This document shows positions 1-57,223 of a DNA stretch of 57,223 nucleotides, one piece after another. Where the stretch lies: positions 1 to 57,223 of the forward strand of contig JAHLKU010000013.1 in assembly GCA_020444505.1 (NCBI GenBank), read 5' to 3'. Numbering within the stretch: the stretch's first letter is position 1; the number at the start of each line of letters is the position of its first letter. Source of the stretch: Actinomycetota bacterium (GTDB lineage Bacteria > Actinomycetota > Acidimicrobiia > Spongiisociales > UBA11373). The position numbers were made by a program, and so were the translations under genes. The notes below the pieces were generated by a model. The model was given only the letters and a program-made list of their open reading frames with translations, did not search any database and was not told the DNA's origin.

Positions 1-1488
1 CCCGAGCCCGAGCCTGCGCCCGTGCCGGAGCCGAAGGATCCCCTCCCGGTCGAGCCGGCGCCCTCCGGGACGGCCCGGCGCGGTGCGATGGATGCGCTCC
101 GGTCCCTGTGGGCCCGGGTGCCCGTCGCGGCATGGATCACCCTCGGCGCGATCGTCGCCGCCGGGGCGGTGACCGTTGCGGTCCTGCTGGCGGCGGGCGG
201 CGGATCGTCCGACACCACGGTGGCGGCCTCGACCACCACCGCGCCGGACACCACCACGACGGCCGCCGCGTCGACGACCGAAGCGCCCGCCACCACCACA
301 GCGCCGACCACGGCCGTGCCCACCACCGAGGCCGACCCGTTCGCAGCGATGCGGGCGACCATCGCCCTGGCGAACCGCGCGGGCCCCAACTACGTGTGCA
401 GCCTCGAAGGGGAGGCGCTGTCGTGCGCGGTGGTCGAGGACCAGGTGGACCGCACGGAGGGTGTGGCGGCCGCGGACTTCGATCTCGACGGCCGCACCGA
501 TCTCGCCTTCGCCAACGGCCTCCCCGCCGACGGCTACGAGGGCGTGAGCGCCCGGGACCGCATCTGCCTCGCCGTCGACGCGGCGATGGGCGGGTGGCTG
601 TGCTCCGACCTCTCGGCCGACGAGACCATCTCCTCGGTCGCCGCAGCCGCCGACCTGGATTCGGACGGGACTCCGGATCTCGTGATCGGGACCGAGATCG
701 GGCAGGAGCAACTCTTCCCCCAGGTCTGCCGTGGCAACGGCGACGGCACCTTCGCATGCTCCCCCTTCCTGGAAGGAGGGGCATTCGACCTCGATGTCGG
801 CGACCTCGACGGCGACGGCGACCTCGACATCGTCACGACGGCGATGGGATCCGAGAGCTACGTCTGCATGAACACCGACCCGGCGATGGCCCGGTTCGAG
901 TGCTGGGCCATCCTCGGGCCCGACGGCGAGTACACGGCGGTGGCGGTCGGGCACTTCGACGCCACCGACGCGGAGCGGAGGCCGGGGCTCTTCTTCGCCG
1001 GTCAGGGCGACCGGCAGATGTGCTGGTACCAGGGCGGCTCCGAACCCTACGACTGCTACCGGGCGGGGTCGGGGGCCGACGACTTCTCCACGGCCGCCGC
1101 CGACCTGTGGGGCGGCGACGGCCTCGGGGAGATCGACGACCTCGCAGAGATCCTGGTCGGCGGCGGATCCAACACGGAGGTACCGGGGACCCGCAACCAG
1201 GCCTGCCGCGTGGAGGCGAACGCCCGCATCGCAGCCGGGGAGCTCCTCGATGCCCAGGAGCCCGTCCAAGTGGAGCTGAGATGCACCGAGGTCACCCAGG
1301 AGGACGCGACGACCCACGAGATCCTGGTCGCCGACCTCGACGGCGACGGCGACCTCGACGTGCTGTTCGTCGGCAACATGGAGGGGCCGCGAATCTCAGC
1401 GTGCCTGAACGACGGCGACAGCCTCTCCTGCACCCTCATCGGGATCCCCGTCGAGGGCCAGATCGTCGGGGCGGCGCTCCTTCCCTGA
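1..1488 (+). CDS. Membrane-anchored FG-GAP/VCBS repeat protein (5' end outside window)
   Basis: The frame is open from base 1 (Pro-Glu-Pro-Glu-Pro-Ala-Pro), so the gene probably starts left of the window; the GTG at 22 lies inside a Pro/Glu-rich stretch and is an unlikely true start. Counting from that GTG, a basic segment precedes one membrane helix at about residues 34-57, then a Thr/Ala/Pro-rich linker to about residue 103. The rest is extracellular and holds FG-GAP/VCBS calcium-loop motifs such as DFDLDGRTDL, DLDSDGTPDL, DLDGDGDLDI and DLDGDGDLDV, which form beta-propeller blades. Several Cys residues lie between blades and may form disulfides. The long proline-rich cytoplasmic part could be the tail of a signalling domain such as a Ser/Thr kinase, but that part is not visible. 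Function is unknown; a surface-exposed binding or sensing propeller is an inference. Confidence 0.75.
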   Translation, partial: PEPEPAPVPEPKDPLPVEPAPSGTARRGAMDALRSLWARVPVAAWITLGAIVAAGAVTVAVLLAAGGGSSDTTVAASTTTAPDTTTTAAASTTEAPATTTAPTTAVPTTEADPFAAMRATIALANRAGPNYVCSLEGEALSCAVVEDQVDRTEGVAAADFDLDGRTDLAFANGLPADGYEGVSARDRICLAVDAAMGGWLCSDLSADETISSVAAAADLDSDGTPDLVIGTEIGQEQLFPQVCRGNGDGTFACSPFLEGGAFDLDVGDLDGDGDLDIVTTAMGSESYVCMNTDPAMARFECWAILGPDGEYTAVAVGHFDATDAERRPGLFFAGQGDRQMCWYQGGSEPYDCYRAGSGADDFSTAAADLWGGDGLGEIDDLAEILVGGGSNTEVPGTRNQACRVEANARIAAGELLDAQEPVQVELRCTEVTQEDATTHEILVADLDGDGDLDVLFVGNMEGPRISACLNDGDSLSCTLIGIPVEGQIVGAALLP

Positions 1489-1501
1489 CCCCGCCGCCCG
1501 C

Positions 1502-2110
1502 TCAGCCCACCGGGGTGGCGGAGAAGGTGCCCTCGGCGAGGCCGGGGATGTCGTAGGTCCCCATGAAGCCCTCGGCGGTGAGGGTGCCGTCGATCTGCAG
1601 GGTCATCCCCAGGGCCGGCGGTTCGGCCGTCAGCGTGAAGTGGCCCATCTCGTCGATCTCGAAGGTGGACGGCCCGATGAACTCGCTGAACCCCACGTGG
1701 AGCGCGTCGCCGTCGACGCTGATCTCGATGACGGTCAGGTCCGGGTCGGCCGCCCCGAAGGCGTTGCCGTCGGCATCCACCTGGATGAGGACGAACCCCG
1801 CCTCGGTGTTGGCCTCGACGATGTTGAAGTAGAGCGCCCCGGTGGAGTTGAAGGTGGTGTTGCTCCACTCCCCCTCGTACTCCCCGACCATGCCTGCGGC
1901 GGCGGCGATGAACGCCTCCGGCCCCGACATGGCGGCCGCGGTCGTGGTGGCGGCCTCGGTGGTGGTCGTCATCGCTTCGGTGCTGGACGGTGCCTCGGTC
2001 GTCGCCGCCGCCGTGGTGGACGGCGCCGCGGTGGTGGACGACGTGTCGTCGTCGCCACAGGCGGCGGCCATCAGGGCGAGTGCGAGCACGAGCACGAAGA
2101 TGCGCTGCAT
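1502..2110 (-). CDS. Secreted lipoprotein of unknown function
   Basis: This encodes 202 residues. The start is the ATG at 2110, with a strong GGGAGGGG ribosome site 5 bases upstream. A short signal peptide ends in a lipobox (LMAAACGDD), so Cys18-19 is probably lipidated. A Ser/Thr/Ala-rich linker follows to about residue 60, then a 140-residue domain with alternating hydrophobic residues that looks all-beta. The gene lies 77 bases downstream of the MerR-type regulator on the same strand and may be co-transcribed with it; a TACCGT hexamer upstream of the ribosome site could also give it its own promoter. No family was recognised. Confidence 0.8.
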   Translation of the reverse strand: MQRIFVLVLALALMAAACGDDDTSSTTAAPSTTAAATTEAPSSTEAMTTTTEAATTTAAAMSGPEAFIAAAAGMVGEYEGEWSNTTFNSTGALYFNIVEANTEAGFVLIQVDADGNAFGAADPDLTVIEISVDGDALHVGFSEFIGPSTFEIDEMGHFTLTAEPPALGMTLQIDGTLTAEGFMGTYDIPGLAEGTFSATPVG

Positions 2111-2187
2111 GGGATCCCCTCCCGGTCCGAGTGACGGCCACGGTACCCCCGGTCGTGCGCTTGTGCACGCAGCACCGGGGGCGGCCA

Positions 2188-2943
2188 TCACCGCGCCGCG
2201 TTGGCGGCGATGGCGGCGGCGAGGTACTCGGCGAGGCCCTCCCGCACCTGCTCGTAGTGGGCCCGGAACCGGGGATCGGCCACGTACATCTCCCCCAGGC
2301 CGCGGTGGATCTCCGGCGTGCAGTCGTAGAACCACGCGGTGATGTGGGCCCGGTGACGTTCGGCGACGTCCATCGCCTCGGCGCCGTCGGGCGGCACCCC
2401 CCGGTCCAGCAGATCGGCCGCGGCGGCCTCGATCTCGGCCCTCTCGCGCCCCATCCGCTCCCAGTCGGACTTCGCGTAGCGGGCGGTGCGCCGGGCCGAC
2501 TCGCGGTAGGCGTCGGTGCCGCCCCATCGCTCCTCGGCCTCCTCCTCGTACTCGGCGGGGTCGAAGCCTCCGAACACGCCCAGCAGGTCCTCGTTGCTCA
2601 TGGTGGTCCCCTTCTCGTGTGCGTGGGTCGCGGCATCCACCGCGTCGATGAGCGCCAGCAGGTGCTCGGCCTTGCCCTCCAGCATCCGGCGCTGGCGGCG
2701 CAGGGCCGTCGCCCGGTCGTAGCCCGGTTCGGCGACGATCCGCTTGATCTCGTCGAGGGAGAACCCCAGTTCCTTGAAGAACAGGACCTCCTGGAGCCGG
2801 GCCACCTCGGCCGGGCCGTACCAGCGGTACCCGGCGTCGCTCCGCCCGGCGGGGCTGAGGAGGCCGATGTCGTCGTAGTGGTGCAGGGTGCGGACGCTCA
2901 CCCCGGTGAGGCGGGCGATCTCGCCGACGGTCGATCGTTCCAT
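2188..2943 (-). CDS. MerR-family transcriptional regulator, TipA-like
   Basis: This 251-residue protein has an N-terminal MerR winged helix (IARLTGVSVRTLHHYDDIGL, then a GYRWYG wing), a dimerisation helix to about residue 115, and a C-terminal TipAS-type effector domain rich in acidic helices. TipAL proteins bind thiopeptides and other hydrophobic ligands and activate their own promoter by twisting a long-spacer promoter. ATG 2943 was chosen over GTG 2952 because the -10 lies only 7 bases upstream, which predicts a leaderless mRNA beginning at this ATG. An internal ATG near residue 115 (MSNEDLLG) could give a free effector-domain form, as in tipA of Streptomyces; this is inference. The downstream lipoprotein is a candidate target. 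Confidence 0.88.
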   Translation of the reverse strand: MERSTVGEIARLTGVSVRTLHHYDDIGLLSPAGRSDAGYRWYGPAEVARLQEVLFFKELGFSLDEIKRIVAEPGYDRATALRRQRRMLEGKAEHLLALIDAVDAATHAHEKGTTMSNEDLLGVFGGFDPAEYEEEAEERWGGTDAYRESARRTARYAKSDWERMGRERAEIEAAAADLLDRGVPPDGAEAMDVAERHRAHITAWFYDCTPEIHRGLGEMYVADPRFRAHYEQVREGLAEYLAAAIAANAAR

Positions 2944-2950
2944 GACCGGC

Positions 2951-2981
2951 ACCGTACAGCCTCACGTAACGTGAGGGTCAA
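2951..2981 (-). promoter_or_regulatory. MerR-type promoter with perfect operator palindrome
   Basis: On the minus strand, TTGACC (2976-2981) and TACGGT (2951-2956) are separated by exactly 19 bases, the long spacer typical of MerR-activated promoters. The spacer holds a perfect 8-bp inverted repeat around one base (CCTCACGT-A-ACGTGAGG on the plus strand, 2960-2976). The start codon follows 7 bases after the -10. Autoregulation by the adjacent MerR protein is inferred from this geometry. Confidence 0.85.
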
Positions 2982-2997
2982 GCGGGTTCGATGCCCT

Positions 2998-3843
2998 TCA
3001 GCGGCCGGCCGGCACCCGGTCCGCAGCGGCCGCCCGGGCACGATCCACCCAGGGCTGATAGGCCAGCCGCCACTTGGCCACGTACCAGGCGTAGCGGGGC
3101 GTTCGCTGCAGGCGAGCGAGGGTCATGCCCTCCATCTCGGCCCGGAACTGCTCCACGTCGGCGCCGAGCGCCGGCCCGTAGGCGGCCTCCTGGCGGGGCA
3201 GCACCTCATCCACCACATGGCGGTAGAGGATCATGTCCTCCCGGTTGGCTGCCTCGAGCATCTCCCTCGCCGACGGGTCGTCCAGCAGGCGCCGCTTGAT
3301 GTCGTCGGCCGGCGCCGACCACTTGCGCACGTAGTGCAGCGGCGGCAAGCCGAAGCGGGCCGCCATCATCACCAGCGAGGCGTCGAAGTGCTCCAGCAAC
3401 CCGACGAAGGCGACGCGCTCCTCCACCAGCGCGACGGCGTCGTCGCCGCTGGCGCCGGGACCCGCCAGGTGACGCACCTGCCGGTTGGGCGACACCTCGT
3501 GGGCGATCCACTCCTCGAACGGAAGGTCCACCCGTCCCCGCTGGACGTCGTACTGATAGTGCGAAGCGCAACGGGTCACCGGATCCCGCAGGAACGTGGC
3601 GTACTGCAAGCCGGGGACCGCCTCGTGCAGGTCGCCCCAGGGACGGATGTCGTGGCCCATCAGCACCTCGAGGCGGGGATACACCCGCCGCATGGCGTGC
3701 AACTCGGCCGCGTCGAAGAACGGGGCGTGCGGGTCGCGAGCGGTCACCAGGCAGTACCGGCCGCCGAGGGCGGCCTTCAACGCCCCCGACAACGTGGTGC
3801 CTGCGGTCTTGTGGATGTGAGCGATGGCGAGACGTGGCTGCAT
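2998..3843 (-). CDS. Sulfotransferase-family protein
   Basis: This encodes 281 residues. Residues 5-18 (LAIAHIHKTAGTTL) match the 5'-phosphosulfate-binding loop of PAPS-dependent sulfotransferases, and residues 86-96 (RDPVTRCASHY) match the 3'-phosphate-binding motif RDPxxRxxSxY. The family transfers sulfate from PAPS to carbohydrate or small-molecule hydroxyls; the acceptor cannot be read from the sequence. ATG 3843 was chosen because the P-loop-like motif normally lies near the N terminus; the frame stays open further upstream but reads as low-complexity Arg/Pro. No signal peptide is visible, so it is cytosolic. It is divergent from the acyl-CoA dehydrogenase gene. Confidence 0.8.
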   Translation of the reverse strand: MQPRLAIAHIHKTAGTTLSGALKAALGGRYCLVTARDPHAPFFDAAELHAMRRVYPRLEVLMGHDIRPWGDLHEAVPGLQYATFLRDPVTRCASHYQYDVQRGRVDLPFEEWIAHEVSPNRQVRHLAGPGASGDDAVALVEERVAFVGLLEHFDASLVMMAARFGLPPLHYVRKWSAPADDIKRRLLDDPSAREMLEAANREDMILYRHVVDEVLPRQEAAYGPALGADVEQFRAEMEGMTLARLQRTPRYAWYVAKWRLAYQPWVDRARAAAADRVPAGR

Positions 3844-3953
3844 GTGCGGCCCCCGCGGCGGGGCCCTCCTCCGGCACCATCGGCGCGCCGCCCGGGGCGA
3901 TTGAGGAGATCGGCGCCGCGTAGTCTCGGGGCGACGCCGAGCAGGGATGGCCG

Positions 3954-5651
3954 ATGGTCCTCTTCCACCCCCACACCACCCGCACCGCCTACCCCGACGA
4001 GCGCACGTCCGAGGTGATGCGCTCGCTGGTGGAGTTCTTCGAGGCAAAGGGCCTGGCCCGCGTCAAGGAGGACGACCGCGCCGCGGTCTGGTACCAGGAC
4101 TTCCTCGACTTCGTGGCAGAGCACCGCCTGTTCGCCACCATGTGCACCCCCGCGGCCTACGGCGGCCCCGACACCCGTTGGGACACCTGGCGCAACTGCG
4201 AGTTCGGCGAGATCCTCGGCTTCTACGGCCTGCCCTACTGGTACACGTGGCAGGTGTCGGTGCTGGGACTCGGTCCCATCTGGATGAGCGGCAACGAGGC
4301 CGTCAAGCAGGAGGCGGCCGGACTCCTCGACGACGGCGCCGTGTTCGCCTACGGCCTGTCGGAGCGCCAGCACGGCGCCGACCTGTACTCCTCCGAGATG
4401 ACCCTGACGCCGCTGGAGGACGGCGGCTATCGGGCAGACGGGTCCAAGTACTACATCGGCAACGCCAACGCCGCCGCCATCGTCTCCACCTTCGGGAAGA
4501 TGGCCGACACCGGCGAGTGGGTGTTCTTCGCCGTCCACCCGGACCGGCCCGGCGGGTACACCTGCGTCCAGAACGTGGTGCACAGCCAGAACTACGTGGG
4601 CGAGTACCGCCTCGACGGGTACCGGGTGGAGGAGGGCGACATCCTGGCGCGGGGCGACGAAGCCTGGGACGCCGCGCTCAACACCGTGAACGTTGGCAAG
4701 TTCAACCTGGGCTGGGCCTCCATCGGCATCTGCACCCACGCCTTCTACGAGGCCATCCACCACGCCGCCCACCGTGAGTTGTACGGCATGAAGGTCACCG
4801 ACTTCCCCCACGCCAGGGCGCTGTTCACCGACGCGTACGCCCGGCTGACCGCCATGAAGCTGGTGGCGCAGCGGTCGTCCGACTACATGCGCTCGGCATC
4901 GCCCGAGGACCGGCGCTACCTGCTGTACAACCCGGTGGTGAAGATGAAGGTCACCACGCAGGGCGAGGACGTCATCAACCACCTGTGGGACGTGATCGCC
5001 GCCAAGGGCTTCGAGAAGGACACCTTCTTCGAGATGGCCGCCCGCGACATCCGGGCCCTCCCCAAACTGGAGGGGACCGTCCACGTGAACATCGCGCTGA
5101 TCCTGAAGTTCATGGAGAACTACTTCTTCCACCCGGCAGACCTGCCGCAGATCCCCCGCAGGGACGATGCGGCCGACGACGCCTTCCTGTTCGCCCAGGG
5201 CCCCACCAGGGGCCTCGGCAAGGTGCGGTTCCACGACCCGCACGCGGTGTTCGCCCGCTTCGACCACCCCAACGTGGCGGTGTTCCGGGAGCAGATGGCC
5301 GCCTTCGAAACGATGCTCGCCACGGCGACCCCCACCGGCGACCAGACCCGCGACGTCGACTTCCTGCTGGCGATCGGCGAGATCTTCACGCTGGCCGTGT
5401 ACGGGCAGTTGTTCCTGGAGAGCGCCGAGATCGCCGGCATCGACGACGACCTGATCGACCAGGTGTTCGACGTGCTGGTGCGGGACTGGTCCCGCTTCGC
5501 CGTGATCCTCCACGGCAAGCCCACCACCGGCGACGACCAGGCGAAGCACTGCCTGGCCATGATCCGCCGCCCCGCCGCCGACCCGGGACGATTCGAGCGG
5601 GTGTGGGCGTCGGTCCACGGCCTCGCCGATGCCTACCAGATGGCCCCCTGA
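3954..5651 (+). CDS. Acyl-CoA dehydrogenase family protein
   Basis: This 565-residue FAD flavoprotein is longer than the usual 380-residue acyl-CoA dehydrogenase and has a C-terminal helical extension after about residue 400. The middle region has the family's beta-domain pattern (AYGLSERQHGADLYSSEMT; DGSKYYIGNANAA). The segment KLEGTVHVN near residue 375 matches the YEGT region that carries the catalytic glutamate in many family members. It should oxidise an acyl-CoA to the 2-enoyl-CoA and pass electrons to ETF. ATG 3954 follows an AGGGA ribosome site, with a TAGTCT hexamer further upstream. Substrate chain length is unknown. It stands alone, without adjacent beta-oxidation genes. Confidence 0.85.
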   Translation: MVLFHPHTTRTAYPDERTSEVMRSLVEFFEAKGLARVKEDDRAAVWYQDFLDFVAEHRLFATMCTPAAYGGPDTRWDTWRNCEFGEILGFYGLPYWYTWQVSVLGLGPIWMSGNEAVKQEAAGLLDDGAVFAYGLSERQHGADLYSSEMTLTPLEDGGYRADGSKYYIGNANAAAIVSTFGKMADTGEWVFFAVHPDRPGGYTCVQNVVHSQNYVGEYRLDGYRVEEGDILARGDEAWDAALNTVNVGKFNLGWASIGICTHAFYEAIHHAAHRELYGMKVTDFPHARALFTDAYARLTAMKLVAQRSSDYMRSASPEDRRYLLYNPVVKMKVTTQGEDVINHLWDVIAAKGFEKDTFFEMAARDIRALPKLEGTVHVNIALILKFMENYFFHPADLPQIPRRDDAADDAFLFAQGPTRGLGKVRFHDPHAVFARFDHPNVAVFREQMAAFETMLATATPTGDQTRDVDFLLAIGEIFTLAVYGQLFLESAEIAGIDDDLIDQVFDVLVRDWSRFAVILHGKPTTGDDQAKHCLAMIRRPAADPGRFERVWASVHGLADAYQMAP

Positions 5652-5717
5652 GGGCGCACCGCGGCACAGCCCGGGCGCGGCGGTACCCTCCGTCGCAGTG
5701 ACCCCACCCGTGTCGAC

Positions 5718-7634
5718 ATGACCCGAACCCCCCATCGCCTGCTCGTCCTCACGCTCGGCCTGCTGCTGGCGGCGCCGGTCCCCGCCGCCGCCGCCGCCGA
5801 CGACCCCCCCACGTGCCGCGGGCAGGCGGCGACCATCGTCGGCACCGACGGCGACGACGTCCTCACCGGCACCAACGGCCCCGACGTCATCGTGGCCCTC
5901 GGGGGGAACGACATCATCCGGGCACGGGGCGGCGACGACGTGGTGTGCGCCGGGGACGGCGACGACACCGTGGTCGGCAGCACCGGCGTCGACGTCGTGG
6001 ACGGCGAGGACGGGAACGACCGCCTCAAGGGGAACGACGGGGACGACCGCCTGTTCGGCGGCCCCGGCGACGACCTCCTCCGCGGCGGCGACGGCGACGA
6101 CACCCTCAAGGGCGGGTCCGGCGCCGACCGGATCATCGGTGACGACGGCGACGACACCCTCGTGGGGCAACCGGGCGACGACGACCTGAGCGGCAACGCC
6201 GACGCCGACGTGCTCCTCGCCGGCAGCGGAGACGACACCCTGGACGGGGGCACCGGGCCCGACGTCCTCCAGGGCGGCCGGGGCGGCGACCTCCTCGAGG
6301 GTGGGGGCGGCGACGACGAGTTGTGGGGAGAGGCGCACCCCGACCTCCTCGACGGCGGGCCCGGCGACGACGTCGTCTGGGAACTGCGCGCCGAGGACAC
6401 CCACCTCGCCGAGGGCGACCCCGATGCCGAGGGCGACGTCTTCGCCTTCACCGAGATCCAGGTCACGCCGGACGGCGGGTGGATGCTGTGGAAGCCCACC
6501 CCCACCGCCCTCGAGCAGGGCCACGAGGGGGTGTTGACGGTCACCAACCTGCCGGACGGCCTGCTGATGGTGGAGCGCATCGACCCGGAGCGCTACCTGC
6601 TGGGCATCGCCGAGATGCCCTACTCGTGGGAGCCGGCCGCCCTGCAGAGCCAGGCGATCGCCGCCCGCACCTACCTGGCCAGCCTGGTGTCGAACCCCCG
6701 CTACGGACCGATGGCCGAGTACGGATTCGACATCTGCGACTGGTCGCTGTGCCAGGTGTACAAGGGCACCAAGTACGGCTGGCTGGAGCCGTGGGAGGAC
6801 GCCGTCGTGGCCACCACCGGCCTCATCGTCCGCTACGACGGCCAACCGGCGTCCACCTTCTACCACTCCACCAGCGGCCCGACGACCCGGTCCATCCAGG
6901 ACGTGTGGACCTCGTCGCCAGCCCTCCCCTACCTGCAGGCCGTCGCCGTGCCGGAGCAGGACTCCCCCTTCGCCACCTGGTGGTACCTGCTGCCGATCGA
7001 CCTGCTCGTCGACGTGCTCGAGGACGAGGGGGGCGTGGACCTCGACGGCCAGGTGACCAAGGTGCGCACGTTCGTCACCGAACCCGGGGATGGGCCGTAC
7101 ACGGTGCGGATCCGCACCACGGAGGGCGTCACCGACCTCCCCGTCTCCACCGTCCAGCAGGCGCTCAACTCCCGCCTGCGAGCCGAGTTGCTGTACCCCG
7201 CCGGCCAGGCGCGGCCGCTGCAGGATGCCCTGCCGCCGCTGCTCGGCCTGACCCTGAAGCAGGCGATCCTCTCGCCCACCTTCGACATGAAGCTGCGCTC
7301 CGACGGGCAGGTACGGGTGCGCGGGTACGGGTGGGGACACCAGATCGGCCTCAGCCAGTACGGCGCCAACGCCATGGCCGTCCTCGGGTCCACCGCAGCC
7401 GAGATCCTCGGGCACTTCTACACCGGCCTGGTCCCCGAGCCGGACCCCGGCCTCATCCCCGGCTTCATCGACGTCGGGCTCTTCTACGAGAACGGCAGCC
7501 AGCCGATCACCCTCACCGCCCAGGCCGGCTACGAGATCCGCAGCGGAGGCGCACTGGTCCGCAGCGGGGACGGCGAGGCCATCACCATCACCCGGCTCGG
7601 CGACGACGCCGTCGCGGTCCACTTCGGGCCCTGA
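5718..7634 (+). CDS. Secreted RTX-repeat / SpoIID-LytB fusion protein
   Basis: This 638-residue protein has a signal peptide (about 1-26, ending in an Ala run), then about 20 RTX-like calcium-binding nonapeptides of the type GGxGxDxxx from residue 35 to 225. The C-terminal half (about 270-600) is a SpoIID/LytB domain. It contains the ERYLLGIAEMPYSW segment, whose Glu corresponds to the catalytic Glu of SpoIID, and the conserved GWGHQIGLSQYGANAM motif near residue 537. SpoIID proteins are lytic transglycosylases that cut denuded peptidoglycan glycans during sporulation; in non-sporulating bacteria their role is less clear. The RTX array probably folds only in external calcium, and the enzyme is probably exported by Sec, since the signal is N-terminal. 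No protease or type I secretion gene is adjacent. Confidence 0.88.
   Translation: MTRTPHRLLVLTLGLLLAAPVPAAAAADDPPTCRGQAATIVGTDGDDVLTGTNGPDVIVALGGNDIIRARGGDDVVCAGDGDDTVVGSTGVDVVDGEDGNDRLKGNDGDDRLFGGPGDDLLRGGDGDDTLKGGSGADRIIGDDGDDTLVGQPGDDDLSGNADADVLLAGSGDDTLDGGTGPDVLQGGRGGDLLEGGGGDDELWGEAHPDLLDGGPGDDVVWELRAEDTHLAEGDPDAEGDVFAFTEIQVTPDGGWMLWKPTPTALEQGHEGVLTVTNLPDGLLMVERIDPERYLLGIAEMPYSWEPAALQSQAIAARTYLASLVSNPRYGPMAEYGFDICDWSLCQVYKGTKYGWLEPWEDAVVATTGLIVRYDGQPASTFYHSTSGPTTRSIQDVWTSSPALPYLQAVAVPEQDSPFATWWYLLPIDLLVDVLEDEGGVDLDGQVTKVRTFVTEPGDGPYTVRIRTTEGVTDLPVSTVQQALNSRLRAELLYPAGQARPLQDALPPLLGLTLKQAILSPTFDMKLRSDGQVRVRGYGWGHQIGLSQYGANAMAVLGSTAAEILGHFYTGLVPEPDPGLIPGFIDVGLFYENGSQPITLTAQAGYEIRSGGALVRSGDGEAITITRLGDDAVAVHFGP
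5840..6385 (+). repeat. RTX nonapeptide-coding repeat array
   Basis: About 20 imperfect 27-base units encode GGxGxDxxx calcium-binding nonapeptides. Units have diverged from one another, so the array is a coding repeat and not a recent expansion. Confidence 0.85.
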
Positions 7635-7700
7635 CCGCCACGGTCGAGCAGACCGCGCGCGCCGGGGTACGCTGGGCGTTCACCAGTCTGGAGGAACTGC

Positions 7701-8480
7701 ATGCGACGTATCGCGATCCTGCTGACCGCGCTCGCCCTGTTCGCCGCCGCGTGCGGCGACGACGACGGCGGCGTGCTCGGCTCGGCGGCCACCACCGAAG
7801 CCCCCGGCACCACCGCCGACGGGGGCGCCACCACCACCGACGGTGGCACCGACGCCACCACCACCACCTCCGGCGGCGGCACCGCCTCGGGCGCCGGCGA
7901 CGTGCAGGCGGCGCTCGACGCCTACCAGGACGCCGTGTTCCGGGTCACCTACCTGTTCGGCTCCGGCGACGACGAGCAGATCATCATCCTGTCCCAGGAC
8001 CCCGGCCAGGACCCGCCGGTGTTCGCCACCCTGATCGGCACCGACGGCGAAGAGGGCAAGTTCCTCACCATCGGCGACCAGACCCTCATCTGCGGGGCGC
8101 CCGGCGAGGAGTGCATCGGGTTCCCCGACGACAGCGGCGTGAACATGGGCCAGGCCATGCTCGGGCCCATGCTCAGCAGCCTGCTGACCATCGAGGACTT
8201 CACCTCCACGCCCGGCTTCAGCGTCGACCAGGACTCGACCACCATCGGGGGCCGGAGCGGCGTGTGCTTCACCTACACGCCCACCGCCCTGGCCGTGGGG
8301 GCCGACGTCGCCTACGTCCGCCAGTGCGTGGACTCCGAGATGGGCTTCATCCTGCTCTTCGAGGGCCAGGAGGCAGGCGCCGACGAACCGGAGAGGATCA
8401 TGGAACTGGTGGAGTTCGGCGCCCCGAGGCCGGAGGACTTCGAGCCGACCGGGCCGGTCACCACGATGCCCGGCGGGTAG
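7701..8480 (+). CDS. Secreted lipoprotein, unknown function
   Basis: This encodes 259 residues. The start ATG follows a GGAGGA ribosome site and a TACGCT -10 (7668-7673). The signal peptide ends in the lipobox FAAACGDD, followed by a Thr/Gly/Ala-rich linker to about residue 60 and a soluble domain of about 200 residues. The domain holds four Cys (around ICGAPGEECIG, VCFTYTP and RQCVD) that could form two disulfides. The signal peptide is nearly identical to that of the lipoprotein at 46160, although the mature domains are unrelated. No function was recognised. Confidence 0.78.
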   Translation: MRRIAILLTALALFAAACGDDDGGVLGSAATTEAPGTTADGGATTTDGGTDATTTTSGGGTASGAGDVQAALDAYQDAVFRVTYLFGSGDDEQIIILSQDPGQDPPVFATLIGTDGEEGKFLTIGDQTLICGAPGEECIGFPDDSGVNMGQAMLGPMLSSLLTIEDFTSTPGFSVDQDSTTIGGRSGVCFTYTPTALAVGADVAYVRQCVDSEMGFILLFEGQEAGADEPERIMELVEFGAPRPEDFEPTGPVTTMPGG

Positions 8481-8498
8481 CCGCCACCCGATCCGTCC

Positions 8499-8529
8499 AG
8501 AGGGCCCGGTCGTGCCGACCGGGCCCTCT
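8499..8529 (+). terminator. Strong intergenic hairpin, probable terminator
   Basis: A perfect 14-bp stem (AGAGGGCCCGGTCG and its complement) with a TGC loop lies 18 bases after the stop codon of the preceding lipoprotein gene. No T-run follows, as is common for actinobacterial terminators. Confidence 0.75.
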
Positions 8530-8603
8530 GCCGTGGTGGGGAACCGGGCGGTGCGGCGGGCCGTCCTAGGGTCGAGGACATCGACCCCGCAGAAGGAGCG
8601 ACC

Positions 8604-9020
8604 ATGCGCCGCCTCGCCACCGTTGCGCTCACCGGAGTGCTGCTCTTCGCCGCCTGCGGCGACGACGCGCCCGCTGCCACCGCGTCCACCACCACCGCGC
8701 CCACCGGCGCCGCGCCCACCACCACCGATCCCGTCTACGTCGCACACGTGGAGTTCGTGTTCCTGGAGTCGTACCCGGTGCAGGTGCGCGCCGTCGTGAC
8801 CGGCGACCTCCCCACCCCCTGCCACGAGCCCGGATGGACGGTCGGCGCCGCCGGCGCCGACGGCCGGGTGGTCGTCGACATGTGGTCGTCGGTGCCCGAC
8901 CCCGACCTCGCCTGCGCCCAGGTGCTCGAGCCGTTCGAGGTGACCATCGACGTCGGATCGTTCGAGACCGGCGACTACGTCGTCGAGATCGGCGGCACCG
9001 ACTACCCGTTCACCATCTGA
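8604..9020 (+). CDS. Small secreted lipoprotein
   Basis: This encodes 138 residues. ATG 8604 follows AAGGAG, with a TAGGGT hexamer at 8567-8572. The signal peptide ends in LLFAACGDD. After a Thr/Ala linker, a domain of about 90 residues begins near VYVAHVEFVFLESYPVQ and reads as a beta-sandwich-like module. Two Cys (TPCHEPGW and DLACAQ) probably pair. The pattern of basic-looking short secreted domain is compatible with a protease-inhibitor-like or adhesive fold, but this is not established. It is monocistronic, between a terminator hairpin and the tRNA cluster. Confidence 0.75.
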   Translation: MRRLATVALTGVLLFAACGDDAPAATASTTTAPTGAAPTTTDPVYVAHVEFVFLESYPVQVRAVVTGDLPTPCHEPGWTVGAAGADGRVVVDMWSSVPDPDLACAQVLEPFEVTIDVGSFETGDYVVEIGGTDYPFTI

Positions 9021-9099
9021 ACCGGCGCACGGTCGGGGAGCCCGCCCGGAGGCGCTATGATCGCGCCGCTCCCTGGGCATGGATGCTCCGGGGCGTAAC

Positions 9100-9105
9100 T
9101 ATGCT
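9100..9105 (+). promoter_or_regulatory. Candidate -10 of the tRNA cluster
   Basis: TATGCT lies 12 bases before the first nucleotide of tRNA-Glu, the expected distance for a short 5' leader. A second hexamer, TATGAT at 9056-9061, could be an additional promoter. No clear -35 was seen for either. Confidence 0.5.
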
Positions 9106-9117
9106 GCATGCGGTTCC

Positions 9118-9190
9118 GCCCCCATCGTCCAGCGGCCTAGGACGCCGGCCTTTCAAGCCGGTAACACGGGTTCGAATCCCGTTGGGGGCG
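9118..9190 (+). tRNA. tRNA-Glu (anticodon TTC)
   Basis: All arms fold: the acceptor GCCCCCA pairs with TGGGGGC, the D stem is GTCC/GGAC, the anticodon stem CCGGC/GCCGG encloses CTTTCAA (anticodon TTC), and the T arm is ACGGG-TTCGAAT-CCCGT. The discriminator base is G9190, and no CCA is encoded. Confidence 0.95.
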
Positions 9191-9194
9191 CGTT

Positions 9195-9272
9195 GGGGGC
9201 GTGGTGAAGTCTGGAGTTCACGCCGGCCTGTCAAGCCGGAGGTCGCGGGTTCAAATCCCGTCGTCCCCGCCA
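9195..9272 (+). tRNA. tRNA-Asp (anticodon GTC)
   Basis: The acceptor GGGGGCG pairs with CGTCCCC (one G-T pair), and the D stem is GTGA/TCAC. The anticodon loop CTGTCAA reads GTC, and the T arm is GCGGG-TTCAAAT-CCCGT. The discriminator is G9269 and CCA is encoded (9270-9272). A GTC anticodon tRNA is a potential substrate for queuosine at position 34, relevant to the queuosine mannosyltransferase-like gene at 44145. Confidence 0.95.
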
Positions 9273-9289
9273 GCGAGGCCCGGCCTCGC
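9273..9289 (+). other. Hairpin between tRNA-Asp and tRNA-Phe
   Basis: A 7-bp stem (GCGAGGC/GCCTCGC) with a CCG loop fills the spacer between the two tRNAs. It may guide processing of the tricistronic precursor. Confidence 0.5.
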
Positions 9290-9291
9290 GC

Positions 9292-9367
9292 GGTCAGGTA
9301 GCTCAGTTGGCAGAGCGCCGGTCTGAAAAACCGGAGGTCGCCGGATCGACGCCGGCCCTGACCACCA
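9292..9367 (+). tRNA. tRNA-Phe (anticodon GAA), atypical T-loop
   Basis: The acceptor GGTCAGG pairs with CCTGACC, the D stem is GCTC/GAGC, and the anticodon stem CCGGT/ACCGG encloses CTGAAAA (anticodon GAA). The T stem GCCGG/CCGGC encloses ATCGACG where TTCRANN is normal, so position 54 is A and not T. The discriminator is A9364 and CCA is encoded (9365-9367). Glu-Asp-Phe tRNA clusters are common in actinobacteria. Confidence 0.92.
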
Positions 9368-9374
9368 TCCAGGA

Positions 9375-9393
9375 GCCCCCGACCGCCGGGGGC
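9375..9393 (+). terminator. Terminator hairpin after the tRNA cluster
   Basis: The stem GCCCCCG/CGGGGGC with a 5-base loop lies 8 bases after the tRNA-Phe CCA end and is followed by TTCACTCGTT. Confidence 0.75.
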
Positions 9394-9467
9394 TTCACTC
9401 GTTGCGGCGCCCCGCCGCTACGGTCGGGCGTGGCGGCGAGGCGACGGCCGCCCGAGGGGAGACCGCG

Positions 9468-10154
9468 ATGAGGGCACGGCGCATGCTGGCGGCGGTCGTG
9501 CTGCCGTCACTGCTCGCCGCCTCCTGCGGCGGCGCCACCAACGGAGGCGCCGCGTCGACGACCACCACCACGCCGCCCGCCGCCACCACGACCACCGCGC
9601 CCGCCACCACGACCACCTCCACGACGCTGCCGCCCACCACGACCACCACGACGGTCCCGCCCACCACCACCACGACCACCGAGCCGCTCCCCTATTCGAC
9701 CGCCGTCCAGGGCGAGAGCCCCGGCCCGCTGGAGGGGAGCGAAGGCTGGGACGGGTCCGGGTGCTCGCCCGGCAGCGGCCCGCTCCCCGACGGCGTCTGG
9801 TTCGGGTTCGTGCGGGCGGCCTCCCCCTGGGACGTCACCTTCGACCTGGCCTGCCTCCACTGGGCGGCCGACGTCATCCCCGACGGAGGCTGGGAGTTCG
9901 CCAACCTGATCCCCACGGAGCGCACCGTGGCCGTGGACCCGTCGGCCCTTGTGGTCTGCCCGTGGGCGGCATGCCCCGCGAACCCGGCGACGTACCCCCG
10001 GTGGGTGGAGCGGGTCGCCGGGTACCTCGAGCGGAACCCCACCACCGCCGGGTGGACCGCAGACCAGGACGACCCCACCCAGGGCCTGGGGGTCTGGCTG
10101 TATGTGAACGGCGGCCGCGTCACCGAGATCGTCGAACCGGTCCTCGCCGGCTGA
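9468..10154 (+). CDS. Secreted lipoprotein, distant member of the GSGC-WFGF paralogue family
   Basis: This encodes 228 residues. ATG 9468 was chosen because GAGGGGA lies 8 bases upstream and the signal peptide then starts MRARRM and ends in LLAASCGG. A very Thr-rich linker runs to about residue 72. The mature domain shares ordered landmarks with the three lipoproteins at 45391-47707: GSGC near its start, DGVWFGF, FDLAC, and VWLYVNGGRVTEIVEP near the C terminus. It lacks the middle DFYIRNNNP segment and is shorter at the C terminus. Function is unknown; the shared Cys residues suggest a disulfide-bonded extracellular domain. Confidence 0.75.
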   Translation: MRARRMLAAVVLPSLLAASCGGATNGGAASTTTTTPPAATTTTAPATTTTSTTLPPTTTTTTVPPTTTTTTEPLPYSTAVQGESPGPLEGSEGWDGSGCSPGSGPLPDGVWFGFVRAASPWDVTFDLACLHWAADVIPDGGWEFANLIPTERTVAVDPSALVVCPWAACPANPATYPRWVERVAGYLERNPTTAGWTADQDDPTQGLGVWLYVNGGRVTEIVEPVLAG

Positions 10155-10287
10155 GGCCGGGCCCGGAGGGCGTTCCGGTAGGGTCGAGGGCAGGCCGGCC
10201 GGGCGGCGCCGGCGCTCGAGGGGTGGAGCGCCCGTGCCGGGGCCCGGGTCCGGCGTCCGGTCCGACGACCAGGGAGTGGGTGTACCG

Positions 10288-10767
10288 ATGAAGGACCGTT
10301 TCAAGGCCAAGGAGTGGGACTCCGTCCTGCGGCTCCCGATCCTCATGTTCCATTTCGTGTCGCTCGCCGACCACGAACTGCAGCCGGAAGAGATCGCGAC
10401 CTTCGTGGGCGAACTGCAGCAAGGGAGGGCCTACAAGGACCCGCTCCACCGGGCGGCGTTCACCGACCTCGCCGAGCCGGGCACGTTCAAGGTGGCGTTC
10501 GACACGGTGATGGGCCCGATGACCGACAGCGCAGCCGCCATCGAGAAGGAGTTCAAGGCCACCAGGAAGGTCCTCCAGAAGCGACTGTCCAACGAGGAGT
10601 ACCACCGGTTCTTCGTCTCGCTCACCGGCACGGGGCTGAAGATCGCGGCTGCGACCGGGGAGGGCCCCCACAACATCGCCGCCCGCGAGGCCGCGGCCAT
10701 CGCCGTGTTCATCGACAAGTTCGGCGTCGACATGGACGCCGGGAAGGCCGCGCTGGCCCGCCTCTGA
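10288..10767 (+). CDS. Small cytosolic helical protein, unknown function
   Basis: This encodes 159 residues. ATG 10288 follows AGGGAG; a TAGGGT hexamer at 10179-10184 would give a leader of about 95 bases. No signal peptide or membrane helix is visible. The N-terminal half (ILMFHFVSLADHELQPEEIATF) loosely resembles the TerB-like four-helix fold, in which an Asp precedes a helix with PEE, but the similarity is weak. It is convergent with the diguanylate cyclase gene. It is probably a real gene, given its typical codon bias, ribosome site and amphipathic helices. Confidence 0.65.
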   Translation: MKDRFKAKEWDSVLRLPILMFHFVSLADHELQPEEIATFVGELQQGRAYKDPLHRAAFTDLAEPGTFKVAFDTVMGPMTDSAAAIEKEFKATRKVLQKRLSNEEYHRFFVSLTGTGLKIAAATGEGPHNIAAREAAAIAVFIDKFGVDMDAGKAALARL

Positions 10768-10777
10768 TCCCGACGCC

Positions 10778-12142
10778 CTAGGCGGTCAGCGCCAGCGCCG
10801 AGACCGAGCGGTTGCGCCCGCTGCGCTTGGCCAACAGCAGCGCCTCGTCGGCGCGCGCCACCAGGGTCATCGCGTCGTCGACGCGCTGGTCCTCGGTGGT
10901 GGCGTAGCCGGCGCTCACCGTGACGAACACCTCGACGCCGTCCACCGTCACCGGCTGCGCCGTGGCCCCGGCGCGGACCCGCTCGGCGATCTCGGCGATC
11001 TGCGCCGACCCGGCCCCCGGCAACACGGCCAGGAACTCCTCGCCGCCGTAGCGGACCAGGTAGTCGTCGCCCCGCAGCACCGCCGCCGCGGCCGACGCCA
11101 CCTCGCGCAGGACGGCGTCACCGGCCAGGTGGCCGTGGTCGTCGTTGACCTGCTTGAAGTGGTCGATGTCCACCATGATCACCCCGATGGGGTGCCCGCG
11201 ATGGACGGAGCCGACGTAGTCGTGCTCCAACCGGTCCAACCCCACCCGCCGGTTCAGCAGGCCGGTGAGGCCGTCGATGGCCGCGATCCGGCGCATGCTC
11301 TCGTGGGACAGGGCATTCGACAGTGCCACCGACAGCGTGCGGATGAACAGCGGGCCCAGCGCCTGGGCGCTGCGGGGCACCTCGCCGCTGGAGGCCAGCA
11401 CCACCGCGCCGATGGCGGTGGACTCCAGCACCAGGGGGTAGACGATCACGTGCTGCGGCTTGAGGCGGGCCACGGCGGCGTCGATCACCAGGTGCTCCGG
11501 CATGCTCATCGAGTCGGTTCGGAGCGAGCGGATGGCGTGCCGGACCAGATCGGTCTCCACCAGCGCCCCCGGGTCGGTGAGGCCGTGGCTGGCCAGCACC
11601 TCGAGGCCGCCGCCGAGGCCGCCGATGATGGCGACGCCCGTGGCTCCCAGGTCTCGCCGGAAGCAGTCGATGGCCGCCCGGCAGATCGCCTGCACATCCA
11701 GTTCGGCCGACATGGCGTTGGTGAAGTCGGTGATCCGCTCCTCCACGGTGTGGCTCTCGGCGAGGGCCCGCAGCAGACGGTTGAAGGCGGCGGCCGCCTC
11801 GCCGAACTCGTCCTCGCTGTCCACCGGCAGGGCACATTCGTCGGGGTCGCAGTTCGTCCAGTCGCCGGTGTAGGTGGCGTGCTTGAGGCCCTCCTCCACC
11901 TCGTGCATCTGGTGGGCCATCAGCCGCAGCTTGGGCCGGACCAGCAGGCGGGCCAGCAGGATGTTCACACCCCCCACCAGGCATCCGGCGGCCACGGTGA
12001 AGGCCAGGAACCCGGGGGTGAGTGCCACCGATGCGGGCACACCCGCGGCGAGCACGGCGAACGGGAACCCCAGCCCGATCACGACGCCGAACCCGATCAT
12101 CGACGAGGCCAGGTTGGTGAACGCGTTCCTGGAGATGTGCAT
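10778..12142 (-). CDS. Membrane GAF-GGDEF diguanylate cyclase
   Basis: This encodes about 454 residues. ATG 12142 was preferred over GTG 12145 because AAAGGG lies 5 bases upstream. Two membrane helices (about 8-34 and 42-65) precede a HAMP-like region, a GAF-like sensory domain (about 140-280) and a GGDEF domain (about 290-445). The active site RYGGEEF near residue 362 is intact. RGDD lies exactly five residues before it, which is a complete RxxD inhibitory site, so product inhibition by c-di-GMP is expected. It makes c-di-GMP from two GTP at the membrane. The nearby GGDEF-EAL gene suggests linked second-messenger control. Confidence 0.9.
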   Translation of the reverse strand: MHISRNAFTNLASSMIGFGVVIGLGFPFAVLAAGVPASVALTPGFLAFTVAAGCLVGGVNILLARLLVRPKLRLMAHQMHEVEEGLKHATYTGDWTNCDPDECALPVDSEDEFGEAAAAFNRLLRALAESHTVEERITDFTNAMSAELDVQAICRAAIDCFRRDLGATGVAIIGGLGGGLEVLASHGLTDPGALVETDLVRHAIRSLRTDSMSMPEHLVIDAAVARLKPQHVIVYPLVLESTAIGAVVLASSGEVPRSAQALGPLFIRTLSVALSNALSHESMRRIAAIDGLTGLLNRRVGLDRLEHDYVGSVHRGHPIGVIMVDIDHFKQVNDDHGHLAGDAVLREVASAAAAVLRGDDYLVRYGGEEFLAVLPGAGSAQIAEIAERVRAGATAQPVTVDGVEVFVTVSAGYATTEDQRVDDAMTLVARADEALLLAKRSGRNRSVSALALTA

Positions 12143-12253
12143 CACATCCCTTTCGTCGTCGGCCGGCGTCCCGGCTCCTGCGGGATCATCGACCGGCGCG
12201 ACAACCCCCTTGAGGAACGCCCCGGCGCCGGCCGGGGGGTTCCGTGCACGCTC

Positions 12254-12259
12254 TAGCCT
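12254..12259 (+). promoter_or_regulatory. -10 of the DHA2 exporter gene, leaderless
   Basis: TAGCCT ends 8 bases before ATG 12268, which predicts transcription starting at the start codon; no ribosome site is present. Confidence 0.55.
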
Positions 12260-12267
12260 GTCCGCTC

Positions 12268-13887
12268 ATGGACACCACACCCGACCGGGGACGCTGGCTG
12301 GGACTCGTCGTCCTCACGATGGGGGTGTCGATGATCATCGTGGACGCCACCGTGGTGAACGTGGCGATCCCCACCATCATCCGCGACCTCGACATGAGCG
12401 CGCCCGACGCGGAGTGGATGAACACCATCTACTCCCTGGTGTTCGCCGCCCTGCTGGTCAGCGTCGGCAGGGCCGGCGACCTGTTCGGCAGGCGGCGTCT
12501 GTTCTTGGCGGGAGTGGGCGTGTTCGTGGCTGCGTCCCTGTGGGCCGGGCGGTCCGGCGGGCCCGCCGAGTTGATCGCCGCCCGCTTCGTGCAGGGCGTC
12601 GGCGGGGCGATGATCCTGCCCTCCACGCTCTCGTCGGTCAACGCCATGTTCCGGGGCAAGGAGCGCGCCATCGCCTTCGGCGTGTGGGGGTCGGTGATCG
12701 GTGGGATGGCCGCCCTCGGGCCGCTGGTCGGCGGGTGGCTCACCACCGATCACTCGTGGCGATGGATCTTCTACATCAACCTGCCCGTCGGCGCCCTGGC
12801 CGTCGCCGGCGCACTGCGCCTGGTGCCCGAGACCCGGGACCGGGACGCCCCCCGGGGCACCGACCTCACCGGCGTCCTCGCCTCGGCGCTCGGCCTCGGG
12901 GCGCTCGTCTTCGCCCTCATCGAGAGCCAGCGCCACGGGTGGTGGGAGCCCACCGGGGCGTTCTCCGCTTTCGGCGTGGACTGGCCGTTCGAGGCGGTGT
13001 CGATCGTGCCGGTGGCGCTGGCCGTCGCGGTGGGGGCGCTCGCCGCCTTCGTGATCGTGGAGCGGCGCCGCAGCCGCGTCGGCAAGCCGGTCGTGGTGGA
13101 CCTGTCGATGTTCGCCATCTCGTCGTTCCTGAACGGCAACCTGGCGGCGATGGCGGTGAGCCTGGGCGAGTTGGGCCTGCTGTTCGCCCTGCCGCTGTTC
13201 GTCCAGTCGGTGCTCGGCTACTCGGCGCTCCAGACCGGGTGGGTGTTCGTCGCCCTGGCGAGCGGGGCATTCGTGGCCGGAGGCCTCGCCGCCCACCTCG
13301 CCGGCCGCTACGGGGCGCGCCGCGTGGTGATGCTCGGCTTCGCCGTGGAGGTGCTGTCCTTGCTGGCCCTCGTCCCGCTGCTGTCGGCCACCACCGGCGG
13401 GTGGGCGCTGTCGGCACCCCTGTTCTTCTACGGCCTCGGCCTGGGCCTCGCCACCGCCCAGTTGACGAGCGCGATCCTCATCGACATCCCGCCGCGGCAG
13501 TCGGGCCAGGCCTCCGGGCTGCAGAGCACGTTCCGCCAGGTGGGCTCGGCGCTCGGCATCGCCATCCTCGGCACGATGCTGGTGGTGGGCCTCGGCACCC
13601 GCACCGAATCGAACCTGGCCCGGGTCGATGGCCTCCCCCCCGAGGCGCAGACGGCCATCGCCGGGGTGGTGCGCCAGACCGCCGGGGCGATCCTGCCCCA
13701 GATCCCCGAGATGACGGCGCAGATGCCCGACGGCGTCGACGCGGCGCCGATCGTGGCCGCCGTGGAGGACGCCTTCGTGGCGTCGACCCGGGTGGTGGCG
13801 CTGGCCGCCGCCGGCTTCATCCTCATCGGCCTCCTGGCCGCGGCGCGCCTCCCGCAGCGCACCATCACCGACGACCGGCACGCCTAG
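12268..13887 (+). CDS. DHA2-family MFS drug exporter (14 helices)
   Basis: This encodes 539 residues with the hydrophobicity of 14 transmembrane helices. The first helix carries MIIVDATVVNVAIPTI, the D1 motif of DHA2 (EmrB/QacA) drug:H+ antiporters. RAGDLFGRRRLFLAG is motif A, and the fifth helix has a motif-C-like region (GSVIGGMAALGPLVGGWL). It probably exports hydrophobic cations or antibiotics. ATG 12268 was chosen for the -10 8 bases upstream; an upstream in-frame GTG at 12244 would add eight unsupported residues. It is flanked by two convergent or divergent c-di-GMP genes, with no TetR gene beside it. Confidence 0.9.
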   Translation: MDTTPDRGRWLGLVVLTMGVSMIIVDATVVNVAIPTIIRDLDMSAPDAEWMNTIYSLVFAALLVSVGRAGDLFGRRRLFLAGVGVFVAASLWAGRSGGPAELIAARFVQGVGGAMILPSTLSSVNAMFRGKERAIAFGVWGSVIGGMAALGPLVGGWLTTDHSWRWIFYINLPVGALAVAGALRLVPETRDRDAPRGTDLTGVLASALGLGALVFALIESQRHGWWEPTGAFSAFGVDWPFEAVSIVPVALAVAVGALAAFVIVERRRSRVGKPVVVDLSMFAISSFLNGNLAAMAVSLGELGLLFALPLFVQSVLGYSALQTGWVFVALASGAFVAGGLAAHLAGRYGARRVVMLGFAVEVLSLLALVPLLSATTGGWALSAPLFFYGLGLGLATAQLTSAILIDIPPRQSGQASGLQSTFRQVGSALGIAILGTMLVVGLGTRTESNLARVDGLPPEAQTAIAGVVRQTAGAILPQIPEMTAQMPDGVDAAPIVAAVEDAFVASTRVVALAAAGFILIGLLAAARLPQRTITDDRHA

Positions 13888-13897
13888 GCCTGCGGCA

Positions 13898-16426
13898 TCA
13901 GGCGGGCGGGACGCCCTCCAGTGCCCACGACGGCTCCACCACCCAGGCGAGCGCCTCGGCAGGCGGCAGCGGCTTCGACATCCAGTAGCCCTGGGCGGCG
14001 TAGCAGCCGAGGCCGGCGAGCAGGTCCCACACCTCCCGGCTCTCGACCCCTTCGGCGACCACCCGCAGCCCCACCGAGTGGAGCAGCTTGATGGTGCCCT
14101 CCACGATCGCGCGGTCGCCCGGGTGCTCGGCCATGCGGTCCACGAACGACCGGTCGATCTTCACCTCTCCCGCCGGCAGGTTCTGCAGGTAGGACAGGGC
14201 CGCGTACCGGGTGCCGAAGTCGTCGATGGACAGCAGCACGCCGGAGGCCGCCAGGCGCAGCACCGTGTCCCGGGTGCGGCGATCCTCCGCCAGGCTCTGC
14301 GACTCGGTCACCTCGAGGATGAGCGCGTCGGGGGGCAGGCCGCGCCGGTCCAGCGCATCCCTCACCCGATCGGCGAAATCGTCTGCGACCAGAGCCTCGG
14401 CGGCGACGTTCACCGCCACCGAGATCGCCGGGTCCCGCTCCCGCCACAGCGCCACCTGCTCGACCGCCTGGTCCAGCACCAGGAGCGAGAGCGGTGTGAT
14501 GAGCCCGGACTGCTGGGCGATGGCGATGAACTCGGGCGGGGCGATCCTCCCCAGCTGGGGATGGGTCCAGCGGGCCAGCGCCTCGAAGCCGATGGTGCGG
14601 CCGGTGGCCATCTCCAGTTTGGGTTGGAACTCCAGGGTCACCTCGCCCCGCTCGATGGCGGGGCGCAGGTCGTTGGCCAGCATGAGACGCCGCTCCGCCG
14701 CCAGGTCCTGCTCGAAATCGAACACCTGGACGGAGTGGCGGGCCGCCTTGGCGATGGTGCGCGCCATGTCGGCCCTCCGCAGCAGGGTGTCGGCGTCGTC
14801 GCCGTGGTCGGGGTACACGGCGATGCCGGTGGAGGCGCTCAGGGTGATGGGGACGTCGCCGACCACGAACGGGTCGAGGAAGGCGTCGCTGATGCGCCGG
14901 CTCAACGCCACCGCGGCGTCGGCGCGCACCTCCCGGAACAGCACGGCGAACTCGTCGCCGCCGACGCGGGCCAGCAGGTCGTCCCGCCGGATGCCCTCGC
15001 GCAGGCGCTCTGCCACCTCGACCAGCACCGCATCGCCCCGGTCGGGGCCGAACACGTCGTTGACGTCCTGGAAGCGGTCCAGGTCCACGATCGCCACCGC
15101 CAGGCGGCCGTCGTCGGCGGCCAGCGTCTCGTGGAGCGCCTCGCCGAACCCGGCGCGGTTCAGGAGGCCGGTGAGGGCGTCGTGGACCCGCTCGTGGTCC
15201 TTGGCGGCCACCTCGGCACGCAGGTGGTCGATGAGCGTCACCCGCTCCAGATTGGAGACCATCGACGCCGTCAGCGTCCCGAACAGCGGCAGCAGGTGGG
15301 ACAGCGAGCGCTCGGCTGCGGTGACGCCGCCGACCAGGATGTAGCCGGCCAGGCCGTTGGGCCGGAACCCGTTGAGCAGGCCGTCGCCCGATCCCCGGTC
15401 CCGGAGCGCGCCGGCGGCAGCACCGTCCAGGGACGAGACCCGCACCACCCCGGTCCCCGCCACGCGCTCGATCAGCGCCTCCAGGGCGGCGGCGTCGCCC
15501 GGCTCGGTGGTGAAGGCACCGCCCTCCAGGCGGGCGTACATCCAGCGGCGGCCCCCGCCCGAGCGGTGGTAGGCGGCCACCTCCACCAGGTCCACGTTGA
15601 AGGTGTCGGCGAGGTCGTGCAGCGTCGCCTTCGACAGGGTCTCGTCGGACTCCTTCATCGCCACCTTGGTGCTGAACGAGTGCACGGAGATCAGTTCGGA
15701 GTGCCTGTCGCTGAGGCGGCCGAACATCACCAACATGGCGTACAGGCCGGCGGTGGCCGCCGCCACGAAGACCAGCGCAAACGGCGTCACCCACAGCGCC
15801 AGCAGGTACAGCACCGCGGCGAGGCCGGCGGCCGCCGAGATGGCGAACCCCGCCGAGAGCGCGACGAGCGTCTCGACGAAGCGGCGCCGGCGGTCGGCGA
15901 GGCGGATGCCCCACGCCAGCATCAGGCCGGTGACGGTGAGGCCCACCAGGTGGGCGGCCAGCAGCGCCAGCCACAGCCGCATCTCGGTGGGCCCGGCGCC
16001 GCCGGCGACGGCGTGCAGCACCAGCACCGCGACCACGGTCTCCAGGTAGTGCATGGCGGCGTTGAAGACGACCTTCCACGGGTCGCGACGCTGCGCCACC
16101 GACACCGCCAGGCCGCCGAGCAGGCGCCCCACGATCAGGGCCCCCGGCGAGGCCAGGGCGAGGCCCAGCACCAGCGGCACGTCGCTGAGCGTCACGGTGT
16201 GGGGGTTGCGCTGCACCCGCACCACCACCACCGCCGCCTCGAACACTGCGAACGTCAGCGCCAGCCACCACCACGTCAGCCGCAGCGGCGGATCGGGCAG
16301 GCCGGCGCCGGGGAGGAAGGCGTGCCCGAGCGCGGCAACGGCCCCCATGCCGGCGGCCATGCCGAGCAGGGGGCGCGGGCCGAACAGGCCGGTCCGGGCG
16401 GGCGATCGCTTCGTCGTGTCCTCCAT
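13898..16426 (-). CDS. Membrane GGDEF-EAL cyclic-di-GMP enzyme
   Basis: This encodes 842 residues. Several N-terminal membrane helices (about 20-250) resemble a MASE-type integral sensor; then comes a GAF-like region, a GGDEF domain and an EAL domain. The cyclase site RVGGDEF near residue 484 is intact, with RRDD five residues upstream as an RxxD inhibitory site. The phosphodiesterase keeps its key residues: EALARW, VNV, LEVTES, DDFGT, KIDRSF and AEGVES. The usual DDFGTGYS is DDFGTRYA. Both activities are therefore plausible, with balance set by the sensor. ATG 16426 is the first Met before the helices; the further-open frame upstream is Arg/Pro-rich shadow sequence. Confidence 0.9.
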   Translation of the reverse strand: MEDTTKRSPARTGLFGPRPLLGMAAGMGAVAALGHAFLPGAGLPDPPLRLTWWWLALTFAVFEAAVVVVRVQRNPHTVTLSDVPLVLGLALASPGALIVGRLLGGLAVSVAQRRDPWKVVFNAAMHYLETVVAVLVLHAVAGGAGPTEMRLWLALLAAHLVGLTVTGLMLAWGIRLADRRRRFVETLVALSAGFAISAAAGLAAVLYLLALWVTPFALVFVAAATAGLYAMLVMFGRLSDRHSELISVHSFSTKVAMKESDETLSKATLHDLADTFNVDLVEVAAYHRSGGGRRWMYARLEGGAFTTEPGDAAALEALIERVAGTGVVRVSSLDGAAAGALRDRGSGDGLLNGFRPNGLAGYILVGGVTAAERSLSHLLPLFGTLTASMVSNLERVTLIDHLRAEVAAKDHERVHDALTGLLNRAGFGEALHETLAADDGRLAVAIVDLDRFQDVNDVFGPDRGDAVLVEVAERLREGIRRDDLLARVGGDEFAVLFREVRADAAVALSRRISDAFLDPFVVGDVPITLSASTGIAVYPDHGDDADTLLRRADMARTIAKAARHSVQVFDFEQDLAAERRLMLANDLRPAIERGEVTLEFQPKLEMATGRTIGFEALARWTHPQLGRIAPPEFIAIAQQSGLITPLSLLVLDQAVEQVALWRERDPAISVAVNVAAEALVADDFADRVRDALDRRGLPPDALILEVTESQSLAEDRRTRDTVLRLAASGVLLSIDDFGTRYAALSYLQNLPAGEVKIDRSFVDRMAEHPGDRAIVEGTIKLLHSVGLRVVAEGVESREVWDLLAGLGCYAAQGYWMSKPLPPAEALAWVVEPSWALEGVPPA

Positions 16427-16532
16427 TGCCGATCGGGTCGGCCGGGGCGCGGCCCGGCCGATACGGGTTCCATCGGCGGGATGGGGGCCGGACTCGACCG
16501 TTCTCTGCGAGCGCCGGCGCAGGCGGCCGACG

Positions 16533-16892
16533 TCACGCGGGCCGGGAGCGGAGCCGGGCGACGCGATCTGCCGGCGGCAGCATGCGATTGATGCGCGCGA
16601 GGTCACCGTCCGCCTGTGCGAGCCTCCGGTCGGCCTCGTCGCCGCGGCCGGCCGCCCGGAGGCGGCGGTCCTCGGCCAGGGCGCCCCTTCGCAGGTCGCG
16701 GGCCTCGTCCAGCAGCCGTTCCCTGCGCAACCAGGACCGCGTCCACCACGCGGGGTCGTAGGGCCGATCGAGGCCCTCGATCGGCTTGCCGGCCCCGGGC
16801 AGCCGCTCGAACTCGCCGCGCTCCATGGCCTCGCGGATCTGCCGCTCCACCATGCCCTCGGGGACGGGGGGAAGGCGCCCCTCAGTTGGCAT
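16533..16892 (-). CDS. DUF1992 (DnaJ-homologue subfamily C member 28-like) protein
   Basis: This encodes 119 residues. The segment VERQIREAMERGEFERLPGA, followed by GKPIEGLD, matches the DUF1992 signature with its LPGxGKP core. The rest is a charged helical region with Arg-rich coiled character. Members occur as standalone proteins in bacteria and as an appendage on a J-protein in eukaryotes; their biochemical role is unknown. Its ATG at 16892 overlaps the end of the upstream gene by 11 bases, so translation is probably coupled. Confidence 0.85.
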   Translation of the reverse strand: MPTEGRLPPVPEGMVERQIREAMERGEFERLPGAGKPIEGLDRPYDPAWWTRSWLRRERLLDEARDLRRGALAEDRRLRAAGRGDEADRRLAQADGDLARINRMLPPADRVARLRSRPA

Positions 16893-17646
16893 GCGTGATC
16901 GACTGGGCGTGCGACCACCGCGACGCTGCGGCGGCGTACGCCTCGCCGGCTCGCTCGAAGTCACCATCCGCCAGTGCCTGGAGGCAGGCGGCCAGGTCTT
17001 CGGCCGACTCGTCGAGCACCAGGTCGCCGTCGGGGAACAGGCCGGCCACCTCGTCGTAGTCCAGTTCGACGAGGGCATCGGGCGGGAACCCCTCCAGCCA
17101 GGTGAGGACGTCGCCCACCTGATCGACCACGTGGTCGTCGAGGCCGGCCCCCTCCAGGACCGCCGCGGCGCGGCGGACCCGCCGCACCGCGTCGCCCTGC
17201 AGGGCCCGGTAGCGGATCGACAGGCCGATCCCGTCCTTCTCGACCAGTTCGCGTTCCGCAGGCACAAAGGCCGCGAACCACCGCAGCGGCACGTGCCACG
17301 GCGAGGTGAGGATGTGCGAGCGCGCCGCACCCGCCGCCTGGATGCTCTGCAGTTCGGCCACGGCCGCCTCGGCGAGCCCCCTGGGCACCAGCACCGATGC
17401 GGTCGCTCCCCGGTACGCGTTGCGGAAGGCGAGGAGGCCTTCGAGCATGCGCAACCGGGGGAATCGGGGGCAGACATACCGCCTGCCCTGGTAGCTGGTG
17501 ATGAAGGCGTCGTCGCTGGGCTCCTCGTCCCACACACCGAACGACCCGTGCCGGAGGACCCGGCGCGAGGTGGTGCGGACGTGCTCGGGGAAGTACCCCA
17601 CCCGCTCGGCGGGCATGTACACCCGGAGGTATGCCGACTTCGCCAT
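16882..17646 (-). CDS. Conserved actinobacterial hypothetical protein
   Basis: This encodes 254 residues. The start MAKSAYLRVYMPAERVGYF at ATG 17646 looks like the conserved N terminus of a family common in actinobacteria, recalled from memory and not checked. A TACCAT -10 lies 7 bases upstream, predicting a leaderless mRNA. The protein is cytosolic and mixed alpha/beta, with an acidic C-terminal half (ALVELDYDEVAGLF) that could be a small protein-binding domain. It overlaps DUF1992 and is divergent from the leucine-dehydrogenase-type gene. Function is unknown. Confidence 0.75.
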   Translation of the reverse strand: MAKSAYLRVYMPAERVGYFPEHVRTTSRRVLRHGSFGVWDEEPSDDAFITSYQGRRYVCPRFPRLRMLEGLLAFRNAYRGATASVLVPRGLAEAAVAELQSIQAAGAARSHILTSPWHVPLRWFAAFVPAERELVEKDGIGLSIRYRALQGDAVRRVRRAAAVLEGAGLDDHVVDQVGDVLTWLEGFPPDALVELDYDEVAGLFPDGDLVLDESAEDLAACLQALADGDFERAGEAYAAAASRWSHAQSITHAN

Positions 17647-17653
17647 GTGCGCG

Positions 17654-17659
17654 ATGGTA
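17654..17659 (-). promoter_or_regulatory. -10 of the 16882 gene, leaderless
   Basis: TACCAT on the minus strand ends 7 bases before ATG 17646. Confidence 0.55.
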
Positions 17660-17774
17660 GGCATGCTGCGGCGGCACGCCTCCAGGGGGGGCCTCCCACC
17701 CAGGTCCGACCCCTTGGCTAGCATCGAACGCGAGCCGTTCGGCCTGGACGGCCGCCTCGGAAAGGAGCCCCACC

Positions 17775-18857
17775 TTGGGTGTATTCGGTGCCATCGGTGA
17801 TCGGAGCCACGGCGAGATCGTCTTCGGCAACGACCCGGTATCCGGCCTACGGAGCATCATCGCGATCCACTCCACTGCCCTCGGTCCCGCCCTCGGCGGG
17901 ACTCGCTTTTATCCGTACGACACGGAAGAGGAAGCACTCGAGGACGTCCTGCGTCTCTCCCAGGGCATGACCCGCAAGGCAGCCGCCGCCGGCCTCGACC
18001 TGGGCGGCGGGAAGGCCGTCATCATCGGCGACCCCCGCACCATGAAGTCCGAGCGCCTGTGGCGCGCCTACGGACGGGTGGTCGACTCCCTCCAGGGCCG
18101 CTACATCACCGCCGAGGACGTCGGCACCGACACCATGGACATGGATCTGATCGGCCACGAGACCCGCTGGGTCGTGGGCGTGCCGGTCGAGGAGGGCGGG
18201 TCGGGCGACCCGTCTCCCGCCACGGCGCGCGGCATCATCGCCGCGACCAGGGCGGTCGCCAAGTACCGCTTCGGCACCGACGACCTCTCACAGCGGAGTG
18301 TCGCCATCCTCGGCGTGGGCAAGGTCGGCACCGATCTGGCCCGCCGCTACCACGAGGCGGGCGCCAAGATCTACGCGGCCGACGTGTACCCGCCGGCACT
18401 CGAACGCGCCGTCGAGATGTACGGCGTCACGCCGGTGGGCCTCGACGACATCTACGAGGTCGAGGCCGACATCCTGGCCCCCTGCTCGCTCGGAGGCGTC
18501 TTCACCGACGAGACGGTGCCGCGGCTCGCCTGCAAGGTGATCGTCGGAGCCGCCAACAACCAGTTGGAGCGGGAAGACCACGCCGACGCCATCGCCGAGC
18601 GCGACATCCTGTACGCTCCCGACTTCGTCGCCAACGCCGGCGGCCTGATCAACGTCAGCGAGGAGTTGCGGGGCTACACGGTCGAGCGGGCGGCGGCGCG
18701 TATCGACAAGATCTACACCAACATGTGCCACGTCCTGAAGACGGCAGAGGAGCAGGGGATCACCCCCAACGCCGCTGCCATCGACTGGGCGGAGCGCAGG
18801 GTCGAGGAGATCGGCACGCTGCGGATGTTCCGGCGCCGGGCGAAGTACGGGAAGTAG
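17775..18857 (+). CDS. Glu/Leu/Phe/Val-family amino acid dehydrogenase (leucine/valine type)
   Basis: This encodes 360 residues, the usual length of leucine or valine dehydrogenases. The glycine-rich site with the catalytic Lys (DLGGGKAVII) is near residue 77, and the Rossmann motif GVGKVGTDLA is near residue 180. It should deaminate branched-chain amino acids to 2-oxo acids with NAD+ reduction. The start is TTG 17775, supported by AAAGGAG 8 bases upstream; no ATG or GTG fits the N terminus. The E1 gene downstream would use its 2-oxo acid products, so the pair feeds branched-chain acyl-CoA formation, for energy or for branched fatty-acid primers. Confidence 0.88.
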   Translation: MGVFGAIGDRSHGEIVFGNDPVSGLRSIIAIHSTALGPALGGTRFYPYDTEEEALEDVLRLSQGMTRKAAAAGLDLGGGKAVIIGDPRTMKSERLWRAYGRVVDSLQGRYITAEDVGTDTMDMDLIGHETRWVVGVPVEEGGSGDPSPATARGIIAATRAVAKYRFGTDDLSQRSVAILGVGKVGTDLARRYHEAGAKIYAADVYPPALERAVEMYGVTPVGLDDIYEVEADILAPCSLGGVFTDETVPRLACKVIVGAANNQLEREDHADAIAERDILYAPDFVANAGGLINVSEELRGYTVERAAARIDKIYTNMCHVLKTAEEQGITPNAAAIDWAERRVEEIGTLRMFRRRAKYGK

Positions 18858-18899
18858 CGAGCACCGGCGACGGCAGACGAGGGGAAGGGAGATCTGATT

Positions 18900-20930
18900 C
18901 TGACCATCGGGATCGATCCGGCGCGCAACCACCTGGATCTCGGGCTCAGCGACGCCGACGTCATCGAGATGTACCGGACGATGGTGCTCACCCGGCACCT
19001 CGACGACCGGACGTGGGCGCTCAACCGGCAGGGGAGGGCGCCGTTCGTGGTGTCCGCCGCAGGGCACGAGGGGACCCAGGTGGGGGCGGCGTTCGCCCTC
19101 CGGCGCGGCGTCGACTGGGCTCTGCCCTACTACCGCGACGTGGGACTGGTCCTCGGCCTGGGCATGACCCCCGAGGACGTGCTGCTCGGGGTGTTCTCCA
19201 AGGCCACCGACCCCTCCAGCGGAGGGCGCCAGATGCCCAACCACTGGTCGCACCCGGGGCTGCGGATCGTCAGCCAGGGCTCGGTGATCGCCACCCAGTT
19301 CCCCCAGGCCGCCGGCATCGCCTACGAGTTGCAGCGGACCGGCCGGGAGGGCGTGGTGCTCGCGACCGGGGGCGAGGGCGCCACCTCCGAGGGCGACTTC
19401 CACGAGGGCATGAACTTCGCCGGCCTGAAGCGCCTGCCGGTGATCTTCCTGATCGAGAACAACCTGTACTCCATCTCGGTGCCGTCGGAAGAGCAGATCG
19501 CAGGCGACCTGGTGGACCGGGCCATGGGGTACGGCATCCCGTCCGTGTCGGTGGACGGCAACCAGATCCTCGACGTCTACGAGGCCGTGAAGACGGCGGC
19601 CGACCGCGCCAGGGAGGGCGGCGGCCCCACGTTCATCGAGGCCCGCACCTACCGCTACTACGCGCACACCTCCGACGACGACGACAAGCAGTACCGCAGC
19701 GCCGCCGAGGTCGAGGAGTGGCGCCGCAAGGACCCGATCGGCATCCTGCGGCAGTACCTCATCGAGTCGCGCCTCCTGGACGACGCCGCCGAGCAGGCCA
19801 TCGACGAGGAGGCGTCCTCCGCCGTGGCCGCCGCCGTCGAGCGGGCATCGGCAGCGCCCGATGCCACCGACGCCATGAGCATGGTGTACGCCGCCCCGAT
19901 CGAGCCGTCCCCCCCTGCCACCGGAGTGGAGCCGCCGCCGGCAGGCGACGAGGTCAACCTGGTCACCGCCGTCAACCGGGCGCTCCACGAGGTGCTGGAG
20001 GCCGACCCGTCGGCCACGGTGTTCGGCGAGGACGTCGCCGACCCCAAGGGGGGCGTGTTCCGGGCCACGGTCGGGCTCACCGACATGTACGGCGCCCCCC
20101 GGGCGTTCAACACCCCGATCGCCGAGTCCTCGATCGTCGGCATCGGCTTCGGCATGGCGGTGGCGGGAGGCCGCCCCATCGCCGAGATCCAGTTCGCCGA
20201 CTTCATCCACCCGGCGTGGAACCAGCTGGTGTCCGAGGCCGCCCGGCTCCACTACCGGAGCGCCGGTGGGTGGACCTGCCCGCTGGTGGTGCGCACCCCC
20301 TACGGCGGGGGCATCCACGGTGCCCTGTACCACAGCCAATCGATCGAGGGCTTCTACGCCCACGTGCCCGGCCTGAAGGTGGTGGTGCCTTCCACGCCCG
20401 CCGACGTCAAGGGGCTGCTGCGGTCGGCGGTGGAGGACCCCGACCCGGTGCTGTTCCTGGAGCCGAAGAAGCTGTACCGCCTCGTCAAGGGCCCGTACCC
20501 CGACGGCGACTACCGGGTGCCGCTGGGCAAGGCGGCCCTGCGACGCGAGGGAGACGACCTGACGATCATCGCCTACGGCGCCATGGCGCACTTCTCCCTC
20601 GAAGCCGCCGCGCAGTTGGCGGCGCAGGGGGTGGAGGCCGAGGTCTTGGACCTGCGGACCATCCGGCCGCTCGACTGGGCCTCGGTGGAGGCGGCGGTGC
20701 AGCGGACCGGCAAGATCCTCATCGTCCACGAGGACAACGAGTACGCCGGGTTCGGCGCCGAGATCGCCGCCCAGATCGCCGACAAGTCGTTCGAGTGGCT
20801 CGACGCCCCGGTGCGCCGCTACGCCGCCCCCGACGTCCCCGCCTTCCCGTTCGCCGAGGCCCTCGAGTCCCAGGTGATGCCGAACGTGGAGGGCATCGTG
20901 GAGCGGGCGATGGACCTGGCCAGGTTCTAG
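18900..20930 (+). CDS. Branched-chain 2-oxoacid dehydrogenase E1, fused alpha-beta
   Basis: The E1 alpha part (about residues 1-320) has the thiamine diphosphate region GGEGATSEGDFHEGMNFAGL. The E1 beta part (about 350-676) has GEDVADPKGGVFRATVGL, FNTPIAESSIVGIGFGMAV and PYGGGIHG. The two subunits, normally separate, are one polypeptide. It should decarboxylate branched-chain 2-oxo acids and pass the acyl group to an E2, not present here. The first ATG (18969) would remove conserved N-terminal sequence (LSDADVIEMYRTMVLTRHLD). A ribosome site AAGGGAG at 18885-18891 points to CTG 18900 (8-base gap) or ATT 18897 as the start, giving about 676 residues. It lies 42 bases after the dehydrogenase gene. 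Confidence 0.88.
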   Translation: MTIGIDPARNHLDLGLSDADVIEMYRTMVLTRHLDDRTWALNRQGRAPFVVSAAGHEGTQVGAAFALRRGVDWALPYYRDVGLVLGLGMTPEDVLLGVFSKATDPSSGGRQMPNHWSHPGLRIVSQGSVIATQFPQAAGIAYELQRTGREGVVLATGGEGATSEGDFHEGMNFAGLKRLPVIFLIENNLYSISVPSEEQIAGDLVDRAMGYGIPSVSVDGNQILDVYEAVKTAADRAREGGGPTFIEARTYRYYAHTSDDDDKQYRSAAEVEEWRRKDPIGILRQYLIESRLLDDAAEQAIDEEASSAVAAAVERASAAPDATDAMSMVYAAPIEPSPPATGVEPPPAGDEVNLVTAVNRALHEVLEADPSATVFGEDVADPKGGVFRATVGLTDMYGAPRAFNTPIAESSIVGIGFGMAVAGGRPIAEIQFADFIHPAWNQLVSEAARLHYRSAGGWTCPLVVRTPYGGGIHGALYHSQSIEGFYAHVPGLKVVVPSTPADVKGLLRSAVEDPDPVLFLEPKKLYRLVKGPYPDGDYRVPLGKAALRREGDDLTIIAYGAMAHFSLEAAAQLAAQGVEAEVLDLRTIRPLDWASVEAAVQRTGKILIVHEDNEYAGFGAEIAAQIADKSFEWLDAPVRRYAAPDVPAFPFAEALESQVMPNVEGIVERAMDLARF

Positions 20931-20954
20931 GGAGGCCGGTCTCCGGCGGGCCCC

Positions 20955-20960
20955 TAACCT
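20955..20960 (+). promoter_or_regulatory. -10 of the two-domain acetyltransferase gene, leaderless
   Basis: TAACCT ends 7 bases before ATG 20968. Confidence 0.55.
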
Positions 20961-20967
20961 GCCTCTC

Positions 20968-21852
20968 ATGGACCCGGTGATCCGCCCCGGCAGGACCGAG
21001 GACGTGCCCGCGATCGCGTCGTGGACCGGCGACACCTTCCCGTGGGGCGACTACGTGGCCGACGCCCTCCCCGACTGGATGGCGGCCGAGGATTCGCTGG
21101 TCGCCGTCGCCGAGACGGACGGCGAGGTGGTCGGCGTGTCCAGGGCGTCGCTGCTGTCGCCCACGGAGGCGTGGGCGCAGGGGACCCGGATCCACCCCGG
21201 CCATCGGCGGCGCGGCATCGGCTCCGCTCTCGCCCGCCACCTGGAGGCATGGGCGGCGGCGGCCGGAGCCCTGGTGATGCGCTCGATGGTCGAAGCCTGG
21301 AACGAGGCTCCCCGGGCCCAGTCGCTGGCCCTCGGCTACCGGGAGATCGGGCAGTGGGTGCGCGCCGGGCGCGGCGTCGGGGAGAACTCACCGGTCCCGG
21401 AGGGCAACGGCGGCAGGCGGGTGGCCGCCGCCGAGGGCCTCCGGCCCGCCCACTCGTCCGAGGCGGGGGCGGCGCTCCTCTCCTGGTCGGGAGGCGGCCT
21501 GGAGCGGGCCTCCCGGGGCCTCGTCCCCATCGGCGTGTGGCGGATGCGCCGCCTGGTCCCCGAGGACCTCACCGACGCTGCCCGCCGCCGGGCGCTGCTC
21601 ACGGGACGGGCGGGATGGGCGATCGGCGAGGCCGTGGACGACGCGTACGAGGTGTCGTGGATCGCCGCCGAGGAGCACGACGCCGACGCCATGCTGCGGG
21701 CGCTGGTCGACAGGGCGGCGGCCGCCGGGTCCGACGAGATCAGGGTGATGCTCCCCGGCACCGACTGGATGGTCCGTGCCCTGCGCCGCCGCGGCTTCGA
21801 GATCCACGACGTGGCGATCTACGCCAAGCCGCTGCCCCCCAGCGGCGCATAG
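20968..21852 (+). CDS. Two-domain GNAT acetyltransferase
   Basis: This encodes 294 residues. The N-terminal GNAT domain has the acetyl-CoA-binding motif RIHPGHRRRGIGSAL at about residues 74-88. The C-terminal half (about 180-294) looks like a second, degenerate GNAT fold ending MVRALRRRGFEIHDVAIYAK. Substrate is unknown. The 3' end overlaps the 3' end of the convergent VOC gene by 34 bases. Confidence 0.8.
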   Translation: MDPVIRPGRTEDVPAIASWTGDTFPWGDYVADALPDWMAAEDSLVAVAETDGEVVGVSRASLLSPTEAWAQGTRIHPGHRRRGIGSALARHLEAWAAAAGALVMRSMVEAWNEAPRAQSLALGYREIGQWVRAGRGVGENSPVPEGNGGRRVAAAEGLRPAHSSEAGAALLSWSGGGLERASRGLVPIGVWRMRRLVPEDLTDAARRRALLTGRAGWAIGEAVDDAYEVSWIAAEEHDADAMLRALVDRAAAAGSDEIRVMLPGTDWMVRALRRRGFEIHDVAIYAKPLPPSGA

Positions 21853-22250
21853 ACCAGCAGCCGGGTGCCGAACGGGTCGATGAGGGGACAGGAACGGATC
21901 GGCTCGTACATCAACTGGTCCGTGGGGGCCTCCCCCGTGGCTCCGGCCGCCAGGAAGGCGGCATGGAGGCGGTCGGCTTCTCCGGGGGTCTCCATCACGA
22001 TGCCGATCTCCGTGTTCGACGGCGCCCCCTCCCGGGCGGGGAACAGCGTCAGCCACGCGCTCCCGATCCGCCATCCCCTGGTGGTGTCGCCCTCCACGTA
22101 GCCGGGCGGGCCCAGCACCCGGGTGTAGAACGCCACGGCCTCGGCGTAGGGAGCGACGAACAGGACCGGGCCTCCCGCCCCGGCGAACCCGAAGCGCGGC
22201 TCCGGCGCCGGGTCGGCGTAGAACCGGGCCCGGTACTCGTCGTAGTCCAT
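21819..22250 (-). CDS. VOC (glyoxalase/bleomycin-resistance) superfamily protein
   Basis: This encodes 143 residues. It has the FVAPYAEAVAFYTRVLG strand-helix pattern at the start and a DPFGTRLLVYAP strand near the C terminus, typical of VOC folds. Metal ligands cannot be assigned confidently. ATG 22250 has AGGGAG upstream. The family includes lyases, isomerases, dioxygenases and ligand-binding resistance proteins, so only the fold is assigned. Its last 34 bases overlap the end of the convergent acetyltransferase gene. Confidence 0.75.
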   Translation of the reverse strand: MDYDEYRARFYADPAPEPRFGFAGAGGPVLFVAPYAEAVAFYTRVLGPPGYVEGDTTRGWRIGSAWLTLFPAREGAPSNTEIGIVMETPGEADRLHAAFLAAGATGEAPTDQLMYEPIRSCPLIDPFGTRLLVYAPLGGSGLA

Positions 22251-22292
22251 GCGATCTCCCTCACGACGGGCGCGGGACGGTAGCGGCCGTCC

Positions 22293-22298
22293 TAGGCT
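22293..22298 (+). promoter_or_regulatory. -10 of the Eis-like gene, leaderless
   Basis: TAGGCT ends 8 bases before GTG 22307. Confidence 0.5.
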
Positions 22299-22306
22299 GG
22301 CGCCTC

Positions 22307-23524
22307 GTGGACATCCGCCCCTACGACCACGAGCAGGACTTCGACGCCGTCTACCGCATCTGGCGGGAGGTCGGCTGGCTCGAGCCCGGCGACGAGCACA
22401 AGGAGGGCTTTGCCGCGTTCGCCACGGCCGGTCACGCCAACGTCGCCTTGATGGGCGGCGAGGCCGAGTGCTTCGTCCACTGGACGCCGGGCGACATCGA
22501 CCACACCGGCACGCTGCTCCCCTTCGCCGGCATCACCGCCGTCACCACCAGCCGGATCGCCCGCAAGCAGGGGTTCGCCACGGCGCTCACCACCCGTGCG
22601 TTGGCCGAGGCACGCGAGGCGGGGGCGGCCGTCGCCGGGCTGGGGATCTTCGACCAGGGCTTCTACGACCGGTTCGGCTTCGGCACCGCCGCCTACGAGC
22701 ACCGGTACCAGTTCGACCCCGCCACCCTCGACGTGCCGGTGGACTACCGGACCCCGATCCGCGTCGGCCCCGACGACTGGGCGGACGTGCACGCCGCCAT
22801 GCGGCGCCGCGCCCGCACCCACGGCTCGCTGACCCTCGAGCCTCCGAACCCCATCAGGGCGGAGATGTTGTGGACGGCGACCCCGTTCGGGCTCGGGTAC
22901 CGGGACGACGACGGCGAACTGACCCACCTCGTGTTCGGCGTCGCCAAGGGCGAGAGCGGCCCGTACTCGGTGTGGCTCACCGCCTATCGCGACGGCCACC
23001 AGTTGCTGGAACTGCTGCGGCTGCTGCGGGAGCTGTCCGACCAGGTGGCGTCGGTGGTGATGATGGAGCCGCCGGAGATCCAGCTGCAGGACCTGATCCG
23101 CACGCCGTTCCGCCAGCGGGTCCGGTCCATCAAGTCGGTGCACGAGACCCTCAACCGCTCGTCGGCGTTCTCCCAGCTCCGCATCCTCGACCTGGAGGCC
23201 TGCGTCGGGGCGCACCGGTGGCGCGGCCCCGAGGTGCGCTTCGACCTCGTCCTCGACGACCCGCTCGACCGGCTCGACGGGGGACGCGGGCTGTCTGGCG
23301 ACTCCACGGTGACGGTCGGAGACCCCTCGTCGATCGAGCCCGGCCACGCCGGCGGGCTGCCGGTGATGCAGGCCACCGTGAACGCCTTCACCCGGCTCTG
23401 GTTCGGGGTGCGGCCGGCATCGAGCCTGGCGATCACCGACGGGCTCACCGCCCCGCCCGGACTGCTGGCAGACCTGGACGAGGCGCTGCGCCTGCCCCGC
23501 CCCTCGTTCGGCTGGTTCATCTAG
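22307..23524 (+). CDS. Eis-like N-acetyltransferase with sterol-carrier-type C terminus
   Basis: This encodes 405 residues. Eis proteins have an N-terminal GNAT domain, a second GNAT-like domain and a C-terminal SCP2-like domain, and the length and order fit. The first domain has VTTSRIARKQGFATALTTRAL, the acetyl-CoA loop region, and FDQGFYDRFGFGTAAYEHRYQF, the Eis-type FYxxfGFG. The C terminus (FTRLWFGVRPASSLAITDGL) is the SCP2-like part. Eis enzymes acetylate aminoglycosides and lysines. The start is GTG 22307, with a leaderless promoter. Confidence 0.85.
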   Translation: MDIRPYDHEQDFDAVYRIWREVGWLEPGDEHKEGFAAFATAGHANVALMGGEAECFVHWTPGDIDHTGTLLPFAGITAVTTSRIARKQGFATALTTRALAEAREAGAAVAGLGIFDQGFYDRFGFGTAAYEHRYQFDPATLDVPVDYRTPIRVGPDDWADVHAAMRRRARTHGSLTLEPPNPIRAEMLWTATPFGLGYRDDDGELTHLVFGVAKGESGPYSVWLTAYRDGHQLLELLRLLRELSDQVASVVMMEPPEIQLQDLIRTPFRQRVRSIKSVHETLNRSSAFSQLRILDLEACVGAHRWRGPEVRFDLVLDDPLDRLDGGRGLSGDSTVTVGDPSSIEPGHAGGLPVMQATVNAFTRLWFGVRPASSLAITDGLTAPPGLLADLDEALRLPRPSFGWFI

Positions 23525-23532
23525 CGCCGGGT

Positions 23533-23590
23533 CACACCTCCGGTGTGGCGGCGCACCACCTCCGGTGCGGCGGCGCTACACCTCCGGTGC
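23533..23590. repeat. Three tandem CACCTCCGGTG repeats at the gene end
   Basis: CACCTCCGGTG occurs three times (near 23535, 23556 and 23580) with a spacing of about 21-24 bases and shared GGCGGCGC flanks. Each copy can form a small hairpin (CACC-TCC-GGTG). The first is best: CACACC-TCC-GGTGTG at 23533-23547. The third encodes the last residues of the dihydroorotate-dehydrogenase-like protein. The array sits between two convergent genes and could act as a bidirectional terminator. Confidence 0.65.
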
Positions 23591-24582
23591 CGCGTAGGTG
23601 ATCAGGCTCTCCATGTAGTTGGCCCGCTCGAAGGCGGCGGGGTCGGGGGCGCTCGCCTGGCTCATCGAGCCCTTCAGTTGCTCCACCGACACGTACTCGT
23701 GCTCCACCATCCACTGGCGCACGCCGTCGGCCACCGTCCCGATCCACTCCGGCCCGTGGCGGAGCAGGGCCGAGGCCATCATCGTGACGTCCGCACCGGC
23801 GAGCAGCAGCTTGAGCACGTCCTCGGAGGTGTGGACGCCGGTGGTGGCGGCCAGCGACGCGTCCACCCGCCCCTTGAGGATGGCGATCCACCGCAGCGGC
23901 AGCCGCAACTCGGCCGACGTGCTCAACACCACGTTCGGCACCACCTCGAGCTCTGTCAGGTCGATGTCGGGCTGGTAGAAGCGGTTGAACAGCACCAGGC
24001 CGTCGGCGCCTGCCTCGGTCAGCCGGCGCGCCATGTTCGCCGTGGACGAGAAGTAGGGACCCACCTTCACCGCCAGCGGGATCTCGATGGTCTCGCGCAC
24101 CGCGGCGACCAGGTCCAGGTACCGCTGCTCGACCTCGGCGCCCGTCTGGTCGGCGTCGGCGGCGATGAAGTAGACGTTCAACTCCAGCGCCGAGGCGCCG
24201 GCCTGCTCGAGGCGCCGGGCGTGCTCCACCCATCCGCCGGTGGTGATGCCGTTGAGGCTGGCGATCACCGGGATCGACAGCTCCTCGCGGGCCTTGGCCA
24301 CCAGGTCGATGTAGCGCTCCGGGCCCGTGTTGTACGCCTCGAACTCCGGCAGGAAGCCGCCGGCGTGCTCGGCGTATGTCTCGGCCCCGTACTCCAGGGC
24401 CTCGTGCATCTGGTAGGTGTCGTGCTCGATCTGCTCCTCGAACAGGGACGGCAGCACCACCGCCGACGCACCGGCTTCGGCCAGGCGGTGCAGGCCCTCG
24501 ATGGTGCGGCCCAGCGGCGACGACGACGCCATCAGCGGGCTGTCCAACTCCAGGCCCAGGTACGTGGTCTTCAGGCTCACGC

Positions 24583-24586
<4 letters not shown>
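23576..24586 (-). CDS. Dihydroorotate dehydrogenase-like flavoprotein
   Basis: This encodes 336 residues with an FMN-barrel pattern: [18 protein letters not shown] at the N terminus, [37 protein letters not shown] and [20 protein letters not shown]. The family resembles class 1 dihydroorotate dehydrogenases but is usually annotated only as DHOD-like. Its ATG overlaps the stop codon of the pyruvate:ferredoxin oxidoreductase gene by 4 bases, so the two proteins are translationally coupled. The pairing suggests electron exchange with ferredoxin or a linked redox role and not pyrimidine synthesis; this is inference. Confidence 0.85.
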
Positions 24587-28164
<3,578 letters not shown>

Positions 28165-28193
28165 GACGCCCTCCAGTGTCGATGCGCCCACCA

Positions 28194-28199
28194 AGCCTA
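28194..28199 (-). promoter_or_regulatory. Candidate -10 of the nifJ operon
   Basis: TAGGCT on the minus strand would start a transcript about 23 bases before GTG 28164, leaving room for the GGAGGG ribosome site (28169-28174). Confidence 0.5.
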
Positions 28200-28257
28200 T
28201 CCCGGTGGGATGGAACCGCTTCCGTACGGACGGCCCCGGGCCGGGGGTCGATGGTCC

Positions 28258-29463
28258 CTAGCCGTCCCCGGCCGCCGATCGGCGCTGCGCCCAGCGCCGC
28301 ATCGGCACCCACACCATCGCCACCACGGCCATGATCCCCGCCGCCCCGAAGTAGGTCTCCCGGTCGCCGACCGAGGCGGCGATCGCGGTGGCCGCCGTGG
28401 GCCCGGAGAACTGCCCGAGGCGGTTGGCCGTCACCCACATGCCCACCGACGCGCCCCGGTACTCGGCCGGGACCGCGGAGGCGGCGTAGGTCTGCAGCAG
28501 CGGGAAGATCGACCCGGTCCCGGAACCGATGACGGCCAGGCCCAGCGCCACCTGCCACAGCGCAGGGGACGAGCCGACCAGCACGAACCCGGTGACGATG
28601 AGGCCGAACGCCACCGGGAGCACCCGCGACGGGGGGAACCGGCGGCCGATGCGACCCGACAGGATGGAGGCGGTGCTGCTGGCGGCCGACCCGACGGCGG
28701 CGATCAGACCGCGCTGGGACACCGACAGGCCCCACTCGTGCTCCAGGAACAGCGGCGTCACCGTGGTGGCCACGCCGAGGAAGACGCCGATCGTGACGAA
28801 CGACATCGGCAGCATCCCCAGCCAGTCGCTGAGCCGGCCCGAGCGGCGCAGCGAGGCGAGCGTCGCCCCGGCGTGGCGCAGCGGCGGGGCGGCGGGAGCT
28901 CCGTCGGGCCTCCCCGGGAGCAGCCGGGCCCACCACCACACCGGGAAGGCCACCACGAACACCAGGAACGGCCGGAAGGCCCCGCCTTCGGCGAGCAACC
29001 CGCCGACGATCGGGGCGATCGTGGTCATGCCGGTGAGGGCCGCCAGGTTGAGGCCCATCGCCCACCGCCGCTCGTGGCCGGTGAACAGGTCGCCGATCAC
29101 CACCACCCCGAGGCTCAGCAGGCCCGACGTGCCCAGGCCCTGGGCCGCCCGCAGCGCGACCAGCGCCCAGTAGGACCGCGCGAAGTAGCAGGCCAGGCCG
29201 GCGGCGCCGAACACGAAGAGGCTGGCCCGGATCACCTGCCGCCGCCCCAGCCGGTCGGTGAGGTAGCCGATGTAGGCCGCGAGGAAGATCCCCGGCAGCG
29301 AGACGGCGGCGCCGACCAGGCCGATCGACCCGCGCGACACGCCCAGCTCGTCGGCGAGATCCGGCAGCGCCGGCACGATCACGGAGAAGGCGAGCACGCC
29401 CATGCCGGTGATCGTGAGGATGAGCGGCAGCATTCGGCGGGGGGAGGACGGGGGCGTGTTCAT
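28258..29463 (-). CDS. MFS transporter (12 helices)
   Basis: This encodes 401 residues, with 12 predicted helices in two halves. YIGYLTDRLGRRQVIRAS is motif A after helix 2. GLGTSGLLSLGVVVIGDLF fits helix 4-5, and GLNLAALTGMTTIAPIVGGLL resembles the motif-C (antiporter) region. It is probably a drug or metabolite exporter. ATG 29463 starts MNTPPSSPRRMLPLIL directly before helix 1; the longer frame adds only non-helical residues. It is divergent from the BTAD regulator, so regulation by that protein is possible. Confidence 0.87.
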   Translation of the reverse strand: MNTPPSSPRRMLPLILTITGMGVLAFSVIVPALPDLADELGVSRGSIGLVGAAVSLPGIFLAAYIGYLTDRLGRRQVIRASLFVFGAAGLACYFARSYWALVALRAAQGLGTSGLLSLGVVVIGDLFTGHERRWAMGLNLAALTGMTTIAPIVGGLLAEGGAFRPFLVFVVAFPVWWWARLLPGRPDGAPAAPPLRHAGATLASLRRSGRLSDWLGMLPMSFVTIGVFLGVATTVTPLFLEHEWGLSVSQRGLIAAVGSAASSTASILSGRIGRRFPPSRVLPVAFGLIVTGFVLVGSSPALWQVALGLAVIGSGTGSIFPLLQTYAASAVPAEYRGASVGMWVTANRLGQFSGPTAATAIAASVGDRETYFGAAGIMAVVAMVWVPMRRWAQRRSAAGDG

Positions 29464-29508
29464 GGGGTGCGGGCCACGATACCCCTGCGAGAACCTGCCA
29501 GTTTCGAG

Positions 29509-29514
29509 TACCTT
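29509..29514 (+). promoter_or_regulatory. -10 of the BTAD regulator gene, leaderless
   Basis: TACCTT ends 7 bases before ATG 29522. An 8-mer CCAGTTTC just upstream (29498-29505) recurs downstream of this gene at 33345. Confidence 0.5.
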
Positions 29515-29521
29515 GTCGGCC

Positions 29522-32500
29522 ATGGGGGCCCTGGAACTGCGCCTGCTCGGCGGATTCCAACTCCGTCGGGACGGCGAAGTCCTCCCGCCGATGCCGTCGC
29601 GCGCCGCCCGGTCGCTGATGGCCTACCTGGTCCTGCACCGCGACCGGGCCCACACCCGCGCCCTCCTCATCGGCACCTTCTGGCCCGACATGGCCGAGTC
29701 CCGGGGCCGGCGCCGGCTGAGCCACGCCCTGTGGCAGATCCGCACCGCCGTCGGTGACGAGGACTGCCTGGTCACGCCCGGCGATTCGGTCCGGTTCGAC
29801 CCCGACACCGACTTCTGGCTCGACGTGGACGAGTTCGAGTGGACCCTCGAGCAGGCCTCCCCCGGCTCGCCCGACGCCGGCAGGGCGGAGGCCGACCTGC
29901 TCGCCAGGGCCGTGGACCTGTACCGGGGCCACCTGCTGGCGGGCTTCTACGACGACTGGCTGTTCCCCGACCAGGACCGGCTGCGGCTGCGGTACCTGGG
30001 CGCGCTCGGCCGCCTGACCGACCTGGCCATGGCCCGCGGCGACTACGACCACGCCCTCACCCACGCTCAGCAGATGGCCCAGACCGACCCGCTGTCGGAG
30101 GAGGCGCACCGCAAGATCATGCGCATCGCCGTGCTGCTGGGCCGCCACTCCGACGCCATCCGCCAGTACGAGCGATGCCGGGCGGTGCTGGAAGCGGAGT
30201 TGGAGAGGGAGCCGTCGCCGGAGACCACCGCGCTGCACGAGGAGATCCTCGCCGACCGGGAGACCGGCACGGCCCGCGCCTCCGCCGTCCACCACGCGCC
30301 CCTGTTCGACCGGGACGAGCCGACCCCGCTGGTGGGACGCGACCGGGAGCGGGCCACGATGGCCTCGCTGCTCGACGCCGTCCTCGACGGTGCCGGAGCC
30401 GTCGCCCTCATCGAGGGGGAGTCCGGCGTGGGCAAGACCCGGCTCCTCGACGAGGCAGTCGCCGACGCCCGGTGGCGGGGCATGACGGTGCTGTGGGGTG
30501 GCTCCTCGCCCAGCGGCGGGCTGCCGTTCGGGCCGATCGCCGAGGCGCTCGGCACCGGGCTGAGCACACTCCACGGGCGCCGCCTCGCCGGCCAGCTGGA
30601 CCCGGTGTGGCAGGACCAACTGGCACCGCTCATCCCGGGGCTCGGCACCGGCGCCGAGCCGGTGTCCCTGGGCCCCGCCGAAGACCGGGAGCGGATGCTG
30701 GAGGCCATCGCCGTCGGCTTCGAGAGCCTGGCCCGGCTCAATCCGACCTTCGTGGTGCTCGAAGACCTCCACTGGAGCGACGAGGAGACCAACGACGCCG
30801 TCCGCCACCTCGCCGGCCGGGTGGCCGGGCACCCGATCCTGCTGGCGCTCTCCTACCGGCACGGCGAGGCGCGCGAGCGGCCGGAGGTGTGGGACCTGCT
30901 CCGCGCCGTCGACCGCCACCCCCACTCGGAGCGGATCTCGCTGGCGCCGTGCTCCCCCGCCCAGACCGAGGAGCTGATCCGCCGCAGCCTCAACGTCCCC
31001 GAGGTGTCTGCCGAGTTCTCCGAGCAGGTGCATCGTGAGACGGGCGGCATCCCGCTGTTCGTCGTCGAGACGCTGCGGGCCCGGGCCGAACGCGACGACC
31101 TCGACCCCACCGGTGGCGGCGACGAGCCGTCCCCCGGGCTGCCGATCACCCCGACGGTGCAGCGCATCATCCAGGCCCGCCTCGAAGGGCTGCCCCGCGA
31201 GACCCACGACACCCTGGACCTGGTGTCGGTCCACGAGGGCCGGCTGCTGCTGCCCGAGATCGTCGCCGCCTCCGAGGCCGACGACCTGACGGTCCTCGAG
31301 GCGGTGGACGACCTGGTGCGGCGCCGCCTGCTGGTGGAGCAGGGCTCGCGGTTCGGGATCGGTCACGAACTGATGCGGCGGGTGGTGTACGACGGCCTGC
31401 CGCTGTCGCGGCGCCTCGACCTGCACCGCCGGGTCGCCCTGGCCGTCGAACGCCACCGCCCGGAGGACGTGGAGGTGCTCGCCCACCACTTCGGCATCGC
31501 CTGCATGCCGGATCGCGCCGCCGACAACCTGGAGAAGGCGGCCGCCAACGCCCTCCGCCTGCACGCCTACGACACGGCGGCCCGCCACCTGGCTGCGGCG
31601 GCCGCCGCGCTCGAGGAGATCGACGCCGACGGCGAGCGCCGCTACTCGGTGGCGGCGCTGCGCGAAGAGATCCTCAACACCCTCGCCCGCCGGGACGAGC
31701 AGGAGGCCGCGCTCGCCGAGATGGAGCGCTCCGCGCCCGACAGTTGCCGATCCGAGGTACATCGGCGGCGCGCCGTGTGGCTGGCCCACCTCGACCGGTT
31801 CGCCGAAGCCGGGGTCGAGGCGCAGCGCGCGGTGGAGGCGGCGGCCGGCGAGGACGACGGGGGCCGGATGGTGGCGGCGTTGTCGGCCCACGGGATGATC
31901 TCCTGCTACGCCGGCAGGGCCGCCGAGGGGGTGGAGTTGCTCGAGGAAGCCGCCCGCTACCGGGGTGCCGACCGCAAGCAGCAGGCGGATGCCCGCAACG
32001 CTCTCGGGCACAACCTGCTCGACCTGCAGCGCTTCGACGAGGCGGAGTCGCAGTTCCTGGCCGCGCTCGCCCTGTACGGCGAGACCGGTGATGCCCGGGG
32101 CCAGGCCGACGTGCTCGGGATGCTGGCGACCCTGCGGATGGAGCGCGGCGAGCCCGACCTGGCCGCCGAGGACTACCTCCGGGCCATCGACATCGCCCAC
32201 ACCATCGGTTGGAAGAGCGGCGAAGCGGTGTTCCACATGAATCTCGGCATCCTGGAGGCCATCCGCAGCCGGGTGGGGGCGGCGCGGGACTGGTTCGAGG
32301 GCGCCGCCGCCATCTACGCCACGATGGAGAACAGCCGGGGACGGGCGATGGTGCTCGCCAACGCGGCGTGGTTGGAGCATGGCTACCTGGGGAACGCCGA
32401 CTCCGCCGAGGTTGAGGCCACCGAAGCCCTGGAGCTCTACCGGGAACTCGGTGACCTCCGGGGAGAAGCGCAGTGTCTTGGCACCCTGGGCTCGATCGCC

Positions 32501-33331
32501 GGCTACCGACAGGATCTCGCCGGGGCGCGGAACCTGTTCAGAGAGTCGATCCAGCGCGAGGAGGACCTCGAAGACGCATGGCTCATGGTCCAGACCCTGA
32601 TCCACTGGGGAGCCACCGAACTGGATATCGGCGACCCGACTGAAGCCACCTCTGTATTCACGCGGGCCCTCCAACTCTGCGACACCGTCGGGATGGACGA
32701 CATGAGAATCAGCGTCCTGGCCGGGTACGGCCGGGCACTGCTGGCGTGCGGCCGCCTCGACGAGGCCGATGCCGCCACCGCCGAGGCCGCCGCCGCGCTG
32801 CGGCCCGGCATCGATCAGGCCTACCTGGTGTCCTACGCCCGGTCCGCGGTGCTGCGCCGCCTCGGCGACGACGATGGGGCCGACCGCCACCTCCGCCACG
32901 CCCACGACCTGCTGGCCGCGATGCTCGACGGGCTCGACCCCGACGACCGGGAGCGGGCCATGGCCCGCGTGCCCGCCCACGCCCGGATCGCCGCCGACTG
33001 GGAGCGCCGCCAGCCGCAGGTGGTCGCGATGCCGGTGGCCGCGATCGACGCCCCCGGCGGGCGGGCCCTGCGGCCCGACGATCGGGTCGAGGTGCACTGG
33101 ACGGTGTCGGAGCCGGCCGACGAGCGGATCGCCGGCCGTATCGAGCGCCGCCGCCACCGCATCGTCCGGCTGCTCGCCGAGGCAGCCGCCCAGGGCGCCG
33201 CCCCCACCGTCGACGACCTGGCCGCCGCACTTCGATCGAGCACCGCCACCATCCGCCGCGACCTCGCCGCGCTGCGGGCCGCCGGGGAGGAGGCAGCCAC
33301 CCGGGGCACCCGGGCCTCCACCACCGACTGA
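29522..33331 (+). CDS. Large SARP-type regulator: wHTH-BTAD, ATPase, TPR and C-terminal HTH
   Basis: This encodes 1269 residues. Residues 1-95 (LELRLLGGFQLRRDGEVLPP onward) form the OmpR-like winged helix of SARP regulators, followed by the BTAD domain to about 250. A STAND/AAA-type ATPase follows, with Walker A GESGVGKT near residue 300 and Walker B FVVLEDLHWSD near 408. TPR-like repeats run from about 560 to 1150. The last 70 residues look like a DeoR-type HTH (PTVDDLAAALRSSTATIRRD), so putative DNA-binding modules exist at both ends. Such proteins activate secondary-metabolite or stress genes on a signal sensed by the TPR part. The target is unknown; the small ORF downstream is a candidate. 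Confidence 0.9.
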   Translation: MGALELRLLGGFQLRRDGEVLPPMPSRAARSLMAYLVLHRDRAHTRALLIGTFWPDMAESRGRRRLSHALWQIRTAVGDEDCLVTPGDSVRFDPDTDFWLDVDEFEWTLEQASPGSPDAGRAEADLLARAVDLYRGHLLAGFYDDWLFPDQDRLRLRYLGALGRLTDLAMARGDYDHALTHAQQMAQTDPLSEEAHRKIMRIAVLLGRHSDAIRQYERCRAVLEAELEREPSPETTALHEEILADRETGTARASAVHHAPLFDRDEPTPLVGRDRERATMASLLDAVLDGAGAVALIEGESGVGKTRLLDEAVADARWRGMTVLWGGSSPSGGLPFGPIAEALGTGLSTLHGRRLAGQLDPVWQDQLAPLIPGLGTGAEPVSLGPAEDRERMLEAIAVGFESLARLNPTFVVLEDLHWSDEETNDAVRHLAGRVAGHPILLALSYRHGEARERPEVWDLLRAVDRHPHSERISLAPCSPAQTEELIRRSLNVPEVSAEFSEQVHRETGGIPLFVVETLRARAERDDLDPTGGGDEPSPGLPITPTVQRIIQARLEGLPRETHDTLDLVSVHEGRLLLPEIVAASEADDLTVLEAVDDLVRRRLLVEQGSRFGIGHELMRRVVYDGLPLSRRLDLHRRVALAVERHRPEDVEVLAHHFGIACMPDRAADNLEKAAANALRLHAYDTAARHLAAAAAALEEIDADGERRYSVAALREEILNTLARRDEQEAALAEMERSAPDSCRSEVHRRRAVWLAHLDRFAEAGVEAQRAVEAAAGEDDGGRMVAALSAHGMISCYAGRAAEGVELLEEAARYRGADRKQQADARNALGHNLLDLQRFDEAESQFLAALALYGETGDARGQADVLGMLATLRMERGEPDLAAEDYLRAIDIAHTIGWKSGEAVFHMNLGILEAIRSRVGAARDWFEGAAAIYATMENSRGRAMVLANAAWLEHGYLGNADSAEVEATEALELYRELGDLRGEAQCLGTLGSIAGYRQDLAGARNLFRESIQREEDLEDAWLMVQTLIHWGATELDIGDPTEATSVFTRALQLCDTVGMDDMRISVLAGYGRALLACGRLDEADAATAEAAAALRPGIDQAYLVSYARSAVLRRLGDDDGADRHLRHAHDLLAAMLDGLDPDDRERAMARVPAHARIAADWERRQPQVVAMPVAAIDAPGGRALRPDDRVEVHWTVSEPADERIAGRIERRRHRIVRLLAEAAAQGAAPTVDDLAAALRSSTATIRRDLAALRAAGEEAATRGTRASTTD

Positions 33332-33340
33332 GCGGGAGGA

Positions 33341-33380
33341 TCGTCCAGTTTCTGGATGACCCTGAGACAACGCCGAGACA
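33341..33380 (+). promoter_or_regulatory. Candidate regulator site: inverted repeat and 11-bp-phased direct repeats
   Basis: TCGTCCAG-TTT-CTGGATGA (33341-33359) is an inverted repeat with 7 of 8 arm positions matching. It is followed by GAGACA at 33364-33369 and again at 33375-33380, exactly 11 bases apart. Direct repeats on an 11-bp period are the usual SARP binding pattern. The site lies between the BTAD regulator and the 32-codon ORF. The inverted repeat could instead be the terminator of the regulator gene. Confidence 0.45.
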
Positions 33381-33427
33381 TCCCTCCTGTTCGCTGGCGT
33401 CCACCGACGAGCGAGGACGGACTCGAC

Positions 33428-33526
33428 ATGCGCAAGCACCTGCTGTGGGTGGCCACCGCGGCGGCCACCTTCCTGGCCCTGCACCTCACCCCGATCCTGG
33501 CGACCTGGCGCCCCGGGCACGGCTAG
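33428..33526 (+). CDS. Small 32-residue membrane or exported peptide (putative)
   Basis: The ORF encodes 32 residues: a basic start (MRKHLLW), one hydrophobic stretch of about 20 residues, and a short tail ending ATWRPGHG. It has an upstream GAGGA about 11 bases away, an ATG start and high-GC codon use. It lies 97 bases after the BTAD regulator, downstream of SARP-like direct repeats. It could be a small membrane protein, a secreted signal peptide or a signalling peptide. No family was recognised, so the call rests on context and composition. Confidence 0.5.
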   Translation: MRKHLLWVATAAATFLALHLTPILATWRPGHG

Positions 33527-33822
33527 ACCTCTCAGACCTCCGGCCTCGTCGGATCCAGAGCCGTCGAGCGCCGGAACGCCGGACCATCGGAGGACGAGGC
33601 CGGCACACGGCGACCCTCCCGGCGGCACGACGGATCCCCGGGGGGGTTGTCGCGTCTAGGCTCGGCACGGTCGACCGAAGGGTGGCTAGGGTTCCGCCCG
33701 CCTCCGGCGGGGACTGGTTCGAGCGCCACAGAAGGCCCCGGGAGGGGCTCGCACCTCACAGGACAGAAGCCTCGAGGGGAGACGTCGGCACGCAGTGACG
33801 CGTCGCCGACCCGGAGAGAGCC
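33527..33822. other. Intergenic stretch without a supported gene
   Basis: No start with a ribosome site and no convincing protein is seen on either strand. Short frames on the minus strand are Arg/Ser/Pro-rich. The region probably holds the promoter of the downstream DMT transporter, but no clear hexamer pair was found. Confidence 0.6.
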
Positions 33823-34767
33823 ATGTCCCGCCGCCCCACCCCTTCCCGTCTCGCCGCCGTCGGCGCCGCCCTCCTCGTCACCTTCCTGTGGAGCTCCTCG
33901 TGGATCCTCATCCGGTGGGGGCTCGACGACGAGGCGCTCGCCCCGATCACCTTCGCCGCGCTCCGCTACGGCCTGGCGGCCGTCGTGCTCGGCGGGTGGG
34001 TGGCCTCCCGGCCGGGCCTGCGCGCCGCCGCGCGCACCATCGGCGCCCGCGACGCACTGCGCCTCGGCCTCCTCGGCCTGGTGTTCTACGCCGTCACCCA
34101 GGGGGCACAGTTCGTCGCCATCGACAACCAGCCTGCGGCGACCACGAGCGTCGTGCTGTCCTGGACCCCGCTGCTGGTGGCGGGGCTGGCCGGACGGTCG
34201 CTGTCCGAGTCGCCGATGGGGAGGCAGGTGGCCGGGTCCGGCCTCGTGGCCGGAGGCGCATGGCTCTACTTCTCGGGCGACCTGGGCGCCACCGCGGCCG
34301 GCATGGCGGCGGCGCTCGTCGCCCTGGGTGCCAACGCCGGCTCGGCCCTGCTGGGGAGGGCGGTGAACCGGAGCACCACCCTGCCGTCGCCGGTGGTCAC
34401 CGCGGCCAGCATGGGGGTGGGCGCGGTGATCCTGGTGGCCGCCGGTCTGGGCGCCGAGGGCATACCCACCGTGTCGCTGCGCGCCTGGGCCCTCATCGCG
34501 TGGCTGGCCGGCGTGAACACGGCGCTGGCGTTCACGCTCTGGAACTGGTCGCTCCGCCGCCTCTCCGCCCTGGAATCGGCGGCCATCAACAACACGATGC
34601 TCCTCCAGATCGCCGCATTGGCGTGGGTGTTCCTCGGGGAGCGCCCCGGCACCCTCGAGATCGCCGGCATGCTGGCGGTGTCGGCCGGCGTGTTCCTCGC
34701 GCAGGCCGCGGGCGGTGCCCGCAGCGCCGTCCCTAGAGCAGCAACTCGGCGATCTGGACGGCGTTGA
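33823..34767 (+). CDS. EamA (DMT-superfamily) permease
   Basis: This encodes 314 residues with ten predicted membrane helices in two EamA repeats. Helix 1 carries TFLWSSSWILIRWGLDD, and the end has NNTMLLQIAALAWVFLGERP, the usual EamA signatures. These export metabolites or amino acids. The start is ATG 33823, where MSRRPTPSRLAA precedes helix 1. The last 35 bases overlap the end of the convergent asd gene. Confidence 0.88.
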   Translation: MSRRPTPSRLAAVGAALLVTFLWSSSWILIRWGLDDEALAPITFAALRYGLAAVVLGGWVASRPGLRAAARTIGARDALRLGLLGLVFYAVTQGAQFVAIDNQPAATTSVVLSWTPLLVAGLAGRSLSESPMGRQVAGSGLVAGGAWLYFSGDLGATAAGMAAALVALGANAGSALLGRAVNRSTTLPSPVVTAASMGVGAVILVAAGLGAEGIPTVSLRAWALIAWLAGVNTALAFTLWNWSLRRLSALESAAINNTMLLQIAALAWVFLGERPGTLEIAGMLAVSAGVFLAQAAGGARSAVPRAATRRSGRR

Positions 34768-35743
34768 GCGCGGCGCCCTTGCGGAGGTTGTCGCCCACCG
34801 CGAAGAGCGAGATCCCGCCGGGGGTGCCCACCGTCTTGCGAATCCGCCCCACCAGCACGTCGTCGGCGCCCGCCGAATCCAGCGGCGTCGGCACCTTGTC
34901 GAGCCACACCTCGACGCCCGGAGCGGCGTCGATCAGCGAGATCGCCTCCTCCACCGGCACGTCACGCTCGAACCAGGCGGTGGCGGCGATGCCGTGGCCC
35001 ACCATCACCGGCACCCGGACGCAGGCCGGTTCCACCCGCACGTCGGGCGCCTCGAGGATCTTGCGGGTCTCGTTGACGAGCTTCCACTCCTCGTCGGTGT
35101 ACCCCTCGGTGGTGAGGCTCCCCGCCAGCGGCAGCACGTTCCAGGCGATGGGACGCGAGTAGACCGACAGGCCGGGGTCCTCCCACGTCCCGGTGCGGAG
35201 CGCTTCGGGGTCGGCCCCGAGCGCACCCATCTCGGCGGAGAGGGCGTCCATGGCCGCCTTCCCGGTGCCCGACACCGACTGGTACGACGTGGCGATGAGA
35301 CCGGTGAGACCGGCCGCCCGGTGCAGCGGGGCCACCGCCATCATCAGCACCATCGTGGTGCAGTTGGGGTTGGCGATGATCCCCTCGTGCGCGGCGGCCG
35401 CGTGGTCGTTGACGCCCGCCACCACCAGCGGCACGTCGTCGTGCATGCGCCACGCCGACGAGTTGTCCACCACCACGGCGCCCGCCTGGGCGAACCGTGG
35501 GGCGTGGTCGGTGCTGCGGGTGCCCCCCGCCGAGAACAGGGCGATCTCGACGCCGGCGGGGTCGGCCTGGGCCAGATCCTCCACCGTCACCTCGCCCCAC
35601 GGGGTGGCGACGGCGGTGCCTGCCGAGCGGGAGGACGCCATGAGGCGCAGGTCGCCGATCGGGAAGCCGCGCCGGGCGAGGGTGTCGATCATCTCCCGGC
35701 CCACCGCCCCGGTGGCGCCGATCACGGCGACACGTCTGTTCAT
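34733..35743 (-). CDS. asd: Aspartate-semialdehyde dehydrogenase
   Basis: This encodes 336 residues, normal for the family. It has the Rossmann start [18 protein letters not shown], the catalytic Cys in IANPNCTTM and a conserved [10 protein letters not shown] segment with the active-site His. It reduces aspartyl-4-phosphate to aspartate semialdehyde with NADPH, leading to lysine/diaminopimelate, methionine and threonine. ATG 35743 overlaps the lysC stop codon by 4 bases (ATGA), so the two consecutive pathway enzymes are coupled. The long upstream frame is shadow sequence. Confidence 0.96.
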
Positions 35744-36237
35744 CGCGACTCCTCCATCGGGTCGAACGGCGGGTCGAACGCGGCGTGCAGCAGGCGGACC
35801 GCCTCCTCCGCCTTGGCAGCGTCCACGACGCACGACACCCGGATCGGCGAGGTGGAGATCATGGCGATGTTGATATCGGCGGTGGCCAGCACCGAGAACA
35901 TGCGCGCCGCGATGCCCGGATGGCTCCGCATGCCGGCACCGACCACCGACACCTTGGCGATGTGCTCGTCGAGGTCCACGCCCCCGGCGCCGAGCGTCTC
36001 CGCTGCGCCGCGTGCCACCGCCAGCGCCTCGCCGGCGTCCGAGTGGGGCACGGTGAACGAGATATCGGTGTGCCCGTCCTGGCTGGTGTTCTGGACGATC
36101 ATGTCCACGTTGATGCCGGCGTCCGAGAGCGGCTCGAACAGGGCGGCGGCCACTCCCGGCCGGTCCGGGACGTCCTGCACCGTGACCTTGACCTCTGTGG
36201 TGTCGTGGGCCACGCCGGTGACCGCTGCGCTTTCCAT
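35740..36237 (-). CDS. Alternative product: aspartate kinase beta subunit (internal start)
   Basis: An ATG at 36237, in the lysC frame at codon 246, is preceded by a strong AAGGAG (36244-36249) at a 6-base spacing. Initiation here would yield a 165-residue protein made only of the two ACT domains. In alpha2beta2 aspartokinases the beta subunit arises from such an internal in-frame start near codon 250. The ribosome site is inside a region that encodes VKEKTM, so it is not required by the coding sequence. Confidence 0.75.
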
Positions 36238-36972
36238 CGTCTTCTCCTTGACCCAGGTGCCCTCGCCGTCGTGGAACGACGACCGCACGTGCAGCGGGAT
36301 GTTGAACCGCCGCCCGAACTCGACACTCCTCATCATCAGCACGCCCGCGCCGGCCGCCGCCAGTTCCAGCATCTCCTCGAACGAGACCTCGTCGAGTTTC
36401 CGGGCATCCGGCACCACCCGCGGGTCGGCCGTGTACACCCCGTCGACGTCGGTGTAGATCTCACAGACGTCTGCGTGCAGGAAGGCGGCCATCGCCACCG
36501 CGGTGGCGTCGCTGCCGCCGCGGCCCAGCGTGGTGATCTCCTTGGTGTCTGGCGACACCCCCTGGAAGCCGGCGACGATCACCACCCTGCCCAGGTCCAG
36601 GCCCTCCTGTACCCGGATGGCCCGGATGTCGCGGATCTTGGCGGCGCCGTGGCTCTGGTCGGTGAGGATGCCGGCCTGCGACCCGGTGAGACTCATCGCC
36701 TCGACGCCCTGGTCCCTGATGGCCATCGCCAGCAACGCCATCGAGATCCGCTCCCCGGCGGTGAGCAGCATGTCCATCTCACGGGGGTGGCGGCCCCCGC
36801 TGACGTCGGCTGCCAGCGAGATCAACTCGTCGGTGGAGTGGCCCATCGCGGAGACCACCACCACCACCTGGTTTCCCGCCTTGTGGGTGGCCGCCACGCG
36901 GGCGGCGACCGCCTTGATGCGGTCGGCGTCGCCCACCGACGTGCCCCCGTACTTCTGCACGATGAGCGCCAT
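35740..36972 (-). CDS. lysC: Aspartate kinase
   Basis: This encodes 410 residues. [14 protein letters not shown] and [14 protein letters not shown] are the nucleotide and substrate sites; [11 protein letters not shown] and [14 protein letters not shown] are kinase motifs. The C-terminal part (about 255-405) contains two ACT domains for feedback inhibition. It phosphorylates aspartate, the first step to lysine, threonine and methionine. The promoter is a leaderless TACACT 8 bases upstream of ATG 36972. An internal in-frame start at 36237 would make the beta subunit, as in Corynebacterium and Bacillus. Confidence 0.96.
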
Positions 36973-36980
36973 GGCCGCGG

Positions 36981-36986
36981 AGTGTA
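36981..36986 (-). promoter_or_regulatory. -10 of lysC, leaderless
   Basis: TACACT on the minus strand ends 8 bases before ATG 36972. It lies back-to-back with the -10 of the cyclophilin gene, 24 bases away. Confidence 0.55.
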
Positions 36987-37010
36987 CCGAGGCCCCACCG
37001 CACCGCTTCC

Positions 37011-37016
37011 TATCAT
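37011..37016 (+). promoter_or_regulatory. -10 of the cyclophilin lipoprotein gene, leaderless
   Basis: TATCAT ends 7 bases before ATG 37024. Confidence 0.55.
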
Positions 37017-37023
37017 CGGCGCC

Positions 37024-37710
37024 ATGCTGCGCCGCACACCCCCCGCCATCGCCGCCGCCCTCGCCGTCTCGATCACCGTCGCCGCCGCCGGGTGCGGGTC
37101 GGACGGCGGAGCCGCCGTCGACTCCTCCGAGTACCTCGCCTTCCGGCAGCAGCCGACCGCCTGCGGCGCCGAGCAACCCCCGCCGGCGACCGCCATGACG
37201 TTCGACGCCCCCGACGACATGGGCCTCACCGGCCCGGTGGAGGCCACCCTGGAGACGTCCTGCGGCGACATCACCCTGCTGCTCGATCCCTCGGTCGCTC
37301 CGGCCACCGTCAACTCGTTCGTGTTCCTCGCGCAGCAGGGCTACTTCGACGGCATCGCCCTCCACAGGGTGGTGCCTGGGTACATCGCCCAGATCGGTGA
37401 TCCGACCGCATCCGGCTACGGGGACCCCGGCTATCGCCTGCCCGACGAGTGGCCGCCTGCCGGGTTCCTGTACGAGCGCGGCGTCGTAGCCATGGCCAAC
37501 GCCGGGCCCGGCACCACCGGCAGCCAGTTCTTCGTGATGCTCGGCGACGCCGCGCTGCCTCCCACCTACACCGTGTTCGGGGTGGTCGCCTCCGGCATGG
37601 ATGTGCTCGACCGGATGGCCGAAGTGCCGATGGGCCCCAATCCCGGCGACGCGGTGGACAGCCGCCCCCTGGAGACGATCTACGTCGAGCGGGTGGTGGT
37701 GGGCGGCTGA
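37024..37710 (+). CDS. Cyclophilin-type peptidyl-prolyl isomerase lipoprotein
   Basis: This encodes 228 residues. The signal peptide ends in a lipobox (VAAAGCGSD), so the protein is anchored outside the membrane. The cyclophilin domain (about 70-225) keeps [20 protein letters not shown], with the active-site Arg and Gln, and [28 protein letters not shown] completes the fold. It should isomerise prolyl bonds during extracytoplasmic folding. The stop overlaps the next start (TGATG), so it is coupled to the PHP gene. ATG 37024 was chosen for the leaderless promoter. Confidence 0.9.
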
Positions 37711-38552
37711 TGGCGGTCGACCTCCACACCCACAGCCGGGTCTCAGACGGTTCCGACCCTCCGGAGCGGATCGTCGATCTGGCCGCCGAGCTCCGGTTGA
37801 AGGCCGTGGCGCTGATGGATCACGACATCCTCGACGGCATCCCCGCCGCCCGGGCCCGCGCCGAGGAAGTGGGCATCCCCTTCGTGCCCGGCACCGAGTT
37901 GTCGGTGGAGTGGCCGACGGGGCGGATGCACATGCTGGCCTACTTCATCGAGCCCGGGCCGGGGCCGCTGCAGGACCGCCTGCAGGGCCTGCGGGACGGG
38001 CGGCGGGCCCGGAACCGGCTCATCGTGGAGGCGCTGCAGGGCCTCGGCATCGACATCACCGGCGAGGAGGTGGCGGCCGAGGCGGGCGAGGGCGCCATCG
38101 GACGGCCCCACATCGCCGCCGTCCTGGTGCGCAAGGGCGTGGTCGCCACGATCGCCGGGGCCTTCGACCGCTACTTGGCCGACGGCCGCCCCGCCTACCG
38201 GCCCCGTCCCCGCCTGGGGGCCGCCGAGGCGGCCCGCCTGACCGGGGAATCGGGGGGCGTCGCCGTGGTCGCCCACCCCCACACCGTCGCCGGCGACAGC
38301 GAGGGATTCGCCGCCGCCTTCGAGCAGTTCGCCGACGCCGGCATCGCCGGCATCGAGTGCCACTACTCCGAGTACGCCCCCGAACTGCGGCAGCGCCTCG
38401 CCTCCCTGGCCGGCCGCTACGGCTGCATCGCCACCGGCGGGTCCGACTACCACGGCACGTACAAGCCGGACCTGCGCCTGGGGACGGGCCGCGGCGACCT
38501 GGCCGTGCCCGACGCCTGCTACGAGGCCCTGCTGGCCGCCCGCCCCCGCTAG
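37710..38552 (+). CDS. PHP-domain phosphoesterase
   Basis: This encodes 280 residues. The metal-binding motifs are clear: [19 protein letters not shown] at the start, [28 protein letters not shown] and GGSDYHG near the end. The length and motif order match PHP proteins such as the 3',5'-nucleoside bisphosphate phosphatase/5'-3' RNase AM (YciV/TrpH) group. Substrate is inferred only at family level. Its ATG overlaps the stop of the cyclophilin gene. Confidence 0.88.
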
Positions 38553-38605
38553 CGGCGTCCCGCCGGGCGCCTCAAGGCCCCTCGGCCCAGGCCGATACAT
38601 CAGAC

Positions 38606-39928
38606 ATGACACAGCCCGCCACGGCAGCGCGCCACGCGTCGGCGCCGGGCCGCGAGGCGCCGGTCGCCTATCGCGAGATCCGGCCGAAGTTCCAGCGCGC
38701 CCGCCTGGCCGGCGCGCTGGCCTTCCTGGTCATGGGGATCGCGATGTTCGTCGGCGGGGAATCGGAGAACCCGATCCCGATGATCGCCGCCGGCCTCGCG
38801 TCCGGCGACGCCGTCGTCCGCATCTTCCGGGACCACCGGCCCATCTGGTCGTTCCTCGTGGATGCGGTGACGGTGGCGGTCATCGTCGCGATCGACGGCG
38901 GCGGCCTCATCGCCCCGCTCGCCGCCGTGCTCGCCTACCTGCTGGTCGGCTCGATCCTGCTGGTCCCCTACCCCGGGACGATCTGGGTCATGGTGGTGGC
39001 GGGCGCCACGTTCTCGGTGACCGCCCTCGACCGGGGCGGCCTCGCCAACATGGGCGACCTCGAGTCGGGCAGGGCCCTGGTCATCTGGGGGCAGATCAGC
39101 GTGCTCCTCACCGCCGTCGGGGTGCTGCTGCTGGGGGCGGCCGCCCTCATCCGGCGGGCCCGCCGGGACCAGGCCGTCGCGCTCGACGCCGAACGGCGCG
39201 CCGGCGAGATGAAGACCGAGTTCGTGTCGATGATCAGCCACGAGCTGCGGACCCCCCTCACCAACATCACCGGCTTCGCAGAGACCCTCGGCGAGACGTG
39301 GCGCACCCTGGAGCCGGCCGAGATCGACGAGTTCATCGGCATCATCGCCACCGAGGCCGAGCACCTCGGCAACATCGTGGACAACGTGCTGGCCATCCCC
39401 CGCCTCGAGACCGGCCGCCTCCTGGTGGACGTCACCGACTTCTCACTCCGCCCCCTCGCCTTCCGCATCGCCGACCTGGTGTTCCCCGCCGGCGGCGAGA
39501 AGAAGGCGTCGGTGCAGGTGGCCGGCAACGTGGTGCTGCGCGCCGATCCGAACCGGGTGGAGCAGGTGCTCCGCAACCTGCTGGACAATGCCCGCAAGTA
39601 CGGCGGCGACCGGGTGGGCATCGAGTCCCACGCGCGCGGTGACGCCCACGTCGTGGTGGTGGCCGACAACGGGCACGGCGTGCCCGAGGAGGACCGCACC
39701 CGCATCTTCGAGCAGTTCGAGCAGGTGAGCCGGGGCGACACCCGAACCGACACGGGGGTCGGCCTCGGCCTGTCCATCACCAAGCGACTCATCGAAGCGA
39801 TGGGGGGCGAGGTCTGGTACGAGCCGGGGTTCCCGGTGGGCGCCAGGTTCTGCTTCTCGCTGCCGGCGGGCGCCGCCGACTCCGCCGCAGCCGAGCCCCG
39901 CCGCCCGGGCGAACGGGTCACCGCCTAG
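38606..39928 (+). CDS. Membrane sensor histidine kinase
   Basis: This encodes 440 residues. Four to six membrane helices (about 30-195) form the sensor region. The HisKA dimerisation box holds FVSMISHELRTPLTNITGF, with the phospho-His near residue 215. The ATP-binding domain has the N box LRNLLDNARKY, a G box (VVVADNGHGVPEEDR) and GVGLGLSITKRLIEAMGG. No response regulator gene is adjacent, so its partner is unknown. ATG 38606 has no ribosome site; the base GATACAT just upstream may be part of a -10 for a near-leaderless transcript. Confidence 0.9.
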   Translation: MTQPATAARHASAPGREAPVAYREIRPKFQRARLAGALAFLVMGIAMFVGGESENPIPMIAAGLASGDAVVRIFRDHRPIWSFLVDAVTVAVIVAIDGGGLIAPLAAVLAYLLVGSILLVPYPGTIWVMVVAGATFSVTALDRGGLANMGDLESGRALVIWGQISVLLTAVGVLLLGAAALIRRARRDQAVALDAERRAGEMKTEFVSMISHELRTPLTNITGFAETLGETWRTLEPAEIDEFIGIIATEAEHLGNIVDNVLAIPRLETGRLLVDVTDFSLRPLAFRIADLVFPAGGEKKASVQVAGNVVLRADPNRVEQVLRNLLDNARKYGGDRVGIESHARGDAHVVVVADNGHGVPEEDRTRIFEQFEQVSRGDTRTDTGVGLGLSITKRLIEAMGGEVWYEPGFPVGARFCFSLPAGAADSAAAEPRRPGERVTA

Positions 39929-39932
39929 CGGC

Positions 39933-40163
39933 TCACCCCTCCGAGGCCAGGCTCCACCCCGACGCCGCCGGCGCGTGCCGGTGCAGGAACGGGTTCTCCA
40001 CCGGGGCGGGACGGGCGCTCAGCACCCACGTGCCCTGCTCGGGCCGGATCTCGGGCACACCGGCCGCCCAGGACTGCTCTTCGGCGAGCCGGGCGAGCGC
40101 CGCCATGATGGCCGCGGCCTCCCGCGGCCCGGCGCCTCCCTTGATCTCCACTTCGAGGTTCAC
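39933..40163 (-). CDS. Acyl-CoA carboxylase epsilon subunit-like protein
   Basis: This encodes 76 residues starting at GTG 40163, which overlaps the stop codon of the epimerase gene (GTGA). Actinobacterial epsilon subunits of acyl-CoA carboxylases are short, start with a strand-rich segment, have a helix of Ala/Leu/Glu, and end in a Trp-containing motif. Here MNLEVEIKGGAGPREAAAIM, a central helix and GWSLASEG fit this pattern loosely. It would stabilise the alpha-beta carboxylase that makes methylmalonyl-CoA from propionyl-CoA. The coupling to the epimerase gene supports this. Confidence 0.6.
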   Translation of the reverse strand: MNLEVEIKGGAGPREAAAIMAALARLAEEQSWAAGVPEIRPEQGTWVLSARPAPVENPFLHRHAPAASGWSLASEG

Positions 40164-40564
40164 GCCAGTTCGACCAGTTCGGTGAGGATCCCGTTACCCC
40201 CCCTGGGGTGGACGAAGGCGATGCGGGCGCCGCGGCCCCCGATGCGGGGCTCGGCGTCGATCAACTCGGCGCCCTCGGCGGCCAGGTGCGCCAGGGCCGC
40301 CTCGATGTCGGGCACCGCGTAGGCGACGTGGTGGAGGCCCTCGCCGCGCCGCTCCAGGAACCGGCCGACCGGGGTGTCGGGCCCGAGCGGCTGCAGCAAC
40401 TGCACGTAGGAGCCGCCCACCGGGATCATCGCCTCCTCCACGCCCTGCTCCTCCACCACCTCGCGGTAGGCAGGCTCCACGCCGTAGCGGGAGCGGAAGC
40501 CTTCCACGGCCTCGTCCAGGTCGGCGACGGCCACGGCCACATGGTCCAGGTTCAGCAGCAGCAC
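40160..40564 (-). CDS. mce: Methylmalonyl-CoA epimerase
   Basis: This encodes 134 residues, normal for the family. It has the VOC pattern: LDHVAVAVADLDEAVEGF at the start, EGLHHVAYAVPDIEAAL in the middle and FVHPRGGNGILTELVEL at the end. The His residues in DHVAVAV and HHVAYAV and the Glu in TELVEL are the expected metal ligands. It interconverts the 2R and 2S epimers in propionate metabolism. GTG 40564 is the start, with a leaderless TACGCT 6 bases upstream. It is divergent from thiolase and coupled to the epsilon subunit. Confidence 0.9.
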   Translation of the reverse strand: MLLLNLDHVAVAVADLDEAVEGFRSRYGVEPAYREVVEEQGVEEAMIPVGGSYVQLLQPLGPDTPVGRFLERRGEGLHHVAYAVPDIEAALAHLAAEGAELIDAEPRIGGRGARIAFVHPRGGNGILTELVELA

Positions 40565-40570
40565 CGGGCC

Positions 40571-40576
40571 AGCGTA
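40571..40576 (-). promoter_or_regulatory. -10 of mce, leaderless
   Basis: TACGCT on the minus strand ends 6 bases before GTG 40564. Confidence 0.5.
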
Positions 40577-40605
40577 GCCCCGGACCGGCCCGCGCGGCCC
40601 GTCGG

Positions 40606-40611
40606 TAGCAT
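40606..40611 (+). promoter_or_regulatory. -10 of the thiolase gene
   Basis: TAGCAT lies 27 bases before ATG 40638, leaving a short leader containing AGGAGGA (40623-40629). Confidence 0.5.
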
Positions 40612-40637
40612 CGGCGGCGACCAGGAGGAAACACCAC

Positions 40638-41819
40638 ATGGGCTCGGTCATCACGTCCATCGCTCGCACCCCGATCGGCCGGTACGGCGGGGGCTTCCAG
40701 CCGCTGCAGGCGGTCGACCTGGGGGCCGCGGCCATCACGGCGGCCCTGGAGCGGGCCGGGCTGCCGCCCGAGGAGGTGTCGGAGGTGCTGTTCGGCCACG
40801 TGATCCAGGCGGGCACGGGCCAGATCACCTCCCGCCAGGCGGCCAAGAAGGCCGGCATCCCCATGACCGTGCCGTCCACCACCATCAACAAGGTCTGCCT
40901 GTCGGGGATGACGGCCATCGCCAACGCCGACAAGGACATCCGCCTCGGGGAGGCCACCTTCGTGGTCGCCGGCGGCATGGAATCGATGACCAACGCCCCC
41001 TACGTGGTGCCGACGGCGCGGTGGGGCGCCCGGATGGGCGACACCACCATGGTGGACGCGATGACCAGGGACGGCCTGTGGTGCGCCTTCGACGACTGCA
41101 CGATGGGCGAGTCGTCCGACAAGCGGAACACCGAGTTGGGCATGAGCCGCGACGAGCAGGACGAGTGGTCGGCGCAGAGCCACGCCAGGGCGGCGGCGGC
41201 CACCGAGTCGGGCCACTTCGCCGCCGAGATCGTCCCGGTGGCGGTGCCGCAGCGCAAGGGCGACCCCGTGGTGATCTCTGCAGACGAGGGCATCCGCCCC
41301 GACGTGACCGCCGAGTCGCTGGGGCGCCTGCGCCCCGCCTTCGTGAAGGACGGCACCATCACCGCCGGCAACGCCAGCCAGATCTCCGACGGGGCGGCCG
41401 CCGTCGTGGTGGCCGACCGGGCCGCCGCCGAGGCCGCCGGCATGCCGATCGTCGCCGAGATCCTCGGATACGGGCAGATCGCCGGCCCCGACGCCACCCT
41501 CCACGAACGGCCTGCCCAGGCCATGGAGGTGGCGCTCGCCAGGGCCGGGCTGACCACGGCCGACCTCGACCTGGTGGAACTCAACGAGGCGTTCGCCGCC
41601 GTCGGGATCCGCTCGATGCACCTGCTCGGCCTGTCCGGCGACAAGGTGAACGTGCACGGCGGCGCCGTCGCCCTGGGGCACCCGCTGGGGGCCACCGGAG
41701 CCCGCATCACCGTCACGCTGATCAACGCCCTGCGGGCGCGTGGCGGCGGCATCGGCGGCGCCGCCCTCTGCGGCGGCGGCGGGCAGGGCGACGCCCTGAT
41801 CGTGAAGGTGGAGGGCTGA
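40638..41819 (+). CDS. Acetyl-CoA acetyltransferase (thiolase)
   Basis: This encodes 393 residues, the usual length. The nucleophilic Cys is in INKVCLSGMTA, and NEAFAAVGIR, GHPLGATGAR and CGGGGQGDALI are the other active-site blocks. It condenses two acetyl-CoA to acetoacetyl-CoA or runs in reverse. An AGGAGGA ribosome site precedes ATG 40638. The neighbouring epimerase and carboxylase-epsilon genes fit a role in acyl-CoA interconversion. Confidence 0.94.
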   Translation: MGSVITSIARTPIGRYGGGFQPLQAVDLGAAAITAALERAGLPPEEVSEVLFGHVIQAGTGQITSRQAAKKAGIPMTVPSTTINKVCLSGMTAIANADKDIRLGEATFVVAGGMESMTNAPYVVPTARWGARMGDTTMVDAMTRDGLWCAFDDCTMGESSDKRNTELGMSRDEQDEWSAQSHARAAAATESGHFAAEIVPVAVPQRKGDPVVISADEGIRPDVTAESLGRLRPAFVKDGTITAGNASQISDGAAAVVVADRAAAEAAGMPIVAEILGYGQIAGPDATLHERPAQAMEVALARAGLTTADLDLVELNEAFAAVGIRSMHLLGLSGDKVNVHGGAVALGHPLGATGARITVTLINALRARGGGIGGAALCGGGGQGDALIVKVEG

Positions 41820-41861
41820 CCACCCGGAGGGGCACGCGACGACGGGGGCGCGGCTCACGGC

Positions 41862-41877
41862 GACCCGCGAGCGGGTC
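41862..41877. terminator. Hairpin between convergent genes, possible bidirectional terminator
   Basis: GACCCG-CGAG-CGGGTC, a 6-bp stem, lies between thiolase and the convergent hypothetical gene; no T-run is present. Confidence 0.5.
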
Positions 41878-41895
41878 ACCTGGAGCGGCTGAGGC

Positions 41896-42570
41896 TCACG
41901 GCAGCCGGTAGCGATACTCCCGGCCGCTGCGCTCGGCCACGGCGGCCCCCGAGACCCTCAAGCAGAAGCCGACCTGCTGCGCGAGCCGCCGTGGTCGCCC
42001 CAGCGCCGCAGCCAGGTCGGCGGTGGTGAAGGGGTCGGGGAGGCCCGGCGGCACCATCCGGCGCAGATCACCCGGTGACGCGAACTCGGCCGAGCCGTGC
42101 ACGCCGAGCAGTCGCCGCTCCTCGGTGACGTAGCCGCCCTTGCGCCATCCCCGCCGGGCGTCCGGGCGCCGCACCTCCTCCTCTTCGACCAGCACCACCT
42201 CGAGCACGAAGTGCGGATGGCTGAGGAGCGAGGGGAACGCCACGAGTTCGGCGCAGGCGTCGGCGGGGATGCCTCGCTTCGGAGAGCGGCGCCGCGATGC
42301 CTCGGCGCCGTCGCCGTCCAGTCTCACGATCCACCGCACCGCGGCGACGGGATGCACCACCCGGATGGGGTGCGTGTCCAGCAGGCGGTCCAGCTTGCGG
42401 CGCATCCCCGAGAAGTTGCGGGTCTGGATCTCGATGAGCAGGTCGCCCCGGACCAGGTCGACGACGAACCCGTCCACCGGCTCCTCGACGAGGTCGCCGG
42501 GCCGCCGGTACCACTCCTTGAGGGCGGCGTGGAGAGGCTTCTCGTTGAGCGAGCCGATGGCATCCACCAC
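41896..42570 (-). CDS. Conserved hypothetical protein with nuclease-like core
   Basis: This encodes 224 residues. VDGFVVDLVRGDLLIEIQTR followed by NFSGMRRKLDRLL resembles a PD-(D/E)XK nuclease-like core, in which an Asp is followed by ExQ/ExK; here it reads D...EIQT. The N terminus (GSLNEKPLHAALKEWY) and the C-terminal wHTH-like part (FTTADLAAALGRPRRLAQQV) are also typical of a family that I recall in actinobacteria. Function is unknown. The start is GTG 42570 or 42567; TACCCT at 42574-42579 favours 42567 for a leaderless mRNA. Confidence 0.75.
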   Translation of the reverse strand: MVDAIGSLNEKPLHAALKEWYRRPGDLVEEPVDGFVVDLVRGDLLIEIQTRNFSGMRRKLDRLLDTHPIRVVHPVAAVRWIVRLDGDGAEASRRRSPKRGIPADACAELVAFPSLLSHPHFVLEVVLVEEEEVRRPDARRGWRKGGYVTEERRLLGVHGSAEFASPGDLRRMVPPGLPDPFTTADLAAALGRPRRLAQQVGFCLRVSGAAVAERSGREYRYRLP

Positions 42571-42573
42571 CCG

Positions 42574-42579
42574 AGGGTA
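42574..42579 (-). promoter_or_regulatory. -10 of the nuclease-like gene
   Basis: TACCCT on the minus strand ends 6 bases before GTG 42567 (3 before GTG 42570), consistent with a leaderless start at the second GTG. Confidence 0.5.
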
Positions 42580-42604
42580 CGGCGGTGGCCCCGGTGCCGC
42601 TGGC

Positions 42605-42610
42605 TACTGT
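42605..42610 (+). promoter_or_regulatory. -10 of the second EamA gene, leaderless
   Basis: TACTGT ends 8 bases before GTG 42619; it faces the -10 of the divergent nuclease-like gene 25 bases away. Confidence 0.5.
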
Positions 42611-42618
42611 GCGCCGCC

Positions 42619-43449
42619 GTGGCCGTGCTCCTCGCCCTCGCCGCCGCCGCCTTCTCGGGATCCGGCGACTTCCTCGGCGGCCTCGCCTCCCGGCGGGGCC
42701 GGGTGATGGGTGTCGTCCTCGTCAACCACCTCGCCGGAGCGGTGGTGGTGCTGGCGGCGGCACCCCTCGTCGGCGGCAGCCTGGATGCAGGCGCCCTGTG
42801 GTGGGGGTCGGTGGCCGGGCTCAGCGGGGCCGGTGGCGTCGTGGCCCTCTACGGCGGGTTCACCCGCAGCAGCATGGCCGTGGTCTCCCCCATCGCCGCC
42901 GTCGGGGCTGCGGTGTGGCCGGTGCTGTTCGACCTGGCCCGGGGCCGCGACCCGGGCCCGGTGGTGCTGCTCGGCGTGGTGGCGGGCATCACCGCCATCT
43001 GGACCCTCAGCAGCACCGGCCGGCTGGGCGGCGCCGCCCACGTCCGGGAGGGGGTGCTGTTCGGCATGCTCGCCGGCCTCGGCTTCGGCACGCTCCTGAT
43101 CTTCCTCAGCCTCGGCTCCGGCGAGGGGATCTGGGCACTGGTGCCCGCCCGCGTGTCGGGGTCGCTCGTCATGGCGGCGGTCGTGGCGGCGACGCGGACC
43201 GCGCTGCCCCGGGGACGCGAATCGCTGGCGCCCAGCATCGGCGCCGGCGTCCTGGTGACGATCGGCAACAGCCTGTTCGTGCTCGCCGCCGCCAGGGGGA
43301 GCCTGGCGGTGGTGTCGGTGCTGGCGGCCATGTTCCCCGCCGCCACCGTGGTGCTGGCCTGGCTGGTGCTCGGCGAGCGCCTCACCCGCAGGCACCAGGC
43401 CGGCCTGGCGCTGGCGCTCGTCGCCGTGGGCCTGGTGGCGGGAGGCTGA
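42619..43449 (+). CDS. EamA-family (DMT) permease
   Basis: This encodes about 276 residues with ten hydrophobic helices. Helix 1 carries AAAAFSGSGDFLGGLASRRG, and the last helices have VLAAMFPAATVVLAWLVLGERLTRRHQ, the conserved EamA end. It probably exports a small metabolite. The upstream frame remains open but is low-complexity; GTG 42619 was chosen for the -10 8 bases upstream, and GTG 42625 is an alternative. Confidence 0.85.
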   Translation: MAVLLALAAAAFSGSGDFLGGLASRRGRVMGVVLVNHLAGAVVVLAAAPLVGGSLDAGALWWGSVAGLSGAGGVVALYGGFTRSSMAVVSPIAAVGAAVWPVLFDLARGRDPGPVVLLGVVAGITAIWTLSSTGRLGGAAHVREGVLFGMLAGLGFGTLLIFLSLGSGEGIWALVPARVSGSLVMAAVVAATRTALPRGRESLAPSIGAGVLVTIGNSLFVLAAARGSLAVVSVLAAMFPAATVVLAWLVLGERLTRRHQAGLALALVAVGLVAGG

Positions 43450-43497
43450 GCGGATCGGCCCGGCGTCCGGGACCGCGGCATCGAGGGGCCCGCACCC

Positions 43498-44148
43498 TCA
43501 GGCGTGCCGCACCACGCACCACACCTGCCCTCGCTCCGTGAGCGGCGCCCGGTCGAGCCGCTGGGCCTCGAGGCCTCTCGCTGCGCACTCCTCCTCGACC
43601 CACCGCCAGGCGTGACCCACCATCCCCGGCTCGTCGGACTCGTGGCTGCGCCCCACCCAGGCCTCGCCGAGGTAGTCCTCCTGCGCCTTCGACTCCCCGG
43701 CGGGCAGGAACGAGGCGAGGAACACGCCATCGGATGCCGAATGGGCCGCGAAGCCGTCGAGCATGGCACCGATCTGCTGCTTCGAGGCATGCGTCCACAC
43801 CGAACGCGCCACGACGTGCGTGAACCGGATACCGAACACCGAGAAGTCGAACCGGTCGTTGCCGTCGAAGCGGGGGCGCTTGCACTCGACCACCTCCGGG
43901 TCGAGGAACTCGCGCAGTCCCCGCTCCAGCATGGCTCGATTGGGTTCGATCCCGCAGTAGTGGCCGGGGTCCAGCAGCGGGATCACCCACCGTCCGCCCC
44001 GCAGCGCCCCGCACCCGACGTCCAGGACGAAGCTGTCGAAGCACAGGCCGTGCTCCAGCAGCACGATCAACTGCTCGCGCCCTGCCGCCTCGAACAGGCG
44101 AGGCGGCCCTCCCAGGAAACCATCGTTCATATCGTGGGACACGGTCAC
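43498..44148 (-). CDS. Class I SAM-dependent methyltransferase
   Basis: This encodes 216 residues. FVLDVGCGALRGGRWVIPLL is the SAM-binding motif I region, followed by GIEPN at the acidic loop of motif II. FTHVVARSVWTHASKQQ fits post-motif regions seen in small-substrate or glycan methyltransferases. Its GTG 44148 overlaps the stop of the glycosyltransferase gene by 4 bases, with AGGGTGAG upstream, so the two are translationally coupled. The substrate is unknown; it may act on the same molecule as the glycosyltransferase. Confidence 0.82.
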   Translation of the reverse strand: MTVSHDMNDGFLGGPPRLFEAAGREQLIVLLEHGLCFDSFVLDVGCGALRGGRWVIPLLDPGHYCGIEPNRAMLERGLREFLDPEVVECKRPRFDGNDRFDFSVFGIRFTHVVARSVWTHASKQQIGAMLDGFAAHSASDGVFLASFLPAGESKAQEDYLGEAWVGRSHESDEPGMVGHAWRWVEEECAARGLEAQRLDRAPLTERGQVWCVVRHA

Positions 44149-45272
44149 CTCACCCTACGGCGCCGGCCTCTCCGGTGGGACGCCCGCACCTCCTCCAGCC
44201 AGGCGTCGGTCCGGGGGCCGGCGACCGCCCAATCGAACCGGTCGACTGCGGCCCGGACCTCCGCGGCGCGGGTGCGAGCGATGCCCGGGTCGGCGGCGAT
44301 CGCAGCGAGACGCTCCACGAGTTGCCGCTTCGTCCGGTACAGGCACACTCCTTCCATGCCCGGCGGCACCCGCTCCGGGTAGACGAGGCGGTCCGGCAGC
44401 ACCGGCAGCGCCCCGGCGTGCATCGCCTCGACCACCGACACGCCGAAGAACTCCTGGCGGGCGGTCACCACCACCGCGTCGGCGCCGTGGAGTGCCTCGA
44501 CGTAGGCGCCCTCATCCAGGTGGCCCTCGTGGACGACCCGGGTGCCGAGTCGCTCGATCGCCTCGCGGTGGGCGTCGGGTTGGGCGACGAACGACTCGCC
44601 GGCCAGCACCACCCGCAGGTCGAGGCCCTGCTCCGCCACGGCGGTCAGGGCCGCCAGGGCGTCACCGATCGCCTTGTCGGGGTCCCACCGGTGGTTCCAC
44701 AGGAACGTGGCGGGCCCGTGCCGCCCGCGCAGCGGACCGATGCGGGCCAGGTCCACTCCCACCGGCACCACCGTGCTCTTGGCCGCCACCCGTTCGACCA
44801 GGTGCCCGTGGTGACGGTCGGGGGCCGCCCCCAGGAACCCCGGGAGCGCTCCCAGGACCGCGTCCCGGTGGAACGCGCTGTTGAAGGCCACCCCGTCGGC
44901 GGCCAGGAGCGACGTCCACGTGACCATGCCCAGCGCTCGCTCCGCCCGGGTGCGCCCGGTCTCGGGGTAGGTCACCTGGTTCTCGTGCAGGTACAGCGCC
45001 ACCGGCACACCGCCGAGGGCTTCCCGGGCCAGGCCCAGGAACCCGGCCAGGTCGAGCATCGACGTGGCCAGCACCAGGTCGGGAGGGCCGTCCTCTCCGA
45101 CGGCGGCGGCGGCCTGCTCGGCCAGCGTCACGTGCCCGCCCCCCAGCCGCCACTTCCAGAACTGCCCTTCGTGGGTGAGCAGCCGGACGTCGTGGGCGCT
45201 GTGCCCGGCCAGGCCCTCCGCCCACTGGCGGTGGCTGCCGGTGAAGTAGGGCTCGACGAGCAGCACTCGCAT
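44145..45272 (-). CDS. Glycosyltransferase of the tRNA-queuosine mannosyltransferase (DUF3524) type
   Basis: This encodes 375 residues. The N-terminal region MRVLLVEPYFTGSHRQWAEG and a later FWKWRLGGG match the DUF3524 domain of human QTMAN/GTDC1, where GSHKQL and a K-W-R element are conserved. The C-terminal GT-B half has FLWNHRWDPDKAIGDAL, a nucleotide-sugar-binding region (VVLAGESF) and the E-x7-E motif EFFGVSVVEAM near residue 272. The eukaryotic enzyme transfers mannose from GDP-mannose to queuosine-34 of tRNA-Asp; bacterial homologues of the domain exist with uncharacterised substrates. ATG 45272 was chosen over 45290 because family members start at MRVLLVEP. It is coupled to a methyltransferase gene. 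Confidence 0.8.
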   Translation of the reverse strand: MRVLLVEPYFTGSHRQWAEGLAGHSAHDVRLLTHEGQFWKWRLGGGHVTLAEQAAAAVGEDGPPDLVLATSMLDLAGFLGLAREALGGVPVALYLHENQVTYPETGRTRAERALGMVTWTSLLAADGVAFNSAFHRDAVLGALPGFLGAAPDRHHGHLVERVAAKSTVVPVGVDLARIGPLRGRHGPATFLWNHRWDPDKAIGDALAALTAVAEQGLDLRVVLAGESFVAQPDAHREAIERLGTRVVHEGHLDEGAYVEALHGADAVVVTARQEFFGVSVVEAMHAGALPVLPDRLVYPERVPPGMEGVCLYRTKRQLVERLAAIAADPGIARTRAAEVRAAVDRFDWAVAGPRTDAWLEEVRASHRRGRRRRVR

Positions 45273-45390
45273 GCTCCAGGGATACCACATGGGTGACCTT
45301 CGCCCCTGGCGGCCATGCCCCGGGCGGGAGGACGATGGGCCTCACCAGGCCGCCGGAGAGCGGCCGTTGCGGCGTGCCCGAGGAGGACCC

Positions 45391-46119
45391 ATGCGACGAT
45401 GGACGGCCTTGATCCTGGCAACGGCCCTCGCGACCGCCGCCGCCGGCTGCGGCGACGACCAGCAGGTGCTCGGGGACGGCACCACGACCGCGGCGCCCAC
45501 GACCGGCGCGCCCACCACGGCGGGCCCGACCACGACCGGCGCCCCGGCCACGACGGCCGCCCCCACCACGGAGGCGACGACCACGGCGCCGTCCACGACC
45601 GTGACGACGGCCCCGCCGACCACCACGACCACGGTGGCGCCGACCCTGCCGCCCGGCCCGTACTACGGCCCGCCACCGCCCTACTTCCCCGCCCCGCTGC
45701 CCGGCAGCGACCAGGCGCACGGCTCGGGGTGCGTCGTCCCGGGAGGCTCCACGACCCTGCCCGACGGCATCTGGTTCGGTTTCGCCGAGGGCACCACCCC
45801 CGGCATGCTCACCTTCGACCTCGCCTGCTTCTGGACCGGCGCCGTCGCCGTCGACAAGGCCACCGAGGACGGCGAGGAGGCCTTCGACTTCTACATCCGC
45901 AACAACAACCCGACCACCCGCCAGGTGCCGGTGTCGGCATCCGCCCGGGTCTGGTACGTCGACATGACCTCGCCCGATGTCAGCGTGCCGGACGAGATCC
46001 CCCTCAGCGCCTGGCCGCACCCCGACTCGTTCATGACCTGCCCCGATCAGTGGTGCAGCGTGTGGATCTACGTCAACGACGGCGAGGTCACGGCGCTGGT
46101 GGAGCAGTACCTGCCGTAG
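45391..46119 (+). CDS. Secreted lipoprotein paralogue A (GSGC-WFGF family)
   Basis: This encodes 242 residues. ATG 45391 follows AGGAGGA. The signal peptide ends in ATAAAGCGDD, then a Thr/Ala/Pro linker runs to about residue 100, including PYYGPPPPYF. The mature domain begins at GSGCVVPGG and contains DGIWFGF, LTFDLACFWTG, ATEDGEEAFDFYIRNNNP and VWIYVNDGEVTALVEQYLP at the very C terminus. Three or four Cys are conserved in the family. It is the first of three adjacent paralogues. No known domain was recognised. Confidence 0.8.
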   Translation: MRRWTALILATALATAAAGCGDDQQVLGDGTTTAAPTTGAPTTAGPTTTGAPATTAAPTTEATTTAPSTTVTTAPPTTTTTVAPTLPPGPYYGPPPPYFPAPLPGSDQAHGSGCVVPGGSTTLPDGIWFGFAEGTTPGMLTFDLACFWTGAVAVDKATEDGEEAFDFYIRNNNPTTRQVPVSASARVWYVDMTSPDVSVPDEIPLSAWPHPDSFMTCPDQWCSVWIYVNDGEVTALVEQYLP

Positions 46120-46159
46120 CGGCACGCCGAGAGGACGCCGCACCCGAAGGAGGGACGAC

Positions 46160-46843
46160 GTGAGAAGGATCGCACTCCTGCTGACGGCGCTGGCGCTCGT
46201 GGCCGCCGCCTGCGGCGACGACGTGCTCGGCGACGGCAGCACGACGGCGGCGCCCACCACGGTGCCGCCCACCACCGAGGCCCCGCCGACCACCGGCACC
46301 GCCCCGACCACGACCACGCTGCCGCCCACGACGGTGACGACGGCGCCCCCGGAGACCACCACCACCGAGGCCGCGCCGCCGCTCGCCTACCCGATCGGCG
46401 ATGGCCAGCACCTGCCCGATCCGCTGCCGGGCAGCAACCAGGCGCACGGGTCCGGCTGCGTGGTCCCCGGCGGATCGATGACGCTGACCGACGGCATCTG
46501 GTTCGGCTTCGCCACCACCCACGCCGGCGGCGAGATCGGCTTCGACCTCGCCTGCTTCTTCACCGGACAGGCCGCCATCGACGCCGCCACCGAGGACGGC
46601 GAGGAGGCCTTCGACTTCTACATCCGCAACAACAACCCGACCATCCGCCAGGTGCCGCTGCCCCCCGACGCCCGGGTGCTCTCCATCGACGATCCCGGCG
46701 GGCCGGTGCCGCCCTTCGAGGTGACCGGCGCCGAGTGGCCGGTGGGCAACGGGTTCGTCGCCTGCCCGGGGCCGTACTGCGCGGTGTGGCTGTATGTGAA
46801 CGACGGCGTCGTCACCGGCCTGGTGGAGCAGTACCTGCCGTAG
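46160..46843 (+). CDS. Secreted lipoprotein paralogue B (GSGC-WFGF family)
   Basis: This encodes 227 residues. GTG 46160 follows GAAGGAGG. The signal peptide MRRIALLLTALALVAAAC ends in Cys18. The mature domain shares all landmarks with paralogue A and is identical to paralogue C at the DNA level across 216 bases (46445-46660), which encode CVVPGGSMTLTDGIWFGF through TIRQVPL. It ends with GLVEQYLP. Function unknown. Confidence 0.8.
   Translation: MRRIALLLTALALVAAACGDDVLGDGSTTAAPTTVPPTTEAPPTTGTAPTTTTLPPTTVTTAPPETTTTEAAPPLAYPIGDGQHLPDPLPGSNQAHGSGCVVPGGSMTLTDGIWFGFATTHAGGEIGFDLACFFTGQAAIDAATEDGEEAFDFYIRNNNPTIRQVPLPPDARVLSIDDPGGPVPPFEVTGAEWPVGNGFVACPGPYCAVWLYVNDGVVTGLVEQYLP
46445..46660 (+). repeat. 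216-bp identical block, copy 1
   Basis: Bases 46445-46660 are identical to 47315-47530, with a constant offset of 870. They code for 72 residues with no synonymous difference, while both flanks differ markedly. Confidence 0.9.
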
Positions 46844-47005
46844 CCGGGATGCGCAGGAGGCAGGGGCGGGACCCGGCGGCGCCGCGTGGTGATTGACGTC
46901 GCGTACCCCGCGATCCGTGCTCTGATGGAGTGCGCAGCCGGCGGGCCATTCCGCCGGCGGGGGTGCTGTGTTCACGGCCGGCCGACGACGACGAGGAGAG
47001 ACCAC

Positions 47006-47707
47006 GTGAGACGAACCGCACTCCTGCTGACGGCCCTGGCGCTCGTGGCCGCCGCCTGCGGCGACGACGTCCTCGACGGCGGCGCCACCACGGCCGCCCC
47101 GGCGACCACCCAGGCGCCGCCCACCACCCACGGCGGCTCGACCCTGCCGCCCACCACGGAGGCGCCGCCTCCTCCCTCGAGCACGCTGCCGCCAACCACC
47201 GCCACCACGGCCGCCCCGGCGACCACCACCACGGCGGCCCCGCCCCCGTCCCACACCTACGAGATCGACGACAGCGACTTCTTCCCCATCCCCGAGCCCG
47301 GCAGCAACGGGGCCCACGGGTCCGGCTGCGTGGTCCCCGGCGGATCGATGACGCTGACCGACGGCATCTGGTTCGGCTTCGCCACCACCCACGCCGGCGG
47401 CGAGATCGGCTTCGACCTCGCCTGCTTCTTCACCGGACAGGCCGCCATCGACGCCGCCACCGAGGACGGCGAGGAGGCCTTCGACTTCTACATCCGCAAC
47501 AACAACCCGACCATCCGCCAGGTGCCGCTGGCCTCCGATGCCCGGGTGTTCTACGTGGACGGCGCCACCATCAACATGCTGGAGACGACGCCGGCGGCGT
47601 GGCCGACCGCCTCCTCGTACCTGCCGTGCACCGGCCAGTACTGCTCGGTGTGGCTGTACGTGAACGACGGGGTAGCCACCGGCATGGTGGAGCAGTACCT
47701 GCCGTAG
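47006..47707 (+). CDS. Secreted lipoprotein paralogue C (GSGC-WFGF family)
   Basis: This encodes 233 residues. GTG 47006 follows GAGGAGAG. The signal peptide MRRTALLLTALALVAAAC is almost the same as in B. The linker includes many Thr/Pro, then the domain GSGCVVPGGSMT to GMVEQYLP. The segment 47315-47530 is identical to paralogue B; the C-terminal third differs. The longer upstream frame from 46886 is not supported by a ribosome site. It is convergent with recR, whose stop codon is 18 bases away. Function unknown. Confidence 0.8.
   Translation: MRRTALLLTALALVAAACGDDVLDGGATTAAPATTQAPPTTHGGSTLPPTTEAPPPPSSTLPPTTATTAAPATTTTAAPPPSHTYEIDDSDFFPIPEPGSNGAHGSGCVVPGGSMTLTDGIWFGFATTHAGGEIGFDLACFFTGQAAIDAATEDGEEAFDFYIRNNNPTIRQVPLASDARVFYVDGATINMLETTPAAWPTASSYLPCTGQYCSVWLYVNDGVATGMVEQYLP
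47315..47530 (+). repeat. 216-bp identical block, copy 2
   Basis: Second copy of the identical segment shared with 46445-46660; the match ends where B has CCCCCC and C has GCCTCC. Confidence 0.9.
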
Positions 47708-47724
47708 CCGCAGCAGAGGCGGCG

Positions 47725-48321
47725 CTACATCTCCCGGCGGCCGACGAGTGCCCGGCCCAGGGTGAGCTCGTCGGCGTAGTCGAGGTCGCCCCCCACCGGC
47801 AGGCCGCTGGCGAGACGGGTCACCCGCACCCCGAGCGGCTTCAGCAGCCGCGCCAGGTACAGCGCGGTGGTGTCACCCTCCACGGTGGGGTTGGTGGCGA
47901 CGATCACCTCGGACACCTGCTCGTCCTCGATGCGGGCCACCAGTTCGCGCATGCGCAACTGGTCGGGCCCGATGCCCTCGATGGGTGAGATCGAGCCGCC
48001 GAGGACGTGGTAGCGGCCCCGGAACTCCTGGGTCTTCTCCACCACCACGATGTCCTGCGGGCGTTCGACCACGCACATCGTGGACGGGTCCCGGCGCAGG
48101 TCGCGGCAGATGGAGCACTCCTCGGAGTCGGTGACGTTGAAGCAGCGGTCGCACAGCCGCACCTCGGACCGCATCGACAGGATCGACTCTGCGAGGCGCC
48201 TGGCGTCCTCCTCCTCGACGTGGAGGATGTGGAAGGCGAGCCGCTGGGCGCTCTTGCGCCCGATGCCGGGGAGCCGGGCCAACTCGTCGATGAGCCGCTG
48301 GATCGGCGCCTCGAACATCAT
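47725..48321 (-). CDS. recR: Recombination protein RecR
   Basis: This encodes 198 residues. It has the helix-hairpin-helix [20 protein letters not shown], a four-Cys zinc finger ([18 protein letters not shown]) and a Toprim domain ([15 protein letters not shown]), with a C-terminal [19 protein letters not shown]. RecR works with RecO/RecF in loading RecA on gapped DNA. ATG 48321 overlaps the stop of ybaB (ATGA). dnaX-ybaB-recR is a widely conserved operon. Confidence 0.97.
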
Positions 48322-48740
48322 CCGAGCAGGCCTCCGAGGCCGTCGAGCCCCATGGACCCGAGGTCGGGCAGGTCGTCGAGGGCGGGGAGACCCATGGCCG
48401 ATGCGGCGGCCTCGCGCATCGCGGCGTTGGCCTGGTTGACGGCGGCGACCACCAGGTCGCCGACCAGTTCGGGGTCGTCGGGGTCGAGCACGTCCGGGGA
48501 GATCGACACCGACACCAGGTCGCCGGACCCGGTGACGACGGCCGTGACCATGCCGCCGCCGGCGGACCCCTCGAACGTCTGCTCGGCGAGCGCCGCCTGG
48601 GTGTCGGCCATGGCGGCCTGCATCTCGGCGGCCTGTGCCATCAACGCCTGTACGTCGGGCATGCCGCCGCGCCCTGCACGGGGACGCTGCTGCTGGTGCC
48701 CGCCACTGCCCGGCGGTGGCCTCCGGCCCTTCTTCGCCAT
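48318..48740 (-). CDS. YbaB/EbfC-family nucleoid-associated protein
   Basis: This encodes 140 residues; the core (about 28-118) has [20 protein letters not shown] and [19 protein letters not shown], typical of YbaB DNA-binding dimers. The N-terminal Arg/Pro/Gln extension of 26 residues and the Gly-rich C-terminal tail are unusual. A start at Met27 is possible, but the ATG at 48740 is the first in frame. It lies 54 bases after dnaX and overlaps recR by 4 bases. Confidence 0.88.
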
Positions 48741-48794
48741 AGGCGGCCAGGGTATCAGCGACGTGCGACGAGAGGCCGCCGGCGCCGACCCGCC

Positions 48795-50702
48795 TCAGTC
48801 GTCGACGATCTCGCCGCCGAGCATGTCGACGATGAGGTCCGCCGGGTCGATGCCGCCCTCACCCGACTCCACCAGCTGGTCCTTGTCGGGCACCTCGGCC
48901 TCCGGGTCGTCCTCCTCGGCCTCCGCCGTGCCGCCGCCGGGGGCGGCGGGGTGCGCCTCGCCGTCCACCGGGCGGTACTCCACGACCACCGCGCCGCCCA
49001 GGAGGGCTGCCGCCGCCGAGGTGATCACCGCCGTCAGCCGGTCGTCCTCCTGGAGTTGGGCGAGGTGGAAGGGGAGGTGGGCCCCGATCCCGAGCACGAG
49101 AGTGGAGCCCTCCACCGCGACCGGCCGGGTCTCGCGGAACAGCGCATACCGGCGCGGCCCCGCCTCTTCACGCACCCGGGACACCAACTGCGGCCAGACG
49201 CCGTCCACGGCCTCCAGGTCGAGCCCCTCGGCCGGTGCTGTCGCCGCCGGCTCCTCTGCGGCGGGCTCCGGCGCCGGCTCGAGTGCTGCGGGCTCCGGTT
49301 CCCCTGCCGGCGCGGCCGGGGCCGGTGCGGGGGCCTTCGGCTCGGGGCCCTTCGGCTCCGGCGCGGGTGCGGGTGCCTTCTGCTCGGGCGCGGGTGCGGG
49401 AGCCTTCTGCTCGGGACCCTCCGGCTCGGGAGCGGGGGCCTTCTGCTCGGGACCCTTCGGCTCGGGAGCGGGGGCCTTCGGCCCGGGGCCCTTCGGCTCG
49501 GGAGCGGGTTTCGCCGCAGGCACCGGCACCGCCCCCCGCTCCTGCAGCAGGCGAACCCGATCCTCCAGCCGCTCCAGGCGGCCCGACAGCGACACCGGGT
49601 CGACGGCCGTCTCCGGCCGGACCAGCCGCAGCAGGGTCAGTTCCAGCACCAGGCGCTCGTCGCGGCCCTCCCGCAGCGCCACCAGGGCGTCGCCCAACTG
49701 GTCGATGGCCCGCAGCACGTCGGACGAGTCGAGCACCCGGGCCTGCGCCCGCCACTCGTCGATCAGGTCGCCCGGCTCGTCGACGATCTCGTCCAGGTTG
49801 GGGGCGTACAGCGCCAGGAACACCCCCCGGAAGAACTCCAGCGCCTCGGCGGTGTACCGGCGGAGGTCGGCGCCCTGCCCGGCGATCTCCGACACCAGCG
49901 TGAGCGCTGCCGGGGCGTCCTGGTCTGCAATGGCGCGGCAGAGGCGCGAGAACGAGTCGGTGTCGGCCAGGCCCAGCGCACGCGTGACGCCGGCCGCCTC
50001 CACCTTGCCTGCGCCCAGCGCCGCCACCTGCTCGAGCAGGCCGAGGGCGTCGCGCACCGAGCCCCGGGCGTGGCGGGCGATCAACGACAGCGCCTCCGGC
50101 GCCGCCTGGTAACCCTCGGCCTTGCCGATGCGGCCCAGGTGGCCGATGAGCACCTCGCTGCCCACCGGGTGGAAGTCGAAGCGCTGGGTGCGGCTGCGGA
50201 TGGTGGGCGGCAGCTTGTACGGCTCGGTGGTCGCCAGCACGAAGTGGGCGTGCTCGGGCGGCTCCTCCAGGGTCTTGAGGAGGGCGTTGGAGGCCGCCCG
50301 CGACAGCATGTGCGCCTCGTCCAGGATGTACACCCGGCGGGACCCCCCTGCGGAGGCGACGGTGCCGACGTTCGCCCGGATCTCCCGGACGTCCTCCACC
50401 GAGTTGTGGGAGGCGGCGTCCAGTTCGATGACGTCGAGCGAGGTGGTGCTGGTGATGCCCCGGCACGAGAAGCACTCGTTGCACGGCTCGCCGTCGATGC
50501 CCCGGTCCTGGCAGTTGAGCGCCTTGGCGATGATGCGCGCCGTCGACGTCTTGCCCGTGCCCCGCGGCCCGGCGAACAGGTAGGCGTGCGCCACCTTGCC
50601 CTGCTGGACCTCGCGGGCCAGCGTCAGCGTGACGTGGTCCTGCCCGACGATGTCGGCGAAGCGTTGCGGCCGGTACTTGCGGTAGAGCGCCTGGTATTCC
50701 AC
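48795..50702 (-). CDS. dnaX: DNA polymerase III gamma/tau subunit
   Basis: This encodes 635 residues. [20 protein letters not shown] is Walker A (near residue 42), CNECFSCRG belongs to the zinc module, YILDEAHML is Walker B and KTLEEPPEH and TIRSRTQRF are clamp-loader sensor regions. From about residue 385 a linker of Pro/Ala/Glu/Lys repeats ([12 protein letters not shown] units) leads to a C-terminal domain. GTG 50702 is the start, with TACGAT 7 bases upstream predicting a leaderless mRNA. No slippery A-rich frameshift site is seen, so only a full-length form is expected. Confidence 0.96.
49310..49520 (-). repeat. Pro/Ala/Lys-coding repeats in the DnaX linker
   Basis: Imperfect units of about 24-36 bases encode [16 protein letters not shown] repeats; several are nearly identical, which suggests recent slippage or unequal recombination. 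Confidence 0.7.
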
Positions 50703-50709
50703 CGGGCGG

Positions 50710-50715
50710 ATCGTA
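50710..50715 (-). promoter_or_regulatory. -10 of dnaX, leaderless
   Basis: TACGAT on the minus strand ends 7 bases before GTG 50702. Confidence 0.6.
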
Positions 50716-50815
50716 CCAACCCCCTGGGTCAGGGCCCGGGCCGGGGCCGACTTGCCTGCGGTGCCGGGGCGCGAGAGCATGCCGGGGACCGCTCCCCCGT
50801 CCCCCGGAGGCATCG

Positions 50816-51166
50816 ATGCTCAGCGACACGGTCGTCCTCATCACCCGCGACGGCTTCGGCACCACCTCGGCCGGCGACGCCGCCTTCGGCGAGGAGATGC
50901 TGGAGAAGTTCCTGCACACGCTGGAGGGCCGGGAGGACAAGCCGGCCGCCATCTGCGCCTACACCGAAGGCGCCCTGGTGGTCACCGACGACTCGCCGGT
51001 GCTGTTGAGCCTGCAGATGCTGGAGGCCGCCGGGGTGGAGATCATCGCCTGCGGCACCTGCCTCGACCACTACGGCCGCACCGACAGGGTGGCGGTCGGC
51101 CGCATCGGGGCGATGACCGACATCGTCGAGAAGATGGCCGCGGCGGCCAAGGTGATCACGGTCTAG
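50816..51166 (+). CDS. DsrE-fold protein, YedF C-terminal-like
   Basis: This encodes 116 residues. The segment SPVLLSLQMLEAAGVEIIAC followed by GTCLDHYG matches the DsrE-like half of YedF-type sulfurtransferase proteins, where the CGTCL motif holds the reactive Cys. The usual N-terminal TusA domain is missing. It may carry persulfide or selenium. CGGAGG precedes ATG 50816. It lies between dnaX (divergent) and nadC (convergent), so no operon context helps. Confidence 0.8.
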   Translation: MLSDTVVLITRDGFGTTSAGDAAFGEEMLEKFLHTLEGREDKPAAICAYTEGALVVTDDSPVLLSLQMLEAAGVEIIACGTCLDHYGRTDRVAVGRIGAMTDIVEKMAAAAKVITV

Positions 51167-51178
51167 CGGGGAGGCGCG

Positions 51179-52033
51179 CTACAGCACCACGTCGAGGGCG
51201 ACGTCGAGGGTGCGGGCGCTGTGGGTGAGCCACCCCATGGAGATGACGTCCACGCCGGTCTCGGCCACCTCGCGCACGTTCTCGGGGGTGATCCCTCCGG
51301 AAGCCTCCAGCGGCACCCGGCCGCCGGTGGTCTCCACGGCGGTGCGGAGATCGTCGAGGCTCATGTTGTCGAGCAGCACGACATCGGCCCCCGCCTCCAG
51401 CGCCTCCCCCAGTTGCTCGAGCGTGTCCACCTCGGTCTCGATCTTCACCAGGTGGCCGACGGCGGCGCGGGCGGCGGCGACGGCGGCGCCCACCCCGCCC
51501 GCCACGGCCACGTGGTTGTCCTTGATGAGCACGGCGTCGTCGAGGCCGAAGCGATGGTTGCGGCCACCGCCGGCGCGCACCGCGTACTTCTCCAGCATCC
51601 GCAGGCCGGGGGTGGTCTTGCGGGTGCAGGCGATGTCCGCCCCGGTGCCCTCGACGGCGGCGGCCACCCGGGCGGTGAGCGTGGCGATGCCGCACATCCG
51701 GCCCAGGAGATTGAGCGCCACCCGCTCGGCCGACAGGATCGGCCCGGCCGGGCCCCGCACCTCGGCCAGGACGGCGCCGGCCTCCACGGCGTCGCCGTCG
51801 GCGGCCAGGTAGTCCACCTCGATGCGCTCGTCGAGCAGTCCGAAGGCGCTGCAGGCGATCTCCAGCCCGGCGATGGTGCCCGCCTCCCTGGCCACCACCG
51901 CAGCGGTCGCCGTCGCCCCGGCGGGGACGACGGCCTCGGTGGTCTGGTCGCCGGCCCGGCCCAGGTCCTCCCGCAGCGCCGCCTCGACGATGGGCAGGTA
52001 CAGCAGCGGTGCCGGGGGGCGCAGGCCGGTCAT
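51179..52033 (-). CDS. nadC: Nicotinate-nucleotide pyrophosphorylase (carboxylating)
   Basis: This encodes 284 residues, normal length. CTRKTTPGLRMLEKYAVRAG, GGRNHRFGLDDAVLIKDNHV and EASGGITPENV are the quinolinate/PRPP-binding signatures. It makes nicotinate mononucleotide from quinolinate. ATG 52033 overlaps the nadB stop by 4 bases; it is the last gene of the nadABC unit. Confidence 0.97.
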   Translation of the reverse strand: MTGLRPPAPLLYLPIVEAALREDLGRAGDQTTEAVVPAGATATAAVVAREAGTIAGLEIACSAFGLLDERIEVDYLAADGDAVEAGAVLAEVRGPAGPILSAERVALNLLGRMCGIATLTARVAAAVEGTGADIACTRKTTPGLRMLEKYAVRAGGGRNHRFGLDDAVLIKDNHVAVAGGVGAAVAAARAAVGHLVKIETEVDTLEQLGEALEAGADVVLLDNMSLDDLRTAVETTGGRVPLEASGGITPENVREVAETGVDVISMGWLTHSARTLDVALDVVL

Positions 52034-53562
52034 GGGTTGACGACGACCGGCCGCTGCCACCACGGCGTGGACTCGGGGAAGTCCTCCCGGAAGTGCCCGC
52101 CCCGGCTCTCGGTGCGCAGCAGGGCGGCGGAGGCGATGATCCGGGCGGCGGTGACCATGTTGGAGGCCGCCGACACCCTCGGCTCCAGCTTCTCGTCGAG
52201 GCGGTCGATCTCCTCGAGCGCCGCCATCAGGCCCTCGTGGCGGCGGATGAGGCCCACCTTGTCCCACATCACGTCGCGCAGGTCCTCGACCACGTCGGGT
52301 TGCGGGGCCGGCTCGGCACCCGGCAGCACCGCCGCCCGCAGCGCGGTGGCATCCACCTGAGCGGGGGGCCCCGACGCCTTGATGTCGATGGCGACGCGCC
52401 GGCCGAACACCGTGCCCTCCAGCAGCGAGTTGCTGGCGAGGCGGTTGGCGCCGTGGACGCCGGTGCGCGCCGCCTCGCCTGCGGCCCAGAGGCCGGGCAG
52501 CGAGGTGCGGCCGAACAGGTCGGTGGCGATGCCGCCCATGTGGTAGTGCGCTGCCGGTGCTGCGGGCATCGGCTCCACCCTGGGGTCGATGCCGTCCTCC
52601 CGGCACAGGTGGTACACGGTCGGGAAGCGTTCGGGGAACCGGTCGCCGACGGCCTCGGTGGCGTCGAGGTACACGGTGCCGCCGCGCTGCAGGACCCTCC
52701 AGTTGGCCCGGGCGACGATGTCGCGAGGGGCCAGTTCGGCGTCGGGGTGCACCTCCAGCATGAAGCGGCGGCCCTGCTCGTCCAGCAGCACCGCCCCTTC
52801 ACCGCGCAGCGCCTCGGTGAGCAGCGACATGGGATCGCGCCCGGTGGCGAGGGCGGTGGGATGGAACTGGACGAACTCCACGTCGCGCAACCGCACGCCG
52901 GCGCGGGCGGACATCGCCAGGCCGTCGCCGGTCACGGCGGGGGGATTGGTGGTGTTGGCGTACAGCCGCCCGATGCCGCCGGTGGCCAGCACGACGGCGG
53001 GGGCGACGACCAGCACCTGCTCCTCGCCCCGCACCCGGGCGGTGAGGCCGGCCACCCTGCCTGCGTCCACCACCAGGTCGGCGGCGAAGGAGTGGTCCAC
53101 CACCTCGATGTGCCCTGCGGCCAGGGCCTCGACCACCAGCGCCCGGGAGATCTCGGCGCCGGTGGCGTCGCCGTCGGCGTGCAGGATGCGGCGGACGTCG
53201 TGCCCGGCCTCCCGGCCCAGCACCAGGCTGCCGTCGTCCCGCCGGTCGAACCCCACCCCGCGCTGCATGAGGTCGGTGATGCGGTCGGGCCCCTCGGCGG
53301 TGAGCACGTCGACGGCCGGCCCGTCGTTGAGGCCTCCGCCCACGTCCAGCGTGTCGGCGGCGTGGGCGGCGGGGCTGTCGCCCTCCCCCACGGCGGCGGC
53401 GATGCCGCCCTGGGCGTAGGGGGTGGAGCCGTCGGCGATGGGGCCCTTGGTCAGCAGGACCACCCGCAGCGGCGCCAGTTCGAGCGCAGCGGTGAGGCCG
53501 GCGACGCCGGAGCCCACCACCACGGCGTCGGCGGAGAGCACCCGGTCGAAGGAGGCGGTCAT
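52030..53562 (-). CDS. nadB: L-aspartate oxidase
   Basis: This encodes 510 residues, the usual length. [17 protein letters not shown] is the FAD-binding motif, [20 protein letters not shown] the family signature, [11 protein letters not shown] and [11 protein letters not shown] the active-site region, and [20 protein letters not shown] the C-terminal FAD region. It oxidises aspartate to iminoaspartate. Its start overlaps the nadA stop (ATGA), and its stop overlaps nadC. Confidence 0.97.
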
Positions 53563-54584
53563 CCGCCCTTCCCCCTCCCCACCTCGAGCATCCGCTCCAC
53601 CGCCCGGCGGGCCCGGTCGGCCACGTCGGGGTCGATCACCACCTCGGTGGTCATGGTCTCCAGCGAGTGGAGGATCTTCGGCAGCGTGATCGTGTTCATG
53701 TACGGGCAGATGTTGCAGGGCCGCACCATCTCGACGCCGGGGTTCTCGACCGCCACGTTGTCGGCCATCGAGCACTCGGTGATCATCAGCACCCGGGCCG
53801 GCTGCGTCTCGGAGACGTGGCGGGCCATGCCCGAGGTGGAGCCCACGTAGTCGGCTTCGGCCAGCACCTCCGGGGGGCACTCGGGGTGGGCCAGCACCTG
53901 GATGCCGTCGTAGGCGCCCCGGAACCGGCGGATCTCCTCGGGGGTGAACCGCTCGTGGACCACGCAGTGGCCCTTCCAAAGGATCACGTCCACGCCGGTC
54001 TGCGACGCCACCCACCTGCCGAGGTACTCGTCGGGCAGGAAGATCACCCGGTCGGTGCCGAGCGACTCCACCACCTCGACGGCGTTGGACGACGTGCAGC
54101 AGATGTCCGATTCGGCCTTCACCTCCGCCGACGTGTTGACGTAGGTGACCACCGGCACACCGGGGTACCGCTCCTTGAGCAGCCGCACGTCGGCACCGGT
54201 GATGGAGTCGGCCAGCGAGCACCCGGCCGCCATGTCGGGGATGAGCACGGTCTTGTCCGGGTTGAGCAGCTTGGCCGTCTCGGCCATGAAGTGGACCCCG
54301 GCGAGCACGATGACCTCGGCGTCGGTGTCCACGGCGAGTTGGGCCAGCGCCAGGGAGTCGCCGGAGAGGTCGGCGACGCCGTGGAAGATCTCCGTCGTCT
54401 GGTAGTTGTGGGCCAGGACGATGGCGTTGCGATCCTTCTTCAAACGGTTGATCGCCGCCACGTAGGGGGCGTGCAGGTCCCATTCGACCTCGGGGACGAT
54501 CGAGCGCATCGGCTCGTAGCGTGCCCGGGTCTCCTCCTGGACCTCCCGGGACAGCTGTTCGAGCGGGATCACGGTGGTGGCCAT
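53559..54584 (-). CDS. nadA: Quinolinate synthase
   Basis: This encodes 341 residues. [14 protein letters not shown] and [12 protein letters not shown] are the NadA N-terminal motifs. The 4Fe-4S ligands are the Cys in [22 protein letters not shown] and [11 protein letters not shown]. It condenses iminoaspartate with dihydroxyacetone phosphate. ATG 54584 follows AGAGG; the first gene of nadABC, it has a -10 TATACT overlapped by a candidate NrtR operator. Confidence 0.97.
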
Positions 54585-54599
54585 CTCGCCTCTCTTTTG

Positions 54600-54614
54600 C
54601 TCAAACTGAGTATA
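54600..54614 (-). promoter_or_regulatory. nadA promoter with overlapping candidate NrtR operator
   Basis: TATACT (54609-54614, minus strand) is a near-consensus -10. The inverted repeat CTCA-GTT-TGAG (54600-54610) overlaps its last bases, in a locally AT-rich stretch. An NrtR-like regulator is encoded just upstream, so binding here would block the promoter. The operator sequence is inferred, not matched to a known consensus. Confidence 0.6.
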
Positions 54615-54670
54615 TCAGCCGCGTGGCACATGCTAGGGAGCCGGGCGCAGAACGACCACTCCGGGCGCCG

Positions 54671-55594
54671 TCACCCGGCGGTGCGGAGCCCCGGCAGGCC
54701 GACACCGGGGGCGGGCCGCTCCCGCAGCACGTCCCTGCGGAAGCGGTACAGGGCGGCCGGGCGGCCGCCGGTGGACGCGTCGATGCCCCCCGCCTTCTCG
54801 ACCAGGCCTCCCCGATCGATCAGGCGGCGGAAGTTCTGGGCGTGGATGCGCACCCCCGACAGTGCCTCCACCACCCGCTGCAGCCCGGTGAGCGTGAACG
54901 TCGCCGGCACCAGTTCGAACACCACCGGGCGGTAGCGGAGCTTGCCCCGCAGCCGGCCCAGCGCCTGCGCGGCGATGCGGCGATGGTCCAGCACCAGGGG
55001 CTCGCCGTGCACGGCGTCGTCGCTGCGGGCGGCGCCGGCCTCGGGCACGAACCCGATCTCCCACAGCAGCTCGTAGCGCTCCAGCACCCGCTCGATGTCC
55101 CAGGCCGACCCGCCCAGACCGAAGAGGATGGCGCTGCGCTCCCGCCGTGCGGCGCGGTCTCCCGCCGCCGCCTCCGCCGCCCAGGCGTCGATGGCGGGGA
55201 CGATGGCCTCATCCACCACGGCCGGCCTCCCCTCCCGCCAGTCCTCCCACGGCAGCAGCCCGTACCAGTCGCTCCACGCCGCCCCGCTGTCCGGCGACGG
55301 GGCCCGCTCCCTCACCAGGGCCACGTACGCCACCGACACCAGGCGCACGCCAGGCTCCGAGGAGCGCCCCCGGTCGCCCAGGGTGTACAACTGCTCGACG
55401 TAGCCGAGGTCGATGCCGGTGCCCTCGCTCACCCACCGCCGCAGCGCCCGCTCCAGAGTGCGGTCCTCCTCGGGGTCGAGGGTCCCGGTGGGCAGGGCGG
55501 CCGGGTCTCCCGCCAGGGTGATGAGGCGCGGCGCCTCGTCGGTGACCGCCACGATCACCGCATTGAGCCCCACCTGGATGCGCTCGCTGCTCAC
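54671..55594 (-). CDS. nrtR: NrtR-type Nudix-related transcriptional regulator of NAD synthesis
   Basis: This encodes 307 residues. The N-terminal part resembles a Nudix fold (VGLNAVIVAVTDEAPRLITL and ALRRWVSEGTGIDLGYVEQL), where the Nudix box lacks the full catalytic pattern, as is usual in NrtR proteins, which bind ADP-ribose and related NAD derivatives without hydrolysing them. The C-terminal wHTH includes FTLTGLQRVVEALSGVRIHA and GGRPAALYRFRRDVL. It is immediately upstream of nadABC. GTG 55594 is the start, with leaderless TAACCT 7 bases upstream. Confidence 0.88.
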   Translation of the reverse strand: MSSERIQVGLNAVIVAVTDEAPRLITLAGDPAALPTGTLDPEEDRTLERALRRWVSEGTGIDLGYVEQLYTLGDRGRSSEPGVRLVSVAYVALVRERAPSPDSGAAWSDWYGLLPWEDWREGRPAVVDEAIVPAIDAWAAEAAAGDRAARRERSAILFGLGGSAWDIERVLERYELLWEIGFVPEAGAARSDDAVHGEPLVLDHRRIAAQALGRLRGKLRYRPVVFELVPATFTLTGLQRVVEALSGVRIHAQNFRRLIDRGGLVEKAGGIDASTGGRPAALYRFRRDVLRERPAPGVGLPGLRTAG

Positions 55595-55601
55595 GCCGTA
55601 G

Positions 55602-55607
55602 AGGTTA
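55602..55607 (-). promoter_or_regulatory. -10 of nrtR, leaderless
   Basis: TAACCT on the minus strand ends 7 bases before GTG 55594. Confidence 0.55.
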
Positions 55608-55638
55608 CGTGCCCCCGGGGGTGCCGGCGGGGGCCGCC

Positions 55639-55644
55639 TACGAT
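55639..55644 (+). promoter_or_regulatory. -10 of the HAD nucleotidase gene, leaderless
   Basis: TACGAT ends 6 bases before ATG 55651; it is identical to the dnaX hexamer. Confidence 0.6.
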
Positions 55645-55650
55645 GCCGGC

Positions 55651-56229
55651 ATGCACCTCCGGCTCGGCATCGATCTCGACGGCGTCGTCGCCGACTTCAA
55701 CGCGGGGTGGATCGGCCGCTACAACGACGAGTTCGGCGCCTCGATCCCCTTCGACGCCGTCCAGGTGTGGGACGGCATCCACCGGCTCACCCACTTCCCC
55801 GACATGCAGGGCTTCTGGGACTGGGCGCGGGGCCACGGCGAGGGCAGCCTGTTCCGCCACCTCGAGACCTACGACGACGCCGTGCCCGCGCTGCAGCGCC
55901 TCGCCCGGGCCGGGCACGAGGTGGTCGTCATCACCACCAAGCCGCACTGGGCCGTCCACGACACCTTCGCCTGGATCGCCGACCACCGGCTCCCCACCCG
56001 GGAGGTCCACATGACCTGGGAGAAGTGGCGGGTCCCCTGCGACGTGTACCTGGACGACGCCCCCCACGTGATCGAGTCGATCCACGAGGCGCGGCCCGAG
56101 GCGCTGATGTGCCGGTTCGTGCGGCCGTGGAACGAGCCGGTCCCCGGGGTCCGGGACGTGACCGACTGGGCGGCCTTCGAGACCGTGGTCGCCGGCCTCG
56201 CCTTCACGGACGACGGCCCCCGGGATTAG
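55651..56229 (+). CDS. HAD-family 5'-nucleotidase-like phosphatase
   Basis: This encodes 192 residues. The HAD motifs are visible: GIDLDGVVADFNAGW (motif I, DxDGV), VVVITTKPHWA (motif II, T), WEKWR (motif III, K) and CDVYLDDAPHVIES (motif IV, DD). The arrangement matches the 5'(3')-deoxyribonucleotidase (NT5C) group. It probably dephosphorylates small phosphate esters, perhaps nucleotides. It is divergent from nrtR. Confidence 0.85.
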   Translation: MHLRLGIDLDGVVADFNAGWIGRYNDEFGASIPFDAVQVWDGIHRLTHFPDMQGFWDWARGHGEGSLFRHLETYDDAVPALQRLARAGHEVVVITTKPHWAVHDTFAWIADHRLPTREVHMTWEKWRVPCDVYLDDAPHVIESIHEARPEALMCRFVRPWNEPVPGVRDVTDWAAFETVVAGLAFTDDGPRD

Positions 56230-56240
56230 CCTCACCGTAT

Positions 56241-56261
56241 TGGGGCCCGGCGCGCTGGGCC
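56241..56261 (+). terminator. GC-rich hairpin upstream of the solute-binding gene
   Basis: GGGCCC-GGCGCGCT-GGGCCC forms a 6-bp stem between the HAD gene and the next start; it may be a terminator or a 5' leader structure. Confidence 0.4.
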
Positions 56262-56289
56262 CGACGCTGAAAGGGAGATTCATAGGATC

Positions 56290-57223
56290 ATGCGAGTACG
56301 CAAGATCCTCATCGTCTTTGCCGCGTTCGCGCTGTTGGTGGCGGCGTGCGGCGACGATGAGGACACCACAGAAGCAACCGAGGCGTCGACGACCACGGCA
56401 GCCCCCACCACGACCGAGGCGATGGGCCTCGAGACGCTGGAACCGGGCTTGCTGACGGTCGGCTCCGACATCTCGTGGCCGCCGTTCGAGGCGTACGACG
56501 ACTCCGGCGAGGTCGTCGGGTTCGACGCCGACCTGGTGAACGAGATCGCCACCCGCATCGGGCTGGAGGTCAAGTGGGAGGACACGTCCTTCGACACGAT
56601 CTTCACGAACCTGGCCCAGGGCCAGTTCGACATCGTCGCCTCCGGTGCGACGATCACGCCCGACCGGAGCGAGATGGTCAACTTCTCGATCGGGTACTTC
56701 AACTCGAACCAGGCGCTGACCGTCAACACCACCGAGACGCCCGGCATCGCCGGCCTCGAGGATCTCGCCCCCGGCGACTCCGTGGCCGTGCAGACCGGCA
56801 CCACCGGCGCCGTCTGGGCGACCGAGAACCTCGCCCCGCTGGGGATCGAGGTCCGGGAGTACCCGCAGGCACCCGACACCTACAACGCCCTCGAGGGCGG
56901 GCAGGTGACCGGGGTGATCTTCGACGTCGACTCGGCGCTCGAAGAGGTGGCCAACCGTGAGGGCCTCGCCGTCGTGGCCGAGATCCCGACCGGCGAGTTC
57001 TACGGCATCGCCGTGAACCCGGAGAACGCCGCGCTGCTCGAAGCCGTCAACGATGCGCTGCAGTCGATGATCGACGACGGCACCTACCAGACGATCTACG
57101 ACACGTGGTTCGACCGCCCCGAGGGCAGCGTCAACTACGAGCCGATGCTCCCCAGCGGGGAGGCCGCCGGTCCGCCTGCGGATTGGCCGGAGAAGATCGT
57201 GTTCGGGTTCGTGCCTTCGCAGG
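56290..57223 (+). CDS. Solute-binding lipoprotein: amino-acid-type (SBP_bac_3) module fused to a PhnD-like module (3' end outside window)
   Basis: The frame is open to the window end (311 codons). The signal peptide ends in FALLVAACGDD, so Cys20 is lipidated. After a Thr/Ala linker, residues 52-275 are an SBP_bac_3-type domain (TVGSDISWPPFEAYDDSGEV; VVGFDADLVNEIATRIGLEV; GQFDIVASGATITPDRSEMV; LAPGDSVAVQTGTTGAVW). It normally delivers amino acids to an ABC permease. From residue about 296, PADWPEKIVFGFVPSQ starts a second module, which resembles the N terminus of PhnD/phosphonate-type binding proteins (EKIxFGFVPSQ). The second module is cut by the edge, so the fusion needs confirmation. The ribosome site AAGGGAG is 12 bases upstream. 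Confidence 0.85.
   Translation, partial: MRVRKILIVFAAFALLVAACGDDEDTTEATEASTTTAAPTTTEAMGLETLEPGLLTVGSDISWPPFEAYDDSGEVVGFDADLVNEIATRIGLEVKWEDTSFDTIFTNLAQGQFDIVASGATITPDRSEMVNFSIGYFNSNQALTVNTTETPGIAGLEDLAPGDSVAVQTGTTGAVWATENLAPLGIEVREYPQAPDTYNALEGGQVTGVIFDVDSALEEVANREGLAVVAEIPTGEFYGIAVNPENAALLEAVNDALQSMIDDGTYQTIYDTWFDRPEGSVNYEPMLPSGEAAGPPADWPEKIVFGFVPSQ

Follow-up and report, generated by a model that had tools for sequence, protein, structure and literature searches.

A QTMAN-family gene in an Acidimicrobiia genome probably encodes a bacterial queuosine glycosyltransferase

A gene resembling the animal queuosine mannosyltransferase QTMAN (GTDC1) raises the question of what such an enzyme might do in a bacterium. 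The gene lies in a stretch of 57,223 nucleotides, called the window here, that covers positions 1 to 57,223 of contig JAHLKU010000013.1 from an Actinomycetota bacterium of the class Acidimicrobiia. QTMAN and QTGAL were reportedly identified in a Cell 2023 paper. A first-pass annotation of the window had assigned a bacterial QTMAN homologue to positions 44145–45272, which is exact to the base, and had omitted the strand, which is minus.

The gene encodes a protein of 375 aa with two recognizable halves. The N-terminal QTMAN_N domain (44754–45269, minus strand) matches PF12038, formerly DUF3524, from end to end (residues 1–168 of 168) with 172 bits against a cut-off of 25 (E 9e-51), which bears out the DUF3524 assignment of the first pass. 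It contains the motifs GSHRQWA (residues 12–18) and FWKWR (residues 38–42), which hold the GSHRQW and KWR elements that had suggested the homology, together with HENQ. A Glycos_transf_1 match follows (E 1e-11), and this C-terminal GT4 donor-binding half (44271–44717, minus strand) carries the motif WNHRWDPDK and the EX7E pair E274/E282. An alignment of 28 relatives, matched along the whole protein, has 31 invariant columns, among them S13, H14, W17 and A18, the HE.Q motif, the donor motif WN[HQ]RW..DK, and both EX7E glutamates. The same alignment prefers a start at 45272 (MRVLLVEPY...) to an alternative in-frame ATG upstream at 45290. The gene is the single PF12038 match in a profile search of the 97.6% complete assembly. 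The features that characterize the family are thus found together: QTMAN_N over cut-off, an intact EX7E in the GT4 half, and a host with TGT, QueA, and QueG.

An AlphaFold2 model built from the family alignment (pLDDT 93.8) has the GT-B fold typical of retaining GT4 enzymes. Its structural neighbours include several GT4 enzymes at VIA-align Z scores of about 30–33, with SPS, BshA, MshA, GlgM, and PimA among the best. Because these similar scores are shared with enzymes that differ in acceptor, the fold informs on chemistry and not on substrate. A search of the PDB with the family profile ranks GDP-mannose-dependent PimA enzymes first (8e-12), a mild hint from sequence that mannose may be the sugar. 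Sequence and profile searches of the PDB found no close sequence match to a solved QTMAN structure.

The genome that carries the window is equipped to make queuosine (Q). TGT and QueA adjoin on contig 21 and QueG is encoded on contig 101, so that all three genes for which the first pass had proposed a search are there and the organism should be able to complete Q. A genome search gave no match to QueH, as expected with QueG present. For GluQRS, the sole match in this genome is a full-length GluRS-like gene under cut-off.

The association of QTMAN with Q synthesis extends well beyond this genome. Across 198 genomes of the class, QTMAN is present in 42 and TGT in 133, and 41 of the 42 QTMAN genomes have both (Fisher p 1.8e-7); the TGT counts cover genomes of the class only, and a further 11 QTMAN genomes lie beyond it. 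With the window's own order set aside, in which nearly all members carry TGT, the enzyme was found in nine of nine QTMAN genomes (p 0.003). At the level of the phylum (346 Actinomycetota genomes), all 21 genomes with QTMAN have QueA at E < 1e-100, against strong QueA in about 186 of 346 genomes overall (about 54%; counted by hand from the table, at a threshold of E 1e-80 that we chose), which gives a Fisher p of 2.5e-6. Matches weaker than 1e-80 resemble paralogues, and several TGT-negative class genomes have only such matches. Counted by family, 12 of 12 families with QTMAN have QueA, which occurs in roughly 45 of 71 families (p about 0.002, from approximate counts). The queuosine link proposed for the DUF3524 family in the first pass is therefore upheld as a significant genomic association. 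QueA-like genes of a second class, with E values of about 1e-45 to 1e-76, were also seen in G020, G036, G064, G084, and many genomes of the phylum, including class genomes that lack a TGT match.

The last step of Q synthesis follows the same pattern. Epoxyqueuosine reductase, as QueG or the unrelated QueH, is present in about 51 of 53 QTMAN genomes. QueG is near full-length in about 41 of the 53, has an internal stop in G200, and is a fragment at a contig end in G030; QueH, which catalyses the same step, is found in nine others, and G160 and G481 show no clear match to either. That two different reductases occur among QTMAN genomes fits a dependence on their product, Q. The single exception for TGT and QueA is G046, which has QTMAN and QueG and lacks TGT and QueA; its congeners G042 and G136 have all of these genes. 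This is likely an assembly gap, since tgt and queA are neighbours and one gap could remove both. QTMAN is patchy among Q-making genomes, as illustrated by G196, a 99% complete member of the window's genus that has TGT and QueA and no QTMAN, and the association in part tracks phylogeny. As QTMAN is almost confined to Q-making bacteria, these bacteria probably carry a sugar-decorated Q. We conclude that the window gene likely encodes a bacterial queuosine glycosyltransferase of the QTMAN family, probably one that makes mannosyl-Q.

A conventional GT4 enzyme that builds glycolipids or surface polysaccharides, and shares QTMAN_N by descent only, would also account for the generic fold and for best structural matches as varied as SPS, BshA, MshA, GlgM, and PimA, and would suit the NCBIfam matches to EPS glycosyltransferases, which are weak and far under cut-off. 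The genomic setting of the gene makes this unlikely. In the window's order QTMAN commonly comes right after recR (dnaX-ybaB-recR-QTMAN), and the recR family is present at 24 of 43 loci, often a few bases away. Other Acidimicrobiia have QTMAN among alr, tsaE, tsaB, rimI, tsaD, and groEL, and in Marinimicrobia it is close to smpB and tyrS (Pfam checks cover recR, smpB, tyrS, and the GNAT gene; dnaX, ybaB, alr, the tsa genes, and groEL were named by reading sequences). Another GT4-type gene lies within 5 kb at three of 123 QTMAN loci, which come from two sets with some contigs taken twice, in a screen for GT4 that GT2 enzymes would escape. These housekeeping neighbours, the scarcity of other GT4-type genes nearby, and a position outside polysaccharide clusters argue against polysaccharide synthesis, which would moreover leave unexplained the presence of QueA in all 21 QTMAN genomes of the phylum sample. 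At the loci examined neither tgt nor queA is adjacent to QTMAN, so the link to Q rests on co-occurrence and not on gene order. In the window, recR (47725–48321, minus strand), which in many relatives is directly upstream of QTMAN at a distance of about 6–16 bp, has been split off by inserts. Three tandem paralogous lipoprotein-like genes on the plus strand (45271–47707) break the pair; each has a CGDD lipobox followed by a Thr/Pro-rich linker and a common C-terminal half with AHGSGCVVPGG..., and none matches a Pfam family over cut-off. One further locus, L074 (G026:C24:4812-6293), is an extra QTMAN copy with an in-frame TGA in a genome that has an intact copy elsewhere.

The first pass had also described QTMAN as translationally coupled to a methyltransferase and had suggested a modified sugar or a modified Q. 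Downstream of QTMAN on the same strand is a class I SAM methyltransferase gene (43498–44148, minus strand; PF08242, 36.5 bits against a cut-off of 30), whose start lies inside the QTMAN stop in a 4-bp GTGA overlap (44145–44148, minus strand) or may instead lie six codons further along, at an ATG. The overlap stands and may well couple translation of the two genes in this genome, which would favour a pair that makes a methylated glycosyl-Q, with the methyl group on the sugar or on Q. The partnership fails on comparison with relatives, where the first pass had looked to conserved DUF3524-methyltransferase pairs for support: a homologue of the methyltransferase is found at none of the 122 other QTMAN loci, and a DNA query spanning both genes matched relatives in its QTMAN part only (bar short spurious stretches). 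We therefore rejected the methyltransferase as a conserved partner of QTMAN. Among 119 class genomes it has distant relatives only, and the best four (about 35% over 130 aa, in G003, G060, G056, and G020) are all in genomes without TGT and have sulfotransferase-like, GT2, or polysaccharide-export genes for neighbours, which leaves methyl-glycosyl-Q unsupported and makes it an improbable product. A structure model from the single sequence is poor (pLDDT 43). The congener G196, in which QTMAN is absent, also has no match to the methyltransferase at the DNA level. The methyltransferase gene was probably acquired locally, for a different function. A still smaller chance attaches to a glycosyltransferase that acts on a free 7-deazaguanine compound, such as queuine or queuosine, in place of tRNA. 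Small-molecule glycosyltransferases are among the structural neighbours (those for tetrahydrobiopterin, and BshA), and co-occurrence with Q synthesis cannot separate free from tRNA-bound Q; against this, salvage or transport genes were not noticed nearby, and animal members of the family act on Q in tRNA (PMC12518689, PMC12313893).

On the preferred reading, that of a glycosyltransferase acting on Q in tRNA, the modelled enzyme would be a cytosolic, retaining GT-B glycosyltransferase. Q would first be made by TGT, QueA, and QueG (or QueH), and QTMAN is then predicted to attach a single sugar to the queuosine cyclopentenediol through one of its hydroxyls, presumably the allylic one. The donor would most likely be GDP-mannose and the sugar mannose, and the modified base would occupy the wobble position (34) in at least one GUN tRNA. 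Which tRNA species are candidates was considered in relation to GluQRS, which in bacteria modifies Q of tRNA-Asp. Had QTMAN and GluQRS excluded each other, tRNA-Asp would have been indicated as the target. No such exclusion was seen: the two coexist in six of the nine QTMAN genomes outside the window's order (G002, G083, G087, G108, G158, and G179) with a positive association (p 0.02), where a GluQRS-like gene was called as a second, mostly 300–400 aa match at E < 1e-79 and some calls fall slightly below the NCBIfam cut-off. The target may therefore be tRNA-Asp or another GUN tRNA, and in the genomes with both genes either Q carries both modifications or QTMAN and GluQRS use different tRNAs. 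No GluQRS over cut-off was found in the window's order, where QTMAN is common. The first pass had pointed to a tRNA-Asp(GTC) gene in the window; the gene is present (9195–9272, plus strand), encodes a possible substrate species, and carries no weight as support.

In a survey that took a single genome for each species, hundreds of QTMAN relatives were recovered, and the best 80 of these come from Acidimicrobiia, Chloroflexi/Anaerolineae, Saprospiraceae, Balneolaceae, Marinimicrobia, KSB1, and others. Searches of viral contig, phage, and plasmid collections found no virus- or plasmid-borne QTMAN. It is reasonably probable that glycosyl-Q made by QTMAN relatives, as a counterpart of the animal modification, is present in the tRNA of many bacteria, among them Acidimicrobiia, Chloroflexi, Bacteroidota, and Marinimicrobia, with a sugar that is perhaps methylated in this strain. 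Reviews list manQ and galQ as eukaryotic or vertebrate only and gluQ as the bacterial form (PMC7694415, PMC12710937), and manQ is described as an alpha-mannose on the allylic hydroxyl of Q (PMC8654956, PMC12518689). We found no report of mannosyl-Q or DUF3524 in bacteria in a literature search that leaves subscription journals and preprints largely outside its coverage; the Pfam QTMAN_N model itself already spans bacterial proteins like the one in the window. A glycosyl-Q product in bacteria would thus be new as far as the literature covered goes, in keeping with the novelty claimed in the first pass for an actinobacterium, and the methyl-glycosyl form that it also raised is unlikely. If bacterial QTMANs act on Q, glycosyl-Q would be widespread in bacteria, its function could be probed through simple gene deletion in culturable QTMAN bearers such as Phaeodactylibacter xiamenensis and Flavilitoribacter nigricans, and where the animal enzyme came from would become a testable question.

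Among the closest known systems is animal QTMAN (GTDC1), the alpha-mannosyltransferase of Q in tRNA-Asp, which resembles the window protein in its full-length QTMAN_N domain, GT4 half, and motifs, and in a host with enzymes for Q in tRNA. Against what we take to be the human QTMAN sequence, the window protein aligns at 28% in the N-terminal part and 34% in the C-terminal part, a comparison that serves as a lead only. The two differ in that the host of the window protein is a bacterium that makes Q itself. PimA and other GT4 GDP-mannose-dependent mannosyltransferases, the best profile match in the PDB, have the fold and EX7E motif in common with QTMAN. The acceptor of PimA is a membrane lipid, unlike the one proposed for QTMAN, and to our knowledge the PimA family lacks the QTMAN_N signature. 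GluQRS (YadB), the glutamyl-queuosine synthetase, is a bacterial decorator of the Q34 cyclopentenediol in tRNA-Asp, the same moiety that we propose for QTMAN; its fold is unrelated, and what it adds is glutamate.
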